From: Halorubrum sp. JWXQ-INN 858
Lineage (GTDB): Archaea > Halobacteriota > Halobacteria > Halobacteriales > Haloferacaceae
Length of the DNA: 64,000 nucleotides
Assembly (NCBI RefSeq): GCF_009806985.1
Contig: NZ_WUAX01000005.1
Location: forward strand, 1-64,000
Direction: 5' to 3'
Shown here: in pieces, positions 1 through 64,000 of the stretch
Position numbering within the stretch: position 1 is the stretch's first letter
Layout of the letters: each line of letters opens with the position of its first letter
The notes under the pieces: generated by a model
What the model was told of the DNA's origin: nothing
What the model saw: only the letters and a program-made list of their open reading frames with translations
Database searches by the model: none
Made by a program: the position numbers and the translations under genes

Positions 1-76
1 CGAGTATGAACTCGTACAACTAGCATGGCTAAATCGGATCCCAATAGCAATGGCCTCCGGCAGGATCAACCGGAAT
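1..76 (-). rRNA. rrs: 16S ribosomal RNA, 5' end only
   Basis: The reverse complement from position 76 leftward begins ATTCCGGTTGATCCTGCCGG, the conserved archaeal 16S 5' end, and continues with the usual haloarchaeal first 76 bases. The rest of the gene and the operon lie beyond the left edge, so the operon is transcribed leftward. Only the mature 5' end is fixed here; it is assigned by similarity to the conserved start. Confidence 0.97.
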
Positions 77-360
77 GAATAACCTCCGCGCCTGGTTCCC
101 GGCACGGAGGGGGTTGGCGGGTTTTGACGAGATGTCAAAACACCATTGCATGGTCCAATATGGTGTCCGGCCCACCCAGCGACCTGGATGACACCGAACT
201 ACCAAGGCTCACATCAGATCCCCTCTTACGCCGGAGCGCAGGGGGCGAGATCCTCATCTTTCTCGGACCTGAACGTTGGCCACGATGGGCTATAAACCCA
301 TCGGACCTGAACTGGTCCAGCGAAACCGGGCCGAGTTGAACGGCCCGAGTCCGCGATGCG
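77..360 (-). other. pre-16S leader with processing hairpins
   Basis: This is the transcribed leader between the rRNA promoters and mature 16S. On either strand it folds into a hairpin at 83-110 (cctccg paired with cggagg) and another at 122-140 (ttttgac, five-base loop, gtcaaaa). A 12-base direct repeat, tcggacctgaac, occurs near 264 and 300, with a TATA-like gggctataaaccc between (about 288-301) that could be an extra internal promoter. Leaders of archaeal 16S normally supply the 5' half of the bulge-helix-bulge processing stem; the 3' half is outside the window, so that pairing cannot be shown. Confidence 0.6.
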
Positions 361-363
361 TTC

Positions 364-407
364 TTCGCATTACGTTCGAACACCCTTACACTGATAAGGG
401 CGTCGGA
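364..407 (-). promoter_or_regulatory. rRNA operon promoter, proximal copy
   Basis: Read on the minus strand this has the order seen in haloarchaeal rRNA promoters: a TTCCGAC block (401-407), a box-A-like CTTATCAG (391-398), then AATGCGAA at the expected start site (364-371). The distal copy at 462-505 has the same three parts at similar spacing, which supports both. Tandem promoters before 16S are usual in haloarchaea. Confidence 0.6.
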
Positions 408-461
408 ACGCGTCGACCGGCCGCGTCGCGGCCGGCCGTTGCCCCCCACGGCGGGGGGCTC

Positions 462-505
462 TTCGCATTAATCCGAATGCCCGGGTTGTACTTAACCCCG
501 TCGAA
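462..505 (-). promoter_or_regulatory. rRNA operon promoter, distal copy
   Basis: On the minus strand: TTCGAC (500-505), box A TTAAGTA (489-495) and AATGCGAA at the likely start (462-469). This is close to the published style of haloarchaeal rRNA promoters. It lies about 98 bases upstream of the proximal copy. Confidence 0.65.
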
Positions 506-507
506 CC

Positions 508-898
508 GATCGCCCTTCGTCATGCGGTTTCATGGGAACGTGTTCTCACGGAGGCCCCGGCCCACGGGGTGGACCGGAGCCCGAATCGCTGCAGTCGCGT
601 CCACTGGGGTTCGACCATGCACCTCTCTCGCCGACGAGGGGGCGCGTACCCTCTTTTTTGATCCTCGCGACGTGCGTGCGCGACCGCGCGCGAAGAACCA
701 ACGACGCGAACGCCGGTATCCGAGGACGTGTCGGGTGGGCGGCGAACCGGCGATCCGAGCTGGCGGCGGCCGATCGGCTAAACGGAAGTGGAGGCCGGAA
801 TCCAACCGTCGTTTCACGCCTGACCACACGGTGTAAGACAGGCGTCTGCACGTGGTGACGGTGACGTGTCGTTAAAAACGCGGACCGTAGCGGAACGG
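508..898. other. intergenic, no gene seen
   Basis: This stretch lies between the distal rRNA promoter and the 3' end of the MC1 gene. Open frames exist on both strands but have arginine/proline-rich, low-complexity translations typical of chance frames in GC-rich DNA, and none has a convincing start signal. The only clear features are GC-rich inverted segments near 545-580. Confidence 0.4.
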
Positions 899-1228
899 CT
901 ACTCCTCGTCGAGGTATTCGATGCCCTGTTTCGACACGTTCGCCTTCGTGATGTTCTCGAGGTCGTTGAGCCAGAACTCGTCGTCGGCCTCGTCGACCTC
1001 GGGGGCGTCGGCCTTCCACGCCCACCCCTCGTATTCGTGGACTTTCTTGGTCCCTTTCTCGCGGAGTCGGATCGTCGTCCGCTCGGCTTCCGCCTCCGAA
1101 GGGCCCGGTTCGAGAGTTCGTGCCGCCTTGAGTGCCGCCTGGCGCGGCATGTTCCCGGAGAACTCGCTCGGTTCCGATCCGTCCTCCTCGCGAAGGGCGA
1201 AGTTGCGCTTACCGTCTTCACGTACCAT
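899..1228 (-). CDS. non-histone chromosomal protein MC1
   Basis: Small DNA-binding protein that bends and compacts archaeal chromatin. The 109-residue product starts MVREDGKRNFALREEDG and carries the conserved MC1 core: a basic N-terminus, the EFSGNMPRQAALKAARTL segment, the TTIRLREKGTKKVHEYEGWAW strand and the C-terminal NVSKQGIEYLDEE. An upstream ATG at 1255 is in frame, but the start at 1228 is preceded by a GGAG Shine-Dalgarno motif about 8 bases away and gives the family's N-terminus. The usual length is 90-110 residues. It stands alone, divergent from the next gene. Naming is secure; the exact start is slightly less so. Confidence 0.93.
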   Translation of the reverse strand: MVREDGKRNFALREEDGSEPSEFSGNMPRQAALKAARTLEPGPSEAEAERTTIRLREKGTKKVHEYEGWAWKADAPEVDEADDEFWLNDLENITKANVSKQGIEYLDEE

Positions 1229-1261
1229 GGTTTTAGCTCCATGACAACGAAGCACACAATC

Positions 1262-1275
1262 CGTTATAAATATAT
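1262..1275 (-). promoter_or_regulatory. TATA region for the MC1 gene
   Basis: The minus strand reads ATATATTTATAACGG here, about 35-45 bases before the start at 1228 and in a clearly AT-rich patch. A second AT-rich block, CATATATAAATG, lies at 1304-1315 and could serve transcription in either direction. The spacing leaves a short leader that contains the Shine-Dalgarno motif. Confidence 0.5.
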
Positions 1276-1576
1276 CGGGGAAATGAAAGCTGGTGGGGAG
1301 GTCATTTATATATGAAGTCGGGGAGGGCTAGCGTTTTCGACGGCTCGAGACGATAGCGACGGGGAGTTGGTCGGACGAAACGACCGACGATGGGCTCGCG
1401 CGCGGGCTCTCGTGGCCCGGGAGCGCCGACCGACCGACGTCCGCTCGCGTTTCGAGAGCGGATCAGAAACCATCGCCTCGACGAGCTCCGGAGGAGGGGA
1501 GGAGGACGTTTCGAGTCGAGGGCCGCTCGGTCCGACCGTCAGCGGGTGCCGAGGCCCAGGAACGGGGACGCGTAAA
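1276..1576. other. intergenic, no gene seen
   Basis: About 300 bases between the MC1 promoter and the promoter of the next gene. I see no supported reading frame, RNA or repeat. A TATA-like cacttatgtat at about 1577-1587 just to the right fits transcription of the small gene starting at 1624. Confidence 0.35.
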
Positions 1577-1623
1577 CAACACTTATGTATCTACTGTTGC
1601 GAAGTTCGACGCAGACACCCGCG

Positions 1624-1827
1624 ATGGTTCGCAAGAAGAAGCTCAGTCCGAGCGGCGCTAAAGACGAGGACGGGAAGTACCACAACGTCCACGTAAACCT
1701 CCACGAGGACGAACTCGCCGTCGCCGGGATGGAGATCGGCGACGAGGTGTTCGTCCGCGTCCGTGACGGGAAGATCATCATCCAGAAGGCCGACTCCGAT
1801 CCTCAGGACTTAGAACACGACTTCTGA
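1624..1827 (+). CDS. small conserved haloarchaeal protein, AbrB-like strand pattern
   Basis: The 67-residue product starts MVRKKKLSPSGAKDEDG and ends in DLEHDF. The central part (VHVNLHEDELAVAGMEIGD then EVFVRVRDGKIIIQKA) has the beta-rich GD-V-V-DGKIII pattern of SpoVT/AbrB or MazE-like swapped-hairpin DNA-binding domains; this is a weak resemblance and no function is assigned. An in-frame ATG at 1585 would add a hydrophobic stretch unlike such proteins. A TATA-like sequence about 40 bases upstream supports 1624. It reads the same way as pyrD, 90 bases downstream. Confidence 0.7.
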   Translation: MVRKKKLSPSGAKDEDGKYHNVHVNLHEDELAVAGMEIGDEVFVRVRDGKIIIQKADSDPQDLEHDF

Positions 1828-1917
1828 CCCCGTTCGATACGTGTCACCCGCCCGCGCCGAGCCGCGGCGTCGGCGGTTGTCGGCGGATTGATGGCCGTCG
1901 ACCACGACCACCCGTCA

Positions 1918-2976
1918 ATGAGCGCGTACGACCTGTTGAAGCCGGCGCTGTTCTCGCTGCCGCCGGAGACCGCACACAACGCGACCCATCGACTCCTGCG
2001 CGCCGTACAGGGAACGCCGGTCCAGACGGCCATGCGGCGACGGTACACCGTTGACGACCCGCGGCTGGAGACGACCGCGTTCGGGCAGTCGTTCCCGACC
2101 CCGGTCGGCGTCGCCGCCGGGTTCGACAAGAACGCCGAGGCGCCGCGAGCGCTCGCCGCCCTCGGTTTCGGCCACGTCGAGGTCGGGGGCGTCACCGCCG
2201 ACCGACAGCCGGGGAACCCCCGGCCGCGGATGTTCCGCCTCCGCGAGGACGAGGCGCTGATCAATCGAATGGGGTTCAACAACCAGGGCGCCGACGCCGT
2301 CGGTGAGCGCCTCGATCGGGAGCCGCTTCCCGACGTCCCCGTGGGGATCAACATCGGCAAGTCGAAGGCGACTCCCCTCGACGATGCCGCCGCGGATTAC
2401 CGGTACACGTACGAGCGCGTGGCCGACGCCGGCGATTACTTCGCGGTCAACGTGTCGAGTCCGAACACCCCCGGCCTCCGGGAGCTCCAGAACCGCGAGG
2501 CGCTGGAGTCGATCCTCGGGACGCTCGTCGACGCGGGCGCGAGCCCGCTTCTGGTGAAGCTCTCGCCGGACCTCCCGAAGCCCGCGATCGAGGACGCACT
2601 GGGCGTCGTCGACGACCTCGACCTCGACGGCGTGATCGCGACGAACACGACCACGTCCCGCCCCGAATCGCTTCGGAGCCCCGAACGGGCCGAGCGCGGC
2701 GGGCTCTCCGGGAGACCGATCGAGGGGATGGCCACCGGGCTCGTGCGGTTCGTCGCGGAGCGCACCGACGTCCCCGTCGTCGGGGTCGGCGGGATCTCCG
2801 ACGCCGAGGGTGCCTACGAGAAGATCCGCGCGGGCGCGTCGATGGTCCAGCTCTACACGGGGCTCGTTTATCAGGGACCGGGCCTCGCACGCGACATCAA
2901 CGAAGGACTGATCGAGTTACTCGACCGGGACGGCTTCGACACCGTTGCCGACGCCATCGGTGCGGACTTAGACTGA
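1918..2976 (+). CDS. pyrD: dihydroorotate dehydrogenase (quinone type)
   Basis: Oxidises dihydroorotate to orotate in pyrimidine synthesis, passing electrons through FMN to membrane quinone. The 352-residue product shows the class 2 pattern: N-terminal AYDLLKPALFSLPPETAHNATH, PTPVGVAAGFDKNAE, GFGHVEVGGVT, FNNQGAD, catalytic-serine region VNVSSPNTPGLRELQ, VKLSPD, IATNTT, GGLSG and C-terminal VGVGGISDAEGAYEKIRAGASMVQLYTGLVY. An earlier in-frame start at 1888-1891 would add ten poorly conserved residues; 1918 matches bacterial PyrD. It is alone; the convergent valS ends 29 bases downstream. Confidence 0.95.
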   Translation: MSAYDLLKPALFSLPPETAHNATHRLLRAVQGTPVQTAMRRRYTVDDPRLETTAFGQSFPTPVGVAAGFDKNAEAPRALAALGFGHVEVGGVTADRQPGNPRPRMFRLREDEALINRMGFNNQGADAVGERLDREPLPDVPVGINIGKSKATPLDDAAADYRYTYERVADAGDYFAVNVSSPNTPGLRELQNREALESILGTLVDAGASPLLVKLSPDLPKPAIEDALGVVDDLDLDGVIATNTTTSRPESLRSPERAERGGLSGRPIEGMATGLVRFVAERTDVPVVGVGGISDAEGAYEKIRAGASMVQLYTGLVYQGPGLARDINEGLIELLDRDGFDTVADAIGADLD

Positions 2977-3005
2977 GCCGGGAGCTCCCGTCGCGAGCCC
3001 GGCGA

Positions 3006-5639
3006 CTACTCGTCGCCGACCGACGCCCCGTCGGGGACGATGACGACCACGTCGTCGGCCTCGAGGAACTCGCCGTCGCCGGCGTACCGCCGCTCCTCTT
3101 CGATCGCGAACTCCTCGCCCGAGAGCGTGACGTCCGCGACGTGGAGCTCGTCGCCGTCGATCTCGTACTCCTCGCGCGCGATCGCCGCCTCGATGTCGCC
3201 CACCTTGCCGCCGAACTTCGGGCCGACGACCGCGTAGTCGAGGTCGATCCCGCTCACGACCGTCTCGACGGGAGCGTCGGCGTTCGGGTGAACCGTGAGC
3301 TCCCCGACGTGCATCACGCCGGTCACGTCGTCCTCGAAGCCGCGCACGTCGGCGTACACCTCGACGGCGTCGAGCTCCGCGTTGAGGGGGAGCTGGTGCT
3401 CGCTTTTGTACCGTCGGAGCGCGCCGACGACGGCGATGGCGGCCGCCCCGCCCTCGTGGTCCGCCTCGATCCCCAGCGGCTCGGGCCAATCGGCCAGGTG
3501 AACGGAGTCGTTCGCGTCCCCCGTCGCCCCGGCGGCGTACATGTCGTGCCACAGCTCCTCGGTGACGTGCGCGAGGAAGGGTGCGAACAGCTTCACGAAG
3601 CGACGGTGTGCGACCGCGAGGGTGTACGCCGCCGACTCGTCGGCCCGCTCCTTGGCGATCTCGAGGTAGTCGTCACAGAACGTGCCCCAGAAGAACGACC
3701 GGAGGCCGTCGCGGGCCTTCGAGAACTCGCGGCGCTCCAGCCGGCCGGTGAGCGACTCGATCTCACGGTCGAGCTCGGCGAGCATCCAGCGGTCCAGCTC
3801 GCGGAGCCCGTCGGGTCGGTCCGGATACGGGTCGTCCGCGAGCGACTCGACGAGCTTCGAGGCGTTCCACAGCTTGCGGATCAGCTTCTCGCCCGCGCGA
3901 AGCCCCTTCTCCTGGTACGGGAGGTCGTCGCCGATCGCGGAGCCGGCCGCCCAGTAGCGGGCGGCGTCGACCGGGTACTCCTCTAACACCGCGTCCGGCT
4001 CGACGACGTTGCCCTTCGATTTCGACATCTTCTCGCGGTTCTGGTCGAGGACCATCCCGTTGATCATCGTCGACTCGAACGGCACCTCGCCGGTGTGTTC
4101 GTAACACTTGATCACGGTGTGGAACAGCCAGAAGGAGATGATGTCGTGGCCCTGCGGTCGGACGTCCATCGGGTAGATCTCCGGGCGCTCCATCGCGAAC
4201 TCGCCCGCCTCCGCGTCCCAGTCCCAGCCCGCGTTGATGAGCGGGGTGAGCGAGGACGTCGCCCACGTGTCGAGCACGTCGTCCTCGGGGACGAACCCGC
4301 CGTGACCACACTCCGGGCAGGCGTCGACGGGCGGGTCGTCCGAGAGGGGATCAACGGGGAGGTCCTCCTTCTCGGCGAGCACCTCGGCGTCACACTCCTC
4401 GCAGTACCAGACGGGGAACGGGATCCCCGAGGAGCGCTGTCGGGAGATCAGCCAGTCCCACTGGAGCCCCTCGACCCAGTGTTCGTACCGCGTGAACATC
4501 TTCTCGGGGAACCACTCCATCTCGCGGCCCGCCTCGAGGTACTCCTCGCGCTTGTCGAGCACCTCGACGTACCACTGTTCGGTGACGAGGAACTCGACGC
4601 TCGTCCCGCAGCGCTCGTGGACGTTGACCGCGTGGGAGATCCCCCAGCGATCGAGCAGCGCCCCCGCGTCGTCGAGGTCCGCGACGATGGCCTCGCGGGC
4701 CTCCGAGGAGTGGAGCCCCTCGTAGTCGCCGGCCACGTCGGTCATGTGTGCGGACTCGTCGATGGCGACGCGCAGGTCGAGGTCGTGCGCCTGGTACCAC
4801 TCGATGTCGTTCTGGTCGCCGAACGTACAGCACATCACGATCCCGGAGCCGGTGTCCATGTCGACGCGGTCGTCGGCGAGGATCGGGACGTCGTGGCCGA
4901 ACAGCGGGACCTCGGCCCGCTCGTCGACGAGGTGTGCGTTGTCGTCGTCATCCGGGTGGACGAAGACGGCGACGCAGGCGGGGAGGAGTTCGGGTCGGGT
5001 CGTCGAGATCGTGAAGGCGTCGCCGTCGACGACGCCGAACTCGATGTCGTGGAAGTGCGAGTCGCGCTCGTCGTCCTCGGTCTCGACCTGTGAGATCGCG
5101 GTCTCACACTCGGGACACCAGATCGCGGGCGCTTCGTGGCGGTACTCGCGGCCCTTCTCGTACAGGTCGATGAAGGAGAGCTGGGAGACGCGCTGGACTT
5201 CGGGGGAGATCGTTCGGTAGGTGTTGTCCCAGTCGATGGAGAGGCCGACCCCCTGCATCTTCTCGGTGAAGTCCTCCTCGTACTCCAGACAGACCTCCCG
5301 ACACTTCTGTTGGAACTCGCGCCGATCGAAGTCCTGGTGACGGATCTCGAGTTCGCGCTCGGCGAGGCGCTCGGAGGCGATCCCGTTGTCGTCGTAGCCG
5401 AAGGGGTAGAACACCTCGCTGTCGTACATCCGGTGGAAGCGGGCGACGACGTCCTGGAGGATCGAGCCGTACACGTGTCCCCAGTGGAGGCTCCCCGAGA
5501 CGGTCGGCGGCGGCGTGTCGATGGAGAAGGCCGTGTTCGGATCGACCGGGCCGTCCGGGTAGGCGTACGTCGCGTCGTCGACCCAGCGTCGCTGCCACCG
5601 CGGCTCCGCGGCGTCGGGGTCGTACTCTCCGGTGGGCAT
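3006..5639 (-). CDS. valS: valyl-tRNA synthetase
   Basis: Class I synthetase that charges tRNA-Val. At 877 residues it is typical for the archaeal type. Visible motifs are the HIGH box as HWGH (residues 52-55), the CP1 editing domain with TTRPELLPACVAVFVHP, zinc-ligand-like CPEC and CEEC...CPECGHG pairs, the W-W-rich catalytic strand WDWLISRQR, and KMSKSKGN (about residue 535). The C-terminal coiled region fits tRNA binding. Transcription is leftward from a TATA-like GTTAAGG about 28 bases before the start, with a repeat-rich 410-base gap upstream. Confidence 0.97.
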   Translation of the reverse strand: MPTGEYDPDAAEPRWQRRWVDDATYAYPDGPVDPNTAFSIDTPPPTVSGSLHWGHVYGSILQDVVARFHRMYDSEVFYPFGYDDNGIASERLAERELEIRHQDFDRREFQQKCREVCLEYEEDFTEKMQGVGLSIDWDNTYRTISPEVQRVSQLSFIDLYEKGREYRHEAPAIWCPECETAISQVETEDDERDSHFHDIEFGVVDGDAFTISTTRPELLPACVAVFVHPDDDDNAHLVDERAEVPLFGHDVPILADDRVDMDTGSGIVMCCTFGDQNDIEWYQAHDLDLRVAIDESAHMTDVAGDYEGLHSSEAREAIVADLDDAGALLDRWGISHAVNVHERCGTSVEFLVTEQWYVEVLDKREEYLEAGREMEWFPEKMFTRYEHWVEGLQWDWLISRQRSSGIPFPVWYCEECDAEVLAEKEDLPVDPLSDDPPVDACPECGHGGFVPEDDVLDTWATSSLTPLINAGWDWDAEAGEFAMERPEIYPMDVRPQGHDIISFWLFHTVIKCYEHTGEVPFESTMINGMVLDQNREKMSKSKGNVVEPDAVLEEYPVDAARYWAAGSAIGDDLPYQEKGLRAGEKLIRKLWNASKLVESLADDPYPDRPDGLRELDRWMLAELDREIESLTGRLERREFSKARDGLRSFFWGTFCDDYLEIAKERADESAAYTLAVAHRRFVKLFAPFLAHVTEELWHDMYAAGATGDANDSVHLADWPEPLGIEADHEGGAAAIAVVGALRRYKSEHQLPLNAELDAVEVYADVRGFEDDVTGVMHVGELTVHPNADAPVETVVSGIDLDYAVVGPKFGGKVGDIEAAIAREEYEIDGDELHVADVTLSGEEFAIEEERRYAGDGEFLEADDVVVIVPDGASVGDE

Positions 5640-5761
5640 TATTGGGTGTGGCTTCCCCCGGTTACCCCTTAACGGACTCGGTTAGCCGGAAGCCGTCACG
5701 GACCGTCGTGCCGCTCGAACGGCCCGTCGAAGCGCGACACGGCAGATTACTTAAAAGACGA

Positions 5762-5880
5762 CGGCGCGCGCGAGAAACGCGCGCGAGGGAGGTCGGTGGC
5801 GGCCGCGGCGCGGTGCGGTCCCGCGGCCGCCACCGACCGAGGCTGGGGAGGGGCGAGGTGCCGTGCGGTCGTGGAAGGAG
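5762..5880. repeat. structured repeat element, copy A
   Basis: This begins with 28 bases (5762-5789) identical to 29523-29550, forming an 8-bp GC hairpin around the loop agaaa. Next comes a perfect 18-bp inverted repeat, 5791-5808 with 5821-5838. It ends with tggggaggggcgaggtgc and gtgcggtcg (5844-5872), which matches the other copy apart from a few bases. The hairpin and 3' block are conserved while the middle stem differs in sequence but remains a stem. It sits between valS (start 5639) and the methyltransferase (stop 6049). The function is unknown: candidates are a structured RNA, a terminator-like unit or a small non-autonomous mobile repeat. Confidence 0.75.
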
Positions 5881-5912
5881 GGTCAGAGGCAGTCCGAGCG
5901 TCCGGACCACCC

Positions 5913-5990
5913 GAGCCACCCGAACGCTCGGACCGCCCGAGCCACCCGAACGCTCGGACCGCCCGAGCCACCCGAACGCTCGGACCGCCC
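5913..5990. repeat. 26-bp tandem repeat, three perfect copies
   Basis: The unit gagccacccgaacgctcgg plus accgccc repeats exactly at 5913-5938, 5939-5964 and 5965-5990, with degenerate partial units on both sides. It lies downstream of the methyltransferase stop, immediately beside structured element A. It has no spacers and is not a CRISPR array. Confidence 0.9.
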
Positions 5991-6048
5991 GGCCATCCAC
6001 CCACCGACCACCCAGCCGTCCGAATCGCCGAACCGGTCCGAAACGCCC

Positions 6049-6726
6049 TCAGGGCGCGACGCCGACGGTCAACAGCGTCCCCCACGTCCGGTACCGGTCG
6101 ACCATCGCCTCGCGGCTCTCCCAGTCGTCGGTCGGGAACGCGTCGACCGGCGGGATGTGGATCTCGCGGTCGGGGATCGTGTCCTGCTCGGCGACGGCGA
6201 GGCCGGCCTCGCGGAACGCCTCGCGGTACTCCGCCCGGCTCCACAACGTCATGTCGACGGAGATGTGCTCCTGCCACCCGTGGGTCGACTCGCTCTCGGC
6301 GAAGTAGTTCACCGCGCAGTAGAACGTACCGCCCGGCTTCAGGACCCGCCGTACTTCCCGAAGCGTTCGGTGTGGGTCCGCGGCGTAGTAGAACGCCTCC
6401 ATGGTCGAGACGTGGTCGACCGCGTCGTCGGCGAACGGGAGCATATCGAAGTCCCCGACGATGAACGCGACGTCCTCGTCGTCGGTGTATCCGCGCGCGT
6501 TCCGCGCCATCTCCGGCGCGCCGTCGAGGCCGTACCCGCGGTCGATCCCCCGCTCCCGGAGGGCACGTAGCGCATACCCCGAGCCGGTGCCGAGGTCGAG
6601 GACGACGTCGTCCTCCTCGATCGGCATCCGTGCGAGGACGTGTTTGGCGGTGTGCCAGTGACGGTCCTCCATGCCGCGGTCCTTCCCCGAGGTCGCCCAG
6701 TCGTCGAACTCCGCTCGAACGCTCAT
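6049..6726 (-). CDS. class I SAM-dependent methyltransferase
   Basis: The 225-residue product has the Rossmann methyltransferase signature: motif I VVLDLGTGSGYAL, the acidic YGLDGAPEMARNARG, motif II IVGDFDMLPFADDAVDHV, FYYAADPHRTLREVRRVLKPGG (UbiE/COQ5-like) and a C-terminal strand. The conserved N-terminus SVRAEFDDWATSGKDRGMEDRHWHTAKHVL is that of haloarchaeal homologues, so I chose the ATG at 6726 rather than 6768. The substrate cannot be read from sequence. It stands alone, transcribed toward the repeat region. Confidence 0.88.
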   Translation of the reverse strand: MSVRAEFDDWATSGKDRGMEDRHWHTAKHVLARMPIEEDDVVLDLGTGSGYALRALRERGIDRGYGLDGAPEMARNARGYTDDEDVAFIVGDFDMLPFADDAVDHVSTMEAFYYAADPHRTLREVRRVLKPGGTFYCAVNYFAESESTHGWQEHISVDMTLWSRAEYREAFREAGLAVAEQDTIPDREIHIPPVDAFPTDDWESREAMVDRYRTWGTLLTVGVAP

Positions 6727-6875
6727 GAGCGTGCGCACGCAGGCGTGGGTGAAAACCGGATCGGACACGCCCGATGGCCGGAGTCGGCACGATCAGTGGC
6801 CGAATCCGGCGCGCTCCCTGGCGAAAGCCGCACGGATGCCGTCGGTGTTTTGTCGTTCGACGAACCACGGGGCGT

Positions 6876-7319
6876 ATGAAACGACCGAAGGGGTTCCGTC
6901 GCCCGCGGTTTCGTCCGGCCGACTCCGCACAGCAGATCGTCGGCGGGTTCCTGCTCGCGGGGCCGTTCGTGGTGACGGAGGAGGTGTGGCTGCTTGCCAG
7001 CGGGATGAACGTGTTTCAGGCCCTCCTCACAGCCGGCGTCGTGGCGACGATCGGGTACGCCGCGCTGTATCGCGCCGACACCGACCGCGACCCCGGAGCG
7101 GAACGCCGCCTGTTCGGCCTCCCGATCCGGTTCCTGTCGCTGATGACCGTCGCGTTCGGCTCCGTGTTCGTGTTGGCGATGCTGTTCGACGCGCCGGACA
7201 CCTTCCTCGTCGAGCAAGGGGTTACGGGGATCGACCTGTGGCTGACGACGTTCAAGGCGATCACCGTCGGCGCGGTGTTCAGCGTCGTCGGGGCCGCGAC
7301 CGCGGACAGCGTGTTCTGA
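6876..7319 (+). CDS. integral membrane protein, probably DUF2391 family
   Basis: The 147-residue protein has a basic N-terminus (MKRPKGFRRPRF) and about four membrane segments: IVGGFLLAGPFVVTEEVWLL, FQALLTAGVVATIGYAALY, FLSLMTVAFGSVFVLAML and a C-terminal LTTFKAITVGAVFSVVGAA. This resembles the archaeal DUF2391 group (recall, not a search). The start at 6876 is the ATG nearest the conserved part; earlier in-frame ATGs would put charged residues on a non-conserved extension. No function is known. A 14-bp tandem repeat follows directly. Confidence 0.75.
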   Translation: MKRPKGFRRPRFRPADSAQQIVGGFLLAGPFVVTEEVWLLASGMNVFQALLTAGVVATIGYAALYRADTDRDPGAERRLFGLPIRFLSLMTVAFGSVFVLAMLFDAPDTFLVEQGVTGIDLWLTTFKAITVGAVFSVVGAATADSVF

Positions 7320-7338
7320 TCGGGAGAGCGGTGGTTAC

Positions 7339-7450
7339 GAGGTCAGTGGTGCGAGGTCGGTCGCGCGAGGTCGGTCGCGCGAGGTCGGTCGCGCGAGGTC
7401 GGTCGCGCGAGGTCGGTGGTACGAGGTCGGTGGTGCGAGGTCGGTGACGC
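7339..7450. repeat. 14-bp tandem repeat, eight copies
   Basis: Eight consecutive 14-base units of the form gaggtcggtcgcgc run from 7339 to 7450. The four central units are identical; outer ones vary at positions 7 and 10-13. It fills the gap between the convergent ends of the DUF2391-like gene (stop 7319) and the mgtE-like gene (stop 7482). No spacers are present. It could mark slippage or act in termination. Confidence 0.92.
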
Positions 7451-7481
7451 GACACGGTGGGCGTGACCACGTCGACCGGCG

Positions 7482-8114
7482 TCACAAGACGATCGAGACG
7501 ACCGCGAAGAGGATCAGGACGCCGGTGATGTCACAGACGTTGGTGACGATGGGGATGGTGGTGTCGTCGGGGTTGAGTCCGATCCGGTAGGACGCCTCGA
7601 CGGAAACGATGCTGGTCGTGACGACGAGGACGGCCAACAGCAGCCCGGACAGAAGCGAGATGAACAGCACCTCTCCGAGCCCGAGGACGCCGCCGAGGAC
7701 GGTCCCGATCGCCCACGCCGCGATCCCGACCGCCCCGAAGACGGTCGCCGCGAGCCCGAACACCGCGACGACGTTGGCTCGGACCCCCGGGTTCGAGAGG
7801 CTGGGCTCGTACGTCCCGAGGTACAGCTGCGTGGTGAGCCGCGAGCACATGATCGACGCGAGGTTGCCGGCCGTCCCGATCTGGACCGGCACCAACACGA
7901 GCAGCGCGGGGTTCTCGAGGAGCGTCTCCTCGAACGTTTCGAGGACCGAACCCGACACCAACTGGAGGACCGACAGCGCGGCGAGAAGCGGGACCATGGT
8001 CCACACGATCCGCCGCACCGACCACTCGTCGACGACGACGGGTTCCGGAACGGAAGCGTCGGAGTCGCGGCCCGTCGGGTTCGAGCCGTCCCCTCCGCGG
8101 TCGGAACCGCTCAC
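7482..8114 (-). CDS. MgtE-type divalent cation transporter domain protein (second half-gene)
   Basis: The 210-residue membrane protein equals a single MgtE (SLC41-like) transmembrane domain: an acidic N-terminal tail (about 30 residues), then about five helices with the family motifs NPALLVLVPVQIGTAGNLASIMCSRLTTQLYLG and GLNPDDTTIPIVTNVCDITGVL. Acidic residues in such segments bind Mg2+ or related ions. There is no N-terminal or CBS domain as in bacterial MgtE. Its start overlaps the stop of the upstream half-gene by four bases (8111-8114), so the two are co-translated and probably form a heterodimer. Confidence 0.9.
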   Translation of the reverse strand: MSGSDRGGDGSNPTGRDSDASVPEPVVVDEWSVRRIVWTMVPLLAALSVLQLVSGSVLETFEETLLENPALLVLVPVQIGTAGNLASIMCSRLTTQLYLGTYEPSLSNPGVRANVVAVFGLAATVFGAVGIAAWAIGTVLGGVLGLGEVLFISLLSGLLLAVLVVTTSIVSVEASYRIGLNPDDTTIPIVTNVCDITGVLILFAVVSIVL

Positions 8115-8683
8115 AGCACCACCCCCATGACGTAGATGCCGACGAGCAAGAACAGGACGCCGAAGACGTCCCCGAGCGTCGTCACGACCGGCCCGATCAC
8201 GTTGTCCGGGTCGAGCCCGTGGCGATAGCCGACGAAGATGACCGTCACCAGAACCGACAACATCAGCACCGCGGACAACAGGCCGGCGACGATCATGATC
8301 CCGACGAGTTCGAGGAGGTTCCCGTCACCTCCGAAGAGGAACAGCGCGAAGTAGGTGACGACGCCGATGAACACCGACACCGACATCCCGTTGATAAAGG
8401 ACGCGACGATCGCGTTCGTGAGTCGGCGGTCGAGCTCGAACCGGGGCTGAATGATCCCTTGATGGAGCCCGGTCGAGAGCCGTGCGCCGAGCGACCCGTA
8501 CACGCCGCCCCGCGTCGCGAGGAACGCGGGCAACAGGAGGAGGATCCCGGGCACGCTTTCGATGCCGGCACGCATCGTCTCGGACCCGAGGATAGTTCCC
8601 GCGAACAGCCCGGCGATCAGGCTGACGAGGATCACGGGAAGCGCCTGGCGGTAGACGTCGCGTGCGGTGTCCTGACCGTTCAT
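8111..8683 (-). CDS. MgtE-type divalent cation transporter domain protein (first half-gene)
   Basis: The 190-residue membrane protein starts MNGQDTARDVYRQALPVILVSLIAGLFAG. It carries the paired MgtE motifs PGILLLLPAFLATRGGVYGSLGARLSTGLHQG and GLDPDNVIGPVVTTLGDVFGVLFL, with about five helices. It matches the downstream half-gene in layout, so the pair looks like a duplicated single-domain transporter kept as two genes. The ATG at 8683 gives the hydrophobic family N-terminus; the frame extends far upstream, but that part lies over another gene and has no membrane character. Confidence 0.9.
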   Translation of the reverse strand: MNGQDTARDVYRQALPVILVSLIAGLFAGTILGSETMRAGIESVPGILLLLPAFLATRGGVYGSLGARLSTGLHQGIIQPRFELDRRLTNAIVASFINGMSVSVFIGVVTYFALFLFGGDGNLLELVGIMIVAGLLSAVLMLSVLVTVIFVGYRHGLDPDNVIGPVVTTLGDVFGVLFLLVGIYVMGVVL

Positions 8684-8770
8684 CGAACGGACGAACGTCC
8701 GCTCGGGTGAAAAGCGGTGCGACGTTCGGATCGCCCGCAGGATTAAGTCGGTCCGGCGGCTTCCGTCGGT

Positions 8771-9349
8771 ATGGACTACGCGCTCGCCATCGAGAACGGG
8801 CCGGAAACGATCCCCGGTGGCACGGGACTCCTGCTCGTTCACCCGAGTATCGGCGAGACCGACCGTATCGACACGGATTTCCTGAAAACGGACACGGATG
8901 CCTTTCTCGTCGTCTCCACCCGAACGACCGCCCGCGAGGTCGAGCAGAAGCTGGAGTACTACGACGTCGACGAGACGGAAGCGACCATCCTCGACACGCT
9001 CTCCGTCGAACGAGGCTACTCGCGCCGCTCCACCGATGACGTCTACTACGTCTCCGCTCCCGACGACCTCGACGGCGTCGTCGACCGGGTCGAACGCTTC
9101 CTGAGCGACCACGACGGGAAACGGCGGGTATCGGTCGACTCGCTCACCGAGATGGCCTACTACGCCGACGACGACGCGGTGTACGAGGCGGCCGCCGAGA
9201 TCCTCGACTTGCTCAAGGAACACGACGCCGTCGGGATCTTTCACCTCTCCGAGGAGGTCCACGAGGTCGCGACCCTCGACCGCTTCCGCGAGCTGTTCGA
9301 CGGCGTCATCAACCTCGACGGCGACGGGAACGTCGCCGTCGAGGTGTAA
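8771..9349 (+). CDS. conserved haloarchaeal protein, RecA/KaiC-like fold without Walker A
   Basis: The 192-residue product starts MDYALAIENGPETIPGGTGLLLVHPSIGETDRIDTDFL. The central block (AFLVVSTRTTAREVEQKLEYYDVDE, then SVERGYSRRSTDDVYYVSAPDDLDGVVDRVERFL) recalls haloarchaeal RecA-superfamily ATPases of the KaiC/HTR-like type, but I see no GxxxxGKS/T loop, so ATP hydrolysis is doubtful. A TATA-like ggattaagtc lies about 27 bases before the ATG, suggesting a leaderless transcript. It is divergent from the transporter pair. Function not recognised. Confidence 0.75.
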   Translation: MDYALAIENGPETIPGGTGLLLVHPSIGETDRIDTDFLKTDTDAFLVVSTRTTAREVEQKLEYYDVDETEATILDTLSVERGYSRRSTDDVYYVSAPDDLDGVVDRVERFLSDHDGKRRVSVDSLTEMAYYADDDAVYEAAAEILDLLKEHDAVGIFHLSEEVHEVATLDRFRELFDGVINLDGDGNVAVEV

Positions 9350-9387
9350 GCGGGTCATCGCCCCGACCGCCTGGAAGCCGTCCAGGG

Positions 9388-10317
9388 TCAGATCCGAGCC
9401 ATCGATTCGAACGTCTTCTCCGCCCAAGTGACGGCGTACGGCGCGCCGCGGTCGCGGTAGGCTTCGGTGTCGAGCGCCGCGAACGGTGCGGGGAGGTCGA
9501 GCCCGTGTCTCACTGCGGAGCAGGCGTATTCGGTGGCGCTCGCGAAGTCGGTCTCGCCGCGGGCGACCTCCCGGGGGAGGTCGCCGAGTCGACCTTCCAA
9601 TCGGTCGCCGGCGTCGAGCCACGCGTCGAACAGTCGAGGGTGTTCCCCCCGCCACGACGCGAAGGTATCGCGCGTGTGGAGGCCGACCCACGCGTCGAAC
9701 AGCGCGTTCGCGACCTGATACGTGTCGGTCGGGGCGAGCCCGGAGCCGACCGGGCCGTTCGGGCCATCAACACCGGCAGGGTCTCCGTCAGCGTCCGCGG
9801 TCGTGTCGGCGTCCTCGATCCCGTCCGTTTCTGGAGACCGGATCGCTTCGTCGAGGTCGACGTACAGCCGGCCGAAGAACGGGAGGAACGTCTCCGGAAG
9901 CCGGTCGGTCGGGACGCCGTCGGCGACGAGGGCGCCCGGCTTCGGCTCGGCGCCGACCCGAACGAGCCGGTCGGCGATCAGGAGCGCGAGGAAGTCGTTC
10001 GGGGTTCCCTCGGCACGTCGTTTGACGAGGACCGTGTCCGGTCGGGTCTGTGTCGTCCGAACGACGGTTCCGTCCCCGGGGAGTCCGACCGTGAAGTCAG
10101 GACCCGCGTAGCGTCGGAGCAGCTCCGGCGCGTCCGTCGGGAGCCACGCTTCGGGGTACGTGGCGGGCGAGAGTTCGTTGACGAACAGGCCGAGGTCCTC
10201 CGCAGCCGCCGGCGGAAGCGTCTCGAAGTCAGACTCGACGTCGAGAACCGGCGTTCCCGGCGCGTGATCCGCACGAACCGCGGCCAGGTCGTCCGCGAGC
10301 GTTCGCGGCGAGAACAT
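9388..10317 (-). CDS. conserved haloarchaeal protein of unknown function
   Basis: The 309-residue soluble protein begins MFSPRTLADDLAAVRADHAPGTP and ends in TWAEKTFESMARI. No known motif is apparent. It has a PDTVLVKRRAEGTPNDFLALLIADRLVRVGAEPKPGALVADG block and a helical C-terminal half, interrupted by a low-complexity insert (about residues 165-195: TDGIEDADTTADADGDPAGVDG). I believe it matches the haloarchaeal DUF7089 group, but this is recall only. A GTG three bases earlier is an alternative start. The ATG overlaps the stop of the upstream 29-residue membrane peptide by one base (TGATG), implying coupled translation. Confidence 0.8.
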   Translation of the reverse strand: MFSPRTLADDLAAVRADHAPGTPVLDVESDFETLPPAAAEDLGLFVNELSPATYPEAWLPTDAPELLRRYAGPDFTVGLPGDGTVVRTTQTRPDTVLVKRRAEGTPNDFLALLIADRLVRVGAEPKPGALVADGVPTDRLPETFLPFFGRLYVDLDEAIRSPETDGIEDADTTADADGDPAGVDGPNGPVGSGLAPTDTYQVANALFDAWVGLHTRDTFASWRGEHPRLFDAWLDAGDRLEGRLGDLPREVARGETDFASATEYACSAVRHGLDLPAPFAALDTEAYRDRGAPYAVTWAEKTFESMARI

Positions 10318-10406
10318 CACCCGAAGACGTACGAGAGGACGATGAGAACCGAGAGGAGTGCTGACACGCTGACCGTACCGAGAACGACCTTGGTGGCCTT
10401 GCTCAT
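10317..10406 (-). CDS. 29-residue predicted membrane peptide
   Basis: The product MSKATKVVLGTVSVSALLSV continues LIVLSYVFG: a short basic start, then one transmembrane helix. Support comes from a TATA-like TTTAAG about 27 bases before the ATG (10430-10437), a leaderless arrangement common in haloarchaea, and from one-base overlap (TGATG) with the following 309-residue gene. It may be a membrane partner of that protein or a translational leader. The role is unknown. Confidence 0.65.
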   Translation of the reverse strand: MSKATKVVLGTVSVSALLSVLIVLSYVFG

Positions 10407-10628
10407 ACGTTGGGCTGTGAGCGCCGACCGCTTAAATCCATCCAGTCCGCGTCGGACTGCCCTGCCGGCGTCCACCCCCCGGTTCGCTTCGAGTCGTTCG
10501 ATCGGCGTCGACTCATCAGCCGGTATCGCGTCGGCGGCGAGCAACGATTCACCAGCTAGCGTCGGCTCGCTCACGGGCGGGCGGGACGGCGACCTCGAAC
10601 TTAAGCCGCCGGACGAACTACGCGGAGT

Positions 10629-11189
10629 ATGCGGATCCGTGACGCACTCGAATCCGACGCCGAGGCGCTCGCGTCGCTGACCGGCCGACCGGTCGACGTA
10701 CTGCGCGATACCGTCCACGATCGGTCCGTGCGCGTCTCGGTTTCCGATCCGGGGTCGGGTATCGGAACGGGGCCCGAGGGCCAGGCGGCGGAGCCCGAGG
10801 GTGGAGACCTGGACGGGGACAGAGATGGAGATGGAGACAGGGGCGGTGACGGAAACGGGGACAGAGATGGAGACAGGGGCGGTGACGGGGACAGGAACGC
10901 GGACGGGGACGACGTCGTAAACGGGTTCGTCGCGTTCGACGTGCGGGACGGGACCGTCCACGTCACCGATTTCGCGGGTGACGAACCCGTCGTGCGCCGG
11001 CTGTTCGAGGAGCCACGGCGGTTCGCGGTTCGGGAAGGAATGGACGTCGAGGTGCTCGTCACCGACAACGACGCGGAGGATACGGCCGTCGAGGCTGCTG
11101 GGTTCGAACCGGTAGGACCGGGACCACGCTTCGAGGGACGGTCAACGACGCGGTTTCGACTCGAACCGGACCGCGGCTCGGAGGAGTGA
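10629..11189 (+). CDS. GNAT-like acetyltransferase with Asp/Gly repeat insert
   Basis: The 186-residue product starts MRIRDALESDAEALASLTGRPVDVLRDTVHDRSVRV, the opening helix-strand of GNAT proteins. Later parts fit the fold (VVNGFVAFDVRDGTVHVTDFAGDEPVVRRLFEEPRRFAVREGMDVEVLVTDNDAEDTAVEAAGFEPVGPGPRF), though the acetyl-CoA loop R/Q-x-x-G-x-G/A is not obvious, so enzymatic activity is uncertain. Residues about 45-95 are an inserted D/G/R repeat (GDRDGDGDRGGDGNGDRDGD), made of repeated ggggacagagatggagac-like DNA. A TATA-like cttaagcc lies about 25 bases upstream. Confidence 0.7.
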   Translation: MRIRDALESDAEALASLTGRPVDVLRDTVHDRSVRVSVSDPGSGIGTGPEGQAAEPEGGDLDGDRDGDGDRGGDGNGDRDGDRGGDGDRNADGDDVVNGFVAFDVRDGTVHVTDFAGDEPVVRRLFEEPRRFAVREGMDVEVLVTDNDAEDTAVEAAGFEPVGPGPRFEGRSTTRFRLEPDRGSEE

Positions 11190-11218
11190 GCGGCCGGCGC
11201 AGTGATGTGGGACGCTGA

Positions 11219-12400
11219 TCAGTCGAACCGCTGCTGAACGATATCGAGTGCGTCCTCCCGGTCGTCCCAGTCGACGAAGACCGCGACGGACGTCGCGCTC
11301 GTGATGAGGTCGATGATGTTGATCCCGGAGTCGGCCAGCGGGCCGATGACGCTCTGAATGACGCCCGACTGGTTCGGGAGCTCGCCGCCGGTCACGCGGA
11401 TGACCGCGATCGGGTCGTCGACGGTCACGGAGGAGAGCGCTTCGTCCGAGACGACCGCCTCGTGAAGCAGCGCCTCCGCCCGCTCCGCGACGTCGACGTC
11501 GACGTAGAACGTGACCGAGTCCATCCCGGAGGCGACGGCGTCGATGTTGATCGCTTCCTCGCGGAGCGCGTCCGTGAGCTCCGAGAGGATCCCGGGACGG
11601 TTCCGGATCGCGCGACCCGCGACGGTGAGACACGCGAGCGGCTTCTCGCGCATGTCGATGAGGTTCTCGAACTGGCCCTCGATGCGAGTGCCACCGGTGA
11701 GCAGATCGCCGTGTTGATAGTGGACGACCCGCACGTTGAGCCGCTCGTTCTTGTACGAGAGCGCGGACGGCGCGACGACCTCCGCGCCGCGGAACGAGAG
11801 GTTCCGAAGCTCGTCGACGGTGATCTGTCCGACGTTTCGGGCACCCTCCACGACGCGTGGATCGCCCGTCATGACCCCTTCGACGTCGGTGACGATGACG
11901 ACCTCGTCGGCGTTCATGTAGTTGCCGAGCATGACCGCCGTCGTGTCCGATCCGCCGCGGCCGAGCGTCGTCACGTTCCCGTCGTGGTCCTCGGCGAGGA
12001 AGCCCGTGATGACGGGAACGACACCGTCGAGGTCGGCGGCGACCGCCTCGGCGCGCTTTCGCGTCTCCTCGACGTCGAGCTCGCCGAGCTCGTTAGTGAT
12101 AACCGGCCAGTCGGGGTGGCCGGGCTCGAGGAAGACCGCGTCGATCCCGCGGGCCGAGAGCGCGGCCTTCAGCATGCGTACGCTCGTCCGCTCGCCCATC
12201 GAGACGATCTCCGCCCGATCGGCGTCGTCCGTCTCAAAGGTGATGTCGTCGAGCAGGTCGTCGGTCGTCGATCCCATCGCGCTGGCGACGACCGCGATCT
12301 CGTGGCCGGCCGCGACCGCGCTGGCGATGGAGTCGGCCGCGCGGTTGATCCGGTCGCCGCTCCCGAGGCTCGTTCCGCCGAACTTCGCGACTACGCGCAT
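11219..12400 (-). CDS. lysC: aspartate kinase
   Basis: Phosphorylates aspartate, the first step to threonine, methionine and lysine precursors. The 393-residue product has the amino-acid kinase core: KFGGTSLGSGDRI at the N-terminus, MGERTS, VPVITGFLAEDHDGNVTTLGRGGSDTTAVML, VTDVEGVMTGDPRVV and the RGAEVV helix. Two ACT domains follow (about residues 250-393; AIRNRPGILSELTDALREE and ELPNQSGVIQSVIGPLADSGINIIDL), expected to bind feedback amino acids. It is not next to other aspartate-family genes; threonine synthase is at 48.6 kb. The leader of about 100 bases shows no riboswitch I recognise. Confidence 0.95.
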   Translation of the reverse strand: MRVVAKFGGTSLGSGDRINRAADSIASAVAAGHEIAVVASAMGSTTDDLLDDITFETDDADRAEIVSMGERTSVRMLKAALSARGIDAVFLEPGHPDWPVITNELGELDVEETRKRAEAVAADLDGVVPVITGFLAEDHDGNVTTLGRGGSDTTAVMLGNYMNADEVVIVTDVEGVMTGDPRVVEGARNVGQITVDELRNLSFRGAEVVAPSALSYKNERLNVRVVHYQHGDLLTGGTRIEGQFENLIDMREKPLACLTVAGRAIRNRPGILSELTDALREEAINIDAVASGMDSVTFYVDVDVAERAEALLHEAVVSDEALSSVTVDDPIAVIRVTGGELPNQSGVIQSVIGPLADSGINIIDLITSATSVAVFVDWDDREDALDIVQQRFD

Positions 12401-12612
12401 ACGACGACCTCGTTTCGTGACGGAGTGGTTTCGGGTCGGCTCCCGAGGACAGGACCCGTTTCGGGCTGCCCTTCGAGGACGCCGGGAGATGCGAGGTGAT
12501 GCTGGTCAGTAAACATGCGCCCCCGTAGCGGAGGGAACCGCATAACTGTGTCTTCTCGGATAACAGTAATCGAATTGGTGTTTTCAGATCGTCGACCGGC
12601 GATAACGTCTCC

Positions 12613-12692
12613 TTACTCGTCGCTGCAGGTCGCTACTCGCTGCTGCGGGTCGCTATTCGCCGCTTCAGGCCACTACTCGTCGTTAACGCCCC
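12613..12692 (-). repeat. 20-bp tandem repeat carrying four stop codons over the 3' end of oapC
   Basis: Four imperfect 20-base units start at 12613, 12633, 12653 and 12673. The unit at 12673 holds the real oapC stop (TAG on the minus strand). The next three, downstream in that strand's direction, each again carry TAG, TAG and TAA at the same unit position. Because 20 is not a multiple of 3, these stops fall in all three frames. Confidence 0.8.
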
Positions 12693-13320
12693 ACGCGTCC
12701 GGCATCTCGATGACGTAACGACCGTCCTCCTGCAGCGAGATGATGTACTCCTGTCGGTCGTACAGCTCCATCAGGTTCAGCTCGTATTTTCCGGGGCTGA
12801 CGATCCGGATGCTCTCGAACTGCGCGTTGAGCTCGTCACGGAGGTCGTCGATGCCTGGGCGCTGTCCGGAGTCGGGATCGGAACCGGATCCCGGTTCCGC
12901 GCTCTCGTCGGCCGCGGGCGGGACTTCCTGACTCGCGCGGTCCAGTTCGTCCGGGCTGACCACGTCGGAACGGGCGCTCGCCTGTGCCGTATCCTCGTTG
13001 TCGATGTCCGAGACGCGCTCGGAACTCGCGGAACGCTCCGCGGTCGGTTTCGGCTCGGACTGCGTCGGCTTCGGCTCGGACGGCGTCGGCTTCGGCTCGG
13101 ACCGCGTCGGCTTCGGATCGGTCGATCCGCGTGGTTCCGTCGAGTCAGTCGGCGTCGGAGGTTCGGTCGACCCCGTCGGGTCAGCCGCCACCGCGTTCTC
13201 GTCGTCGACGCCGTTCGGCTTGAACTGGAACTTGTTACCCCCGCAGTCGGGACAGCCGGAGAGCATCTCCTTGGAGCCGTCGGGAAACGTGCGGCCGCAC
13301 TCTGTACATTGGTGTGGCAT
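12673..13320 (-). CDS. oapC: origin-associated zinc-ribbon protein OapC
   Basis: The 215-residue product has an N-terminal zinc ribbon (CTECGRTF ... CPDCGGNKF, residues 5-31), a low-complexity middle built from SEPKPT-type heptads (21-bp DNA repeats at about 13041-13117), and a conserved C-terminal beta domain, FESIRIVSPGKYELNLMELYDRQEYIISLQEDGRYVIEMP. In haloarchaea this architecture is found beside the main origin with oapA and oapB. The start codon directly abuts the oapB stop, so the three form one operon. A role in DNA replication is inferred from position. Confidence 0.85.
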   Translation of the reverse strand: MPHQCTECGRTFPDGSKEMLSGCPDCGGNKFQFKPNGVDDENAVAADPTGSTEPPTPTDSTEPRGSTDPKPTRSEPKPTPSEPKPTQSEPKPTAERSASSERVSDIDNEDTAQASARSDVVSPDELDRASQEVPPAADESAEPGSGSDPDSGQRPGIDDLRDELNAQFESIRIVSPGKYELNLMELYDRQEYIISLQEDGRYVIEMPDAWGVNDE

Positions 13321-13734
13321 CTACTTACGGGATACGAGGGTACTGATGAGGTTCTCGTCTTTGTGCAGCGTCTCGATCCGGTTCGCGGGCCCGATCACGG
13401 TGAGCTTCTGTGTCGACTCACGACCCATGAGCTTGTCCAGGAAGCTCTGGTTCGACGCCTCCGCTTTGGGATACGTCTCGATCTCGATGCCGGTGAAGTC
13501 GTCCGGACTGATCTCCGTCATCGTCACCTCGATGAGTTTCGACTCCTCGTCGGGCGCGAGCCCCTCCTCGAGGATGACGATGTTGCCGTCGCGGACCCCG
13601 TCGAGTATCAGTCGGATCTTCTCCATACCCGTGAGCCCCTCCATCCGAGCGCCGCTTATCATGTCGATACGGACGCCGTCGTCGGCACCGTCGTCGTCAC
13701 GGCCGCCGACGTTCGAGGTTGCTCCCGGCATCAT
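13321..13734 (-). CDS. oapB: origin-associated protein OapB (DUF2073)
   Basis: The 137-residue product has a glycine/aspartate-rich start followed by the DUF2073 core: IDMISGARMEGLTGMEKIRLILDGVRDGNIVILEEGLAPDEESKLIEVTM, GIEIETYP, and a C-terminal QKLTVIGPANRIETLHKDENLISTLV. The frame opens with two ATGs (13734, 13731); the first overlaps the oapA stop by four bases. Its partner is probably the GTPase OapA, since the pair is conserved together in archaea. The biochemical role is unknown. Confidence 0.9.
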   Translation of the reverse strand: MMPGATSNVGGRDDDGADDGVRIDMISGARMEGLTGMEKIRLILDGVRDGNIVILEEGLAPDEESKLIEVTMTEISPDDFTGIEIETYPKAEASNQSFLDKLMGRESTQKLTVIGPANRIETLHKDENLISTLVSRK

Positions 13735-14372
13735 CCGAAGTACTCCGCGATCTTCGTGTACACTTCATCCATGTTTTCGCCCTCGAGCGCCGACAGCGGG
13801 ATCGTCTCGTGCTGCGGGAACGCGTTCGCGATCTGTTTGACGTCCGTGCCCGGAAGGTCGGTCTTGTTCGCGAGGATAAGCACCGGCAGGTCCTGCGACT
13901 CGATGATCCCGATGAGCATCGTGTTCACCTGCGTGAACGGGTCCGTCGTCGAGTCGAGCACGTAGATGACGCCGTCGACGTCCTCACGGAGCCAATGCAT
14001 GGCCTCGGCGACCCCTTCGGTCGCTTCGCGGGACCGCCTGACGGCGTCCTCTTTTTCGATGTCGTGGTCGAGGAACTCCTTGTAGTCGACCTTGGTCGTG
14101 ACACCGGGCGTGTCGACGATATCGATGGTGACGGTCCGACCGTTCCGTTCGATCTCGACGTTCTCCTTTCGGCGAGCCCGGCGCGTTTCGTGTGGAATGT
14201 GGCTCTCCGGTCCGACGGCGTCACCCGTCCAATCGCGTGCGATACGGTTCGCGAGGGTCGTTTTCCCGGCGTTCGGCGGCCCGTAGATCCCGATCCGCTT
14301 GGGCTCTTCCGCGGCGAACAGCCCGTCCGTGACCCGTGAAATGCTGTCTTTAAGGTTCGTGAGCAGTCCCAT
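13731..14372 (-). CDS. oapA: origin-associated GTP-binding protein OapA (Era-like)
   Basis: Small GTPase of 213 residues with G1 GPPNAGKTTLANRIA (about residues 32-46), G3 DIVDTPGVTT, G4 LANKTDLPG and G5-like PLSALEG. A clear GGAGGT Shine-Dalgarno lies five bases before the ATG at 14372, so I prefer it to the in-frame ATG at 14384. A TATA-like TTCTTAAGTG is at about 14443-14452. It is divergent from orc1, with the origin between them. The GTPase fold is certain; a link to replication rests on conserved position. Confidence 0.92.
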   Translation of the reverse strand: MGLLTNLKDSISRVTDGLFAAEEPKRIGIYGPPNAGKTTLANRIARDWTGDAVGPESHIPHETRRARRKENVEIERNGRTVTIDIVDTPGVTTKVDYKEFLDHDIEKEDAVRRSREATEGVAEAMHWLREDVDGVIYVLDSTTDPFTQVNTMLIGIIESQDLPVLILANKTDLPGTDVKQIANAFPQHETIPLSALEGENMDEVYTKIAEYFG

Positions 14373-14665
14373 CCTGACCTCCAAATATGTTGGTTCTCCC
14401 TGCGCGTGCGCGGGGAATTGTATGTGGTTCTACGCCCCTTTCACTTAAGAACTGCGTCAGACACCACCGAAACCGGTGGATGCGGGTTTGAGCCGTCACT
14501 CCCGTCGAAGGGATCACACGGGAACGGAGGAAGTCGTACACGTGGATCCAAAGAAATCCAAGTCGTGTCGAAGGGGGATCCAGTCGTATCGAAGCGGCGG
14601 ACGATGCTCATCTTTGTCATGGTTCACGTTGTCGAGTGTGTCTATCTGGAGTGTGTCCGCCCATG

Positions 14666-14693
14666 CCCCCCCACCCCTTCGTTTCGACTGGAG
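14666..14693 (-). promoter_or_regulatory. ORB with G-string, left arm of origin
   Basis: Read on the minus strand: ctccagtcgaaacgaagggg, then t and a run of seven G. Binding site expected for Orc1/Cdc6. It matches the right-arm box exactly over the cgaaacgaagggg-t-G7 part and differs in the outer ctccagt versus gttccacc half. Confidence 0.85.
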
Positions 14694-14740
14694 GACGACG
14701 ATCGAGTGGGGGAGGGGGGTCGGAACCGCAGGACGAACAC

Positions 14741-14838
14741 GGGCTCATAGCTTAAATTTAGAACACGCCTTATGATATTTTCTCAGGTAGAGGACCGAGG
14801 GTACTGTTCGCTATAGCGGTTAATAAAACCTGCCTTTG
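14741..14838. other. AT-rich candidate unwinding element
   Basis: Between the two inverted ORBs the base composition drops sharply: cttaaattta, ttatgatattttct and ggttaataaaacc fall here, with a gctatagc palindrome at 14810-14817. Archaeal origins usually have such an element between oppositely oriented ORBs. Confidence 0.7.
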
Positions 14839-14878
14839 AAGAACCCGACTTTCGACCCCACCCCCACCTTCGATCTCG

Positions 14879-14908
14879 TGTTCCACCCGAAACGAAGGGG
14901 TGGGGGGG
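14879..14908 (+). promoter_or_regulatory. ORB with G-string, right arm of origin
   Basis: The plus strand reads gttccacccgaaacgaaggg, then gt and seven G. This is the mirror partner of the left box, about 200 bases away. It is the closest match in the origin to the lone ORB found at 54233-54254 (21 of 22 bases). Confidence 0.85.
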
Positions 14909-15602
14909 TTGAGTCACGACGGGTCGTTAGTGACGACGGGGTCGATAACTGCGGTTGGATGATGACGTACTGGAGGGTTCGACGGTGACGTACTGGAACG
15001 GTGTTCGGACGGCTCGACGGATCCGGGCGGGGTCACCACGAGAACCGTTCGATATCCAACGGAACCTGTCAAGAAAAGTCCGAAACGACGTTAGGACTCC
15101 ACAAACCTCCGTCGACGTCATGGGTAGATCGCGTTCGATCGACTCAGGGGCGTTCCTCTCACCGCTACCGAATCGCCCGAACGTCCCGTGGTAACAGGTC
15201 CTTAACCGTGGGAGACCGCTCGTTGCGACCCAGTTCGTTCGATCCGTCGTGACACACCTGACTCGCCCCGAAGTGTACCGATCGAACGTCGCCATCGAGG
15301 ATTACTGTTCCGTACGTTCAACCGGTCCGCTACTGATCCAACCGATCCGTTACTAATCAATCGCCTCCGTAGCGGACTCGAGACGGTCCTGTGGACGACG
15401 AACCCTCCCGGCGTCTCCCGTGAGATCCCTTCGCTTCCACTCTAGAGAGGAACACTTTTGTACCATCTCTTCATCTGGTTCGAGTGCATCAATTGGACAC
15501 GTCCTCGCTGCTACTGCCGCCACAGCCTTCCGTCTAATGGCTGTCTCGGTGCTAACTCGGCATCATCGGACGTTGTTTCCACACGAAATAGGGGGGTTTA
15601 CG

Positions 15603-17303
15603 ATGGACGAAAACACACCAGACGCGGGCGAAGGATCGGGGAACGACGAGACCGGAAACGGTGACCATCCCACCCGAAACGGAGCCCCTTCGACTTCCGA
15701 TCGAGCCGTAGCGGCCGCCGACGAGGACGCCGTCCCCGATGACGACTCATCCACCGACTCGTCTATCGACCCAGCAACCGACCCAACAACCAACCCAGCA
15801 ACCGACCCAGCAACCGACCCAGAGACCGATGACGTTACGGTCGATCTCGAGAGCGGCGGCCGGGACCGATCGTCGACCGACGTCGACCTCAACGGGGTCG
15901 TGCTCGACGACGATGACGACACCCAAGGACTGTTCGACGACCTGCTCTCGGGCGAGCCGATCTTCGAGAACAAAGAGGTCCTCCGTCCTTCTTACACGCC
16001 ACACGAGCTCCCGCACCGGAACGACCAGATCAACCAGATGGCGACGATCCTCGTTTCCGCGCTTCGCGGTGAAACCCCCTCGAACATCCTCATTTACGGG
16101 AAGACCGGTACCGGAAAGACAGCGTCCGCGAAGTTCGTCTCACAGGAGCTCGAATCGACCTCTCAGAAGTACGATGTCCCCTGTGAAGTCGAATACATCA
16201 ACTGTGAAGTGACGGACACGCAGTACCGCGTGCTCGCACAGCTCGCGAACAAGTTCATCGAGAAGAACCAGTCGCTTATCGACGCCCGCCTCGACCGCTG
16301 TCGGGAGCTCAGATCAGCCGCCGAGGAGGACCCGTCGTCGATCGAGCGGACCGAGTTCGTCGATCGCGACGGATTGGACGAGCGCATCGACGACCTGGAG
16401 GCCGACGCAGCCGAAATGGAAGAAGTACCGATGACGGGGTGGCCGACCGACCGGGTGTACTCGACGTTCTTCGACGCCGTTGACTACCACGAACGCGTCG
16501 TCGTGATCATGCTCGACGAGATCGACAAGCTCGTCGAGAAGAGCGGCGACGACACCTTGTACAACCTCTCGCGGATGAACTCCGAGCTCGGCAACTCGCG
16601 GATCTCCATCATGGGTATCTCGAACGACCTGAAGTTCACCGACTTCCTCGACCCCCGCGTCAAATCGAGCCTCGGCGAGGAGGAGATCGTCTTCCCGCCG
16701 TACGACGCCAACCAGCTCCGCGACATCCTTCAACACCGTGCCGACATCGCGTTCAAGGTCGACGCCCTGACCGACGACGTGATCCCGTTGTGTGCGGCGT
16801 TCGCGGCACAGGAACACGGCGACGCTCGGCGCGCGCTCGACCTCCTCCGGACCGCGGGCGAGCTCGCGGAACGGTCACAAGCGGAGATCGTCGGCGAAGA
16901 GCACGTCAGACAGGCACAGGACAAGATCGAACTCGACCGCGTCGTCGAGGTGGTCCGGACGCTCCCGACACAGAGCAAGATCGTTCTCTTCGCCGTCATC
17001 CTCCTCGAGAAGAACGGCGTCCACAACATCAACACTGGCGAGGTGTTCAACATCTACAAACGGCTCTGTGAGGAGATCGACGCCGACGTGCTCACCCAGC
17101 GTCGGGTCACCGACCTGATCAGCGAACTCGACATGCTCGGGATCGTCAACGCCGTCGTCGTCTCGAAGGGTCGGTACGGCCGAACCAAGGAAATGGGGCT
17201 GTCCGTGCCCGTCGAGGAGACCGAGGCCGTCCTCCTGTCGGACTCACGGCTCGGGGACATCGAGAACGCACAGCCGTTCGTGCAGGCCCGCTTCGACAAC
17301 TGA
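15603..17303 (+). CDS. orc1: Orc1/Cdc6 replication initiator
   Basis: AAA+ ATPase that binds ORBs and starts replication. In the 566-residue product, residues 1-105 form an acidic low-complexity tail with a TDPA/TDPT/TNPA repeat coded by 12-base units (about 15768-15830). The core has Walker A GKTGTGKT (about residue 165), Walker B MLDEID (about 302), sensor SIMGISNDLKF, and a C-terminal winged helix that recognises ORB DNA. I chose ATG 15603 because it follows a G-rich ribosome-binding-like stretch and begins the acidic tail; the frame is open back to 15420 without protein-like sequence. It reads away from the adjacent origin. Confidence 0.96.
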   Translation: MDENTPDAGEGSGNDETGNGDHPTRNGAPSTSDRAVAAADEDAVPDDDSSTDSSIDPATDPTTNPATDPATDPETDDVTVDLESGGRDRSSTDVDLNGVVLDDDDDTQGLFDDLLSGEPIFENKEVLRPSYTPHELPHRNDQINQMATILVSALRGETPSNILIYGKTGTGKTASAKFVSQELESTSQKYDVPCEVEYINCEVTDTQYRVLAQLANKFIEKNQSLIDARLDRCRELRSAAEEDPSSIERTEFVDRDGLDERIDDLEADAAEMEEVPMTGWPTDRVYSTFFDAVDYHERVVVIMLDEIDKLVEKSGDDTLYNLSRMNSELGNSRISIMGISNDLKFTDFLDPRVKSSLGEEEIVFPPYDANQLRDILQHRADIAFKVDALTDDVIPLCAAFAAQEHGDARRALDLLRTAGELAERSQAEIVGEEHVRQAQDKIELDRVVEVVRTLPTQSKIVLFAVILLEKNGVHNINTGEVFNIYKRLCEEIDADVLTQRRVTDLISELDMLGIVNAVVVSKGRYGRTKEMGLSVPVEETEAVLLSDSRLGDIENAQPFVQARFDN

Positions 17304-17311
17304 CCGGCCGG

Positions 17312-18373
17312 TTATCCGCCCGCAGTCGACACCGCTGTCGGGGCACCGTCGCTCCCGACCATCGGACCGGAACCGTCTCCGACCTCACCGATCGAACACC
17401 CGGTGACGTCAGCCGTGCCGTTTCCGACGGGTTCCGGCCCTCCTCGTGTCTCGTCGGCGATCACGGGATCGATAGGTATCGCGACGGAGAGGACGTCGCC
17501 GGTATCCGCTTGTCCGGTCGCGATGAGTCTGATGTACCCGAGATACGGGACGCGAAGCCTCGCGACCCCGGTAACCCACTCGGCTTTGACGGGCTCCGAG
17601 AGGCCGTTCACCTGGTCGTACTGGCCGTTGTTGTCCCCGAGCGTGACGAACCCGTCGTGCGGTGCGGGGCAGTTCCGGAGGTCCGCACAGTCGTCCGCAC
17701 GGTGGAACCGCTCGTCCGCGCGGTCGTACCAGTCCTCGCCCGCCTCGACGTGAAACATCGCCCGGTGGATGATGGGCGACGCCGTCCGATCGGGCGGTTG
17801 GAAGATGATGACCGAGCCGTACGATCCGAAGGTCTCGTATCCCGCCGCTTCCCCGGCTTCGGAGGTGACGACGCCGATGTCGTTGTTCGCGGCGTCGGGG
17901 GCAAACCGTCCTGGCTCGGTGACGAACACCAAGTCACCGACCTCCATGTTCGGCTCCATGCTGCCCGACTCGACGGCGACCATGGGCGGCCAGACCCCGC
18001 TCACGGCGAACAGCAGCAGGCCGAGCACCAGCACGATGAGGGCGCTCGAAAGCATCTCACGGACCCACATCAACGGGCCGTCAGTATCGTGGCGGAACCG
18101 GTGGAGGAGGGACTCGTCGACCGCGTCGTCGCCGATCGCCCGATCGACGTCGTTGAATCCGTCGGCGGCGGCGGCCGGCCGGCCATCGTCACCGTCGGTA
18201 TCCAGGTCGTCAACCGGCCGCTCACCGTCGTCGACCGTATTGTCCTCGACGGCCTCGTCGTCGACGGTCTCGTCGTCGACGGTCTCGCACTCGACCGTCT
18301 CGTCGTCGTCTACCGGCCGATCAACGTCGTCAGCCCCGTCGTCGGCCGACGTCGGTCGATCCCCTTGATCCAT
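17312..18373 (-). CDS. signal peptidase I (S26B, archaeal Sec11-like)
   Basis: Membrane protease that removes signal peptides outside the cytoplasm. The 353-residue product begins with about 95 acidic residues rich in TVDDETVDDE-type repeats. A transmembrane helix follows (SSALIVLVLGLLLFAVSGVW), then catalytic serine in ESGSMEPNMEVGDLV (about residue 137) and box D-like IIHRAMFHV with histidine (about 201), the Ser/His pair of archaeal enzymes. FVTLGDNN is the last conserved box. The long acidic tail is unusual for the family. A TATA-like CTTATAGCC lies about 28 bases before the start. It is convergent with orc1, nine bases apart. Confidence 0.92.
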   Translation of the reverse strand: MDQGDRPTSADDGADDVDRPVDDDETVECETVDDETVDDEAVEDNTVDDGERPVDDLDTDGDDGRPAAAADGFNDVDRAIGDDAVDESLLHRFRHDTDGPLMWVREMLSSALIVLVLGLLLFAVSGVWPPMVAVESGSMEPNMEVGDLVFVTEPGRFAPDAANNDIGVVTSEAGEAAGYETFGSYGSVIIFQPPDRTASPIIHRAMFHVEAGEDWYDRADERFHRADDCADLRNCPAPHDGFVTLGDNNGQYDQVNGLSEPVKAEWVTGVARLRVPYLGYIRLIATGQADTGDVLSVAIPIDPVIADETRGGPEPVGNGTADVTGCSIGEVGDGSGPMVGSDGAPTAVSTAGG

Positions 18374-18522
18374 CGTTCGTGAGTTGGCGAGTTTCGGCTA
18401 TAAGTCTCCGGGTCCGGTTCGATCGTCGGTATCCCGTCATCGGTATCCCGAAGCGATCCGCGGAGCCCGCCGCCGGATCGGCCTCCGGAACTGTTTTGAC
18501 TCGTACCGGCCTCTCAGAGGAC

Positions 18523-20166
18523 GTGCCGCTGGAGTCGAACGCCCGTATCGTGAGCGAGCTGGCGCGCCGGGGCTACAACGCCGAACGCGAGGCCGTCACG
18601 CTCCTCGCCGGTGCCCAGAACCCGGTGGTCGCGATGGAAGCCGCCGTCGATCACGCGCCCGACGACGCCCTCCGTATCACCTCCGATCACGTCCGGGCCG
18701 CCATCGAGAACACGCCCGGAAACGCTACCGATAGCCTCGCCGACGACCGTGACAGCGGTGTCACCACCGATCGTAGCGGCGGGGGTGTCACCGACGACCG
18801 TAGCGGCGGTGTCGCCGACGATACGGCTCCCGGCCCAACCCCGGCTTCCGGTCCACCGGCTACCGACGATCCCTCGGGGACTGAACGCGGATCTCCAGTC
18901 GAAACGAAGGGGTCGAAAAACGAGAGCGGATCGGCGTCGAAACACGTTAGAGACCCCGAACTCCGACAGCTGGAGATCGGCAACGACATGACGGGGAACA
19001 GCACCGGGACGGGCGAGTACATGGACTTCGTCCGGACGTTTCGCGACCGGTACGCTCGCCTCTCGAAGGTCCTCCGTGGTCGTGTCACCCACCGACCGGC
19101 CGAGGCGATCGCGGACATGCCGGGGGGGAGCGACGCCGCCATGATCGGGCTCGTCAACGACGTCCGATCGACGAAGTCCGGCCACTGGCTGATCGAACTG
19201 GAAGACACCACCGGGACGTTCCCCGCCCTCGTGATGAAGGACAAGGGGTTGGCCGACGTCGTCGACGAGATCCTGATGGACGAGTGCGTCGCCGTCGAGG
19301 GAACGCTCGCGGACGACGCGGGGATCCTCTTTGCGGACGCGCTCCACTTCCCCGACGTGCCCCGGACCCACCGTCCCGGTGCAGCCGATCGCCACGTGCA
19401 GGCCGCGCTCATCTCTGACGTCCACGTCGGGAGCGACGAGTTCATGCTCGACGCGTGGAACCGGTTTACCGACTGGCTCCACACGCCGGAGGCGGATCCG
19501 GTCGAATACGTCCTCATCGCTGGCGACATGGTCGAGGGCGTCGGAGTCTACCCGAACCAGGACGAGGAACTCGACATCGTCGACATCTACGAACAGTACG
19601 AGACGTTCGCGGAGCACCTGAAGGACGTCCCGGGCGACACGGAGATCGTGATGATTCCCGGCAACCACGACGCCGTCCGGCTGGCCGAACCGCAGCCCGG
19701 CTTCAACGAGGAGCTCAGGGGGATCATGGACGTTCACGACGCGCGGATCGTCTCGAATCCGGCGACGGTTACCGTCGAGGGCGTCGACGTGCTGATGTAT
19801 CACGGCGTCTCGCTCGACGAGGTGATCGCGGAACTGCCCGAGGAGAAGGCGAGCTACGACGAGCCGCACAAGGCGATGTACCAGCTCCTCAAGAAGCGCC
19901 ACGTCGCGCCACAGTTCGGCGGACACACGCGGGTCGCCCCGGAGGACCGTGACTACTTGGTCATCGAGAACGTTCCGGACGTGTTCCACACCGGCCACGT
20001 CCACAAGCTCGGCTGGGGGAAGTACCACAACGTGCTCGCCGTCAACTCCGGCTGCTGGCAGGCACAGACCGATTTCCAGAAGTCCGTCAACATCCAGCCC
20101 GACTCCGGGTTCGCCCCCATCCTCGACCTCGACACCCTCGAGATGACCGTCCGGAAGTTCGCCTGA
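18523..20166 (+). CDS. polD1: DNA polymerase D small subunit (DP1, exonuclease)
   Basis: Proofreading subunit of the archaeal replicative polymerase D. The start is the GTG at 18523, giving MPLESNARIVSELARRGYNAEREAVTLLAG as in other haloarchaea. Of 547 residues, about 1-65 form the N-terminal helical domain; about 66-150 a low-complexity linker with DRSGG repeats; then an OB-fold (TKSGHWLIELEDTTGTFPALVM). The calcineurin-like phosphoesterase has all metal motifs: SDVHVGSDEF (about 297), AGDMVEG, PGNHD (about 379), MYHGVS, and HTGHVHKLG (about 488). An exact ORB core lies in the linker DNA (18893-18913). The large subunit is not in this window. Confidence 0.95.
   Translation: MPLESNARIVSELARRGYNAEREAVTLLAGAQNPVVAMEAAVDHAPDDALRITSDHVRAAIENTPGNATDSLADDRDSGVTTDRSGGGVTDDRSGGVADDTAPGPTPASGPPATDDPSGTERGSPVETKGSKNESGSASKHVRDPELRQLEIGNDMTGNSTGTGEYMDFVRTFRDRYARLSKVLRGRVTHRPAEAIADMPGGSDAAMIGLVNDVRSTKSGHWLIELEDTTGTFPALVMKDKGLADVVDEILMDECVAVEGTLADDAGILFADALHFPDVPRTHRPGAADRHVQAALISDVHVGSDEFMLDAWNRFTDWLHTPEADPVEYVLIAGDMVEGVGVYPNQDEELDIVDIYEQYETFAEHLKDVPGDTEIVMIPGNHDAVRLAEPQPGFNEELRGIMDVHDARIVSNPATVTVEGVDVLMYHGVSLDEVIAELPEEKASYDEPHKAMYQLLKKRHVAPQFGGHTRVAPEDRDYLVIENVPDVFHTGHVHKLGWGKYHNVLAVNSGCWQAQTDFQKSVNIQPDSGFAPILDLDTLEMTVRKFA
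18893..18913 (+). promoter_or_regulatory. ORB sequence inside polD1
   Basis: The plus strand reads ctccagtcgaaacgaagggg followed by t, identical over 21 bases to the left-arm ORB of the origin (14673-14693, minus strand). It has no G-string. It falls in the part of polD1 coding for the low-complexity linker (residues near SPVETKGSKN), about 4.2 kb from the origin. Whether Orc1 binds here is unknown. Confidence 0.7.
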
Positions 20167-20219
20167 TCGCGGGGCCGACCCCTCAAGAAGTTCGCCTGAT
20201 CGCGCGGCCGATCCCTTAT
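20154..20219 (+). repeat. 33-bp tandem duplication spanning the polD1 stop
   Basis: The 33-base unit at 20154-20186, which includes the last codons and TGA stop of polD1, is repeated at 20187-20219 with a few changes; the first 18 bases, gaagttcgcctgatcgcg, are identical. The period is 11 codons, so the copied TGA is in frame with the first. Confidence 0.85.
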
Positions 20220-20398
20220 GAACCATGCCGCGGCCACACCCGCCGTGACCTCGACGGTCGCCCGCGGCGAACTCGGCGGTGGCGCGACGCACCGCCGCGG
20301 GCACGGACACGCTCGGCGCGTCGCCTGTTCGCCCTGCGATCGGTCGACACCGCCGGTCATCGGCTCCCTGCACCCGATCCGGCCCATCGGCGTCTCGA

Positions 20399-21031
20399 TC
20401 AGTCGTCGATCCCGACCCGCCCGCTCGTCGCGCTGTTGAGCCGATCGATCACCTCCTCCACCTCGGCGAGCGGCACGCGGAGATCGAAGGTGACCCGCTC
20501 GTCGTAGTCGGCCTCGAACTCGACGTCGGCCGACTCGATCACGCCGCGGACGGTCCCGGAGTCGTCGTATCCCGTCGTCACGACGAGCCGCCGGTGTGGC
20601 CGCTCCTCTACGACCTCGGCCTCGTCGACCCCTTCCTTCACCGCCCGCGAGTACGCGCGAGCGAGCCCGCCGACGCCGAGGTTCGTCCCGCCGTAGTAGC
20701 GCGTAACGACGGCGACGACGTTCCGGACGTCGCGCTGTTGGAGGACGTTCAGCGCCGGTTTCCCGGCCGAACCGGTCGGCTCACCGTCGTCGGAGGCGTA
20801 CTCCCGAAGCATCACGTCGTTCCCGGGCGTTCGTTCGGAGGGCTCGCCGGCCGGAACGCGGTACGCCGGAACGTTGTGCGTGGCGTCGGCGTACTCCGTC
20901 TCGACCGCCTCGATGAACGCCTCCGCCTCCGCGACCGTGTCCGCCGGCGCGACGTGGCCGAGGAACTCGGACCCGTGGACCTCGAACGTCGCGGTCGCCC
21001 GCCCGGCCACCGTCTGGTACGTGTCGGTCAC
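20399..21031 (-). CDS. IMPACT/YigZ family protein (UPF0029)
   Basis: The 210-residue product has the IMPACT domain: the conserved FEVHGSEFLGHVAPADTVAEAEAFIEAVETEYADATHNVPAYRV, then DDGEPTGSAGKPALNVLQQRDVRNVVAVVTRYYGGTNLGVGGLARAYSRAV, and a C-terminal ferredoxin-like domain. Eukaryotic IMPACT and bacterial YigZ are tied to translation control under stress; the archaeal role is not settled. It starts at 21031 (MTDTYQTVAGRATATF). It is alone; about 180 bases before its 3' neighbour polD1 hold the 33-bp duplication. Confidence 0.92.
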   Translation of the reverse strand: MTDTYQTVAGRATATFEVHGSEFLGHVAPADTVAEAEAFIEAVETEYADATHNVPAYRVPAGEPSERTPGNDVMLREYASDDGEPTGSAGKPALNVLQQRDVRNVVAVVTRYYGGTNLGVGGLARAYSRAVKEGVDEAEVVEERPHRRLVVTTGYDDSGTVRGVIESADVEFEADYDERVTFDLRVPLAEVEEVIDRLNSATSGRVGIDD

Positions 21032-21105
21032 TGCCCGTGCCTTTGAGCGGTTCCGATTAAGCCGTGTCGCTCACGCGACGTCGCTCAGGGTCCATCCCCT
21101 CTCCC

Positions 21106-21603
21106 TCACGGCTCATCGCTCCACCTATCACTTCCTCCCTCGTCGCTGCTCCGATCCCGTTCGAGCTCCCGGCGGCGTGCCACGACGACGCTCGTCGGCG
21201 GCGCGAGCCGGTACAGCGCGACGAACGCGAGGACGCCGACGACCTCGGCGATCTTCCCGACGATCGCTAAGGGGTCGGCGGCGAGCACGGCGGCGGCCCC
21301 GGCCCCGTACCAGCCCGCATAGCCGACGAGGAAGGCGAGGAGCGTCCCCGCACCGAGCGCGTACAGCCGTCGGTACTCGTCGGCCTGTAGCGTCGCGGCC
21401 GCGACGAGCACCGTAAACGCGCCGCCCAGGAGGAACACGTACGGTCGCGGGTCGCCTTCGACCCCGATCCGCGGCCACGCCCACAGCAGATGGACCGCGG
21501 CGCTCAACACCGCCGTCTGCGCGGCGACCGCTCGTAGCAGCCGCTTCCGCGGCGTGTCACGTCCATCGGCCGCCGCGCCCGAGTCGACGGGGTTCGCCTC
21601 CAT
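21106..21603 (-). CDS. predicted membrane protein, haloarchaeal
   Basis: The 165-residue protein has about four membrane segments (LLRAVAAQTAVLSAAVHLLWAW, PYVFLLGGAFTVLVAAATLQA, LYALGAGTLLAFLVGYAGWYG, VGKIAEVVGVLAFVALYRL) and a charged C-terminal tail. No family is recognised. ATG at 21603 lies five bases after the stop of pspAB; an in-frame ATG at 21618 would overlap pspAB. The close spacing suggests one operon with pspAB and a possible membrane-stress role, an inference only. Confidence 0.7.
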   Translation of the reverse strand: MEANPVDSGAAADGRDTPRKRLLRAVAAQTAVLSAAVHLLWAWPRIGVEGDPRPYVFLLGGAFTVLVAAATLQADEYRRLYALGAGTLLAFLVGYAGWYGAGAAAVLAADPLAIVGKIAEVVGVLAFVALYRLAPPTSVVVARRRELERDRSSDEGGSDRWSDEP

Positions 21604-21608
21604 CGGCG

Positions 21609-22214
21609 TCACTCCCACGGGTGGTTCCCGGGCACGTCCGGCCAGAGCGGGTACCAGTACGACTCGTCGCCTTCGACCCCCAACTCGCCGTCGAGGACGG
21701 ACTGCAGCTTGAACTCGACGCGCTGGTTCCGCTCGTGGTCGCCGGCAGGCGCGAAGGGGTAGTACGCCCCGCGACGGAACGAGTAGATCCAGTAGGCGTT
21801 CCCGCCGTCGGCCTCGAACCCGAACACGGCGGCGAGCAGGCGCGAGCCGAACCCCTCCTCGATGAACTGGTCGGCCGCGAAGTGGACGCTCGTCACGAGG
21901 TCCTCCGGATCGTCGTCCTCCAGCACGAACCAGTGGTAGCCGTGATCGTCCTCGTATCGGTGGAAGCCCGTCCCCGTCTCCATCTCCCCGGCCTCGAGGA
22001 TCGCCTCGACCTCCCCGACGGCGTCGTCGAAGCGCGTACTGTCGACTCCGGAGAAGCAGAGCGCCGCCTCCCCGCAGTGGTCGTAGCCGAGGTCGGCCTC
22101 CATCGTCACGTACGCCGTCGACATCCCGAACAGGTCCTCGGGGTCGGCGTCGCGCGTCGCGTCGGTCTCCGCGTTCGTCCCGAGCACGGCGCGGATCGTC
22201 TCGAAGATACCCAT
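21609..22214 (-). CDS. pspAB: PspA-associated protein PspAB
   Basis: The 201-residue soluble protein starts MGIFETIRAVLGTNAETDATRDADPEDLFGMSTAYVTMEADLGY. It contains the haloarchaeal PspAB pattern: VDSTRFDDAVGEVEAILE, HRYEDDHGYHWFVLEDDDPEDLVTSVHFAADQFIEEGFGSRLLAAVFGFE, and a C-terminus ending in WYPLWPDVPGNHPWE. The family is linked to the phage-shock/membrane-stress response, often with PspA or HtpX; neither gene is here. ATG 22214 matches the family start; the frame continues upstream to 22295 without conserved residues. Confidence 0.85.
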   Translation of the reverse strand: MGIFETIRAVLGTNAETDATRDADPEDLFGMSTAYVTMEADLGYDHCGEAALCFSGVDSTRFDDAVGEVEAILEAGEMETGTGFHRYEDDHGYHWFVLEDDDPEDLVTSVHFAADQFIEEGFGSRLLAAVFGFEADGGNAYWIYSFRRGAYYPFAPAGDHERNQRVEFKLQSVLDGELGVEGDESYWYPLWPDVPGNHPWE

Positions 22215-22291
22215 CAGTTGGACGACGATACGCGACGTGGGGATTAGGGCGTTTCTACCGCGCGGCGACGCGATCGACGTCGATCGGGCTC

Positions 22292-23203
22292 TCACTCCGC
22301 GTCGACCTTATCGAGGAACGTCAACACGCCACGCGTGTTCAACCCGGCGTTGGCTCGGGCGCGTTCGGGGTTCCAGAACTCGAGATCCGCGCTCGCCTCC
22401 TCGAAGTAGTCGACGACGGCCTCGTCGTTCGCGAGGGTTTCTCGCTTCGCGCGAACCGCTTCAACCCACTCGACGTACGCCCGTTTCGCCTCGCCCAGCA
22501 GTTCGGGATCGTATCGTCGCGGCCCGAAGTGAGCGAAACAGAGGTGTTCGGGATCGAGCTCGGCGATCGTCCGGATATCGGCGAGACAGCGGTCGAGATC
22601 GAACTGTGGCGGCGGCGTCGTCTCGACGACGGTGTCGACCTCGGGAACGTATATCCCCGCGGCGTCGGCGGTGAACACGACCTCGGCGTCGGGCTCGTGG
22701 TACACGGCGTGGTGCGGGGCGTGTCCCGGCGCGTCGTGGACGACGAGCTCCCGATCGCCGAGGTCGATCCGGTCCCCTTCCGTCACCCCCGAGATACGGT
22801 CCGCCGGCACGGGACGCGGCTCGTCGTAGTGCCGCCACTGGTCCTCGACGGCGGCCTTCGTTCCGGCCACGAGCGCGCCCGGATCGACGAGGTGTCTCAC
22901 GCCCTTCTCGGGGACGAGGACCTCCGCGTTCGGGTACCGCTCGGCGAGGTGGCCCGCCCCGCCGGCGTGGTCGAGGTGTGCGTGCGTCGGCACGATCGAC
23001 GCGAGGTCCTCGCGGCCGATCCCGATCGCTTCGAGCGTTTCGAACAGCGTCTCGCGGTTCGCCCCCGTCCCCGTGTCTATCACGGCCGGGCGGTCGGTGT
23101 CGTACACGTAGACGGACCCGTACTCGTCGGTGTCGAACATCCCCGTGTCGTGGACGTACAGGTCCTCGACGCCGCGAACCGGCTCGAACTCGCCAGCCTT
23201 CAT
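22292..23203 (-). CDS. MBL-fold metallo-hydrolase
   Basis: The 303-residue zinc hydrolase of the beta-lactamase fold shows the metal motif THAHLDHAGG (HxHxDH), the downstream HDAPGHAPHH, FTADAAGIY and a final CFAHFG histidine. It resembles glyoxalase II or RNase Z-like general hydrolases; the substrate cannot be read. The N-terminus MKAGEFEPVRGVEDLYVHDTGMFDTDEYGSVYVYDTDRPAVIDTG is usual for haloarchaeal members. It is divergent from the epimerase gene, with about 108 bases between. Confidence 0.9.
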   Translation of the reverse strand: MKAGEFEPVRGVEDLYVHDTGMFDTDEYGSVYVYDTDRPAVIDTGTGANRETLFETLEAIGIGREDLASIVPTHAHLDHAGGAGHLAERYPNAEVLVPEKGVRHLVDPGALVAGTKAAVEDQWRHYDEPRPVPADRISGVTEGDRIDLGDRELVVHDAPGHAPHHAVYHEPDAEVVFTADAAGIYVPEVDTVVETTPPPQFDLDRCLADIRTIAELDPEHLCFAHFGPRRYDPELLGEAKRAYVEWVEAVRAKRETLANDEAVVDYFEEASADLEFWNPERARANAGLNTRGVLTFLDKVDAE

Positions 23204-23311
23204 GACGGGTTCGACACCCCCGGGGGCCTTCTATCGGTCGATCGTGTCCGTTGCGACCCGCCCGCGAGGCCCGTGGCTGGGACTTATGCCGATGCCGGCC
23301 GTCGATCGCGT

Positions 23312-24343
23312 ATGCACGTTCTCGTCACCGGCGCGACCGGGTTCGTCGGAGGACGACTGGCCCCGGCGCTCCTCGAGGGCGGCCACGAGGTGACCGTGCT
23401 CGTTCGCGACGCGACCGAGTACGACGCCCCGGCCGGCGTCCGGGTCATCGAGGGGGACCTCCTCGCACCGGAGAGCTTGCCGCCCGCGTTCGCGGTCGAC
23501 GGCGACCCCGTCGACGCCGCGTACTACCTGGTCCACTCGATGGAGGGCGGGCCGGGATACGCGGCGCGGGACCGCGACTGTGCGCGTCACTTCGCGGCCG
23601 CCGCGTCGGCGGCCGGCGTCCCGCGCGTCGTCTACCTCGGCGGGCTCGGCGAGGACCGCGACGAGCTCTCCGAACACCTCCGCTCGCGGCGGGAGGTCGA
23701 ACGCCTCCTCGCCGAGGGTACGTACGCGCTGACCACGCTCCGGGCGGCGATCGTCATCGGCGCGGGGAGCGCGAGCTTCGAGGTGATACGGGGGCTCGCG
23801 ACCCGACTCCCCGTGATGATCACTCCCAAATGGGTCGACACGCGGTGTCAGCCGATCGCGGTCGGCGACGTCGTCGCCTACCTGGTCGGCGTTCTCGACG
23901 AGCCGGCGACGGCCGGCGAGACGTTCGAGATCGGCGGTCCGGAGGTGTTGACCTACGCGGAGATCCTCCGCCGGACCCGCCGGCAGCTCGGCCAGCAGCT
24001 CCGGATCGTCCGGGTGCCGGTGTTGAGCCCGCGGCTCTCGGCGATGTGGCTCCGGCTCGTCACGGACGTCGACCCGTTCCTCGCGCGGTCGCTGGTCGAG
24101 GGGATGCGGAACCCGGTCGTCGTCGAGGACACACGGATCCGCGAGTACGTCCCCATCGACGGGACGCCGTTCGACCTGGCGGTCGCGAGGGCCCTCGACG
24201 AGAGTCGCCCGGCGGGCGACGAGCCGTATCGGATCGGCGTAACGAACGAGCGGGCCGACGGCTCCGGCGGGAGCGTCGACGCCGCGGATTCGGATCTCGC
24301 GAACTCGGACGGATCCCCGAACGGCATGGGGTCGTCGCGGTGA
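23312..24343 (+). CDS. NAD(P)-dependent epimerase/NmrA-like protein
   Basis: Extended-SDR-type Rossmann protein of 343 residues: MHVLVTGATGFVGGRLAPALLEGG is the dinucleotide-binding loop, followed by VIEGDLL, AYYLVHSMEGG (the Y-x-V-H-S-M sequence seen in NDUFA9/YwnB-like members rather than YxxxK), VYLGGLGEDRDELSEHLRSRREVERLL, and a C-terminal substrate domain ending in an acidic tail. A role with membrane lipids or quinones is suggested for such members but is unproven. The stop overlaps the next gene's GTG start (GTGA), so the two are translationally coupled. Confidence 0.88.
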   Translation: MHVLVTGATGFVGGRLAPALLEGGHEVTVLVRDATEYDAPAGVRVIEGDLLAPESLPPAFAVDGDPVDAAYYLVHSMEGGPGYAARDRDCARHFAAAASAAGVPRVVYLGGLGEDRDELSEHLRSRREVERLLAEGTYALTTLRAAIVIGAGSASFEVIRGLATRLPVMITPKWVDTRCQPIAVGDVVAYLVGVLDEPATAGETFEIGGPEVLTYAEILRRTRRQLGQQLRIVRVPVLSPRLSAMWLRLVTDVDPFLARSLVEGMRNPVVVEDTRIREYVPIDGTPFDLAVARALDESRPAGDEPYRIGVTNERADGSGGSVDAADSDLANSDGSPNGMGSSR

Positions 24344-25008
24344 GCCGTCGGTACGGCGAGACGTGGGTGTACGAGAGCCTCGTCGGCGGGATCCCCGGGC
24401 TCGACCTCTCACGGACCGCCGCCGTCGCGATACAGGTGATCCTGTTCCAGACCGGCGTCCTCCTCCTCGGGTGGTACTACGGGCTGTGGAGCGCCGTCCT
24501 CGCCGGTACGGTCGCGGTCCTCGTCGCCGCCGCCGGCAGCGTCGAGATGCACCGCCTCGGGGAGGGGAACCGTCGGCTGTCGACGCCGCCCGCACACAAA
24601 CGGCTCCTGTTCGGGTCGAGCATCGAGATCGTGTTGGGGATCCTCGCGTTCATCGGCCTGGTGACGTACCTGTTCGTCTGGGACGTCGGTCTGCTCCATC
24701 GGCTGTTCGGGCCGGACCCGCCCGTCGCGGCGGTGTACCTGACCCTCCTGATCCTCTGGGACCTCTGTTATCGGATCGGGACCTCCTGGTGGAGCGCGGT
24801 GGTCGCGCTGTGGCGGGCCGTCAACGTCGACCTCTCGCCGAGCGACAGGGCGCGCGCCCGGCGTCTCGACGCCGAGAACGTCGCCTTCTCCGCGATCCAG
24901 CTGGTGCTCGTCCCGTTCCTGTGGAGCGATCCGTTGCTGCTCGGCGCGGTCGTCGGCCACGTCGTCGCGGTCGCGGCGGTCTGTACGGCCGCGATCGTCC
25001 TCTCGTGA
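24340..25008 (+). CDS. multi-pass membrane protein, haloarchaeal
   Basis: The 222-residue product from a GTG start inside the upstream stop begins SRRYGETWVYESLVGGIPGLDLSRT. There are about five to six membrane segments (AVAIQVILFQTGVLLLGWYYG, LAGTVAVLVAAAGSVEM, IVLGILAFIGLVTYLFVW, VYLTLLILWDLCYRIGTSWW, GAVVGHVVAVAAVCTAAIVLS) with a charged DLSPSDRARARRLDAEN loop. I recall related sequences as haloarchaeal DUF7530, without a search. The pairing with the upstream epimerase suggests a shared membrane-linked task. Confidence 0.8.
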   Translation: MSRRYGETWVYESLVGGIPGLDLSRTAAVAIQVILFQTGVLLLGWYYGLWSAVLAGTVAVLVAAAGSVEMHRLGEGNRRLSTPPAHKRLLFGSSIEIVLGILAFIGLVTYLFVWDVGLLHRLFGPDPPVAAVYLTLLILWDLCYRIGTSWWSAVVALWRAVNVDLSPSDRARARRLDAENVAFSAIQLVLVPFLWSDPLLLGAVVGHVVAVAAVCTAAIVLS

Positions 25009-25099
25009 TCCGGACGATGTGTCTACGGGACGGCGTCGACGCTATCGGTCGGTTGCGCGGCGATGGAAAATGAGGGCTGTGGTCGGTCGGTCACCGGGA

Positions 25100-25273
25100 C
25101 TACTTACCTTGCAGCTCCTGGAACTTGTCGAGGAGTGCCTCCGCCGAGTCCCCCGAATCGTACGTGAGAGATCCCGAATACTCGGCGCGTACGGCGTCGA
25201 AATCGGCGTCGACGACGCCGGTCTTCTGTTCACGGCGCTCGTGTTCGTCCTCGTCATAGGCACCCATTGACAT
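25100..25273 (-). CDS. small acidic DUF5786 family protein
   Basis: The 57-residue product MSMGAYDEDEHERREQKTGV continues VDADFDAVRAEYSGSLTYDSGDSAEALLDKFQELQGK, the haloarchaeal DUF5786 pattern (a DYDSGDSxxxLLDKF end). The gene is small, highly charged, with no membrane segment or cysteines. In-frame ATGs exist at 25282, 25273 and 25267; 25273 or 25267 fits the family. An AT-rich CACATATATCACC lies upstream at about 25300-25312 and may be its TATA region. Function unknown. Confidence 0.85.
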   Translation of the reverse strand: MSMGAYDEDEHERREQKTGVVDADFDAVRAEYSGSLTYDSGDSAEALLDKFQELQGK

Positions 25274-25504
25274 GGTACACATGCGCTTGGTTGTTACTGG
25301 TGATATATGTGTCGGTTGTATACTGTGAATGATCGTGTTAATACTCGAATCGACCGCAGGACGGGGGTTTTCACCCAGCAGTAAGCCGGGCGTACGCGCC
25401 GGAAAGCCGAACGTTCGGCGTTCGTGTCGCCGATGGCATCGGCGCTAACGTCGATCCGTCGGGGTCACCGCAAACCCTTAGCGTCCCGGGGCGGTAGCAG
25501 ATCC

Positions 25505-26554
25505 GTGGCACAACCGCTCCGATTCAGGCGTGCACCCGAGACGTGGAACGCCGACCGGGTCCGCTCGCGGATCGAACGGCCGCTGGACGACAACCTCGGA
25601 GCGACCGCGAGCGACCCGTGGTTCAAACCGCCCCGCGGATACGACGCTCGACGGTTCGACATGGACGACGGCTCGATGGCGCTGTTCTGTTGGACGGACC
25701 ACGACGACGACCCGCCGGCCGGGACCGGCGGCGGGCCGGTCGGGTACTGGCTCGGCAACACGGAGACGCCGCGCGACCTCTGGCGAACGGACAAGTACGG
25801 CTTCGACGAGGTCCCGTACGGGGTCTCGCGCTGGGCACAGCGGGAGCTCCTCGCGGGGTTACACGACGACGAGCCGTGGCTCGCCGACTACCCGCACGTC
25901 TCGTGGTACTTCCTCCCGGTGTTCTGCTCGAAGGACGGGTCGGAGACGACCCGCGCGTTCTTTCGCGACCACGCGGCGGGGTTCCCGGACGCGACGCGCG
26001 ACGAGGGGGCCGGTTACGTCGAGCGGCTGCTTCACTCGGGCATCCTCGACCCCTACCGGGAGACGATGGCCGGCAAGCTCGGGACGTCCGCGTCGATGGA
26101 CCTCGTCCGGATGAGCGCCACGGTCGCCGAGTTCACGGCCGCGAAGGTCCTCACGGACGCGGGCTACGGGATCACCCCGGAGATCGAGGTGACGACCGGT
26201 CACTCGCTCGATTATCGAGCGGAGGACCCTGCCACCGGAACCGCGTCGCTCGTCGAGGTGACGCGCCCCCAGCCCGTCTCCGGCCGAAGCGCGAACACGC
26301 CGGTCGCCGCGGTGCGCGACACCGCACAGACGAAGACGAACGGGCAGCTGGAGGCGCACGCCGGCGGAGTGACCCTCTTCGTCGACTGCAGCTCGTTCCC
26401 CGACGCGGACTGGCGCTCGGTCCGCGAACAGCGACCCGACGTCCGGCACAAACCCGCGGTCGTGTTCCGTGCACGCCCCGACGGGCGCGTCGAGGGGTAC
26501 TCGAAGGGGTCGGTGCCGTTGGACCTCTCGGCGGCGATCGAGTGGGTCGGCTAG
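25505..26554 (+). CDS. DUF5784 family protein, possible nuclease-like fold
   Basis: The 349-residue soluble protein starts at GTG 25505 (MAQPLRFRRAPETWNADRVRSRIERPLDDNLG); the upstream in-frame ATG at 25436 adds a basic, non-conserved run. Conserved-looking blocks are WFKPPRGYDARRFDMDDGSMALFCW, GYWLGNTETPRDLWRTDKYGF and WLADYPHVSWYFLPVFCSKDG. The C-terminal third (VLTDAGYGITPEIEVTTGHSLDYRAEDPATGTASLVEVTRP) places an aspartate and an E-x-T on adjacent strands, loosely like PD-(D/E)xK nucleases but without the lysine. Family assignment is from memory; function unknown. Confidence 0.8.
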   Translation: MAQPLRFRRAPETWNADRVRSRIERPLDDNLGATASDPWFKPPRGYDARRFDMDDGSMALFCWTDHDDDPPAGTGGGPVGYWLGNTETPRDLWRTDKYGFDEVPYGVSRWAQRELLAGLHDDEPWLADYPHVSWYFLPVFCSKDGSETTRAFFRDHAAGFPDATRDEGAGYVERLLHSGILDPYRETMAGKLGTSASMDLVRMSATVAEFTAAKVLTDAGYGITPEIEVTTGHSLDYRAEDPATGTASLVEVTRPQPVSGRSANTPVAAVRDTAQTKTNGQLEAHAGGVTLFVDCSSFPDADWRSVREQRPDVRHKPAVVFRARPDGRVEGYSKGSVPLDLSAAIEWVG

Positions 26555-26666
26555 TAGGCGATAACACGTCTCGGACCGCTCACGTCGAGCGCCGTGGTGA
26601 CGTCTCGAGGCCGTTTCTGGTTTGGTACTCCCGCCGAAAAGGAACCGCTCGGTCGCCGTTCGCCGG

Positions 26667-26951
26667 TCAGAACGAGACGGGCTGTGATCCCCGCTCGCCG
26701 GCGGTCGCCGGGTCCCGGTCGGAGTAGAACCGTCGGCCGACGGCGCGGTGACAGACGCCGGCCCGGAGGGTGTCGAACACCTCGTCCGGCCGGTCGAACG
26801 TCTGCTCGCCGAACAGCTCCAGCACGTCGCCGAGCCGCTCGGTCCCGTCCGCGAGCTCTACGGTCGCGTTGCCGTGAGCCGCGATTATCTCCGCCGAGGT
26901 CATCGGGTACTGGTGCCGTTCGAGCCGGTCGTCGATACCGTTCAGGCGCAT
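26667..26951 (-). CDS. DUF5789 family protein
   Basis: The 94-residue product MRLNGIDDRLERHQYPMTSA continues EIIAAHGNATVELADGTERLGDVLELFGEQTFDRPDEVFDTLRAGVCHRAVGRRFYSDRDP. This is the haloarchaeal DUF5789 pattern, related to small DUF2795 proteins. An extra ATG three bases upstream is possible. A TATA-like ATTAAGGACC lies about 28 bases before the start, inside a region with direct and inverted repeats (26973-27052) shared with the divergent PHP gene. Function unknown. Confidence 0.85.
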   Translation of the reverse strand: MRLNGIDDRLERHQYPMTSAEIIAAHGNATVELADGTERLGDVLELFGEQTFDRPDEVFDTLRAGVCHRAVGRRFYSDRDPATAGERGSQPVSF

Positions 26952-26972
26952 CAATGGATGGGAGACCTCGCA

Positions 26973-27052
26973 GGTCCTTAATGATTGTCCATGAATAACC
27001 TTAGTCGACGGTGTATTCCTTAACGGTCCTTAATTGCCGTTCGTGAACAATC
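26973..27052. promoter_or_regulatory. divergent promoter region with paired repeats
   Basis: The direct repeat ggtccttaat occurs at 26973-26982 and 27025-27034. Inverted sites are gattgtccatgaata (26983-26997, plus) and gattgttcacgaa (27040-27052, minus), similar at about 11 of 13 positions. The TTAAGGA motifs (minus strand) look like TATA boxes for the DUF5789 gene. The symmetric arrangement suggests a regulator binding site; no regulator is identified. Confidence 0.45.
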
Positions 27053-27114
27053 AACATGGGTTCGGCGCTCGCCGGAACCGTTGCGGCTTACTCCGGCCCG
27101 GACACGCCTTTGGT

Positions 27115-28059
27115 ATGCACGGCCCCGGAGAGACGACCGACACGGAGCCCGCCGCGGCTGTCGCCGGCGGCGGGATCGTCACCGATGGCGGGACGGCGAT
27201 AGACGACGAGACGGCCATCGATGACGGGACGGCTACCGACGACGCGGCGATCGTCGACGGCGAGGTGATCGCGGACCTCCACACGCATACGACGGCCTCC
27301 GACGGCACGTTGCGGATCGAGGAGGTCCCCGCGGCCGCCCGCGAGGCGGGGCTCGACTGGGTCGCCGTCACGGACCACGACCGGATCCATCCCGGGATCG
27401 ACGCCCCGGTCGTCGAGCGCGACGGGGTGCGGATCGTCCGCGGTATCGAGCTTCGCGTCGACGCGGGCGTCGAGCGGCTCGACCTGCTCGGCTACGCGGT
27501 CCGCGGGACCGACCCGCTCGTCGCCGAGGTGGACCGCCTGCAGGCGGACCGCCAGGAGCGCGGCGCGCGGATGCTGGAGCGCGTCGAGCAGCGGCTGGGC
27601 GTCACCCTCGACCTCGAGCCGCGGCCGGGGATCGGTCGACCGCACATCGCCCGCGCGATCGACGCCTCGTCGGCCCCGTACGACTACGACGCGGCGTTCG
27701 AGGAGCTGATCGGCGACGGCGGGCCCTGTTTCGTCGCGCGCGAGGTGACCGCTCTCGACCGAGGGATCGAGCTGCTCCGCGACGCCTGTGCGTTCGTCGG
27801 GCTCGCACACCCCTTCCGCTATCGCGACGTCGACGCCGCGCTCGACGTCGCCCGACGACTGGACGCGGTCGAGCGCTGGTACCCCTACGGCCGCGACGTC
27901 GACGTGGACCTCGTCGACCGGGTGGCGGCGTCGGCCGGACTCCTCCGAACCGGCGGGAGCGACGCTCACGGGCGAGCGCTCGGCGGGGCGGGGCTGACCA
28001 CGGACACGTTCGAGCCGATCCGCGAGCGGCTTCCCGAGCCCGACGACGAACAGGGTTAA
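27115..28059 (+). CDS. PHP-domain phosphoesterase (YciV/RNase AM-like)
   Basis: The 314-residue product begins with an about 45-residue low-complexity leader (GTAIDDETAIDDGTATDDA). The PHP metal centre follows: ADLHTHTTASDG, VAVTDHDRIHPG, GIELRVDAG, the cap region RPHIARAID, GLAHPFRY and the last GGSDAHG. Proteins of this layout hydrolyse 3',5'-nucleoside bisphosphates or trim RNA 5' ends. ATG 27115 was chosen; upstream frame is not protein-like. The 54-residue zinc-finger gene follows after 24 bases, probably in the same transcript. Confidence 0.88.
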   Translation: MHGPGETTDTEPAAAVAGGGIVTDGGTAIDDETAIDDGTATDDAAIVDGEVIADLHTHTTASDGTLRIEEVPAAAREAGLDWVAVTDHDRIHPGIDAPVVERDGVRIVRGIELRVDAGVERLDLLGYAVRGTDPLVAEVDRLQADRQERGARMLERVEQRLGVTLDLEPRPGIGRPHIARAIDASSAPYDYDAAFEELIGDGGPCFVAREVTALDRGIELLRDACAFVGLAHPFRYRDVDAALDVARRLDAVERWYPYGRDVDVDLVDRVAASAGLLRTGGSDAHGRALGGAGLTTDTFEPIRERLPEPDDEQG

Positions 28060-28083
28060 AGCCGCCGCCGTCCAACGGGAGGT

Positions 28084-28248
28084 ATGCAGTGTCACTACTG
28101 TGACCGAAAGGCCGCCTACGGTGCCGAGAAGGGCGGCGTCACCGTCGGCCTCTGTGAGGAGCACTTCCGCGAGCGGATCGAGGAGCTCGCGGAGTCCGAC
28201 GAGCTCGCCGCCATCCGCGAGCAGATCGACGTCGACTCCGCGGAGTAG
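28084..28248 (+). CDS. 54-residue zinc-finger-like protein
   Basis: The product MQCHYCDRKAAYGAEKGGVT continues VGLCEEHFRERIEELAESDELAAIREQIDVDSAE. It has CHYC at the N-terminus and C-x-x-H later (CEEH), a likely zinc site, then one acidic helix. I recall it as haloarchaeal DUF6757. The ATG is close behind the PHP gene and codon use is normal for the genome. No further gene starts until hemB; the 226-base gap has only cgtctcag repeats near 28345-28386. Confidence 0.8.
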   Translation: MQCHYCDRKAAYGAEKGGVTVGLCEEHFRERIEELAESDELAAIREQIDVDSAE

Positions 28249-28474
28249 CCGCCGCCACCCGTTCACGGCTTCGCCGCCCGCGACGGCTCCGACGCCCGCG
28301 GCGAAGCCGTCCGCCGACCACGTCTGGCTCCCCCTCGCGAACACGTCGCGTCTCAGCGCGTCTCAGAGCTTCTCAGCGCGTCTCAGGACCGCTACCCGCC
28401 CGAGTCACGAGTCCGTACGCGGGCGGCCGGTCCGGAGCGATCCTTAAAAGACGGCCGGGAGCCAAGCGTCGGCC

Positions 28475-29455
28475 ATGCATCCCCTCGATCGCCCCCGGCG
28501 GCTCCGGACGGACGGCGTCAGGCCCCTCGTCAGCGAGACCGATCTCTCGGCGACGGACCTGATCGCGCCGGTGTTCGTCGACGCGACGACGGACGAGCGC
28601 GTGCCGATCGGCACGATGCCCGGCCACGAGCGCGTCCCGGTCGCCGAGACGGTCGCCCGCGTCGAGGAGGTCCTGTCGACCGGCGTCGAGGCGGTCATCG
28701 TCTTCGGGATCCCCGAGTCGAAGGACCCGACGGGATCGCGTGCGTACGCTCCTGACGGCGTGGTCCAGCGCGCGATCCGACGGGTCTCGGCCGAGACTGA
28801 CGCGTACGTCGTCGGCGACGTCTGTCTCTGTGAGTACACCGACCACGGCCACTGCGGCGTGATCGAGGCGGACGCCGAGACGGACCCGACGCTCACCGTT
28901 CGCAACGACGAGACGCTCGACCTGCTCGCGCGGACCGCGGTGTCGCAGGCGGACGCGGGCGCGGACATGGTCGCGCCGTCCGCGATGACCGACGGGCAGG
29001 TGCGGGCGATCCGGGCGGCCCTCGACGAGGCGGGTCACGAGGACGTGGCGCTGATGAGCTACGCCGTCAAGTACGAGTCGGCCTTCTACGGACCCTTCCG
29101 CGACGCCGCCGACGGCGCGCCCGCGTTCGGCGACCGCCGACACTACCAGATGGACCCCGCGAACCGCCGGGAGGCGCTCCGCGAGGCCCGGCTCGACGCC
29201 GCCGAGGGCGCGGACGTGCTGATGGTGAAACCCGGGCTCCCGTACCTCGACGTCGTCCGTGACCTCCGCGAGGAGTTCGACCACCCCATCGCCGCCTACA
29301 ACGTCTCCGGCGAGTACGCGATGCTCCACGCCGCCGCCGAGAAGGGGTGGCTCGACCTCGAGGCGACCGCCCACGAGTCGCTGCTGTCGCTGAAGCGGTC
29401 CGGCGCGGACCTGATCGTGACGTACTTCGCCGAGGACCTCGCCGAGCGCTTATAA
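28475..29455 (+). CDS. hemB: porphobilinogen synthase (delta-aminolevulinate dehydratase)
   Basis: Condenses two aminolevulinate molecules to porphobilinogen in haem and corrin synthesis. The 326-residue product has the metal-binding cluster DVCLCEYTDHGHCG (about 115-128), the two Schiff-base lysines in MSYAVKYESAFYGPFR (about 197) and MVKPGLPYLDVV (about 251), and the QMDPANRREALRE and NVSGEYAM motifs. A cttaaaag TATA-like sequence is about 30 bases upstream. No other haem gene is adjacent. Structured element B follows 68 bases after the stop. Confidence 0.96.
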   Translation: MHPLDRPRRLRTDGVRPLVSETDLSATDLIAPVFVDATTDERVPIGTMPGHERVPVAETVARVEEVLSTGVEAVIVFGIPESKDPTGSRAYAPDGVVQRAIRRVSAETDAYVVGDVCLCEYTDHGHCGVIEADAETDPTLTVRNDETLDLLARTAVSQADAGADMVAPSAMTDGQVRAIRAALDEAGHEDVALMSYAVKYESAFYGPFRDAADGAPAFGDRRHYQMDPANRREALREARLDAAEGADVLMVKPGLPYLDVVRDLREEFDHPIAAYNVSGEYAMLHAAAEKGWLDLEATAHESLLSLKRSGADLIVTYFAEDLAERL

Positions 29456-29522
29456 GGAACCCCGGAGGAGAGCGCTGCTCGCGACCCTTCGCGATCTCAG
29501 GCGCACCCGCGTTCCAGTCCTC

Positions 29523-29625
29523 CGGCGCGCGCGAGAAACGCGCGCGAGGGCCCGGCCGACGGCCGGAGCGACGCGGAGGGCGTCGGCCGACGGGTGGGGA
29601 GGACGAGGTGCGGTACGGTCGGGAG
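29523..29625. repeat. structured repeat element, copy B
   Basis: The first 28 bases (29523-29550) are identical to 5762-5789 of copy A, again forming the GC hairpin with loop agaaa. The middle stem here is a different 9-bp inverted repeat, cggccgacg (29553-29561) with cgtcggccg (29581-29589). The 3' block gtggggaggacgaggtgc then gtacggtcg (29594-29620) matches copy A closely. It lies between the convergent hemB and ferredoxin genes. The function is unknown; see copy A. Confidence 0.75.
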
Positions 29626-29710
29626 GGGAACGGGACTCCCTCTCCGAGTCCCGCGGACGAGGGCCCGAAACGGTTCGCCGGCGTTCGTGTCGCCGCCGGC
29701 TCCGAACCGT

Positions 29711-29953
29711 TCAGACGATCTGCTCGCCGTCGTCGTCGTACACCTCGATCGCGTCGACCGGGCACGTCCGCGCCGCGAACTTCGCGTCGAGCTCCTCGCC
29801 GTCGGGCACCTCCAGAACGAACACGTCCTCGCTCTCCTCCTCGCTCCCGACGAGGTCGGCTTTCCCGTCGTTGAGGTCCTTCTCGAAGGCGTCCCACTCC
29901 GCCACGCACTGGTACATCCCGATACAGGTGTCCCGGTCGAACGTCACGCGCAT
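29711..29953 (-). CDS. ferredoxin, single-cluster type
   Basis: The 80-residue acidic protein MRVTFDRDTCIGMYQCVAEW ends in AARTCPVDAIEVYDDDGEQIV. Only three cysteines of the cluster are seen: C-x5-C (CIGMYQC) and CP near the C-terminus, the layout of 3Fe-4S or non-cysteine-ligated 4Fe-4S ferredoxins such as those serving P450s. No partner oxidase is adjacent. ATG 29953 gives the usual short N-terminus; the frame runs further upstream without family sequence. Confidence 0.88.
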   Translation of the reverse strand: MRVTFDRDTCIGMYQCVAEWDAFEKDLNDGKADLVGSEEESEDVFVLEVPDGEELDAKFAARTCPVDAIEVYDDDGEQIV

Positions 29954-30149
29954 ACGAACGGTACAGCGAGCGGGTACAAAGCCGTGGCGGGCCGGCGGTT
30001 CCCGCACCCCGGGAGTTCTCCCGGTCGGTGAGGGTATCTCCCCCTCGTCCCCTCGGTACGAACGCCCGCTGACGCCGGTGCCCTCCACCGGTCGCTCCGA
30101 CTTCTCGCCCGTCTCCGAGGTTTATAAGCCCCCGTCCGAATGCGGACGT

Positions 30150-31034
30150 ATGGACTCGAACGGTACGGCGCTCCGCGAGGCGCTCTCCAAGCGCGCCGAC
30201 GTGTTCGGAAGCCTCGCGGATGCGCCCGCGAGCAAGCCGGAGCTCGTCGATCGGCTGGCGAGTTCCCGCTCGACGGTCGATCGGGCGATCGACGACCTCG
30301 AAGCGGTCGACTGCGTCGACTCTCGGAACGGAACGTACTCGCTCACCGCGACGGGCCGGCACGCGTTGGCTGCACACCGGCGCTACGCGGCGTCGACCGA
30401 CGCCGTCGACCGGGCGAGCACCCTGCTGAACGGGCTCCCGGACGGGGTGACGCTCCCGGCGACCTTCCTCCGAGGAGCGACGGTGACCGTCGCGGGCCCG
30501 CACGCGCCGGACGGGCCGGAGACGTCCGTCGGCAACCTCCTCGAGCGGGCCACGGCGATGTACGGGCTGGCCCCGGCCGTCCTCAAGTCGGACGTGTTCC
30601 TCCTCGATCGTGAGACCGACCGCGGGGCGTTCGAGGCGGAAGTCGTCGCCGAGCCCGCGGTCGTGTCGGCCCTTGCGGCGCTGTCGGACGCGCCCGTGGG
30701 CTCGCTCGTCGATAGCGAGTCGTTCACGCTGTACGAGAGCGACGGGTCCCTCCCGTACGCGTTGTGGGTGTTCGAGACGCCGTCGGGGGCGCACGCGGGG
30801 ATCACCTTCCGGACCGGCGATTCGGGCGGAATGATCACGAACGACGACCCGGACGCCGTCGCCTGGGCGCGGGAGCGGTATCGGTCGTACCGCGACCGCG
30901 CCGATCCCGTCGACCCCGCCGAGACGATCGCCCCCGACGACCTCTCCGCAGCTACCGAGTCCGACGACCCCTCCGCCGCTACCGAGTCCGACGACCCCTC
31001 CGCGGCTACCGAATCCACCGACCACCCGGTTTAA
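30150..31034 (+). CDS. winged-helix transcriptional regulator
   Basis: The 294-residue protein has an N-terminal ArsR/MarR-type winged helix (ADVFGSLADAPASKPELVDRLASSRSTVDRAIDDLEAVDCVDSRNGTYSLTATGRHALAAH, residues about 12-75). A ligand or effector-type domain of haloarchaeal HTH proteins follows, ending in GAHAGITFRTGDSGGMITNDDPDAVAWARERYRSYR. The tail repeats SDDPSAATE three times (27-bp units at about 30955-31016). A textbook TATA tttataagcc lies 29 bases before the ATG, implying a leaderless mRNA. Target genes unknown. Confidence 0.85.
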   Translation: MDSNGTALREALSKRADVFGSLADAPASKPELVDRLASSRSTVDRAIDDLEAVDCVDSRNGTYSLTATGRHALAAHRRYAASTDAVDRASTLLNGLPDGVTLPATFLRGATVTVAGPHAPDGPETSVGNLLERATAMYGLAPAVLKSDVFLLDRETDRGAFEAEVVAEPAVVSALAALSDAPVGSLVDSESFTLYESDGSLPYALWVFETPSGAHAGITFRTGDSGGMITNDDPDAVAWARERYRSYRDRADPVDPAETIAPDDLSAATESDDPSAATESDDPSAATESTDHPV

Positions 31035-31059
31035 GGGCGACGCGGGCGTCGTGTCGACG

Positions 31060-31314
31060 ATGACCGACGTCTGGCTCGTCGACCGGCAGTTCGACTCGAA
31101 GGGGCTCGTACGGCTGACGTACGCGACGACGGACGGGGCGCGGATCTACACGCGCGAGCTCGCTGAGCGGCGGCTCGTGATGGGCGGGTCCGTCACCGCC
31201 GGCCGCGACGTCGCCGACGAGGACCTCGGGGCCGCGCCCGACGAGGAGGTCGAGCGGTTCGCCCGCGAGGCGTCGCGGATGGCGGCCGACCACGACCCCG
31301 ACGACGAGGTGTGA
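31060..31314 (+). CDS. small conserved haloarchaeal protein
   Basis: The 84-residue acidic product MTDVWLVDRQFDSKGLVRLT continues YATTDGARIYTRELAERRLVMGGSVTAGRDVADEDLGAAPDEEVERFAREASRMAADHDPDDEV. No motif known to me is present. The TATA-like ggtttaagg (31028-31036) overlaps the stop codon of the upstream regulator and sits about 28 bases before this ATG, so the gene may have its own leaderless promoter. The stop region is duplicated downstream. Confidence 0.8.
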   Translation: MTDVWLVDRQFDSKGLVRLTYATTDGARIYTRELAERRLVMGGSVTAGRDVADEDLGAAPDEEVERFAREASRMAADHDPDDEV

Positions 31315-31348
31315 GTTCCGGGCCCGACGAGGTGTGACGTTCCACGAC
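31303..31348 (+). repeat. 23-bp duplication spanning a stop codon
   Basis: The end of the 84-residue gene, gacgaggtgtga (31303-31314, including its TGA), recurs exactly at 31326-31337 with similar following bases. This is a shorter case of the stop-region duplications seen at polD1, oapC, upp and thrC. Confidence 0.6.
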
Positions 31349-31405
31349 CGGCGTCCGCCTCCCGGTTCCGACGCGTTAAACCGGATCGGGGTCTAAGCCA
31401 CCCTA

Positions 31406-33850
31406 ATGCAACCGAGTTCGCTCTCCGGGCTCCCCGCGGGCGTCGGCGAGGCGCTCGAGGCGGAGGGCGTCGCCGAGCTCTACCCGCCCCAGGCGGCGGC
31501 CGTCGAGGCGGGCGTCCTCGACGGCGAGAGCCTCGTCGCGGCCGTCCCGACCGCCTCCGGCAAGACGTTGATCGCCGAGCTCGCCATGCTGTCGGCGATC
31601 GAGCGGGGCGGCACGGCCTTATATATCGTTCCCCTGCGCGCGCTCGCCTCCGAGAAGAAGGCGGAGTTCGAGCGGTGGGAGGATCACGGGGTGACCGTCG
31701 GCGTCTCGACGGGCAACTACGACTCCGACGGCGAGTGGCTCGCGACCCGCGACGTGATCGTCGCGACGTCCGAGAAGGTCGACTCGCTCGTCCGCAACGG
31801 CGCGCCGTGGATCGACGACCTGACCTGCGTCGTGAGCGACGAGGTCCACCTCGTCGACGACGCCGGACGGGGGCCGACCCTCGAGGTGACCCTCGCGAAG
31901 CTCCGCCGCGTGAACCCCGGCCTCCAGACCGTCGCGCTCTCGGCGACCGTCGGCAACGCCGACGTCATCGCCGACTGGCTCGACGCCGAGCTCGTCGAGT
32001 CCGACTGGCGGCCGATCGACCTCCGGATGGGGGTTCACTACGGCAACGCGATCAACTTCGACGACGGGAGCCAGACCGAGGTGCGCGTCGAGGGGGCCGA
32101 CGACCAGACCGCGGCGCTCGTCGGCGACGCTCTCGACACCGAGGAGGACGGTCAGGGCGGCTCCTCGCTCGTCTTCGTCAACTCCCGCCGGAACGCCGAG
32201 AGCGCGGCCCGCCGGCTGACGGACGTGACCGGGTCGCGGCTGACCGCCGACGAGCGCGACGCGCTCCGCGACCTCGCCGCCGACCTCCGTGACGTCTCCG
32301 ACACGGACACCTCCGAGGACCTCGCGACGGCCGTCGAACGGGGCGCGGCGTTCCACCACGCCGGGCTCGCCGCGGAACACCGGTCACTCGTCGAGGATGC
32401 GTTCCGCGACCGGCTGATCAAGGTCGTCGCGGCCACGCCGACGCTGGCGGCCGGCGTTAACACTCCCGCTCGGCGGGTGATCGTCCGCGACTGGCGGCGT
32501 TACGACGGCGACTTCGGGGGGATGAAGCCGCTCGACGTCCTCGAGGTCCACCAGATGTGCGGGCGGGCGGGCCGCCCCGGGCTCGACCCGTACGGCGAGG
32601 CGGTGCTGCTCGCGTCGGACGCGGACACGATGGACGAGCTGTTCGATCGGTACGTCTGGGCGGACGCGGAGCCGGTCCGCTCGAAGCTCGCGGCCGAACC
32701 GGCGCTCCGAACCCACGCGCTCGCGACGATCGCCTCCGGCTTCGCCGCGACGCGCGAGGGGCTCTTAGAGTTCCTCGACAACACGCTCTACGCGACCCAG
32801 ACCGACGACGCCGGGCGGCTCGCGGCGGTGACCGACACCGTGATCGACTACCTCGTCGTCAACGGCTTCATCGAACGCGACCGGGAGGGTGGAACCGAGC
32901 GGCTCGCCGCGACGGGGATCGGCCACACCGTCTCCCGGCTCTACCTCGACCCGATGAGCGCCGCGACGATGATCGACGGGCTTCGGGACGCTTGCAGGGA
33001 AGAAACGACGGAGCCGAGCGCCGGCGAGTTCACGCTTGCGGCGGACGCGGACGACGGCGATGCCTCCGACGAGCCGGCCTTCGGCACGTACACCCGTGTC
33101 GACGGTGCTAACGTCGAGGGAGACGCGAGCGAGGACGACGGCGCTCCTCGCCCGTCGATCACGCCGCTCGGCCTCTACCACCTTCTCAGTCGGACTCCGG
33201 ACATGTATGAACTCTACCTGAAGTCGGGCGACCGCGAGAGGTACGAGGAGACGTACTACGAGCGCGAGGCGGAGCTCCTCGGGGACGCGCCCTCGGAGTA
33301 CGAGGACGTCCGTTTCGAGGACTGGCTCGCCTCGCTGAAGACCGCCCGGCTGTTGGAGGACTGGGCGAGCGAGGTCGACGAGGACCGATTGACCGAGCGG
33401 TACGGCGTCGGCCCCGGCGACATCCGCGGCAAGGTCGACACCGCCGAGTGGTTGCTCCGCGCCGCGGAGACGATCGCGAGGGACGTCGACGGGGTCGACG
33501 GCGACGCGGTGCTCGCGGTACGGGAGGCGCGCAAGCGGGTCGAGTACGGCGTCCGCGAGGAGCTGCTCGACCTCACCGGCGTTCGGAACGTCGGTCGCAA
33601 ACGCGCCCGGCGGCTGTTCGAGGCGGGCATCGAGACCCGCGCCGACCTCCGCGAGGCGGACAAGGCGGTCGTGCTCGGGGCGCTCCGCGGGCGGGAGCGG
33701 ACGGCCGAGCGCGTCCTCGAGAACGCCGGCCGCGAGGACCCGTCGATGGACGGCGTCCGTGCCGATCGGTCGGCGTCCGCCGCCGCGACCGCGGGCTCGG
33801 CGAACGGTGACGACGGTGAGGGCCAGGCAAGCCTCGGTGATTTCCAGTGA
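31406..33850 (+). CDS. hel308: ATP-dependent DNA helicase Hel308
   Basis: Superfamily 2 helicase that unwinds stalled forks, of the Hel308/Hjm group. The 814-residue product has the Q-motif [11 protein letters not shown], Walker A PTASGKT (about 48-54), DEVH box [12 protein letters not shown] motif ALSATVGN, an FVNSRRNAE motif IV and [11 protein letters not shown] motif VI, then the winged-helix, ratchet and helix-hairpin-helix C-terminal parts ([20 protein letters not shown]). An acidic insert ([10 protein letters not shown]...GDASEDDGA) and a final QASLGDF tail (PCNA-binding-like) are seen. Its stop overlaps the cgi121 start (GTGA). Confidence 0.96.
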
Positions 33851-34488
33851 CTGGCGCGCCCGATCCCGGTGTCAGCCCGGCCGCCGACCGTGGCTCCGAT
33901 ACCGACCGTGGTCGGTCGTCCGGAACTCCCCCGATCCCGCCCGCGCGGATCGTCGCGGAGCGGGCCCGGATCGACGACCTCGACGCGTTTCTCGACGCAC
34001 TCGCGGTCGTCGGCGAGGAGACGGGTGCGGTCGTTCAGGCGTTCGACGCGGACCTCGTCGTCTCCGAGGCCCACCTTCGACGCGCGGTTCGGCTGGCCGC
34101 CCGTTCGATCGCCCGCGGCGAGGCAGTGGCACGCGACCCCGCCGTCGAGGTGTTGCTGTACGCGGCCGGATGCCGGCAGATCGACCGTGCGCTCGGGCTC
34201 GGCGTCTCCGAGGGATCGGGGCGGGTGGTCGTCGCCGTCGCCGACTTCGGCGACGTTCCGGGGGCGGACCGCCCTGCGGCCGACCTCGACGCGGCGGTCG
34301 CGGCCGTCTCGCGGTCGCTGGATACCCGGACCGAGCCCGGCGGATCGAGAGCCGAGGACGGCTTCGACTTCGACGAGGCGGTCGTTCGATCATTCTACGA
34401 TGTCTCCGATCGTGAACTGGCCGCGACCGCGGGCGGGCTGACCGACGTCGTGCTCGAACGGGTCGCCCTGCTCGACGTCGAGAAGTAG
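33847..34488 (+). CDS. cgi121: KEOPS complex subunit Cgi121
   Basis: Subunit of the KEOPS complex, which makes t6A at position 37 of ANN-reading tRNAs; Cgi121 binds the tRNA. The product of 213 residues from a GTG start inside the hel308 stop has a variable 30-residue N-terminus. The family core follows: [79 protein letters not shown] and a C-terminal helix. The hel308-cgi121 pair is common in haloarchaea. Other KEOPS genes are not in the window. Confidence 0.9.
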
Positions 34489-34743
34489 CCGTCTCGGGAT
34501 CCGGTCGTCCGATATGAACCCCCTTCTTTCCGGTGGAAATCGCAACACCCCGGCACGATATAGTTCCAGTCGAAATGGGTTAAATCGGCAGATACTGACA
34601 CGCGATCGTGAGCGTCGGACTGCGATGGAGGCTGCGACGCCGGTGTACGGGCGGACGCCGAATCGGTTGACGGCGTTCGCGATCGGGTCGACGCAGGAGA
34701 TCGGGTCGCGCGACCCAGTGCCGGACGACGCGGCCACAGAGAA
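34489..34743. other. intergenic with ORB-like pair
   Basis: Between cgi121 and tRNA-Gln. The plus strand acccccttctttccggtgga at 34518-34537 resembles an ORB with one inserted and one missing base. gttccagtcgaaatgggt at 34563-34580 resembles the opposite orientation. The pair flanks a short AT-richer patch. The rest (34581-34743) shows no gene or repeat I can support. Confidence 0.45.
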
Positions 34744-34816
34744 TAGTCCATCCTGGATTCGAACCAGGGTCGTTGCCCCCAGAAGGCAACAGGATTGGCC
34801 ACTACCCCAATGGACT
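34744..34816 (-). tRNA. tRNA-Gln (anticodon CUG)
   Basis: The minus strand gives a full cloverleaf: acceptor AGTCCAT paired with ATGGACT and discriminator A, D-arm with GGGGTAGTGG, anticodon stem TTGCC/GGCAA with loop TTCTGGG (anticodon CTG), and T-arm CCTGG TTCGAAT CCAGG. No intron and no encoded CCA. It lies alone between cgi121 and the divergent purO gene. A CTTACAAAC sequence about 25-35 bases upstream may be its TATA region. Confidence 0.95.
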
Positions 34817-34990
34817 GCCTGCATCCTCCGTTGTCAGTGGGTGTTTGTAAGCGTTGCGCGTTGCCCCCGCCCTGCGATCCGTTCTCAATGCGGCGGACCC
34901 GCCGCCCCGACAGCGTGCTCGATGGCGACGGGCTTCCGCGAACGTGTGCATATCGGCAGCTTTTAAGCGAACGAATAGCCACGTTCGTGT

Positions 34991-35584
34991 ATGTACATCG
35001 GCCGTTTCGTCGTCGTCGCCCCCGGCGTCGGCGCGTACCGCGTCTCCTCCCGTTCGTTCCCGAACCGCCGCGTGGTCGACCGCGACGGAACCCTCACGGT
35101 CGGCCCCACGGCCGAGGCCGAAGCGACGGACAACCCGTACGTCTCGTACAACTGCGCGCGCGGCGTGGAGACGCCGACGGGCGAGCCGCTGGCGGTCGTC
35201 GGGAACGGCTCCCACGTCGACCCGATCGCGGAGAAACTGGAGCTCGGCTACCCGACACGGGACGCGCTCGCCAGCCCGCTGCTCGCGCTCGACTTCGAGA
35301 AGGACGACTACGACACCCCGCGGATCGCCGGCATCGTCGCCGCCGACGCCGCGACGATCGGGACCGTCAGACGCGACGCGCTCCTCGTCGAGGCGGTCGA
35401 CGAACCCACGATCGTGGCGACGTACGAGACGGACGGTCCCGAACCGTACGCGCTCGCCGCGGACGACGCCGGCGCGGCCGCAAGCGAGCTCCTCGCCGCC
35501 GACTTCGAGCACCCGGTGTGTGCGGCGGGCGCGACCGTCGACGCCGACGGCGTCTCCCTCGCCTTCGACAACGGCGAGGAGTAG
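34991..35584 (+). CDS. purO: IMP cyclohydrolase, archaeal type
   Basis: Closes the purine ring, turning FAICAR into IMP; archaea use PurO in place of the bacterial PurH domain. The 197-residue product has the family start [87 protein letters not shown] and DALLVEAV. A cttttaagc TATA-like sequence is about 30 bases upstream. It is divergent from tRNA-Gln. Confidence 0.95.
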
Positions 35585-35639
35585 CGGGCGCGCCTTCCAC
35601 CTTCCGACGTCTTTTCAGGGTGCCGCGACACGAACGCGT

Positions 35640-37820
35640 ATGCAGCCCGTGACCGCGGCGGACTATCACGACATCGCGAAGCCTGCCGATCCCCGGATCT
35701 CGCCCGACGGCGACCGCGTCGCCTTCCTCCGGAAACAGCCGATCGACGACGAGACCGTCGAGTCGACCGTGTACCTCGTCGACGTCGACAGTGATTCCGG
35801 AGACGCCGCCGACACCGCCGACACCGTCGATACCGCCGACACCGTCGATACCGACAACACCGCCGACACCGCCGATACCGACGACGGGGCCCGCCGACTC
35901 ACCCTCGCCGAGGGCGACGACGCGGAGCCGCGGTGGAGCCCGTCGGGCGACCGGATCGCGTTCACTTCAACGCGCGCGGGCGACGACGACCGACGCCAGC
36001 TCTGGGTCGTCCCGGCCGACGGCGGCGAGGCGCGACGGCTGACCGACGTCGTCGGCGGCGTTTCCGACATCGCGTGGTCGCCGGCCGGCGACCGGCTCGC
36101 CTTCGTCCAGGCGGTCACGCCCGAGGACCGCGAGACGGGCCGCGACCTGTCGGTCCCCGACGACTACGAGCCGGCGGACCACCCCGATCCGCGCGTGGTC
36201 GACCGCACGGTCTTCCGGTCGGCCCAGCGGTACTTCGACGGCCGACAGGCGGCGGTGTACGTCGTCGACGCCGACGCGACCGTCGATGGCGCGCGCGCGG
36301 ACCCCGAGCCCGCGGTCGAACCCGTCACCGACCGCGAGGCCGAGTTCGGGTCGCCCGAGTTCGGCGACGCCGACACGCTGTACTACACCGAATCGGTCGG
36401 CGACGACCCGGACGACTCCTTCGAGATCGCCGTCCACGCCCACGACCTCGCGACCGACACCGTCGACCGGATCCACACGACGTTCGGCTGGGCGACGCCG
36501 CTCGCGGCGACCGCCGACGGACGGGTCGCGTTCACCCACGTCGAGCCCGACCAGGCGTCGCTCGAACAGACGGACCTCCACGTCCTCGACCGCGAGCGCG
36601 GCGCGGTGACCTCGCTGACGGGGGACCTCGACCGCGGACTCGGCCACGAGGTGGAGCCGATGTGGGGCCCCGACGGGACGACGGTCTACTTCACGACGCC
36701 CGACGAGGGCGAGACGGCGCTGTGGCACGCCCCCGCCGACGGCTCCGCGTCGCCCGAGCGGCTCGTCCGGAAGGGCACCGTTTCGGGTGGAACCGTCGGC
36801 GGCGCGGCCGGCGCGGGCCCCGAGTCGGTGACGGCCGTCCTCGCGACGAGCGAGTGGGACCACCCGGGCGACGTGTTCGCCGTCGACGCCGGCGCGGGGG
36901 AGACGCGGCGGCTCACCGGACTGAACGCCGCGTACCTCGCTGACCGCCACGTCGGCGAGCCGGAGGAGCTGTGGTTCGAATCCGAGCGGGGTGCGGTCCA
37001 CGGGTGGGTGTTGACGCCGCCGGAGTTCGACGAGGCGTCGGCCGACGACGGGTCATACCCGCTCGCCGTGGAGATCCACGGCGGCCCCCACGCGATGTGG
37101 TCGACGTCGGGGACGATGTGGCACGAGTTCCAGACGCTCGCCGCGCGCGGCTACGTCGTCTTCTGGTCGAACCCGCGGGGGTCGGCGGGCTACGGCGAGT
37201 CGTACCTCCAGGCGATCGAACGCGACTGGGGGGCCGTCACGCTCACCGACGTGCTGGCCGGCGTCGACGCGGTGACTGACCGCTCGTACGTCGACGAGGC
37301 GAACACGTTCCTCACCGGGGGTTCGTTCGGCGGGTTCATGACCGCGTGGGCGGTCGGGCAGACGGATCGGTTCCGGGCCGCGGTCGCCCAGCGCGGCGTG
37401 TACGACCTCACCGGCTTCTACGGCTCGACGGACGGTGTCTATCGGCTCCTCGAGGGGGACTTCGACACCGTGCCGTGGGCGGAGCCGGAGTGGCTCTGGG
37501 AGCGGTCGCCGACGGGGCACGCGGCGAACGTTGACACGCCGACGCTCTTGATCCACGCCGAGGACGACACGCGGACGCCGATCTGCACGGCGGAGCTGTA
37601 CCACCGGATCCTCCGGAAGAACGGGGTCGAGACGCGGTTCGTCCGCTACCCGCGGGAGGGACACGAGCTGTCGCGTTCGGGCGAGCCCGGCCACGTCGTC
37701 GACCGTCTCGAACGGATCGCCCGCTGGTTCGACGGCTACTCCGACCACCACGACGCCCCGACGGCGCTCGACCGCCCCGCGGACGACGGGCTGACGGCGG
37801 GCGCCGATACCGAGGAGTAG
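35640..37820 (+). CDS. S9 family peptidase (acylaminoacyl/prolyl oligopeptidase type)
   Basis: The 726-residue serine peptidase has an N-terminal beta-propeller with WSPSGDRIAFTS and WSPAGDRLAFV blade motifs, then an alpha/beta hydrolase domain with GGPHAMWS, serine nucleophile in GGSFGGFM (about 562), aspartate in HAEDDTRTP (about 641) and histidine in REGHELS (about 674). No signal peptide is seen, so it is probably cytoplasmic. An insert near residues 50-80 consists of DTADT/VDTAD repeats from 15-bp DNA units. It likely trims peptides. ATG 35640 follows purO by 55 bases. Confidence 0.93.
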   Translation: MQPVTAADYHDIAKPADPRISPDGDRVAFLRKQPIDDETVESTVYLVDVDSDSGDAADTADTVDTADTVDTDNTADTADTDDGARRLTLAEGDDAEPRWSPSGDRIAFTSTRAGDDDRRQLWVVPADGGEARRLTDVVGGVSDIAWSPAGDRLAFVQAVTPEDRETGRDLSVPDDYEPADHPDPRVVDRTVFRSAQRYFDGRQAAVYVVDADATVDGARADPEPAVEPVTDREAEFGSPEFGDADTLYYTESVGDDPDDSFEIAVHAHDLATDTVDRIHTTFGWATPLAATADGRVAFTHVEPDQASLEQTDLHVLDRERGAVTSLTGDLDRGLGHEVEPMWGPDGTTVYFTTPDEGETALWHAPADGSASPERLVRKGTVSGGTVGGAAGAGPESVTAVLATSEWDHPGDVFAVDAGAGETRRLTGLNAAYLADRHVGEPEELWFESERGAVHGWVLTPPEFDEASADDGSYPLAVEIHGGPHAMWSTSGTMWHEFQTLAARGYVVFWSNPRGSAGYGESYLQAIERDWGAVTLTDVLAGVDAVTDRSYVDEANTFLTGGSFGGFMTAWAVGQTDRFRAAVAQRGVYDLTGFYGSTDGVYRLLEGDFDTVPWAEPEWLWERSPTGHAANVDTPTLLIHAEDDTRTPICTAELYHRILRKNGVETRFVRYPREGHELSRSGEPGHVVDRLERIARWFDGYSDHHDAPTALDRPADDGLTAGADTEE

Positions 37821-37852
37821 GGGAAGACGATCGAGGGACGACGGTCCCCCGG

Positions 37853-38077
37853 TCAGTCGACGATGATCTCCGAGTCGGAGCCGCCGCTCGCGGCGTCGTC
37901 GGCCCCGTCGCTCATCTCGGTCTGGTAGCGCTGGATCCAGGCGGCGAAACACTCGGGACAGAGCCGCTGGGTGTCGATGTTGGCCCGGTCGACGCTGAGG
38001 CGAACGGTGCGGGCGAGCGCGTCGGTCGTCGGCTCCCCGCAGGCGTCACACGGGTCGGTCGTCGCCGCGTCACTCAT
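37853..38077 (-). CDS. small zinc-finger-like haloarchaeal protein
   Basis: The 74-residue product MSDAATTDPCDACGEPTTDA continues LARTVRLSVDRANIDTQRLCPECFAAWIQRYQTEM and an acidic tail ending SEIIVD. Two CxxC pairs (CDAC, CPEC) should bind zinc. Small CPxC proteins of this kind are abundant in haloarchaea and mostly uncharacterised. The gene is divergent from nothing close: upp's 3' repeats lie upstream and the S9 peptidase ends 33 bases away, convergent. Confidence 0.82.
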   Translation of the reverse strand: MSDAATTDPCDACGEPTTDALARTVRLSVDRANIDTQRLCPECFAAWIQRYQTEMSDGADDAASGGSDSEIIVD

Positions 38078-38160
38078 ACCGGCCCGTCGCGTGGACGTCC
38101 CTTAAAAGTACGCTGAACCGTGAGCCGCCGGGTCGGCGGCCGGCCGTCGATCACGCGGCC

Positions 38161-38285
38161 CGGAACGCTGAGCCACCGGGTACGTCGTCCGGAACGCTGA
38201 GCCACCGGGTACGTCGTCCGGAACGCTGAGCCACCGGGTACGTCGTCCGGAACGCTGAGCCGCCGGTCACGTCGTCCGGAACGCT
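38161..38285 (-). repeat. 29-bp tandem repeat growing out of the 3' end of upp
   Basis: Units start at 38161, 38190, 38219 and 38248, with a partial fifth at 38277 that lies in the upp coding end. The first three are identical (cggaacgctgagccaccggg plus tacgtcgtc); the fourth differs by three bases and carries the upp stop. On the minus strand the repeat begins with the last upp codons, so it looks like duplication of the gene end. No spacers. Confidence 0.9.
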
Positions 38286-38944
38286 CGGTCGCCGGCGTCG
38301 CCGAGGCCGGGGACGATGAACCCGTCCTCGTTGAGGTGGTCGTCGATGGCGACCGTCAGCAGGTCGGCCTCCGGGACCGCGTCGGCGACGCGAACGAGCC
38401 CCACGGGCGCGGAGACCGCCGAGAGCACGAACAGGTTCTCGTAGTCGTCCGCGTCCGCGAGGATGTGATCGAGGACGGCACACATCGTCGAGCCGGTCGC
38501 GAGCATCGGGTCCGCGACGATCACCGTGTCGTCCGCGCGGATCTCGGGCAGTTTCACGTAGTCCACCGTGATCGGGAACTCGCCGTCGTCGTTCATGCCG
38601 GCCTCCTCGTCCCGCCCGGCGGAGATCACGCCCTGTTTCGCCCGCGGGAACGCCTTTAACAGCCCCTCGACGAACGGCGTCGCCGCCCGCAGCACGTTGA
38701 TGATGACGACGTCGTCGAGTCCCTTGACGCGCTCGCCGGTCGTCTCCTCTAACGGGGTCCGCACCGGGACGTACTCCGTCTCCATCGCCCCGTCGATCAC
38801 CTCGTAACCGCAGATGCGGCCGAGCTTGACGAGCCCCTTCCGGAAGGCGACCTGCTCCGTCTCGACATCCCGGAGCCGCGAGAGGGTGTCCTTCGCCAGC
38901 GCGTGCGTGATGAGGTACGCGTCGTCACGGTCTTCGATCGTCAT
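38267..38944 (-). CDS. upp: uracil phosphoribosyltransferase
   Basis: Salvages uracil with PRPP to make UMP. The 225-residue product has the type I phosphoribosyltransferase core: [60 protein letters not shown] (PRPP loop), and the uracil-binding C-terminus [20 protein letters not shown]. The last residues AFRTT replace the usual ending and lie in the 29-bp repeat, so the terminus may have been rewritten by repeat growth. It is alone, on the minus strand. Confidence 0.95.
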
Positions 38945-39026
38945 TACCGGGAGGGGGGTCGCCGCGGGCTTAAAAGTGGGTGACCCCCGTCGCCGCCATA
39001 CCGGCCGAGAGCGGTACGGGGGCCCG

Positions 39027-39242
39027 TCACCGAAGCACGACGACGTACGTCAGCGCGAACACTAGGAGGGCGAGGGTGGCGACGTTCGTCAGGGTGTACT
39101 CGAGGAGGCCGAGTAAGTCCGCTCCCCAGACGACGGTCCACGCGAACCACGTCGACAACACGGCGTTCAACAGGAGCACCAGCCGCGGGTCGCCCTTCGA
39201 CTCCTCGACGCCCGCCCGGACTCCCTTTCGTCCCTCGCTCAT
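39027..39242 (-). CDS. small two-helix membrane protein
   Basis: The 71-residue product starts [20 protein letters not shown] with two membrane segments ([27 protein letters not shown] and [22 protein letters not shown]). No family is recognised. ATG 39242 was chosen over 39269. It is divergent from the next small membrane protein gene, with about 74 bases between the chosen starts. Confidence 0.7.
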
Positions 39243-39315
39243 ACGATCCGATGGGCGTCGGTCCGCCACTTAGCTCTTGTCCGTGCGGCACGTGCACACG
39301 ACACGTGAACGTACG

Positions 39316-39642
39316 GTGAACACGCCCCGTCGCCCGCGGAACCGCCACGGCGACCGGATCGACCCGGTCCCCTTCCTCGTGAGCGTCTCGCTCGCGTTCA
39401 TGCTCTCGCTCTCGCTCGGCCCGATCTACGGGCTGTCGTACGGCCTCTCGCTCGCCTGGTCGCTCGCGGCGTCGACGGCCGCGTTCCTCGCGCTCGCGGC
39501 CGTGGCGTACGCCCAGCTCGTGCGGTCGGCACCGCCGCTCGACGCGGGCCCGCTGCCGGTCGCCCCGCGGTTCGAGCGCCTGTTGTACGCCGCGATCGGC
39601 TTCGGCGTCGTCCTCGTCGCGCTCACCCTCCCGCTCGTGTAG
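39316..39642 (+). CDS. small membrane protein, haloarchaeal
   Basis: The 108-residue product from GTG 39316 begins MNTPRRPRNRHGDRIDPVPF. Three membrane segments follow: FLVSVSLAFMLSLSLGPIYGL, LAWSLAASTAAFLALAAVAYA and LLYAAIGFGVVLVALTLPLV. The frame is open to 39277 with TTG/GTG alternatives, so the start is uncertain. No known family. It is read toward the SRPBCC-like gene. Confidence 0.6.
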   Translation: MNTPRRPRNRHGDRIDPVPFLVSVSLAFMLSLSLGPIYGLSYGLSLAWSLAASTAAFLALAAVAYAQLVRSAPPLDAGPLPVAPRFERLLYAAIGFGVVLVALTLPLV

Positions 39643-39686
39643 GGACTCGCCGACGCGTTTATATCGCCCCCGGGACCACCACGTCC

Positions 39687-40100
39687 ATGCGCGAGGTCGC
39701 GGTCGATCGCTTCGTCCCCGAGAGCCCGCCGGCGATCGGGCGGGCGATCACACCGACGCGGCTCGTCGAGTGGGAGGGGAGCTTCGCGGTCGACGACGCG
39801 ACCCGGCTGGACGACGGCGCGACGGTCGTCGCCGTCTCCGGCCCCGGGGTCGGCTTTCGACTGCGGTTTGAGCCGCGCCCGGACGGCTATCGCTACGCGG
39901 TCGCCGACGACGGGACCGCCGGCCCGTTCGAACGCATGGAGACGTGGGTGACGGTCGACCCCGAAAACGAGGGCTCCCGGGTCCGGTTCCGGTCGGTGGT
40001 CGCGCTCAACGCGCCGCTCCCGTTCGCGGACCGGATCGCCGCCTGGAAGCGGCGCGCGGAGCTCCGACGCGCGCTCGACGGGCTCGCCGGCGCGGTCTGA
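39687..40100 (+). CDS. SRPBCC-like lipid/polyketide-binding fold protein
   Basis: The 137-residue product MREVAVDRFVPESPPAIGRA continues ITPTRLVEWEGSFAVDDATRLDDGATVVAVSGPGVGFRLRFEPRPDGYRY. Its strand pattern, the FERMETWVTVDPENEGSRVRFRSVVAL segment and the long C-terminal helix (DRIAAWKRRAELRRALDGLAGAV) match the START/SRPBCC fold. The ligand is unknown. A strong TATA tttatatcgcc is at 39658-39668, 20-29 bases before the ATG, so the mRNA should be leaderless. Confidence 0.75.
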   Translation: MREVAVDRFVPESPPAIGRAITPTRLVEWEGSFAVDDATRLDDGATVVAVSGPGVGFRLRFEPRPDGYRYAVADDGTAGPFERMETWVTVDPENEGSRVRFRSVVALNAPLPFADRIAAWKRRAELRRALDGLAGAV

Positions 40101-40164
40101 TACGTGACTCGAGCCACTCCGAGGCGGTTCGCGTCGGCCCGATGGCTCGGCCCGAAACCGGGGC

Positions 40165-40542
40165 TCAGCTCCCGCCGTTCGGATCGAACCGGTCGATCGC
40201 GTCGTGGACCCCCGTGACCCACTCGTCGAGTGCCGCGTGGAGCTTCGATTTCGCCTCGGGCACGGGGATCGCGGTGTACTGATACACGTAGCCGCCCGAG
40301 TCGAGGAGCCGCCGTCGGCGCTCGATCAACCCCTTCTCGCGTAGCGTCGACAGCGATCGGTTGACGTTCGATCGGTCCCGGTCGAGGACGGTCGCGAGCT
40401 CGACGACCGTGCTGCCCGGGTGATCGAGCAGCACGAGGTACGTCCGGCTCTCGTGGTCGCGGATCGCGAACACACACGAGAGGACGTGTGCGAACTGCGG
40501 GTCGGCGTCGCCGACGAGGTCCTCGATCTCGGCATCGCTCAT
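40165..40542 (-). CDS. winged-helix regulator (TrmB/MarR-like)
   Basis: The 125-residue protein is a single winged-helix domain: HVLSCVFAIRDHESRTYLVLLDHPGSTVVELATVLDRDRSNVNRSLSTLREKGLIERRRRLLDSGGYVYQYTAIP, with recognition helix around RSNVNRSLSTL, then an amphipathic C-terminal helix for dimerising. A TATA-like CTTTAACC is about 27 bases upstream. It lacks the sugar-binding part of full TrmB. Targets unknown. Confidence 0.85.
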   Translation of the reverse strand: MSDAEIEDLVGDADPQFAHVLSCVFAIRDHESRTYLVLLDHPGSTVVELATVLDRDRSNVNRSLSTLREKGLIERRRRLLDSGGYVYQYTAIPVPEAKSKLHAALDEWVTGVHDAIDRFDPNGGS

Positions 40543-40574
40543 ATCGATCGGTTCGACCCACTCCCGGTTAAAGA

Positions 40575-40817
40575 TCAGTCCTCGTCCGCGCCGTAGCCCA
40601 TCCGTTCGATACAGTCGCGCATCTCCGACTCCTCGACGTGGCGATGGAGCCGGGTCGGGGTGTCACAGAGGTACGTCTCGCCGTCGTACCGGAGCGCGAC
40701 CTCGTGGACGTCCCCGGCGATAGCCACGCTGACGAGGACTCGACGCCCCTCCCGCATCGCGTCGATGATCTCGTCGGCCGGAAGTTCGCCGGCATCGACC
40801 CGGAGCACACCTGACAT
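40575..40817 (-). CDS. small conserved haloarchaeal protein
   Basis: The 80-residue acidic product MSGVLRVDAGELPADEIIDA continues MREGRRVLVSVAIAGDVHEVALRYDGETYLCDTPTRLHRHVEESEMRDCIERMGYGADED. It is a compact alpha/beta protein without a recognised motif. The upstream GTTTTTACTAG at about 40838-40848 fits a TATA box with leaderless start. It reads in the same direction as the winged-helix gene 32 bases downstream, so the two may share a transcript. Confidence 0.78.
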   Translation of the reverse strand: MSGVLRVDAGELPADEIIDAMREGRRVLVSVAIAGDVHEVALRYDGETYLCDTPTRLHRHVEESEMRDCIERMGYGADED

Positions 40818-40946
40818 ACCGTTTCGGTGGATCGCTGACTAGTAAAAACACGCGGCTCACCCCCCGACCGTCCCCGTGGCTCTCGCGATCGTGTACGCGC
40901 TTGTACGGCGCCACCGGCGGCGCCGGCGGCGGGCCGGCAACGTGGC

Positions 40947-41633
40947 TCAGGTGATCGTGGATTCGCTGCCGCCTTCCTTCTCCGGCGGTTCGACCCCTTC
41001 GGCGGCCGCGACGGTGCCGGTCTCCTTCTCGACTTCGACGTGCCAGCGATCGATCTCCGACTCGTACTCCGCGAGGATCGCGCTGACCTTCGCTTTCAGC
41101 TCGTCGTCGTTGACGTTCACCTCGAACACGAACGTCTCGCCGGCCTCCCCGCGGCCGACCTGCTGGACGTTGGCGCTGACGAGCTCGTTGTCGAAGTAGT
41201 ACGGTGCGAGCTGCGTCATCACCTTCCGGTACACCGTGTTCTCGACCTTCCGGAGCGCCTTTCGGCTCGCCGAATCGGCCGCACGGGCGACGTGGCCGAT
41301 CGACTCGCCCCACCGCTCGACGGCCCCCTCCGTGTCGTCGGCCTCGACCTTCTCGTAGGACTCAGTGAGCTTCTCGCCGGCCGTCTGGAGGTCCTCCCCG
41401 GGGGTCTTGCCCGCCAGCTCGCCGTCGCCCTCGCCGACGGAGGCCTGCTCGGCGGTCTTCTCCGAGACGTCCTCGTCGATGCGCTCGTGGGACTTCGGCC
41501 GCCAGTCGTCGAAGTCGTGGAACGCGTCGCCGTCGGCGCCGACCTCACGGAGCGCCTGCGTGATGCGCTCGCCGTGTTCGACGATGTCGCCCCAGCCTCC
41601 GCGCTGTTTGAACCCGGAGATGCTCTCTTCCAT
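40947..41633 (-). CDS. DUF5828 family protein
   Basis: The 228-residue protein starts MEESISGFKQRGGWGDIVEHGERITQALREVGADGDAFHDFDDWRPKSHERIDEDVSEKTAEQAS. A helical middle (GEKLTESYEKVEADDTEGAVERWGESIGHVARAADSASRKALRKVENTVYRKVMTQLAPYYFDNELVSANVQQV) leads into a beta-rich FVFEVNVNDDELKAKVSAILAEYESEIDRWHVEVEKETG. I recall the family as haloarchaeal DUF5828; function unknown. A CATTTATCC TATA-like sequence is about 27 bases upstream. Confidence 0.85.
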   Translation of the reverse strand: MEESISGFKQRGGWGDIVEHGERITQALREVGADGDAFHDFDDWRPKSHERIDEDVSEKTAEQASVGEGDGELAGKTPGEDLQTAGEKLTESYEKVEADDTEGAVERWGESIGHVARAADSASRKALRKVENTVYRKVMTQLAPYYFDNELVSANVQQVGRGEAGETFVFEVNVNDDELKAKVSAILAEYESEIDRWHVEVEKETGTVAAAEGVEPPEKEGGSESTIT

Positions 41634-41707
41634 CGCTTCCGGTCGCTACGGTGCCGACCCGGATAAATGTCTCTGACGGTGGATGTTCACACGGAACGTG
41701 CGATCGC

Positions 41708-41800
41708 GTTCGGGCCACGCTCCCGGCCGCGTTCGTCATGCTCTCGGCTGTGTTCGTCGCGCTCTCGGCTTTGTTCGTCACGCTCCCGGCCGCGTTCAGG
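41708..41800. repeat. 21-bp imperfect tandem repeat
   Basis: Units gttcgtcatgctctcggctg t (41731-41751), 41752-41772 and 41773-41793 are related at about 16 of 21 positions, with partial units at 41708-41730 and after 41794. It lies between the DUF5828 promoter and the 3' end of the 77-residue gene. The frame through it is not protein-like. Confidence 0.75.
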
Positions 41801-41860
41801 GCATTCCCCCGGAACGCCGCTCTCCGCCACCGATCTCCACGGACCGGTCCCGCTCTGACC

Positions 41861-42094
41861 TCACCTCCCGTACGCGATCCGCCGGGCGAACGCGTCGAGT
41901 CTCGCCTTCGTGTCGGCGATCCAGCCCCCCGGCGAGACGCGCCGGAGCGCCGCCTCGTCGACCTCGATCCGGTCGCCGCCGAACGGGTCGCGCTCGGCTC
42001 GCTCCTCGGGGGTCCTGTCGCCGCCCACCGCGTCGACGACCGTCGACATCGAACACCGGCCACACGCCTCGGTCGGCTTTCCCTCGTCAGCCAT
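41861..42094 (-). CDS. small conserved haloarchaeal protein
   Basis: The 77-residue product MADEGKPTEACGRCSMSTVV continues DAVGGDRTPEERAERDPFGGDRIEVDEAALRRVSPGGWIADTKARLDAFARRIAYGR. It has a single CxxC (CGRC) near the N-terminus and an amphipathic C-terminal helix. A GGTTTATCACC TATA-like motif lies at about 42126-42136, 33-42 bases upstream. Repeats flank the gene on both sides. No function assigned. Confidence 0.65.
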   Translation of the reverse strand: MADEGKPTEACGRCSMSTVVDAVGGDRTPEERAERDPFGGDRIEVDEAALRRVSPGGWIADTKARLDAFARRIAYGR

Positions 42095-42181
42095 GAGTGA
42101 TCGTGACGTGTGTACGGCTCTCGGGGTGATAAACCCTGTCGGCGTCCGTTCGGCCGCCGCAGGACCGTCCCGTCGCCGGTC

Positions 42182-42238
42182 GCCGACCTCGTTTCCGGCC
42201 GCCGACTTCGTTCCCGGCCACCGACCTCGTTTCCGATC
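42182..42238. repeat. 19-bp tandem repeat, three copies
   Basis: Units gccgacctcgtttccggcc, gccgacttcgttcccggcc and accgacctcgtttccgatc lie at 42182-42200, 42201-42219 and 42220-42238. They fill the gap between the divergent 77-residue gene and the cupin gene. The tandem order and divergent setting could reflect regulator sites or simple slippage. Confidence 0.8.
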
Positions 42239-42291
42239 GCCGGCTCCCGCCCCGGCGACGCCCTTTTAAACTCCGTGGGAAACATGAGCAC

Positions 42292-42693
42292 ATGGGATAC
42301 CGCGTCGTCGACGTCGATTCGGTCGAACCGGAGGCGGATCGGCCCTGCGAATGCCGAAAACTGAGCGCGCCAGCCGATCTCACCGCCGTCGCGGTGAACC
42401 GGTTCCGCGCGGAGCCGGGCGAACAGATCCCGCTCGTTTATCACTCCCACGAGACACAGGAGGAGGCCTTCTACGTGCTCGACGGGACGCTCTCGGTCGA
42501 GACCCCCGAGCGGACCTACGAGGTCGAGACGGGCGGCCTGTTCGCCGTCGACCCGGGAAGCCCCCAGCGCGCGTACAACCCGTCCGACGCCGTCTCGGAC
42601 ACCGTGGTACTCGCGATCGGTGCACCCGCTGTCAGCGGCGACGCGGTGCCGTACGAGCCGGACGACGACTCGAACGGCTCCGCCGACGACTGA
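42292..42693 (+). CDS. cupin domain protein
   Basis: The 133-residue single-cupin protein has metal-binding motif 1 GEQIPLVYHSHETQEEAFYVLDGTLSV (H-x-H...E) and motif 2 GGLFAVDPGSPQRAYNP (histidine replaced), then an acidic tail. The role could be sensing or a small-molecule enzyme; none is assigned. A TATA cttttaaac at 42262-42270 lies 22-30 bases before the ATG. The next gene begins three bases after the stop, indicating an operon. Confidence 0.9.
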   Translation: MGYRVVDVDSVEPEADRPCECRKLSAPADLTAVAVNRFRAEPGEQIPLVYHSHETQEEAFYVLDGTLSVETPERTYEVETGGLFAVDPGSPQRAYNPSDAVSDTVVLAIGAPAVSGDAVPYEPDDDSNGSADD

Positions 42694-42695
42694 CG

Positions 42696-43352
42696 ATGTC
42701 CGAACCCGACGCAGTCGACGAGGGGGCGTCCTCGAGGACGGGGACCGCCCCGCGGCGCGACCCCGAGGAGCTCCCCGCGGAGATCCGCGAGCAGGTCCCC
42801 GACTACGACGACGAGTACCTCGACCGCGTCTCCGATCGGCTGATGTACAGCTACGACCTCGACCGCGACGAGGTCGTCGAGGGCGAACGCTTCGACCTCT
42901 CGGCGACGCTTCGGATGCGCAACCAGAAGCAGTTCCTCCACCCGGCGTTGAGCTACGCGGACCACGAGACGAAAGCGCACGTGTTCGCCCGGCGAGTCGC
43001 CGAGCCGACCGTCGCGGAGCTGGAGCGGCTGGTCGAGACGGGTCACGCGGTCGCCGAGGAGCGGATCGAAGCCGACGAACAGCACTACGGCACCGACGTC
43101 ACGTTCGTCCTCGTCGGCGACCGCGTGCCCGACGACGTCGCCGCGTTCGTCGAGGGGTTCCGCGACCGGACCCTTCTGAAGTTCGGCTACTACGGCCACT
43201 ACGAGGTGAACCTGATCGTCGTCGCGCCCGATGCCGAGGCGATCGTCGCGAGCGAGGCGGCGGGCGTCACGGGCGCGTTCCGACTGTGGGAGGCGATCGA
43301 GCCGCCGTCGGAAGGGTTCTTCTCGCGGTTCGCCAAACGCTTCTGGCGGTAG
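42696..43352 (+). CDS. conserved haloarchaeal protein with amphipathic C-terminus
   Basis: The 218-residue soluble protein MSEPDAVDEGASSRTGTAPR contains EIREQVPDYDDEYLDRVSDRLMYSYDLDRDEVVEGERFDLSATLRMRNQKQFLHPALSYADHETKAHVFARRV and a DVTFVLVGDRVPDDVAAFVEGFRDRTLLKFGYYGHYEVNLIVVAPDAEAIVASE domain. It ends FFSRFAKRFWR, a basic amphipathic helix that may touch membrane. I recall it as haloarchaeal DUF8052. It is coupled to the cupin gene. Function unknown. Confidence 0.82.
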   Translation: MSEPDAVDEGASSRTGTAPRRDPEELPAEIREQVPDYDDEYLDRVSDRLMYSYDLDRDEVVEGERFDLSATLRMRNQKQFLHPALSYADHETKAHVFARRVAEPTVAELERLVETGHAVAEERIEADEQHYGTDVTFVLVGDRVPDDVAAFVEGFRDRTLLKFGYYGHYEVNLIVVAPDAEAIVASEAAGVTGAFRLWEAIEPPSEGFFSRFAKRFWR

Positions 43353-43513
43353 CCGGGGTCACGGTCGCCGCGCCTCGCCTCACGGTCGGTGGAGTCGTGG
43401 TCGAAAAAGGTTCGTGGAAGGCGGTGCGGAAGCGGGTGTTCGTGGCCGGTCGACGACGGCTGGCCGTCGCGGGTCGCCGGAGGCGGTAGCCGCCGACGAT
43501 CGACGACTGGCCG

Positions 43514-45361
43514 TCAGTCGTCGCCGGGTTCGGCGGCGGGGCGGCTCCCGCCTTTCACCGACTTGAGGTTGCCGTACCCGATCCGGACGAGCGACAGCGC
43601 GAGCACGATGAGCACCAGCGCGAGCACCATCTGTGCGGCCGAGGACAGCTGCGCGCCGAGCGTCGCCGCCTCGCCCTGTATCAGGTTGACGTAGAGGTTC
43701 TCGTACAGCGCCAGCCAGCTAAGCCCGAAGACGGTGATGGTGACCATCACGGCCATCGGCACGCCGGTCGAGACGAGCTGTTTGGAGTCGTCCCAGTTGG
43801 CGATCCAGATCGTCGCGGTCAGCAGCGCGAGCGCCGCGAGCAGCTGGTTCGCGCCGCCGAACAGTCCCCACAGGGTCGCCCACTCGCCGGAGATGACGAG
43901 CACGTACGCGAGGCCGATCTGGACGACCGGGTTCGTGTAGCGTCCGCGCGCGAGCGAACCGACGCCGCCCGAGAACCCGGTATCGGTCGTCCCGCTCGGG
44001 GTCCCGACGATCTCCTCCATCATGTAGCGGCCGAGGCGGACGGCCGTGTCGGTCGACGTGAGCAGGAAGCTCACGAGCACGAGCGCCATGAAGACGGCCC
44101 CGATCGCCTCGGGGATGCCGAGGCTCGTCAGGATGATGCCGCCGCCCGCCGCGAAGTTGGGCAGCGCGCCGCCGATGCCACCGCCCGCCGCGATGACGTC
44201 GCCGGCGAGTCCGGCGACCGCGAGCGTCGAGAGCGCGAGCGCGGCGAGCAAGCCCTCGCCGAGCATTCCGCCGTAGCCGATCAGGCGGGCGTCGCTCTCC
44301 TTGTTCAGCTGCTTCGAGGTCGTCCCGGAGGAGACGAGCGAGTGGAACCCGCTTATCGTCCCACAGGCGATGGTGACGAACAACAGCGGGAACAGCGGCC
44401 ACAGCCCCATCGCCTCGATCCCCCAGAAGCCCTCGAAGGCCCCGATGGACGAGTCGATGACGAGCGGCTGGCTGGACGTCGCGAACACCGTTCCGACGAT
44501 GATCGCGAGGATCCCCCCACCCACGCCGGTGTACAGCAGGAACGACGAGAGGTAGTCACGCGGCTGGAGCAGCACCCACACCGGGAGCGCGCTCGCGACC
44601 GCGCCGTACACCATGATGACCGGGACCCATGCGGCGGTGTTGCCGCCGAGGGCGGCCGCGCCGGGGACCCAGTCGCCCGCACCGCTGAACAGGACGAACG
44701 TCCCCGCCGGGTAGTCGCCGGCGAACAGCGCGAACGGGTACTGGATGCCGAGCCAGACGCCGGCGAACACGCCGGCGACGAACAGGACCGTCCCCGGAAT
44801 GAACGGCCCGTTGAGCTGGTAGAGGTACACCCCGAACGCCAGCGCCAACGCGATGTACACGAAGCTCGCGGTCGTCACCTGCGGGTACGCGTTGAACACG
44901 ATGCCGACGACCAGTGCGAACACGGCGACGACGAGGATGATCGTGAGGAACGCGAACCACAACAGGAGATTCTTGCCCTTCTCGCCGACGTACTGGCCGA
45001 CGATGTAGCCGATCGAGCGCCCCTCGTGTCGGATCGACCCCGACAGCGAAATGAAGTCGTGGACCGCGCCCATCAGCGGGTTGCCGATGGCGACCCACAA
45101 CAGCGCGGGGACCCATCCCCATATCGCCCCCGCCGTGATCGGGCCGACGATCGGCGCGCCGCCCGCGATGCTCGAGAAGTGATGCCCCAGTAGCACCGGC
45201 TTCTTCGCCGGTACGTACTCCTGTCCGTCCTCGTACTTGTGTGCCGGCGTCTCACGGTCATCGTCGAGTTCGACGAACCGCGAGAGGTACCGCGAGTACC
45301 CCATGTACCCGACGGTGAACGTCGCCAACACCGCAACCACGATCCAGATTACGCTTGTCAT
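43514..45361 (-). CDS. cstA: carbon starvation protein CstA (peptide/pyruvate transporter family)
   Basis: The 615-residue membrane protein with about 16 helices has the CstA signature: HHFSSIAGGAPIVGPITAGAIWGWVPALLWVAIGNPLMGAVHDF, SLSGSIRHEGRSIGYIVGQYVG, ALPVWVLLQPRDYLSSFLLYTGVGGG, TIACGTISGFHSLVSSGTTSKQL, and a C-terminal GGANQLLAALALL. Family members import peptides or pyruvate when carbon is short. A TATA-like AATATTTAAGTGG lies at about 45397-45409, leaving a short leader. It stands alone and is clearly full length. Confidence 0.95.
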   Translation of the reverse strand: MTSVIWIVVAVLATFTVGYMGYSRYLSRFVELDDDRETPAHKYEDGQEYVPAKKPVLLGHHFSSIAGGAPIVGPITAGAIWGWVPALLWVAIGNPLMGAVHDFISLSGSIRHEGRSIGYIVGQYVGEKGKNLLLWFAFLTIILVVAVFALVVGIVFNAYPQVTTASFVYIALALAFGVYLYQLNGPFIPGTVLFVAGVFAGVWLGIQYPFALFAGDYPAGTFVLFSGAGDWVPGAAALGGNTAAWVPVIMVYGAVASALPVWVLLQPRDYLSSFLLYTGVGGGILAIIVGTVFATSSQPLVIDSSIGAFEGFWGIEAMGLWPLFPLLFVTIACGTISGFHSLVSSGTTSKQLNKESDARLIGYGGMLGEGLLAALALSTLAVAGLAGDVIAAGGGIGGALPNFAAGGGIILTSLGIPEAIGAVFMALVLVSFLLTSTDTAVRLGRYMMEEIVGTPSGTTDTGFSGGVGSLARGRYTNPVVQIGLAYVLVISGEWATLWGLFGGANQLLAALALLTATIWIANWDDSKQLVSTGVPMAVMVTITVFGLSWLALYENLYVNLIQGEAATLGAQLSSAAQMVLALVLIVLALSLVRIGYGNLKSVKGGSRPAAEPGDD

Positions 45362-45468
45362 TGATGCCCTGCCTCACGCTAACATTCACTAAACCCCACT
45401 TAAATATTGGCTTCGATCGTGACAGATGCGCCGGGAGAAAACCGGCCGGATCGAGCGATCCAGGCGGC

Positions 45469-46494
45469 TCAGTCGCGACGGACCGCCGTCGCGACGTCGA
45501 GCTCGGCGGCGACCTCGCCGAGCAGGTCACCGCGGACCTCGCGGGTCCGTGACTCGATCTCGGCGACGATCGGGGGCGCGAAGCCGTCGCGCACCTGTGT
45601 GAGCCGTTCGCGATCGGTTGCGACCCGGTCACGGAGGTACCGCGCCCCCCGACCGTCCTCGTCGGGGTCGGGTTCCGGGGTGAGCTTGTTCGCGACCAGC
45701 CCGCGGACCGTGAGGTCGCGGTCGGCGAACCCCTCGATGGCGCGGCCCGTCTCGTTGACCGACAGCTGGTCGGGGTTCAACACGAGGAAGAAGGCGGCGT
45801 CAGACCGCAGCGTCTCGCCGGCGTACTCGAAGAACTCCTTGCGGCGCTGGAGCCGCGCGAGGACGGGATCGCCCTCCATCACCCGACGGGGCTCCATGTC
45901 GCCGATCGCCGCCTTCTCGAACAGGTCGATCGACTGCCGGCGTTTGTACATCAGCCGGTCGATCCATCCCTCCAGGAACTCCGGGAGCCCCAGTAGCCGG
46001 AGCGTCGACCCCGTCGGCGCGGTGTCGAAGACGACCCGGTCGTAGCGGTCGCCCTCCTCGCGCATCACCGAGACGAACGCGTCGAACAGCGCCGCCTCGT
46101 ACGCGCCGGGCGTCCCGTGGGACATCTCGAGCTGGCGGTTGATCTCCGACACCATCGCCGCCGACACCTGTTCGGAGAGGCCCTCCCGGATCTCCGCGAG
46201 GTGTCGCTGGACCTCGTCGTCGGGGTCGATCTCCAGCGCGTCCAGCCCGTCGATCCCGTCGACCGGCTCGGGATCGTCGCCGAACGGCTGGTCGAACACG
46301 TCGGAGACGGAGTGGGCCGGGTCCGTCGAGACGACGAGCGTCCGCACGCCGGCGTCGGCGCACTTGCGCGCGTACGCACACGAGACGGTCGTCTTCCCGA
46401 CGCCGCCCTTGCCGCCGAAGAAGACGAACGGCTCGATCGACCGGTCGTCCGTCGAGCGATTCGTCGGGCGGTCCGGTGGGGAGACGTCGCCCAT
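45469..46494 (-). CDS. ArsA/GET3 family ATPase
   Basis: The 341-residue P-loop ATPase has the deviant Walker A GGKGGVGKTTVSCA (about 27-40), VVSTDPAHSVSDVF (switch), FDTAPTGSTLRLLGLPEF, and NPDQLSVNETGRAIEGF. No ars operon genes are near, so tail-anchored protein targeting (GET3-like) is as likely as arsenite export; it lacks the CxxC pair typical of GET3, which leaves this open. The ATG overlaps the stop of the upstream 98-residue gene by four bases, suggesting they work together. Confidence 0.92.
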   Translation of the reverse strand: MGDVSPPDRPTNRSTDDRSIEPFVFFGGKGGVGKTTVSCAYARKCADAGVRTLVVSTDPAHSVSDVFDQPFGDDPEPVDGIDGLDALEIDPDDEVQRHLAEIREGLSEQVSAAMVSEINRQLEMSHGTPGAYEAALFDAFVSVMREEGDRYDRVVFDTAPTGSTLRLLGLPEFLEGWIDRLMYKRRQSIDLFEKAAIGDMEPRRVMEGDPVLARLQRRKEFFEYAGETLRSDAAFFLVLNPDQLSVNETGRAIEGFADRDLTVRGLVANKLTPEPDPDEDGRGARYLRDRVATDRERLTQVRDGFAPPIVAEIESRTREVRGDLLGEVAAELDVATAVRRD

Positions 46495-46790
46495 CAGAAG
46501 TGGTACTGCTGGCCCTTGCGTTCGATGAGGCTCCCGCGGTCCCACAGCCGACGCTCCCACGCCTCGAACTCGGTTTCGAGGTACGGGAGCAGCTCGGCGG
46601 TGTAGTAGGAGACCGGCGAGGGGATCCCAAAGGCGTCCGGGAAGCACGCGAGCATGAACTCGTCCTCCGTGTCCTCGGCCTCCTTCTCGATCTTCTCGTA
46701 CGCCGGATGGGTGATCATGCCGTGGTAGAGCCCGCGGAGCCACTCCTCGAGGTGCTCGCGGAAGACGGCTATCCGCTCGGCCAACGTCAT
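46494..46790 (-). CDS. conserved haloarchaeal protein, ArsA partner candidate
   Basis: The 98-residue soluble protein MTLAERIAVFREHLEEWLRG continues LYHGMITHPAYEKIEKEAEDTEDEFMLACFPDAFGIPSPVSYYTAELLPYLETEFEAWERRLWDRGSLIERKGQQYHF. It is mostly helical and aromatic-rich. No family is named. Four-base overlap with the ArsA-type ATPase gene indicates coupled translation and a possible physical partnership. The first ATG is close to a plausible promoter region in the 49-base gap upstream. Confidence 0.8.
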   Translation of the reverse strand: MTLAERIAVFREHLEEWLRGLYHGMITHPAYEKIEKEAEDTEDEFMLACFPDAFGIPSPVSYYTAELLPYLETEFEAWERRLWDRGSLIERKGQQYHF

Positions 46791-46839
46791 GCGTTCACAC
46801 GACGAACGGGGGCCTAAAAGGTGTCGCGGTCGCTCGGAC

Positions 46840-47034
46840 TCAGGCCGTCTCGCCCTCGACGGTGTCCGGCGCGTCGGCGTCGGCGTCGCCGAACCCGGGG
46901 CGGTCCGCGCTATCGATGGCGGGTGCGTGCGTCTCGTCGCCCATCGATATCCAGACGAGGTACAGCATCCCGACGATCATCAGCAGGGTCCCGATCGTTC
47001 CGACGACCGCGACCAAGTACACGAGCGAGCTCAT
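46840..47034 (-). CDS. single-helix small membrane protein
   Basis: The 64-residue product MSSLVYLVAVVGTIGTLLMI continues VGMLYLVWISMGDETHAPAIDSADRPGFGDADADAPDTVEGETA. One N-terminal membrane helix is followed by an acidic cytoplasm- or surface-facing tail. No family is recognised. ATG 47034 gives the helix at the very start. A cluster of 17-bp repeats lies just upstream of it. Confidence 0.7.
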   Translation of the reverse strand: MSSLVYLVAVVGTIGTLLMIVGMLYLVWISMGDETHAPAIDSADRPGFGDADADAPDTVEGETA

Positions 47035-47103
47035 ACGCCCCGATCCACGGGCACGGGCTATCAACGTGTCGGCTTCCGACGATGCCGAACCACCGGACCG
47101 GGG

Positions 47104-47188
47104 GCGATCGGGGCCGGAGAGCGATCGGAAACGGCGGGCGATCGGAGCCGGGCAGCGATCGGAGCCGGGCAGCGATCGGAGGCGGCGG
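47104..47188. repeat. 17-bp tandem repeat, five copies
   Basis: Five 17-base units beginning gcgatcgg (47104, 47121, 47138, 47155, 47172); the third and fourth are identical (gcgatcggagccgggca). It lies in the divergent region between the 64-residue membrane protein and the COG0523 GTPase, 47 bases before the latter's start. It may mark slippage or be a multi-site operator. Confidence 0.85.
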
Positions 47189-47234
47189 GCGGTTCCGCCG
47201 GGGGCTTAAAGGGACGGCGCACCGACCGGAAGCC

Positions 47235-48521
47235 ATGACCGATCGGATCCCGGTGACCGTGCTCTCGGGCAGCCTCGGGGCTGGAAAGACGACCCTTCTG
47301 AACCACCTCCTCCGGAACGCCGGCGACCGGGACCTCGCGGTCCTCGTCAACGACATGGGGGACGTGAACGTCGACGCCGAGCTGATCGCGGAGGGGTCGG
47401 AGCTCGACGTCGACGACGGCGTCGCGGAGCTGTCGAACGGCTGTATCTGCTGTGAGCTGCAGGACGACCTCGAGACGGCCGTGGTCCGGCTCGCGAACGA
47501 GCGGTCGTTCGACGCGCTGGTCGTCGAGTCCTCCGGGATCTCCGAGCCCGCGCCGGTCGCCCGCCTGTTCACGACCGAATCGCGGGCGGCGGCGCGCTAC
47601 CGCGTCGACGCGCTGGTGACGGTGCTCGACACGCCACGGTTCCTGGACGCCTTCGCCGGGACCGACGTCCCCGAACGTCGCGGCACGGACGAGGAGGGGC
47701 GTCCCCTCTCCGATCTCCTCGTCGAGCAGGTCGAGGTGTCGAACGTCGTCCTGCTGAACAAGGCGGACCGCTGTACCGACGCGGAGCTCGCGGAGGCCGA
47801 GGCGCTCGTGGCGGCGCTCCAGCCGTCCGCCGAGACGGTCCGGACCGAGTTCTCCGCGGTCGACCCCGACCGGCTCCTCGACGTCGGGCTGTTCGACGAG
47901 CGGGCCGTCGGCGACCTGCCGGGGTGGAAGCGCGCGCTGGCGGCGGCAGCGGATGACGACGGCGACCACGGGGATTACAGCGACGATGACGACCACGAGG
48001 ACCACGGGAATCACAGCGACCACGACCACGAGGACGGGGCACACGCCGGCCACCGCCACCCCGACGAGGTGTACGGCGTCACCTCCTTCACGTACCGCCG
48101 CCGGCGACCGTTCCACCCCGGCCGGGTCGCGGCGGCCCTCCGCGGGCTCCCCGCCGGCGTCGTCCGCGCGAAGGGGACGCTGTGGGTCGCGGGCAGCGAG
48201 CTCCGCCAGCAGGTGAGCCAGGCGGGGCCCTCGGTTCGCGCCACGGCCCCCGGCCCGTGGATCGCGAGCCTCCCCGAGGTCGAACGCGACATGCTCCGGT
48301 CGAACCGCCCGGAGCTCGCGTGGGACGACGACCACGGCGACCGGCTGACCGCGTTCGTCGTCATCGGCACCGACGTCGACGAGGAGGCGCTTCGCGCCCG
48401 GCTCGACGACGCGCTCGTCACCGACGCGGAGTGGGAGCGCGCCGAGGCCGGCGAGGCGCTCGACGGCTCAGACGCCTTCCCGGAGACGGCCGGGGAGGAA
48501 GCCGTGCTGCGGGAGTCGTAG
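47235..48521 (+). CDS. COG0523/CobW-type GTPase with His-rich loop (metallochaperone candidate)
   Basis: The 428-residue G3E GTPase has Walker A SGSLGAGKTTLLNHLL (about 10-25), the metal motif CxCC as NGCICCEL (about 70-77), SSGISEP, and NKAD. A linker of about residues 240-275 is rich in His/Asp (HEDHGNHSDHDHEDGAHAGHRH), typical of zinc or other metal handling. The C-terminal CobW_C domain begins VYGVTSFTYRRRRPFHPGRV. No cobalamin or nitrile hydratase genes are near, so a zinc-allocation role is more likely than CobW proper. This is inference. Confidence 0.92.
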   Translation: MTDRIPVTVLSGSLGAGKTTLLNHLLRNAGDRDLAVLVNDMGDVNVDAELIAEGSELDVDDGVAELSNGCICCELQDDLETAVVRLANERSFDALVVESSGISEPAPVARLFTTESRAAARYRVDALVTVLDTPRFLDAFAGTDVPERRGTDEEGRPLSDLLVEQVEVSNVVLLNKADRCTDAELAEAEALVAALQPSAETVRTEFSAVDPDRLLDVGLFDERAVGDLPGWKRALAAAADDDGDHGDYSDDDDHEDHGNHSDHDHEDGAHAGHRHPDEVYGVTSFTYRRRRPFHPGRVAAALRGLPAGVVRAKGTLWVAGSELRQQVSQAGPSVRATAPGPWIASLPEVERDMLRSNRPELAWDDDHGDRLTAFVVIGTDVDEEALRARLDDALVTDAEWERAEAGEALDGSDAFPETAGEEAVLRES

Positions 48522-48525
48522 CCGT

Positions 48526-48576
48526 CCTTCCGCCGAAACCACCGTTCCGCCGAAACCGCCGTTCCGCCGACCGCAT
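48526..48576. repeat. 17-bp tandem repeat, three copies
   Basis: Units ccttccgccgaaaccac, cgttccgccgaaaccgc and cgttccgccgaccgcat (48526-48542, 48543-48559, 48560-48576) follow five bases after the stop of the COG0523 gene. They do not contain the stop codon. A cttaagggg TATA-like motif for thrC follows at about 48585-48593. Confidence 0.8.
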
Positions 48577-48614
48577 CGCCCGCCTTAAGGGGTGCGGGGC
48601 CCGTAGTGCCGCCA

Positions 48615-49898
48615 ATGAGTCTCGCCATCGACGCCCCGACCCCGACGGCTCCCGACTGTGCCGACGACGGGACGTGGCTCGCCTGCATCAAGTGCGGGGA
48701 GACGTTCGCCCCGTTCGAGGACGTTCGATACACCTGCGACGACTGCGACGGCCTGCTGGAGGTCCGCTACGACGACCCGCCGACGTTCGACGACTTCGGC
48801 GCGGGCGCGTCCACCGACGGCCCGGAGCGCGGCGTCTGGCGCTACCGCGAGGGGCTCCCGTTCGACCTCGGCGTCACGCTCCCCGAGGGCGACACCCCGC
48901 TTCACGCGATGCCGCGGCTGGAGGCCGACGTCGGCGTCGAGACGCTCCGGATCAAACACGAGGGGATGAACCCGACGGGTTCCTTTAAGGACCGCGGGAT
49001 GACCGTCGGTGTCCGCGTCGCCGAGGAGCTCGGCGTCGGCGCGCTCGCCTGCGCGTCCACCGGCAACACCTCCGCGGCGTTGGCGGCGTACGGGGGCCGC
49101 GCGAGCATGCCCACGCTCGTGCTCCTCCCGCAGGGGAAGGTCGCGGCCGGGAAGATCGCCCAGGCGAGCCTCCACGGCGCGCGCATCCTCGAGGTCGACG
49201 GCAACTTCGACGCCTGCCTCGACATCGTGCAGGCGCTCGCCGCCCGCGGCGAGGCCTACCTGCTCAACTCGCTGAACCCGTTCCGCCTGGAGGGCCAGAA
49301 GACGATCGGCTTCGAGATCTTAGAGGAGTTCCACGCCGACCACGGCACGTATCCCGACCGGATCGTTCTCCCGGTGGGCAACGCCGGCAACACGTCTGCG
49401 CTGTACAAGGGCTTCCGCGAGCTCGTCCAGTCGGGCGCGATCGACGTCGACGACGTCCCCAAGCTGACGGGCGTCCAGGCGGCCGGGGCCGCGCCGATGG
49501 TCGAGGCGATCGAGGCCGGCGCGGACGAGGTGCGCCGCTGGGAGGAGGTCGAGACGCGCGCGACCGCGATCCGCATCGGCAACCCCGTCAACGCGCCGAA
49601 GGCGCTGCCGGGGATCCGGAACACCGGCGGCACCGCGGTCGCGGTCGAGGACGACGCGATCACGGCCGCCCAGCGCGACCTCGCCGAGGAGGGCGTCGGC
49701 GTCGAGCCCGCCTCCGCCGCGAGCGTCGCGGGGCTTCGGAAGCTCCGTCGGGAGGGCGTCGTCGACGACGACGAGCGGGTCGTCTGTCTCACCACCGGTC
49801 ACCTGTTAAAGGACCCCGACGCCGCCTACGAGGCCGGCGGCGACCCCGAACCCGTCCCGAACGACGTCGACGCGGTCATCGAGCACCTGCGGGAGTAG
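48615..49898 (+). CDS. thrC: threonine synthase
   Basis: PLP enzyme turning phosphohomoserine into threonine. The 427-residue product has an N-terminal zinc-ribbon-like CIKCGETF...CDDCDGLLEVRY, PLP lysine in NPTGSFKDRGM (about residue 126), the ASTGNTSAALAAYGGRA helix, phosphate loop VGNAGNTSALYKGF, and TGH near the C-terminus. ATG 48615 preferred over GTG 48606. A TATA-like cttaagggg is about 25 bases upstream. It is convergent with the lactonase-like gene; their stops are 18 bases apart within a small repeat. Confidence 0.95.
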   Translation: MSLAIDAPTPTAPDCADDGTWLACIKCGETFAPFEDVRYTCDDCDGLLEVRYDDPPTFDDFGAGASTDGPERGVWRYREGLPFDLGVTLPEGDTPLHAMPRLEADVGVETLRIKHEGMNPTGSFKDRGMTVGVRVAEELGVGALACASTGNTSAALAAYGGRASMPTLVLLPQGKVAAGKIAQASLHGARILEVDGNFDACLDIVQALAARGEAYLLNSLNPFRLEGQKTIGFEILEEFHADHGTYPDRIVLPVGNAGNTSALYKGFRELVQSGAIDVDDVPKLTGVQAAGAAPMVEAIEAGADEVRRWEEVETRATAIRIGNPVNAPKALPGIRNTGGTAVAVEDDAITAAQRDLAEEGVGVEPASAASVAGLRKLRREGVVDDDERVVCLTTGHLLKDPDAAYEAGGDPEPVPNDVDAVIEHLRE

Positions 49899-49926
49899 CT
49901 TACACTCCCGAGTAGCTCACACCCCC
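49893..49926 (+). repeat. 17-bp duplication spanning the thrC stop
   Basis: gagtagcttacactccc (49893-49909, holding the thrC TAG) is repeated as gagtagctcacaccccc (49910-49926) with two changes. The second unit also covers the stop of the convergent hydrolase gene (49917-49919). Confidence 0.75.
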
Positions 49927-50723
49927 CAGCCGGGCCGCATCGCCTCGAACTGCGCGGGGTCGTGACCGTACACGACCGTGGCGTCGTGGCGGCGCTCGAT
50001 CGCCCGGATCCGTCGCAGGCTGTCGCGCCACTCGGTTTTCCCCCACAACAGGGGGCCGCCCAACGGGACCTCCTCGCGGTAGTTCTCGGCCATGTACAGC
50101 TGGTCGCCCGCGAACACGAGCGTTCCGGCGTCGTCGTGGTGGAGCACGGACCCGGTCAGCCCGGGCGTGTGGCCGGGGAACCGGACGAACGCCAGGTCGG
50201 TAAAGCGCTCCTCGCGGTCGCGGTGGAGGGGTCGCCAGTTCAGGTCGTGGTCGAAGTCGGCCCGGAGGTAGCCGTCGTCGCCCGCGCCGGTGGCCACGCT
50301 GTAGTACGCGAACCGGAGCTCCTCCTCGTGGACGTATATCGGGACGTCCGTCCCCGCGAAGAACTCCAACCCGCCGGCGTGGTCGATGTGGAGGTGGCTC
50401 ACGAACACGGCGTCGATGTCGTCGAGCGCGTAGCCGGCCGCCGCGAGATCATCGTCGAGGCGGTGGTCGGCCGCGTCGTGGGGGTCGAACGCCTGCACGT
50501 GTTCGTCGGGCCAGTGACCGTCGGCGGCGGCGTGGTGTGACCCGGTGTCCCAGAGTATCGTCGCCTCCGGGTGGTCGATCACGAGGTTCCACACCGGGAT
50601 CTCCCCGTAGTCGGCGTCGGGGTTGCGGTCGTCGCGCGTGGCGAGGACGTGGCCCTCCAGCATGTAGTTCATGTCGCAGTAGAGCCCGCCGCGATCGATG
50701 ACGTGGACGTCGGCGTCGACCAT
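49917..50723 (-). CDS. MBL-fold hydrolase, N-acyl homoserine lactonase-like
   Basis: The 268-residue metallo-beta-lactamase-fold protein has metal motif SHLHIDHAGGLEFF (HxHxDH), FPGHTPGLTGS, FAGDQLYMAENY and final VVYGHDPAQFEAM. The N-terminus DADVHVIDRGGLYCDMNYML and the WNLVIDHPEATILWDTGSHH segment are like AttM/AiiA lactonases. Whether it acts on homoserine lactones in this organism is unknown. ATG 50723 matches the family start; an in-frame ATG at 50822 adds poorly conserved sequence. Confidence 0.88.
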   Translation of the reverse strand: MVDADVHVIDRGGLYCDMNYMLEGHVLATRDDRNPDADYGEIPVWNLVIDHPEATILWDTGSHHAAADGHWPDEHVQAFDPHDAADHRLDDDLAAAGYALDDIDAVFVSHLHIDHAGGLEFFAGTDVPIYVHEEELRFAYYSVATGAGDDGYLRADFDHDLNWRPLHRDREERFTDLAFVRFPGHTPGLTGSVLHHDDAGTLVFAGDQLYMAENYREEVPLGGPLLWGKTEWRDSLRRIRAIERRHDATVVYGHDPAQFEAMRPGWGV

Positions 50724-50843
50724 TCTCGGTTCGAGGGAGGGCCGCGCGCGACCATAGTCGTTCCCGTCGGGGGCGTCGACGCGTTCGGCGGCCACGTCGA
50801 CGTTTAAAAGGCGACTCTCCACCGGTCGGGTATCACTCTACGA

Positions 50844-50898
50844 CTCTGTTGAAATCCTCACGCAGTGATAGGTCTCACGCGTCGTGCTGCATACAGAG
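50844..50898 (+). mobile_element. MITE/IS-end-like module, left
   Basis: 55 bases from ctctgttgaaatcc to tgctgcatacagag. The right module at 52378-52427, read on the minus strand, shows the same outer ctctgttgaaa and inner tgctgaatacagag, about 45-50 bp apart. Each module's own ends are also complementary (ctctgt and acagag). A direct repeat cagagccaa occurs at 50911-50919 and 52424-52432. These look like ends of an insertion element; no transposase is present. Confidence 0.65.
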
Positions 50899-50972
50899 GT
50901 TGACTTCATCAGAGCCAATTTTCTGGGTTCGGAAATCGCAGCTACTTATTCTCGGCCAGTCATAGTACGTGT

Positions 50973-52367
50973 ATGAACGGCCAATTGCATCGGAAACTCG
51001 TCGAAGAATTCTCTGATATTCCGACAATTATCGATTCGGACGGGATGATTACGTATGTGAGTCCCTCAGTCACTCGTACGCTCGGCTACGAGCCAGAAGA
51101 GTTGATCGGAGAAGTCGGCTACGAATATCAACATCCCGATAACCGTGACGCCGTTGCCGAGGCTATCGAATACATCCAGAAGAACCCTGATGAGGTTCAA
51201 ATAATTGAGACTCGGTTTCGTCACGCCGACGGTTCGTGGTGCTGGATCGAGGCAACACTTCAGAACCGGTTTGACGATCCCGACATCGACGGCATCCTCG
51301 TGAATAGCCGAGACATCTCTCAGCGAAAACAGCAAGAACAAGAATATCAGGAACTTGCCAAAGAGTACAAAACGCTCCTTGAGAATGTCGAAGATAGTAT
51401 TTTCTTCCTTAATATCGAGGCAGAAGACACGGAGTACGTGTTTCGGTTCGAACGCCTGAACCGGGCCTACGAGGAACAGACCGGAATTACAACCAAGGAA
51501 GTCCGGGGGAAGACCCCGACCGACGTGTTCGGTGAGGACCTCGGAGCAGAACTCGATGCGAACTACCGCCGATGTGTCCAGGCTAATGAGGCAATTTCGT
51601 ACGAGGAAGAACTCCCTATCGAGCCGGGCGCACGGTTTTGGCAAACGTTTCTTACACCAGTTATTACGAACGGCGAGGTAACCCAGATCATCGGTATCAC
51701 ACGGAACATCACCGAGCGGGTCAAACAGGAACGACAGCTCAGGAGCCAGAAGGAACAACTCGATGAGTTCGCAAGCGTGGTGTCCCACGATTTGCGGAAT
51801 CCGCTCAATGTCGCACAGGGCCGGGGAGAACTGCTCGCCAACGACTGCGATAGCGAGCATTTTCCCCCAATCGTCAAGTCGCTTGACCGGATGGAGGAAA
51901 TCATCAGTGATACGCTCACGCTCGCCAGACAGGGTCAGGTTGTCTCGGACCCGGAACCGATAGCGTTAGTCAATGTGGTCGGGACATGCTGGAAAAACGT
52001 GCGAACGGACGAGGCAACCATCGAAATCGAGGACGAAGTCACGATCGTTGGTGATCGGAGCCGACTCCAGCACCTCTTCGAGAACCTCTTTCGGAATGCA
52101 GTCGAACACGGTGGGGCAGACGTGACCGTTCGCGTCGGCCAAATCGATGACCACGGTATTCACGTCGAAGATACTGGCCCAGGTATTCCTGAAGATGACC
52201 ATGAGGCAGTGTTTGAACCTGGGCATACCTCGTCGAGTGGCGGGACCGGGTTTGGATTGACGATCGTCAAACGGATCGCTGAGGCCCACGGCTGGCAGGT
52301 TACAGTTGTCGATGGAACTGACGGCGGAGCACGGTTCGAGTTCACTGATGTCGATCTTGATCAGTGA
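50973..52367 (+). CDS. PAS-domain sensor histidine kinase
   Basis: The 464-residue soluble kinase has PAS 1 (about 10-120, DSDGMITYVSPSVTRTLGYEPEELIGE, with a PAC motif CWIEATLQNR), PAS 2 (about 130-245, DSIFFLNIEAEDTEYVFRFERLNRAYEEQTGI), a HisKA helix with phospho-acceptor SHDLRNPLNVAQGRGE (H about 270), and HATPase motifs NLFRNAVEHGG, DTGPGIPEDD and GTGFGLTIVKRIAEAHGW. No membrane helix, so cytoplasmic sensing. No response regulator is adjacent. GC and codon use are visibly lower than all neighbours, and inverted element ends bound it: a likely acquired gene. Confidence 0.93.
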   Translation: MNGQLHRKLVEEFSDIPTIIDSDGMITYVSPSVTRTLGYEPEELIGEVGYEYQHPDNRDAVAEAIEYIQKNPDEVQIIETRFRHADGSWCWIEATLQNRFDDPDIDGILVNSRDISQRKQQEQEYQELAKEYKTLLENVEDSIFFLNIEAEDTEYVFRFERLNRAYEEQTGITTKEVRGKTPTDVFGEDLGAELDANYRRCVQANEAISYEEELPIEPGARFWQTFLTPVITNGEVTQIIGITRNITERVKQERQLRSQKEQLDEFASVVSHDLRNPLNVAQGRGELLANDCDSEHFPPIVKSLDRMEEIISDTLTLARQGQVVSDPEPIALVNVVGTCWKNVRTDEATIEIEDEVTIVGDRSRLQHLFENLFRNAVEHGGADVTVRVGQIDDHGIHVEDTGPGIPEDDHEAVFEPGHTSSSGGTGFGLTIVKRIAEAHGWQVTVVDGTDGGARFEFTDVDLDQ

Positions 52368-52377
52368 CCGATTCGCG

Positions 52378-52427
52378 CTCTGTATTCAGCATGGCGTTCG
52401 TGTCAGAGCTGAATGGTTTCAACAGAG
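52378..52427 (-). mobile_element. MITE/IS-end-like module, right
   Basis: Inverted partner of the left module. The plus strand reads ctctgtattcagcatgg at the inner side and ggtttcaacagag at the outer side. The inner edge begins 11 bases after the kinase stop. No clear target-site duplication is seen outside the pair. Confidence 0.65.
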
Positions 52428-52493
52428 CCAAACCCACACTTTTCGGTGCGGCCTTCGCTTATAACGTTGTGAGCTTCGGGGCACAGTCTTTCC

Positions 52494-52503
52494 TTATAAA
52501 CCT
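52494..52503 (+). promoter_or_regulatory. TATA-like motif, possible antisense promoter
   Basis: tccttataaacc here is as good a TATA box as those before real genes in the window, with a second cttataacg at about 52458. Transcription would start near 52525-52530 and run rightward, antisense to the 3' end of serA (stop 52542). No rightward gene follows, so it could drive an antisense RNA or be a relic of the inserted segment. Confidence 0.35.
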
Positions 52504-52541
52504 GTACGCCCAGCGCCAGCCGGGGCCCGCTCAGCGGACCC

Positions 52542-54146
52542 TCACGCCGAGTGGCGCTCGCTCGCGTCGTCGAGGGTGATCTCCGTCACTTCGACGATCC
52601 GGTCGTCGGCGAGCAGGTCGTCGATCGCCGCCTCGGGAACGTCCTGGTCGAGGTTGTACACGGTCAGCGCCTCCCCGCCCTGCGTCTCCCGGGCGTTGAA
52701 CATCCCCGAGATGTTGACGTCGTGGTCGCCGAGGACGGTGCCGACGTAGCCGATGACGCCCGGCTCGTCCGTGTTGCGCGCGACGAGCATGTGGCCGTAC
52801 GGGACGGCGTCGACCCGGAACCCGTCGATGCGGACGATCCGCGGATCCTCCCCCGCGAACAGGGTCCCCTCGACCGACAGCTCCGTGTCGCCGTTGCGGA
52901 CGGTCACGCGAACCAGGCTCTGGAAGTCGTCGGTCTGGCGCGTCTTCGACTCGGTCACCTCGATGCCGCGGTCCTCCGCGAGCTGCGGCGCGTTGACCGA
53001 GTTCACCTGCCACTCGAGCGGCTCGAAGACGCCCTTCAGGGCGCTCGCGGTGACGAGGTCGACGTCCTCGGCCGCGATGTCGCCCTCGTAGGACACCTCG
53101 ATCTCGGTGACGCGCCCGTCGAGCAGCTGTGCGGCCACCTTCCCGGCCGTCTCCGCGACCGCGAGGTACGGCCTGATCCGCGGGAACGCCGTCTCGTCGA
53201 CCGACGGCGCGTTCAGCGCGGTGAGCACGGGCTCGTCGTTGAACGCCGAGATCACGGCCTCGGCGGTGTCGACGGCGACGTTCTCCTGGGCCGCCTCCGT
53301 CGACGCCCCGAGGTGCGGGGTGACGACGATGTCCTCGACGTCGAGCAGCGGCGAGTCGGGCGAGAGCGGCTCCTCCGCGAACGAGTCGAGCGCGGCCCCG
53401 GCGAGCACGCCGTCGTCGACCGCCTCGGCGAGCGCGTCCTCGTCGACGATGCCGCCGCGCGCACAGTTGATCAGGTAGCCCCCCTCGAGCTGGGCGAGCT
53501 CCTCCTCCCCGATCATCCCTTCCGTTTCGGGCAACAGCGGGGTGTGAACCGTCGCGAAGTCGGCGCGCGCGAGCGCCTCGTGGAGTTCCTCGGCGAGGTC
53601 CGCGCCGAGCCGCTCGGCGCGCTCCTCGGAGATGTACGGGTCGTAGACGACCAGATCCATCCCCAACGAGTCGAGCCGCTTTGCGACCTGTTGGCCGACG
53701 CGGCCGAGCCCGACGACGGTGAGCGTCTTGTTGTTGACCTCGGTGCCGAGGAACTCGCCTTTCGCCCACTCGCCCTCGACGAGTCGCGCGTGCGCCTGCG
53801 GGATCGACCGAGCGACCGCGAACGTCATCGCGACGGTGTGTTCGGCGGCGGCGCGGACGTTCCCCTCGGGGGCGTTCGCCACCACGACCCCGTGGTCGGT
53901 CGCGGCGTCGATGTCGATGTTATCGACGCCGATCCCGGCCCGGCCGACGATGACGAGCTCCGGGGCGGCCTCGAACAGCTCCCGGGAGACGTCCGTGCCG
54001 GAGCGCACGATGAGCGCGTTGGCGTCGCTGACGGCGTCGAAGAGCGCGTCGCCCTCGACGTCGTAGGCGGTCTCCACCTCGTACCCCTCCTCCCGGAGCC
54101 GATCGAGACCCGCGTCCGCGATCGGGTCCGTCACGAGTACCTTCAT
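52542..54146 (-). CDS. serA: D-3-phosphoglycerate dehydrogenase
   Basis: First step of serine synthesis. The 534-residue long form has NAD loop VVGLGRVGQQVAKRL, catalytic arginine and histidine regions INCARGGIVDE and TPHLGASTEAAQENVA, then an intervening domain (ALKGVFEPLEWQVNSVNAPQLAEDRGI) and a C-terminal ACT domain (DEPGVIGYVGTVLGDHDVNISGMFNARE). ATG 54146 gives MKVLVTDPIADAGLDRLREEGY, the family start; the frame continues upstream without conservation. It is divergent from the CorC-like gene; the 163-base gap holds a lone ORB. Confidence 0.95.
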   Translation of the reverse strand: MKVLVTDPIADAGLDRLREEGYEVETAYDVEGDALFDAVSDANALIVRSGTDVSRELFEAAPELVIVGRAGIGVDNIDIDAATDHGVVVANAPEGNVRAAAEHTVAMTFAVARSIPQAHARLVEGEWAKGEFLGTEVNNKTLTVVGLGRVGQQVAKRLDSLGMDLVVYDPYISEERAERLGADLAEELHEALARADFATVHTPLLPETEGMIGEEELAQLEGGYLINCARGGIVDEDALAEAVDDGVLAGAALDSFAEEPLSPDSPLLDVEDIVVTPHLGASTEAAQENVAVDTAEAVISAFNDEPVLTALNAPSVDETAFPRIRPYLAVAETAGKVAAQLLDGRVTEIEVSYEGDIAAEDVDLVTASALKGVFEPLEWQVNSVNAPQLAEDRGIEVTESKTRQTDDFQSLVRVTVRNGDTELSVEGTLFAGEDPRIVRIDGFRVDAVPYGHMLVARNTDEPGVIGYVGTVLGDHDVNISGMFNARETQGGEALTVYNLDQDVPEAAIDDLLADDRIVEVTEITLDDASERHSA

Positions 54147-54232
54147 GCGCGTAGGGTCCGGGGGCGTGGGGTTAACGCTTTCCTCATCGCGCCGTCTTGC
54201 CGACGGTTCGGTCCCTCGGTACGTCCCCACAA

Positions 54233-54254
54233 ACCCCTTCGTTTCCGGTGGAAC
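54233..54254 (-). promoter_or_regulatory. lone ORB between serA and the CorC-like gene
   Basis: The plus strand accccttcgtttccggtgga plus ac; its complement matches the origin's right-arm ORB (14879-14900) at 21 of 22 bases. It has no G-string, inverted partner or AT-rich stretch. It is 39 kb from the origin and about 56 bases before the CorC-like ATG, where it could affect that promoter or bind Orc1. Confidence 0.65.
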
Positions 54255-54309
54255 TCGCCGTTCGTCCGCTCGTCGATACACCCTTCCATATCCGCCGACA
54301 TGACGGCGC

Positions 54310-55665
54310 ATGGACCTCACGATCACGCTGTTCGGTGCGGCCGCCATCGTCGTTCTGACCGGGATCAGCGCGTTCTACTCGAGCTCCGAGCTCGCCGTCT
54401 TCTCGGTCGCGGCCCACCGCGTCGACTCGCTCGTCGCCGCCGACGTCCCCGGCAGCGAGGCGCTCGCCCGGCTGCGGGCGGATCCGCACCGCTTCCTCGT
54501 CACCGCGCTGGTGAGCAACAACGTCGCGAACATCGCGGCCGCCTCCATCGCGACCGCGGTGTTCGTCCAGTTCCTCCCGCCGAGCCAGGCGGCCACCGGC
54601 TCGACCGTCTTCACCTCCTTTTTCGTCATCGTGTTCGGGGAGATCGCGCCGAAGTCGTACGCCGTCGCGAACGCCGAGAAGCACGCCCTCCGCGTCTCCC
54701 GACCCGTGGTCGCTTCTCAGCGGCTCCTCCGTCCGGTCCTGTTCGTCTTCGAGGCGGCCTCCGGGCTGGTCAACCGCGTGACCGGCGGCGAGACGGCGAT
54801 CGAGTCCTACCTCACGCGCGAGGAGATCGAGACGATCGTCCTCTCGAGCGAGGAGGCGGGGGCGATCGACCCCGGCGAGGGGGCGATGATCCGGGGCGTC
54901 CTCGACCTGGAGGCGACCCGCGTCACGGCGGTGATGGTTCCGCGGACGGACATGATCGCCGTCCCCGACACGGCCACGCCGTCGACGGTGCTGTCGACGG
55001 CCGCCGCCGAGGGCGTCACGCGACTGCCCGTCTACGGCGAGAACCGCGACGACGTCGTCGGGATCGTCGACGTCCGCGACGCGATCCGGGCCGACGCCTC
55101 GGGCGCCCCCCTCGTCAGCGTCCTCCACGAGCCGACGTTCGTTCCCGAGTCGAAACCGGTCGACGAGCTGTTCGCGGAGATGCGCGACGGCGGGATCCCG
55201 ATGGTGCTCGTCGTCGATGAGTTCGGCGCGGTCGTCGGGCTCGCGACGATGGAGGACGTCATCGAGGAGGTCGTCGGCGAGATCGTCGGCCGCGGCGAGA
55301 CCGAGCACGTCCGCCTCGTCGACCCCGGAACCGCGAGCGCCCGCGGGTGGACCACGGTCGCGTACCTCAACGAGACGCTCGGGATCGACTTGCCGACCGC
55401 GGGCGAGTTCGAGACGATCGCCGGCCTGATCACCCACCGCGTCGGCCGGCTCGCCGAGGAGGGCGACCGGTTGGAGATCGACGGCGTCACGCTCACCGTC
55501 ACCGAGGCGACCGCGACGCGGATCACGCGCGTGTGCGTCGAGTACCGGTCGGACGACACGGACCCCCTAGACGACACGGACCGATCGGACGACACGGACC
55601 GATCGGACGACACGGACCGATCGGACGACACGGACCGATCGGACGACGCGGACGCGGAGCGCTGA
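54310..55665 (+). CDS. CNNM/CorC-type hemolysin-family transporter
   Basis: The 451-residue membrane protein starts with a DUF21/CNNM domain (about 1-185; FYSSSELAVFSVAAHRVDSL, LVTALVSNNVANIAAASIATAVF, SFFVIVFGEIAPKSYAVANAEK). A CBS pair (about 205-325; VTAVMVPRTDMIAVPDTATPSTVLSTAAAEGVTRLPVYGENRDDVVGIV, LVVDEFGAVVGLATMEDVIEEVVGEI) and a CorC_HlyC domain (about 345-420) follow. Such proteins move Mg2+ or Na+. The tail repeats SDDTDR five times (18-bp units, about 55551-55652), so its length probably varies between strains. Confidence 0.93.
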   Translation: MDLTITLFGAAAIVVLTGISAFYSSSELAVFSVAAHRVDSLVAADVPGSEALARLRADPHRFLVTALVSNNVANIAAASIATAVFVQFLPPSQAATGSTVFTSFFVIVFGEIAPKSYAVANAEKHALRVSRPVVASQRLLRPVLFVFEAASGLVNRVTGGETAIESYLTREEIETIVLSSEEAGAIDPGEGAMIRGVLDLEATRVTAVMVPRTDMIAVPDTATPSTVLSTAAAEGVTRLPVYGENRDDVVGIVDVRDAIRADASGAPLVSVLHEPTFVPESKPVDELFAEMRDGGIPMVLVVDEFGAVVGLATMEDVIEEVVGEIVGRGETEHVRLVDPGTASARGWTTVAYLNETLGIDLPTAGEFETIAGLITHRVGRLAEEGDRLEIDGVTLTVTEATATRITRVCVEYRSDDTDPLDDTDRSDDTDRSDDTDRSDDTDRSDDADAER

Positions 55666-55671
55666 CGGCCC

Positions 55672-56244
55672 TCAATCGCCCGGATTCGGGAGCGGGAACC
55701 GCTCGACGGTCCGGTACGTCGGCCCCTCGTGGGTCCGCGCCGACTCCCTCAGTCGGACCTCGTCGACCTCGAACCGTCCGATCTCCGGGTGTCGCTTGCG
55801 AACGAGGTCCTGAACCCGTCGCTTCCCGCGCGCGTCGGTCATCCGCCCGAGCGTGACGTGCGGGGTGAACGCGTGGTTCTCGGGATCGATCCCGATCGCG
55901 GTCGTCTCCGCCTCCAGCGCCTCGTGGAGCCGGGTCAGCTCCGGCGCGCCGGCCTCAATACCGGCCCAGACCACGCGGACGTACTCGATCGACGGGAAGA
56001 CGCCGAACCCGGCGATCGAACAGGTGAACGGCCGCACGTCGGCGCGATCGACCGCGCGCTCGCCGGCCGCGCGGACGTCGTCGATCGCGTCGTCGTCGAC
56101 GTCCCCGAGGAACTTCAGAGTGAGGTGGGCGCTCCGGGGGTCGACGGGACGAAAGCCCGCGACGTCGTCAGCGAACGGCTCGGCCGCGTCGGCGACCGCG
56201 CCCGCGAGCCCGTCGGGGAGGTCGACCGAGAAGAACGCGCGCAT
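55672..56244 (-). CDS. thpR: RNA 2',3'-cyclic phosphodiesterase
   Basis: 2H phosphoesterase of the LigT/ThpR group, opening 2',3'-cyclic phosphates on RNA. The 190-residue product starts MRAFFSVDLPDGLAGAVADAAE and has the two HxTx motifs, HLTLKFLGDVDD (about 43) and HVTLGRM (about 133), in two symmetric lobes, plus RLRESARTHEGPTYRTVERFPL. ATG 56244 chosen over the in-frame ATG at 56250. It is convergent with the CorC-like gene, six bases between stops. Confidence 0.93.
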   Translation of the reverse strand: MRAFFSVDLPDGLAGAVADAAEPFADDVAGFRPVDPRSAHLTLKFLGDVDDDAIDDVRAAGERAVDRADVRPFTCSIAGFGVFPSIEYVRVVWAGIEAGAPELTRLHEALEAETTAIGIDPENHAFTPHVTLGRMTDARGKRRVQDLVRKRHPEIGRFEVDEVRLRESARTHEGPTYRTVERFPLPNPGD

Positions 56245-56321
56245 GGTCATCGTTCGGTCGCGTGTCGCCGAAAAGCTGTCTCCGGATCGGCGCGGTACGG
56301 GCCACGGCGTGACCGCCCCGG

Positions 56322-56612
56322 TCACGCCGCGGTCGGCTCCTCCTGGGTCTCGACCCAGAACCGCGCGAGGGTGGCGACGAGGACACAGAGGGCGACGCCG
56401 CCGAGCCCGACGAGGAAGGAGGCACCGAGCATGCCGACGATCACGACGACGCCGCCGGCGTACCGGCGGTTGCGGACGGCGGTCGGCCCGACGTTACCGT
56501 CCTGTCGCTTCGCCGTCCCGTCGAGGTGTAACGAGAGGACCGGCGCGGAGAGACAGACGACGCCGTAGGCGACGAGCCCCGCGAAGAGGAACCCGAACAG
56601 TATCGTCTCCAT
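56322..56612 (-). CDS. small membrane protein, haloarchaeal
   Basis: The 96-residue product METILFGFLFAGLVAYGVVC continues LSAPVLSLHLDGTAKRQDGNVGPTAVRNRRYAGGVVVIVGMLGASFLVGLGGVALCVLVATLARFWVETQEEPTAA. Three membrane segments with a basic loop between the first and second. No family is recognised. It may share a transcript with thpR, 78 bases downstream. Confidence 0.72.
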   Translation of the reverse strand: METILFGFLFAGLVAYGVVCLSAPVLSLHLDGTAKRQDGNVGPTAVRNRRYAGGVVVIVGMLGASFLVGLGGVALCVLVATLARFWVETQEEPTAA

Positions 56613-56732
56613 GGGGACGGTAGCGCCCGACCGGGTGATAAGTCGTCCGGGGTGGCCGCTCGACGACTGGGAGGGTCGCCGCACGGCCTGCCGACGTAAC
56701 CCTTACCCATCGTGACCGCCAACTCCGCCCAT

Positions 56733-57605
56733 ATGACCGACGAGCGGGACGCCGACCGTCACGAGTTCTCCGCGGGCCAGGGCGTCGACGCCGACTACGA
56801 GGAGTTCACCCTGGACCCGCCGGAGCTGAACGTCGACCCGACGAAGGTCGACCCCGTCGACTCGCGGGTCCTCACCGACGAGCTGGACCGGCGCAACGTC
56901 GCCAGCGACGAGGTCGACGTCGACCAGCTGCTCGACGTCGGGCTCTCGTACATGTCGATCAACCGGTTCGAGGAGGCGACCGAGACGTTCGAGCGCGCCG
57001 CGATGTTCGCCGAGGACGACACGCTCGACCAGCAGGAGGCGTGGGTGAACAAGGGGGTCGCCCACGCGGAACTGGAGGAGTACGACCAGGCCATCGGCGC
57101 GTACGAGGAGGCGCTCCGGATCGACGACGACTCCGAACACGCCGCGACCGCCGAGACCAACCTCGCGTACGCGCTCTGGGAGTTCGGCAGCCACGAGCAG
57201 GCGCTCGAACACGCCGAACGGGCCGTCGAGATCGACCCGCGGTTCGCGCAGGCGTGGTACAACCGCGGCTTCTTCCTCGTCGAGCGCGGGCTCGCCGAGG
57301 ACGCCGTCAACTGCTTCGACAACGCGATCCGGCTCGGCTTCCGGAACGCGGAGGTGTTAGAGGAGAAGGCGCGCGCGCTGGAGGAGGCCGGCGAGCACGA
57401 CCAGGCCGAGGTGGTCGCCGAGAAGGCCGAGGAGATCCGCCGGGAGGCCGAGGGCCGAATGGTCGAGGAGCACGCGGGCGGTGCGGGTGGCGGTGGCGGT
57501 GCTGGCGGCGTGGGCGGTGCGGGTGGTGCGGGCGGCGTGGGCGGCGGCCGAACCGATCGGAAGTCCGGGCGCGAACTGCAGGGAGAGGGCCCAGAGGGGT
57601 TTTAA
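56733..57605 (+). CDS. TPR-repeat protein with Gly-rich tail
   Basis: The 290-residue product starts MTDERDADRHEFSAGQGVDADYEEFTLDPPELNVDPTKVDPVDSRVLTDELDRRNV. Four TPR-like helical pairs follow (about 65-220: LSYMSINRFEEATETFERAAMF, WVNKGVAHAELEEYDQAIGAYEEALRI, NLAYALWEFGSHEQALEHAERAVEI, WYNRGFFLVERGLAEDAVNCFDNAI). The tail is a GGAGG/GGVGG run (about 250-275). TPRs bind other proteins; the partner may be the DUF424 protein, whose ATG directly follows this TAA. Start 56733 preferred over GTG 56712. Confidence 0.88.
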   Translation: MTDERDADRHEFSAGQGVDADYEEFTLDPPELNVDPTKVDPVDSRVLTDELDRRNVASDEVDVDQLLDVGLSYMSINRFEEATETFERAAMFAEDDTLDQQEAWVNKGVAHAELEEYDQAIGAYEEALRIDDDSEHAATAETNLAYALWEFGSHEQALEHAERAVEIDPRFAQAWYNRGFFLVERGLAEDAVNCFDNAIRLGFRNAEVLEEKARALEEAGEHDQAEVVAEKAEEIRREAEGRMVEEHAGGAGGGGGAGGVGGAGGAGGVGGGRTDRKSGRELQGEGPEGF

Positions 57606-57905
57606 ATGCTGCTCCGCGAGCGCGAGACGAAGGAGGGGCTGCTCGTCTCCGTCTGTGACGCGGACTGTCTGGGCGAGACGTACGGGAACGGCACGGCGAC
57701 GATCACCGTCTCCGAGTCCTTTTACGGGGGCGACGACGCCGTCGAGGCGACGCCCGAGGAGGTCGTCGACGGCCTTCAGCGGGCGCAGGTCGCCAACATC
57801 GTCGGCACGGAGGCGGTCGGCGTCGCCGTCGACGCCGGGCTCGTCGACGAGGAGACGGTGCTCGAGTTCGACGGGACGCGCCACGCACAGCTGCTCTGGC
57901 TGTAG
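57606..57905 (+). CDS. DUF424 family protein
   Basis: The 99-residue archaeal protein MLLRERETKEGLLVSVCDAD continues CLGETYGNGTATITVSESFYGGDDAVEATPEEVVDGLQRAQVANIVGTEAVGVAVDAGLVDEETVLEFDGTRHAQLLWL, the DUF424 pattern (LVSVCDxDLLG, SEFYGG, ANIVGxxAVxxA). DUF424 is archaea-specific; a role near translation or tRNA has been proposed but I cannot support it from sequence. Zero spacing from the TPR gene stop implies coupled translation. Confidence 0.92.
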   Translation: MLLRERETKEGLLVSVCDADCLGETYGNGTATITVSESFYGGDDAVEATPEEVVDGLQRAQVANIVGTEAVGVAVDAGLVDEETVLEFDGTRHAQLLWL

Positions 57906-58040
57906 GTCGGTCGGTGTGAACTGGTCGGTCCGCGTGGGTCAGTTAGCTGGGCCGCGTGGGCCGGTGACACTGTCTGGCCGCCGGCCCGTCGACAGCCATC
58001 ACGCAAGCCTTTTGTACCACGGCTTGACTACGTTTCCCTA

Positions 58041-58166
58041 ATGACCGCGGGAACTCGTCGCCCGTCCGCCCTTTTCCGAGAGCGACGAGTCCCGCGACCG
58101 CGACGAGTCGTCCGACCGCGACCGGTTTCCGGCGCGGCGCGACGACCGGCCCCCCGAGGCCACTAA
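58041..58166 (+). CDS. short Arg-rich open frame upstream of argG (tentative leader peptide)
   Basis: A 41-codon frame MTAGTRRPSALFRERRVPRP continues RRVVRPRPVSGAARRPAPRGH. It has 13 arginines, 11 of them coded CGA. A TATA-like ccttttgta is 25-32 bases before the ATG, the leaderless spacing used by real genes here. It stands 137 bases before argG, the arginine-synthesis operon. An Arg-rich leader before arg genes suggests a leader peptide, but cga-ccg repeats in GC-rich DNA can produce such frames by chance, argG has its own promoter, and peptide attenuation is not established in archaea. Confidence 0.3.
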   Translation: MTAGTRRPSALFRERRVPRPRRVVRPRPVSGAARRPAPRGH

Positions 58167-58269
58167 CACCACTTCACTCGTCGCGTTCGCGCCGCTTTGC
58201 CCCGTAGAGTCACGACTCCGTCGTCCGTCAGCGTCCGCTCCCTCTATTTCTTACAAAAACTAAACCGTT

Positions 58270-58280
58270 GAATTTAAGGG
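58270..58280 (+). promoter_or_regulatory. TATA box of the argG operon
   Basis: gaatttaaggg centred about 29 bases before the argG ATG, preceded by an A-rich ttacaaaaactaaacc (BRE-like and AT-rich). The spacing predicts a leaderless or nearly leaderless mRNA for argG. Confidence 0.65.
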
Positions 58281-58303
58281 TGTTACCCCAGTGTACTCCA
58301 GTA

Positions 58304-59530
58304 ATGGCAAAGGCAGCACTCGCGTTCAGTGGCGGACTCGACACCACGGTCTGTGTACCACTCCTGAAGGAGGAGTACGGCTACGACGAGGTCATCGGCG
58401 TCACCGTCGACGTCGGCCAGCCCGGCGAGGAGTTCGACGAGGCGTACGAGACGGCCGAGGCGCTCGGCTTGGAACACTACGTCGTCGACGCGAAAGAGGA
58501 GTTCGCGGACCTCTGTTTCGACGCGGTGAAGGCGAACGCGACGTATCAGGGCTACCCGCTCGGCACCGCGCTCGCGCGCCCGGTCATCGCCGAGGCGATC
58601 CTCGGCGTCGCCGAGGAGCAGGGCTGTGAGGCGATCGCCCACGGCTGTACGGGCAAGGGGAACGACCAGCTCCGGTTCGAGGCGGTCTGGCGCGGCTCGG
58701 ACCTCGAAGTGATCGCGCCCGTCCGCGAGCTCGGGCTCACCCGCGAGTGGGAGATCGAGTACGCGGCCGAAAAGGAGCTCCCGGTCGAGGCGGGCAACTC
58801 CGGCGTCTGGTCGATCGACACGAACATCTGGTCGCGCGCGGTCGAGGGCGGCAAGCTCGAGAACCCCGACTACGAGCCGCCGGAGGACATCTACGAGTGG
58901 ACCGCCCACCCCGAGGGCGAGACGACGATCGAGGTCGCCTTCGAGGGCGGCGTCCCCGTCGCCGTCGACGGCGAGGAGATGGACCCCGTCCCGCTCATCC
59001 AGCACCTCAACGAGTACGCCGGGAAGTTCGGCGTCGGCCGCACCGACGTGATGGAGGACCGCATGCTCGGGCTGAAGGTTCGCGAGAACTACGAGCACCC
59101 GGCCGCGACGGTGCTGCTCACCGCTCACGGCGCGCTGGAGGACCTCGTGCTCACGAAGAACGAGCGCTCGTTCAAGAAGGGGATCGAACAGGAGTGGTCC
59201 GAGAAGGCGTACCAGGGGCTCACGTTCGCGCCCGTCGTCGACGCGCTGAACGCGTTCGTCGACGAGACGCAGGATGTCGTCACCGGCACCGCGACGGTGA
59301 AGGTGTCCGGCGGCAACTGCCGCGTCGTCGCCCGCGACTCCGAGTACGCGGTGTACTCCGAGGAGATGGCGTCGTTCAACACCGAGGACGTCGCCGGCAT
59401 CGCCCAGGAGGACGCCACGGGCGTCGCGAAGTACCACGGCCTCCAGGAGCGTCTCGCCAACAACGTGAAAAAAGGCGTCTCCAAGCCCGAGCTCGCCACG
59501 GACGGCAGCGGCGACGTCGACGAGAACTGA
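58304..59530 (+). CDS. argG: argininosuccinate synthase
   Basis: Joins citrulline and aspartate with ATP. The 408-residue product has the N-type ATP-PPase loop LAFSGGLDTTV (about 6-16), VTVDVGQPGEEFDEAYE, GCTGKGNDQLRFE, the citrulline/aspartate-binding SIDTNIWSRAVEGG, and the C-terminal oligomerisation helix. First gene of the arginine cluster in this window; argH begins four bases after its stop. ATG 58304 gives MAKAALAFSGG. Confidence 0.97.
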   Translation: MAKAALAFSGGLDTTVCVPLLKEEYGYDEVIGVTVDVGQPGEEFDEAYETAEALGLEHYVVDAKEEFADLCFDAVKANATYQGYPLGTALARPVIAEAILGVAEEQGCEAIAHGCTGKGNDQLRFEAVWRGSDLEVIAPVRELGLTREWEIEYAAEKELPVEAGNSGVWSIDTNIWSRAVEGGKLENPDYEPPEDIYEWTAHPEGETTIEVAFEGGVPVAVDGEEMDPVPLIQHLNEYAGKFGVGRTDVMEDRMLGLKVRENYEHPAATVLLTAHGALEDLVLTKNERSFKKGIEQEWSEKAYQGLTFAPVVDALNAFVDETQDVVTGTATVKVSGGNCRVVARDSEYAVYSEEMASFNTEDVAGIAQEDATGVAKYHGLQERLANNVKKGVSKPELATDGSGDVDEN

Positions 59531-59534
59531 CGCC

Positions 59535-61121
59535 ATGACCGACGACCCCAGCACGGCGACCGACGACGCGACCCACGCGACCGGCGCGGACGCGGATGGC
59601 TCTCCGGACGCGGAGGGATCCGCGGATTCGGGAGGCTCCGCGGATCCGGGAAGCTCCGCGGAGGCGGGCACGGCGGTCCGTCGCGGCCGCTTCAGCGGCG
59701 GCCCCGCCCGCGAGTTCCTGTCGAGCCTCGACGCCGACGCGGCGATCTTCGAGGCCGACCTCGCGGTCGACCGCGCACACGTGGTGATGCTCGCCGAGCA
59801 GGGGATCGTCGACGACGCGACGGCGGGAGAGATCCTCGCCGCGCTCGACGACGTGGCGGCCGCCGGCCACGGCGCGCTCTCGGGCGGTGAGGACGTCCAC
59901 GAGGCGATCGAGACGGCCGTCATCGAGCGCGTCGGTCCGGACGGCGGGCGCATGCACACCGCCCGCTCGCGGAACGACGAGGTGGCGACCTGCATCCGCT
60001 ATCGGCTGCGCGAGGACGTGCTGGAAGCGATCGCGGCCACGCTCACGCTGCGCGAGGCGCTGCTCGAGGTGGCGAGCGAACACGTCGAGACGACCATGCC
60101 GGGGTACACCCACCTCCAGCCGGCCCAGCCGACGACGGTCGCGCACTACCTGCTGTCGTACGAGGGGACCGTCGCCCGCGACACGGCGCGGCTGCTCGAC
60201 GCCTACGGGCGGGTCAACCGCTCGCCGCTCGGAGCGGCCGCGTTCGCGGGGACGCCGTTCGACGTGGACCGCGACCGGACCGCGGAGCTGCTCGGCTTCG
60301 ACGGGACGGTCCGCAACTCGATGGACGCCTCCTCGTCGCGCGACTTCCTCACGGAGGCCGCGACCGCGCTCGCGACGCTGTCGACGACGCTGTCGGGGCT
60401 CGCGGAGGACCTGATCCTGTTCTCCAATAAGGGCTTTATCGACCTGTCGGACGACTACTCGTCCACCTCGTCGATCATGCCCCAGAAGAAGAACCCCGAC
60501 ACGCTGGAGCTGACCCGCGGCGTCGCCGGCGACGCCATTGGTGAAGCGACGGGGACGCTGAGTCTTTTAAAGGGGTTGCCGCGGGCGTACAACCGCGACC
60601 TCCAGCGCGCTCACGCGGGCGTGTTCGAGGTCGCGGGCGACGTGGCCGAGGCGACGCGGGTCGCCGCGGGCGCCGTCGCGACCGCCGACTGGAACGAGGG
60701 GACGCTCGCGGACGCCGCGGGCGAGGGGTTCTCGACGGCGACGGGCGTCGCCGACCTGCTCGCGGCCGCGGGGCTCCCGTTCCGGACGGCTCACGAGGTC
60801 GTCGCCGAGGCGGCTCCCGCGATCGACGACGGCGACTCGCCGGCGACGGCCGCCGAGACCGTCGACGAGGCGGCACGGAGCGTGTTGGGCGAGTCCCTGT
60901 TCGCGTACGTGGGCCGCGACGAGGTCGAGCGTGCGCTCGATCCGGCCGAGAGCGTCGCGAGCCGCGACTCGGCCGGCGGTCCCGCCCCCGACGCGGTTCG
61001 CGACGCGCTCGCGGCGGCCGCGGACGCCCTCGAAGAGGACTCGGCGACGCGCGACGCGCGCCGGTCGTCGCTCGCGGCGGCCGCGGAGTCGCTCGAGGCG
61101 GAGGTGGCCAGCTATGCGTGA
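59535..61121 (+). CDS. argH: argininosuccinate lyase
   Basis: Splits argininosuccinate into arginine and fumarate. The 528-residue product starts with an about 45-residue low-complexity tail (GSPDAEGSADSGGSADPGSSAEAGT), then the RRGRFSGGPAREFLSSLDADAAIFEADLAVDRAH family start, HTARSRNDEVAT, GYTHLQPAQP, and the catalytic loop SSIMPQKKNPD (about 313-323). It is longer than usual because of the N-terminal repeat and a C-terminal DALAAAADALEEDSATRDARRSSLAAAAESLE extension. Probably transcribed with argG; a 178-base gap with a new promoter precedes argW. Confidence 0.96.
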   Translation: MTDDPSTATDDATHATGADADGSPDAEGSADSGGSADPGSSAEAGTAVRRGRFSGGPAREFLSSLDADAAIFEADLAVDRAHVVMLAEQGIVDDATAGEILAALDDVAAAGHGALSGGEDVHEAIETAVIERVGPDGGRMHTARSRNDEVATCIRYRLREDVLEAIAATLTLREALLEVASEHVETTMPGYTHLQPAQPTTVAHYLLSYEGTVARDTARLLDAYGRVNRSPLGAAAFAGTPFDVDRDRTAELLGFDGTVRNSMDASSSRDFLTEAATALATLSTTLSGLAEDLILFSNKGFIDLSDDYSSTSSIMPQKKNPDTLELTRGVAGDAIGEATGTLSLLKGLPRAYNRDLQRAHAGVFEVAGDVAEATRVAAGAVATADWNEGTLADAAGEGFSTATGVADLLAAAGLPFRTAHEVVAEAAPAIDDGDSPATAAETVDEAARSVLGESLFAYVGRDEVERALDPAESVASRDSAGGPAPDAVRDALAAAADALEEDSATRDARRSSLAAAAESLEAEVASYA

Positions 61122-61299
61122 CCTCCGCCCGTCGCCGCGGCCTTCGGTGGTTATCGAATATGTCTGAACAATTTCATTGAAAACACGAAGCGGCGTAGAA
61201 ATCCACTATTGGTGCCGTTAGCTTGCTCTCCGAACGTATATTTTAACAGATAAGTCCGGTAGGTTTATACGGGATAACGTCGTATCCGGAGATACGACA
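61122..61299 (+). promoter_or_regulatory. argW promoter with hairpin over the ribosome-binding site
   Basis: The gap between argH and argW is unusually AT-rich. The TATA ggtttatacgg lies at 61261-61271. Immediately before the ATG, gtcgtatc (61279-61286) and gatacgac (61291-61298) form a perfect 8-bp inverted repeat with loop cgga; the loop and right arm include the ggaga Shine-Dalgarno-like sequence. Another AT-rich block, acgtatattttaaca, is at about 61232-61246. The palindrome could be an operator or an RNA hairpin controlling translation. Confidence 0.5.
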
Positions 61300-61470
61300 A
61301 TGAGCCAAGCCGAATGCGTGGAGTGTGGGGCCGACGTCTCCCTCCACGACGACTTAGAGGCCGGAGAGATCATCGACTGTGCGACCTGTGGTGCGGAGCT
61401 TGAGGTCATCGACGTCTCCCCGCCGGTCCTCGATCGAGCCCCGGAGCTCGAAGAGGACTGGGGGGAGTGA
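61300..61470 (+). CDS. argW: amino-group carrier protein LysW/ArgW
   Basis: Small acidic carrier whose C-terminal glutamate takes the substrate amino group and protects it through arginine (or lysine) synthesis. The 56-residue product MSQAECVECGADVSLHDDLE continues AGEIIDCATCGAELEVIDVSPPVLDRAPELEEDWGE. It has the zinc-binding CxxC pairs (CVEC, CATC) and the diagnostic C-terminal EDWGE. The argX ATG follows one base after the stop. It replaces N-acetylation in this pathway. Confidence 0.95.
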   Translation: MSQAECVECGADVSLHDDLEAGEIIDCATCGAELEVIDVSPPVLDRAPELEEDWGE

Positions 61471-61471
61471 G

Positions 61472-62380
61472 ATGAAGGTCGGTATCCTCTACTCCCGGAT
61501 CCGCAAGGACGAGAAGCTCCTCCTCTCGGAGCTTCGCGACCGCGGCCACGAGGTCGAGAAGATCGACGTCCGGAAGGTGCAGTTCGGGCTCGATTCGACC
61601 ACCGCGAACGTCGAGGACCTCGACGTCGTCGTCGACCGCTGTCTCGCGACGAGCCGGTCGCTGTACGCGACCGAGTTCCTCGACAGCTACGGCGTCCCGG
61701 TGGTCAACTCGCCGGAGACCGCGGACGTCTGCGCGGACAAGGCGAAGAACTCCCTCGCGCTCGCGGAGGCGGGCGTCCCGACGCCGAACACGAAGGTCGC
61801 GTTCACGACCGAGACCGCGATGGAGATCATCGAGGAGTTCGGCTACCCGTGCGTGCTCAAGCCGGTCGTCGGCTCGTGGGGCCGCCTGATGGCGAAGATC
61901 GACTCCCGGAACGCCGCCGAGGCGATCCTGGAGCACAAAGCGACCCTGGGCCACTACGAGCACAAGGTGTTCTACGTCCAGGAGTTCGTCGAGAAGCCCG
62001 GCCGCGACATCCGCGTCGTCGCCGTCGACGGCGAGCCCGTCGCCGCGATGACGCGCACGTCGGATCACTGGCTCACGAACGCCGCGAAGGGCGGCGAGAC
62101 GGCGAGTTTCGACCTCGACGACGAGGCGCTGGACCTCGTCGAGCGGGCGTCGGCGGCGGTCGGCGGCGGCCTGCTCGGCATCGACCTGATGGAGGTCGGC
62201 GGCGACGGGCCGAACTACACGGTCCACGAGGTGAACCACACCGTCGAGTTCAAGGCGCTGAACGAGGCGAGCGACGTCGACGTCCCCGCCGCGGTCGTCG
62301 ACTGGCTGGAGACGAAGGCGGAGGCCGAGTCGGGAAACGGCGACTCGGCGGCGACTGACGGGGAGGAGCTGCTCGTATGA
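61472..62380 (+). CDS. argX: glutamate--LysW ligase ArgX (LysX-type ATP-grasp)
   Basis: Ligates glutamate to the LysW/ArgW C-terminus with ATP. The 302-residue ATP-grasp protein starts MKVGILYSRIRKDEKLLLSELRDRGHEVEKIDVRKVQF and has VVNSPETADVCADKAKNSLALAEAGVPTPNTKVAF, YPCVLKPVVGSWGRLMAK, VQEFVEKPGRDIRVVAVDGEPVAAM, and the metal-site strand YTVHEVNHTVEFKALN. Grouping with argG/argH points to glutamate rather than aminoadipate as substrate. The stop overlaps argC by four bases. Confidence 0.94.
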   Translation: MKVGILYSRIRKDEKLLLSELRDRGHEVEKIDVRKVQFGLDSTTANVEDLDVVVDRCLATSRSLYATEFLDSYGVPVVNSPETADVCADKAKNSLALAEAGVPTPNTKVAFTTETAMEIIEEFGYPCVLKPVVGSWGRLMAKIDSRNAAEAILEHKATLGHYEHKVFYVQEFVEKPGRDIRVVAVDGEPVAAMTRTSDHWLTNAAKGGETASFDLDDEALDLVERASAAVGGGLLGIDLMEVGGDGPNYTVHEVNHTVEFKALNEASDVDVPAAVVDWLETKAEAESGNGDSAATDGEELLV

Positions 62381-63462
62381 GCGTGGGCACGAACGCGGAC
62401 ACGCCCGACGCGAGCGGCGGTGAGACGTACACCGCCAGCGTCGTCGGCGGCACCGGCTTCACGGGCGGGGAGCTGCTCCGCCTGCTCGCGGGCCACCCGA
62501 ACGTCGAGGTCACACAGGCGACCTCGCGCTCGGCGACGAACAAGACGGTGGGGCACGCGCACCCGAACCTGCGCGGGCTCGACCTGCGCTTCTCGGACCC
62601 CGACGACCTCGAGTCCGTCGACGTGCTCTTCTCGGCGACGCCCCACGGCGTCTCGATGGGACAGGTCGACGACTACTTCGAGGTCGCCGACACGGTCGTC
62701 GACCTCTCGGCCGACTTCCGGCTGCCGGAGGCGGCCGCCTACGACGAGTGGTACGACGGGCACGTCTCGCCGGAGTACCTCGAAAAAGCGGAGTACGCGC
62801 TCCCCGAACTCAACCGCGAGAACCTGCCGGGGGCGGAGCTGATCGCCGGCGGCGGCTGTAACGCCACCGCGACGATCCTCGGCCTGAAGCCGCTCGTCGA
62901 CGAGGGGGTCCTCGGGCCCGAGACGGGCGAGGTCGTCGTCGACGTGAAGGTCGGCTCCTCGGAGGGCGGCGCGAGCGGCGGCGCGGCCTCCTCGCACCCG
63001 GAGCGTTCCGGCGTCGTCCGCCCGTACGCGCCGACGGGCCACCGCCACGAGGCGGAGATCGAGGCGTACCTCGGGCTCTCCGTCTCCTTTACCGTTCACG
63101 CGGTCGACATGGTCCGCGGCGCGTCCGCGACCTGTCACGTGTTCCCGGACGGCCCCGTCTCGAAGGGCGACCTCTGGGGCGCGTACCGCGGCGCGTACGA
63201 GGACGAACCGTTCATGCGGCTCGTCTCCGGCGGTGGCGGCGTCTACCGCTACCCCGAGCCGAAGGCGGTCGCCGGCACCAACCACGGCGAGGTCGGCTTC
63301 GAGCTCGACCCCGGGAACAAACGGGTCGTCGTCTTCTCGGCGATCGACAACATGATGAAGGGCTCGGCCGGGCAGGCGGTCCACGCGACGAACGTCGCGC
63401 TCGGGCTGCCCGAGACCGCCGGGCTCGGGTTCGGTGGGCTCCACCCCGTGGGGTCGCCATGA
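62377..63462 (+). CDS. argC: LysW-type N-acyl-gamma-glutamyl-phosphate reductase
   Basis: NADPH reductase that turns the carrier-bound glutamyl phosphate into the semialdehyde. The 361-residue product has the nucleotide loop SVVGGTGFTGGELLRLL, TSRSATNKTVGHAHPNLRG (LysY-like), FSATPHGVSM, catalytic cysteine in GGGCNATATILGLKPL (about residue 159), PTGHRHEAEIEAYLG, and IDNMMKGSAGQAVHATNVALGLPE. ATG 62377 overlaps argX; its stop overlaps argB (ATGA). Confidence 0.95.
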   Translation: MSVGTNADTPDASGGETYTASVVGGTGFTGGELLRLLAGHPNVEVTQATSRSATNKTVGHAHPNLRGLDLRFSDPDDLESVDVLFSATPHGVSMGQVDDYFEVADTVVDLSADFRLPEAAAYDEWYDGHVSPEYLEKAEYALPELNRENLPGAELIAGGGCNATATILGLKPLVDEGVLGPETGEVVVDVKVGSSEGGASGGAASSHPERSGVVRPYAPTGHRHEAEIEAYLGLSVSFTVHAVDMVRGASATCHVFPDGPVSKGDLWGAYRGAYEDEPFMRLVSGGGGVYRYPEPKAVAGTNHGEVGFELDPGNKRVVVFSAIDNMMKGSAGQAVHATNVALGLPETAGLGFGGLHPVGSP

Positions 63463-64000
63463 CGGACGGATCCGAGGCGGCCGGAGACGGTTCCGTCGCC
63501 GTTGCCGACGGCGGCGACGAGCCGCCGGTCGTCGTGAAGATCGGCGGCGCGAAGGCGGTCGACCCGGCCGGCGCGGTCGGCGACGTGGCACACCTCGTCG
63601 CCAACGGGCGCGCGGTCGTCGTCGTCCACGGCGGCTCGACGGTCGTCGACGAGACGATCGAGCGGCTCGGCATGGAGCCGACGTACGTCGAGAGCGCGTC
63701 GGGCGTCACCGGTCGGTTCACCGACGCCGACGCGATGGAGGCGTTCACGATGGCGATGGCCGGAACGCTCAACACGGAGCTGACGGCGCTGTTCCGATCG
63801 AACGGCGTCGACGCCGTCGGGCTCAGCGGCGTCGACGGCGGGCTCCTCTCGGGGCCCCGCAAGTCGGCGGTCCGCGTGATCGAGGGCGGCAAGAAGAAGA
63901 TCAAACGCGGCGAGCACTCCGGGCGGATCGAGTCGGTCAACGCGGACCTGCTCGGTTCGCTGCTCGCGGACGGCTACACGCCCGTCGCCTCCCCGCCGAT
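63459..64000 (+). CDS. argB: LysW-type acetylglutamate kinase family ArgB, cut by window end
   Basis: Phosphorylates the carrier-bound glutamate side chain. The visible 180 residues start MTDGSEAAGDGSVAVADGGD, an added low-complexity leader. The amino-acid kinase core follows: VVVKIGGAKAVDPAGAVGDVAHLVANGRAVVVVHGGSTVVDETIERLGMEPTYVESASGVTGRFTDADAMEAFTMAMAGTLNTELTALFRSNGVDAVGLSGVDGGLLSG. The C-terminal part is outside. Four-base overlap with argC shows coupled translation; argD, argE and argF are expected next but are not seen. Confidence 0.94.
   Translation, partial: MTDGSEAAGDGSVAVADGGDEPPVVVKIGGAKAVDPAGAVGDVAHLVANGRAVVVVHGGSTVVDETIERLGMEPTYVESASGVTGRFTDADAMEAFTMAMAGTLNTELTALFRSNGVDAVGLSGVDGGLLSGPRKSAVRVIEGGKKKIKRGEHSGRIESVNADLLGSLLADGYTPVASPP

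Follow-up and report, generated by a model that had tools for sequence, protein, structure and literature searches.

What kind of element is represented by two intergenic sequences of a Halorubrum genome that agree at both ends, differ in the middle and each retain a perfect central stem? The sequences, copies A and B, lie in a 64,000-nucleotide stretch of Halorubrum sp. JWXQ-INN 858, referred to here as the window. A preliminary description, made from the sequence of the window, proposed either a structured RNA or DNA recognized by its shape, and named a recent local duplication as the outcome that would speak against this proposal. The conclusion that A and B belong to a large repeat family, structured, intergenic and multicopy, which is present in Halorubrum and related genera, is well supported.

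Copies A and B in the window

Both copies contain the same 28 bases, CGGCGCGCGCGAGAAACGCGCGCGAGGG, read directly at 5762–5789 (copy A) and 29523–29550 (copy B). An 8-bp G+C stem with the loop AGAAA lies inside them (5765–5772/5778–5785 in A; 29526–29533/29539–29546 in B). The stem that follows is a perfect 18 bp in copy A (5791–5808/5821–5838). Its counterpart in copy B is a perfect 9 bp of other sequence (29553–29561/29581–29589), and the apex of this stem, GCCGGAGCGACGCGGAGGG, is the usual loop of the second hairpin, P2, of the repeat family. A 3′ block is common to A (5839–5871) and B (29590–29621). Direct reading and folding agree with the preliminary description on the shared bases and their hairpin, the 3′ block and the unlike middle stems, and gene calls confirm that both copies are intergenic. 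Copy A lies between genes at 3006–5639 (−), read as valS, and 6049–6768 (−), read as a methyltransferase. Copy B lies between 28475–29455 (+), read as hemB, and 29711–29953 (−), read as ferredoxin. The gene caller was trained on the fetched loci, and the four names derive from inspection of the sequence and translations. Folding energy is striking for copy A (z −3.5) and not for copy B (z −0.6), so that the case for B is one of homology and covariation, not stability.

5759–5871, + strand: copy A, 5′-module (P1, linker, P2 and conserved block); covariance model R1, E=2.7e-7 over 638 kb
5765–5785, + strand: P1 hairpin of A, 8-bp GCGC stem, loop AGAAA; sequence and fold
5786–5790, + strand: conserved linker AGGGA of A, part of GCGAGGGA; invariant in alignment A1
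5791–5838, + strand: P2 hairpin of A, perfect 18-bp stem; sequence and fold, helices 4–6 of the covariation analysis
5839–5871, + strand: conserved 3′ block of A, GAGGCTGGGGAGGGGCGAGGTGCCGTGCGGTCG; conserved in alignment A1 and in the genus
29520–29621, + strand: copy B, 5′-module in the convergent hemB–ferredoxin gap; R1, E=5.1e-6, orthologous site occupied in many species
29526–29546, + strand: P1 hairpin of B, identical to P1 of A; sequence and fold
29553–29589, + strand: P2 hairpin of B, 9-bp stem of other sequence with family-type apex; sequence
29590–29621, + strand: conserved 3′ block of B (ACGGGTGGGGAGGACGAGGTGCGGTACGGTCG); sequence, part of the R1 match

Copy number and taxonomic range

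Covariance model R1 was built from ten Halorubrum copies of other species, none of them from the window. It recovers copy A (42.7 bits, E=2.7e-7) and copy B (37.2 bits, E=5e-6). The search for further copies suggested in the preliminary description yields 22 in the copies' own genome and many across the genus. The resemblance of A to B is well beyond chance: an element query has 27 matches in their genome, and for 22 further genomes of the genus the number ranges from 4 to 27. Used as a query, copy A finds a match in 26 of 39 genomes, including all 22 others of the genus, and has relatives at 95% and 90% identity in its own. In four well-assembled Halorubrum genomes the strict motif GAGGNTGGGGAGGNGNGAGG occurs 107 (G016), 91 (G022), 117 (G019) and 93 (G008) times on both strands together; its reversal, taken as a control, occurs in none of the four. 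Over a sample of the class, R1 is positive in 107 of 391 genomes, including 46 of 46 of the genus, and weak lone matches in distant families may be due to chance. Among the matches listed in a pattern scan of named genomes, the family is found chiefly in Halorubrum and also in Haloparvum, Halobellus and metagenome-assembled genomes. Deeper scoring gives 97 matches in G215, 89 in G165, 23 in G100, 16 in G222 and 10 in G126; on this scoring two other genera have about 90 copies each.

Architecture of the element

The full copy, of about 245 nt, comprises (i) hairpin P1, (ii) the linker GAGGGA, (iii) hairpin P2, (iv) the block CGAGGCTGGGGAGGYGTGAGG and (v) a rod-like hairpin, P3. Aligned full copies read GCGGTGGCGCG-P1-GCGAGGGA-P2-CGAGGCTGGGGAGGYGTGAGGTGCGG...GGGACTC[AG]AAGGGGCAG-P3-CTGGGGCTT[TC]GG, and other genera keep this plan with GGGACTGAAAGGGGC...GGGGCTTTC. 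A symmetric GA/GA step occurs within the stem of P1 and of some P2 hairpins. The apex of P3 is a ladder in which two-pair stems alternate with such steps. Its base stem covaries, with CAAAG/CTTTG exchanged for CGAAG/CTTCG, and GAAAG/CTTTC found in other genera. The linkers are the conserved part of the element; P2 has 150 distinct sequences in 183 copies. The typical element is about twice as long as the preliminary description had it, and includes a third hairpin domain without counterpart in A and B, which are 5′-module versions lacking P3. At 13 loci of their genome read around the core, a P3-type 3′ block is present only in L041.

Some copies also contain a nested unit in which CTGGCAG connects two hairpins, GAGGGACC..GGTCCCTC CTGGCAG CCGGCG..CGCCGG. 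It sits inside P1, P2 or P3 (in L192, L197, L203 and L217, for example), and 52 of its 58 matches, both strands counted, are no more than 320 nt away from the core of an element.

Selection on base pairing and on one strand

In 106 R1 hits, aligned by fitting to the structure and to that extent biased in favour of pairing, 95.6% of cells are paired and all 30 pairs have changes on both sides. The covariation score is 0.403, against 0.098 for shuffled alignments. Moving one arm by one to three columns reduces pairing to 20–50%. Covariation that is destroyed in these slide controls bears out the structured nature first proposed for the element, and the base pairing of the family is under selection.

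G-U and A-C differ in frequency. Because the R1 alignment is fitted to structure, both were counted again on P2 stems anchored at their flanks with no gaps allowed. In each of three sets G-U outnumbers A-C, at about 4:1: 62 to 16 in the R1 model alignment, 18 to 4 in the anchored P2 stems and 53 to 15 in P3 aligned by MAFFT alone (three length classes summed), the counts not being independent across related copies. Strand-symmetric mutation would give 1:1, and the excess of G-U indicates that folding of the + strand matters. The selected form is more likely a single-strand structure, probably RNA, than a shape of double-stranded DNA. Single-stranded DNA would likewise prefer G-T over A-C and is an alternative carrier of the fold. 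Evidence that the element functions as RNA is good, though indirect.

Genomic placement

Copies with called flanks are intergenic in 136 of 138 cases; two are genic. The flanking genes are convergent for 62 of the intergenic copies, tandem for 46 and divergent for 28. Gaps of at least 60 nt in the same loci, element-bearing gaps included, number 125 convergent, 343 tandem and 163 divergent. Convergent gaps thus hold 46% of copies and make up 20% of the background (Fisher 2e-9). Between tandem genes the element shows no preferred orientation (25 versus 21), which counts against a simple role as a 3′-UTR, and a strand-specific role of that kind would not predict the 28 copies between divergent genes.

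The family is confined to the chromosome in Halorubrum. The largest contig carries 89 of 89 places in G008 and all of those among the matches listed in G022. Six Halorubrum plasmids, about 1.8 Mb in total, would be expected to hold some 58 copies at chromosomal density. The whole PLSDB plasmid collection gives one match, beside moeB and rhodanese genes, and searches of phages and IMG/VR gave no family copies.

Orthologous sites and replacement of P2

Loci with shared flanks form 31 clusters, in which 50 pairs have the element in the same orientation and eight have it flipped; for a few of the 50 the two genomes are identical or almost so, and neighbouring elements may account for some of the eight. 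Where the gene order hemB–ferredoxin is kept, most species carry an element at the site. In L194, L195, L199 and L204 just a few to about 20 nt separate the two stop codons. The site is filled in L196 and nearly closed in L195, and hemB is 96% identical between them, so that gain or loss of the element was recent. Close relatives lack the element at some orthologous sites, so that no copy by itself need be essential.

At long-lived sites P2 is replaced as a block while the linkers are kept, a mode of change that goes beyond pair-by-pair drift of a stem and beyond the preliminary description. L192 and L196, with hemB 95.6% identical, were compared by eye: P2 is unrelated, but P3 and P1, nested insert included, are almost unchanged. 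One minimal P1 type, close to that of the window, occupies the valS site in five species together with four different P2 hairpins. Segment by segment, identity at the hemB site is 0.78 for linkers versus about 0.6 for hairpins, with L196 and L216 mis-segmented. In pairs of loci with shared flanks, identity of P2 is about that of random pairs, near-identical genomes excepted. Between the two genomes compared, mean P2 identity is 0.69, and within them it is also 0.69; strong homogenizing gene conversion is therefore not seen, and homogenization of P2 within genomes was rejected for these two.

Other rearrangements were seen at individual loci. The P3 apex is inverted as a block at the hemB–ferredoxin site of L201, relative to other species, and is lost in L209 and L217. 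The repeat of L197 is interrupted, past its P2 block, by an IS6-like element that resembles ISH29.

Relation to known repeats and RNAs

Rfam 15 at gathering thresholds matches only a cut-off SSU rRNA in the window; the preliminary description had likewise matched neither copy to a family. Five element loci of other species gave no Rfam match at E up to 1. No name, function or description of the family was found in the open PMC literature with the search terms chosen, and one may exist elsewhere.

The closest analogues, by likeness only, are the REP, ERIC and CIR repeats of bacteria and the hairpin elements of mitochondria. ERIC and CIR are dispersed intergenic repeats of 100–200 bp that fold into long stem-loops when transcribed; in CIR a linker connects two arms, and ERIC RNA alters the stability of neighbouring mRNA (PMC2229807). 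Repeats of this kind mostly have terminal inverted repeats, TA ends and target duplications (PMC2229807). The haloarchaeal repeats are likewise small, dispersed and intergenic, with stem-loops, but these three terminal features are not established for them. They differ further in their archaeal host, three hairpins, G-rich linkers, tandem G-A loops and wholesale replacement of the central hairpin. Like REP, BIME and REPIN sequences (PMC2817692, PMC3733652 and PMC3116915), the family is high-copy (91–117 per genome), palindromic, extragenic and dispersed on both strands. REP units are 20–40 bp repeats; a palindrome of that length and of conserved sequence is not found here, where the linkers are conserved and the palindromes vary. 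What is found is the mark of a structured noncoding RNA, covariation beyond controls with a one-strand G-U bias.

Mitochondrial double-hairpin and repetitive hairpin elements are not removed from transcripts (PMC2800124). They share with the haloarchaeal family a repetitive intergenic hairpin of diverse sequence, but belong to organelle genomes and are not described as having conserved linkers of this kind; the nested two-hairpin unit is the nearer likeness to them. The intergenic terminator signal of Haloferax is a T stretch, with hairpins upstream of some 3′ ends (PMC7237163); the family shares the intergenic position of such ends and lacks the T stretch. Small RNAs of halite communities include intergenic RNAs conserved among Halobacteria without assigned function (PMC7002113).

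Proposed role and alternatives

The best explanation for the whole, offered tentatively and with a likelihood slightly short of even, is a structured intergenic family whose RNA acts on neighbouring transcripts and whose P2 is swapped. A role in transcripts is preferred in view of the tendency of copies to lie at gene ends and of a fold that concerns one strand. (i) The folded + strand would act as RNA within read-through or intergenic transcripts. (ii) Hairpins and linkers would form a binding or processing site. (iii) This site could set the ends or the stability of neighbouring transcripts, an effect comparable to that of bacterial ERIC or REP RNA. (iv) P2 may be swapped between copies by short-tract gene conversion, with the conserved linkers as homology. 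(v) Any fold of the right shape would be tolerated, leaving hairpin sequence free to change. The copy number of the family requires past mobility to be assumed; present mobility is no part of the assumption. A more specific version is doubtful. It would make the family an undescribed, chromosome-confined, multicopy structured RNA of haloarchaea, with a function that depends on three hairpins of any sequence, on fixed G-rich linkers and on a P3 rod of repeated tandem G-A steps, its cassettes block-exchanged by a dedicated process.

Among the alternatives, a non-autonomous mobile element of MITE or REP type retains the most credibility, while still being rather unlikely. A transposase reading the folded single strand by shape would leave hairpin sequence free, and high copy number on both strands, the filled and nearly closed sites of L196 and L195, the close relatives of copy A in its genome and the nested unit inside copies all fit. 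Confinement to the chromosome and sites common to several species do not, nor is a terminal inverted repeat seen in the copies. TTATAAA-like motifs stand on either side in 25 of 95 full copies, whose ends are poorly defined by empty sites. Compared copy by copy, these flanking matches do not extend into longer duplications and gave no support to target-site duplication by TTATAAA.

Stand-alone noncoding RNA genes, each with its own promoter, are improbable. The complex conserved P3 domain would suit such genes, as would a TATA-like motif within 45 nt upstream of 58 of 173 copies, versus 8 of 173 further up. Relative to the start of the element, such motifs are most frequent at −19 and −50, but they also peak downstream at +30 and +87. 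With the usual archaeal spacing from TATA box to start, the −19 motif would begin transcripts inside P1, and it is not commoner where no upstream gene could read through. Peak position and lack of context dependence weaken the promoter reading.

A landmark of the chromosome acting as DNA, in the form of an extruded hairpin to which a nucleoid or topology protein binds, is less probable again. It would account for wide spread over both strands of the chromosome alone and for the few copies in genes, but the excess of G-U over A-C on one strand is not explained by a site in double-stranded DNA. Transcription terminators between genes are very unlikely, even though copies are enriched between convergent genes and a hairpin can terminate in Haloferax (PMC7237163): only 4 of 167 copies have TTTT in the 40 nt on their 3′ side (against 6 for the other strand and 2 in the control), so that the reading was rejected for want of T runs, and the copies between divergent genes also oppose it. 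A recent local duplication with chance stems would explain two copies with 28 identical bases in one window, but is refuted by the 22 copies in that genome, the presence in all 46 genomes of the genus, strong covariation and sites conserved between species.

If the family acts as RNA, an unannotated structured element occupies dozens to more than 100 intergenic sites per haloarchaeal chromosome, and any study of small RNAs, transcript ends or transcript stability in haloarchaea would have to reckon with it. Block replacement of P2 at fixed sites provides a natural series on palindrome exchange with the surroundings kept. The covariance model can be used to annotate genomes in which stretches of the family now appear empty.

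Other features of the window

A second hairpin lies at 29670–29712, between copy B and the ferredoxin stop codon, and a 26-nt unit is repeated about four times head to tail at 5894–5991, directly after copy A. Short tandem arrays occur at 7338–7463 (14-nt unit), 38153–38297 (29-nt unit) and 55544–55669 (18-nt unit). TTATAAA occurs eight times in the window against 0.26 expected, at 29449–29456, 30121–30128 and 52458–52500, and at some loci such motifs stand in rows about 30 nt apart. At positions 1–76 the minus strand carries the beginning of a 16S rRNA gene, which is truncated at the edge of the window.

Follow-up and report, generated by a model that had tools for sequence, protein, structure and literature searches.

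The gene for the small subunit of DNA polymerase D (polD1) carries within its coding sequence an origin box (ORB) of the oriC1 type, which selection has almost certainly kept there. In the window, the whole 64-kb stretch of DNA from a Halorubrum-type haloarchaeon analysed here, CTCCAGTCGAAACGAAGGGGT at 18893-18913 on the plus strand is the exact reverse complement of the left ORB of oriC1 at 14673-14693 on the minus strand, confirming the 21-base identity on which the original prediction was built. Retention of the box at the DNA level in most haloarchaea suggests that the replication initiator also acts on polD1. We put at about even the chance that Orc1/Cdc6 truly recognizes the box, that purifying selection maintains it for this reason and that the oriC1-linked Orc1 would bind there and modulate polD1 transcription. 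The inverted-pair architecture, the spread across haloarchaea and an ORB at the orc1 start codon go beyond what had been noticed before.

The two origin ORBs are inverted, the left one on the minus strand and the right one at 14881-14901 on the plus strand. Each is accompanied by a G-string (14666-14672, read on the minus strand, and 14902-14908, respectively), and the interval between them (14694-14880), 47% AT overall, holds the AT-rich unwinding region. The oriC1-linked initiator gene orc1/cdc6 (15603-17303, plus strand) was identified by Cdc6_C and Cdc6_lid Pfam matches; a 12-bp tandem repeat near its 5' end (ACCGACCCAGCA-like, 15743-15826) codes for a repetitive Asp/Thr/Pro-rich stretch. 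A putative S26-like signal peptidase gene (17312-18373, minus strand; PF10502, E = 0.00049, below the curated cut-off) separates orc1 from polD1, which occupies 18523-20166 on the plus strand and was assigned by PF04042 (E = 2.6e-15), PF00149 and alignment. The polD1 start, GTG at 18523, is inferred from the conserved VPLE, the longest open reading frame beginning at 18379. Replication genes cluster around oriC1, in an account that makes no mention of ORBs inside them (PMC4441112), and polD1 is essential in Halobacterium (PMC1906834).

With GTG 18523 as the start, the box begins 370 nt into polD1 and encodes (S)PVETKG(S). By alignment it falls in the variable linker that joins the N-terminal region of DP1, the small subunit, to the conserved catalytic part. 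The left ORB is 4.2 kb away, so that the location originally proposed, in the variable linker about 4 kb from the origin, also holds. An internal start codon past the box was considered and rejected, since inspection of the alignment by eye showed no conservation of the Met at the next ATG (DMTG). Scored with a position weight matrix made from 93 G-string-bearing boxes to describe origin boxes, which may include a few polD1 boxes with G-rich 3' flanks (for example, L064 and L065), the window box reaches 36.3 against a median of 37.3 for origin boxes and thus matches the ORB profile of oriC1. At up to three mismatches the 21-mer has three matches in the 64 kb and 0.00 in shuffled sequences. At the same tolerance the 3.1-Mb genome contains just the polD1 box and the left and right oriC1 ORBs, the right one differing from the polD1 word at three positions. 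Shuffles, genome-wide count and the profile results for 129 genes given below rule out a chance match as the source of the polD1 box, and the earlier view that such a match is unlikely by chance is upheld by the shuffles together with the selection on the DNA.

To follow the box through other species we took 59 genomes ranked as relatives, finding polD1 by protein search and ORBs by pattern and profile, and a wider set of 80 named loci from public genomes; the counts below cover 129 distinct polD1 genes. Within Halorubrum a sense ORB stands at the same place of the linker in nearly every polD1, with variants that include CTCCAGTCGAAACGGAGGGGT, CTCCAGTTGAAACGAAGGGGT and CTCCAGTCGAAACAGAGGGGT; the box of L035 is decayed (score 13.7). 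At least one ORB was found in the linker of 111 of the 129 genes at a score of 15 or more, in the sense orientation in 108, antisense in 61 and both in 58, whereas the conserved 1,140 nt of the same genes reached that score in 1 of 129. The box is therefore kept in nearly every Halorubrum polD1 and in most other haloarchaeal polD1 genes despite the varying linker, the check that had been suggested for it. Absence from close relatives, named beforehand as grounds for refuting the prediction, is decisively contradicted. The density of ORB-like sites in the 80 named loci is 0.75 per kb within polD1, 0.48 per kb within the origin/orc1 zone and 0.036 per kb in the remainder.

In these named loci the full element proved to be an antisense ORB followed by a sense ORB, seen in Haloarcula, Natrinema, Natrialba, Halococcus, Haladaptatus, Halorientalis, Natronomonas and others. 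Its G-rich ends point outward and it lies approximately 350-400 nt into the gene in core haloarchaea. Of the 62 pairs with both arms scoring at least 12, 52 had a start-to-start distance of 57 bp and six a distance of 54 bp, and the arms were always in the same reading phase. Halorubrum mostly keeps the sense arm alone, yet Halorubrum vacuolatum (L105) has both, indicating that the antisense arm was lost later in most of the genus. On a DP1 tree, with support that is modest in places, the pair is found as deep as L055, with scattered losses and at least 13 changes between box and no box. The polD1 boxes are ancestral in core haloarchaea. Several Haloferax, two Natrinema and Halolamina pelagica have a decayed box or none (L118, L119, L123, L135, L136 and L158), and such loss in several lineages implies that the box is not essential everywhere. 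No intragenic ORB was found in the DP1 genes of 20 non-haloarchaeal genomes (methanogen-type), nor in those from several haloarchaeal families that are deep-branching or divergent (L056, L057, L059 and L060), which rules out an ancient euryarchaeal feature. Many of the loci lacking an intragenic ORB in DP1 do have ORBs near orc1.

The codons under the sense box are nearly frozen: Glu is GAA in 108/108 cases, Gly is GGG in 107/108, Pro is CCA in 102/103 and Ser is TCT in 61/61, compared with a mean synonymous identity of about 0.5-0.7 in other columns with the same amino acids. Conversely, the encoded residues vary (K/E/G/R, T/M and S/A/V/T/D) where the ORB tolerates change. When codons were resampled synonymously from each gene's own usage, 169 of 169 sites scored above expectation (P<0.01 each, median ∼1e-4); the sites were preselected at a score of at least 15 and the species are related, yet the threshold is passed by 108 of the 129 genes, and the columns used for comparison have an identical phylogeny. 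These data bear directly on the possibility that PSVSTG and SPVETKG in the linker serve as short linear motifs, with the ORB match as a by-product. The constant reading phase of the arms would suit conserved peptides, as would the lack of protein conservation in the rest of the linker. However, the synonymous positions are fixed to ORB letters while residues change, every site beats the resampling, and it is implausible that two different peptides should encode one origin word on opposite strands by accident. We reject peptide conservation as the main cause and consider it very improbable.

An equally small chance attaches to a hairpin in the polD1 mRNA. Where both arms are kept they form inverted repeats, as a hairpin would need, but arms of the same species match at 17.22 of 21 positions and arms with shuffled partners at 17.15 (fraction 0.33), so the arms do not co-vary, and most Halorubrum have one arm only. 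Frozen codons beneath variable residues, the resampling result and the lack of co-variation between arms together indicate that selection acts on the DNA. The flanks and the spacer of the pair are unconserved, and nothing else nearby is strongly conserved.

Complete identity of box and origin ORB in this species could also reflect recombination between origin and gene, as had been proposed, or gene conversion, either of which would have copied an origin box into polD1. This did not survive comparison with other species and is the least probable of the readings considered. The flanks of the two sites are unrelated, the match stops at the ORB edge without taking in the G-string, and the boxes are ancestral in core haloarchaea. 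Moreover, polD1 boxes resemble the origin of their own species barely more than those of other species (17.82 versus 17.60 of 21). The window holds the sole real case of a polD1 box identical to its own origin ORB, the apparent copies at L064 and L065 being self-hits of their polD1 boxes; elsewhere polD1 boxes are ORB-like and not copies of the origin box of the species.

Because the box is neither a chance match nor free of DNA-level selection, the other three suggestions made for it, an accessory Orc1 site, a link to expression and titration of Orc1, are all live options. In an accessory role, Orc1 on the polD1 pair might loop to oriC1, handcuff it or aid helicase loading there, or the pair might be a degenerate secondary origin. 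The polD1 sites do share with the oriC1 ORBs the 21-bp word, recognition by the origin-box profile, and an inverted arrangement with G-rich ends outward, so that the two arms are oriented relative to each other as at the origin; the pair is also usually near the origin. In contrast to origin boxes, however, they lie within a gene, with another gene between polD1 and orc1, and have neither the extended G-string nor an AT-rich unwinding element. The G-string is absent beside the window box, which is followed by CGAAAAA, and the seven flanking bases contain on average 2.0-2.4 G at polD1 boxes but 6.07 at origins. Autonomous replication from oriC1 of Haloarcula hispanica requires the G-string (PMC3936714). 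The spacer of the polD1 pair is 36 bp long and GC-rich (31% AT, versus 52% AT at origins), and the 220 nt around the window box are 35% AT. The start-to-start spacing of 57 bp is likewise far from the median of ∼227 bp for origin pairs. A secondary origin is ruled out by the missing G-string and AT-rich element.

The box is linked to polD1, not to the origin. G019, G009 and G026 have polD1 and the origin pair on one contig, ∼35-41 kb apart, and G014 has them on different contigs; a good or exact box is kept in all four. The polD1 pair also persists at several of the named loci where no origin pair occurs within 9 kb. Retention of the box at such distances, with the differences in flank, spacer and spacing, makes an accessory function at the origin improbable.

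Among the remaining options we favour an effect in cis on polD1, on the grounds of identity to the origin box, selection on the DNA and linkage to the gene; whether the box has a regulatory role seems to us, from these sequence comparisons, an evenly balanced question. Binding by Orc1 is the simplest way to read these sites. In the proposed scheme the oriC1-linked Orc1 would bind the ORB or ORBs inside polD1, and bound Orc1 would modulate transcription of the gene, for instance through contact with the origin or by standing in the way of RNA polymerase; such a road-block would be the most direct way to act from within a gene body. As a companion, orc1 might control itself through the ORB just before its start codon, which would make the Orc1 circuit a very small one. 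How much DNA polymerase D is supplied could thereby depend on the level of the initiator or on its nucleotide state, in a direction and with a physiology that we infer. Against regulation, the site is in the gene body and not in a promoter, which is unusual for transcriptional control.

The main rival, which we consider unlikely though clearly more credible than an accessory role, is that the polD1 pair acts near the origin as a sink that takes up Orc1, limiting free initiator and preventing over-initiation with no control of polD1. In its favour, a distance of 3-5 kb to the origin is usual for the sites, which would therefore replicate early, and other single ORBs are conserved within tens of kb of oriC1. 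Analogues exist in datA of Escherichia coli and the ORB cluster oriC2D of Haloarcula hispanica; for the latter, titration of Cdc6E has been proposed from experiments, and a titrating role has been suggested for ORB-rich regions that lie outside origins (PMC3936714). Like the polD1 sites, the oriC2D ORBs lie outside the origin proper but near it and are proposed to bind an initiator. However, oriC2D is intergenic, has 11 ORBs and concerns Cdc6E, whereas polD1 has one or two oriC1-type ORBs inside a gene and no cluster of many. A sink needs neither a fixed place in one gene nor a fixed 57-bp spacing and phase, and the pair follows polD1 when gene and origin separate.

Regulation of polD1 by Orc1 would have a precedent in Sulfolobus Orc1-2, a transcription factor that binds its own promoter and those of DNA-damage genes (PMC9738581). 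This is likewise an archaeal Orc1/Cdc6 protein regulating its own and other promoters, but it is a non-initiator and uses an ANTTTC motif in promoters, not ORBs in gene bodies. Bacterial DnaA boxes outside oriC, in the dnaA promoter and datA, offer a functional analogy as initiator sites serving autoregulation and titration; initiator and site are both unrelated to those of archaea. Most regulatory boxes of DnaA lie in promoters or intergenic clusters.

The polD1 box bears on how archaea match the supply of replication proteins to initiation. It also offers a precise target, as it can be erased by synonymous changes that leave both the protein and the origin untouched. We found no report in the open-access literature of ORBs inside polD1 or of polD1 regulation by Orc1. 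Surveys of haloarchaeal ORBs have been confined to intergenic regions beside orc genes (PMC3528665, PMC4595724) and would have missed an intragenic class. The degenerate signal in several sampled Haloferax, relatives of the main genetic model, may be another reason why the sites were overlooked.

An ORB-like site in the window, TTCCACACGAAATAGGGGGGT (15577-15597, plus strand; matrix score 21.6), ends 5 nt before the orc1 ATG at 15603 and is a probable autoregulatory site of orc1. A further ORB on the orc1 side was found in 93 of 100 loci with an origin pair and, among those listed, mostly lies 3-6 nt before the ATG. These orc1-side ORBs often contain GGAGG and may overlap a ribosome-binding site as well as an autoregulatory site. 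The strict pattern YTCCANNYGAAAYRRRGGGGK occurs at exactly four sites in the 3.1-Mb genome (origin left, origin right, orc1 start and polD1), and G004 and G008 have the same four sites and no others; the genome-wide counts given here were obtained by pattern matching, a stricter filter than the profile. More tentatively than for the polD1 site itself, we suggest that the oriC1 initiator may also be a gene regulator with a tiny, ancient regulon, comprising the inverted pair in polD1 and the ORB at its own start, through which the amount of initiator or its ATP state would directly set how much replicative polymerase is supplied. Such a regulon would represent an archaeal counterpart of DnaA-style replication control acting through intragenic sites.

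The profile also detected sites further from the origin. An ORB without a G-string lies upstream of a serA-like phosphoglycerate dehydrogenase gene (54233-54253, minus strand; score 34.3), where its distance from oriC1 is ∼40 kb in the window and, in two relatives (L096 and probably L238), ∼24-33 kb, and a weak ORB-like site, TTCCACCGGAAAGAAGGGGGT, was found at 34518-34538 on the minus strand (score 20.7). In at least two families (L095, L097-L100, L227, L229, L232, L233, L236 and L239) a conserved ORB in either orientation stands 3-27 nt past the stop codon of cgi121, which encodes a KEOPS subunit, downstream of hel308 and ∼12-62 kb from oriC1. The cgi121 ORB adjoins a tRNA-Gln gene in those Halorubrum loci that were scanned. 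With the serA-like, 34518 and hel308-cgi121 ORBs, the circuit extends beyond orc1 and polD1. In two other genera the 3' ends of helicase genes of the rad3/XPD type carry ORBs (L242, L245 and L244, with L242 identified by eye), and in one genus of this set an ORB also lies just upstream of an XPB-type gene.
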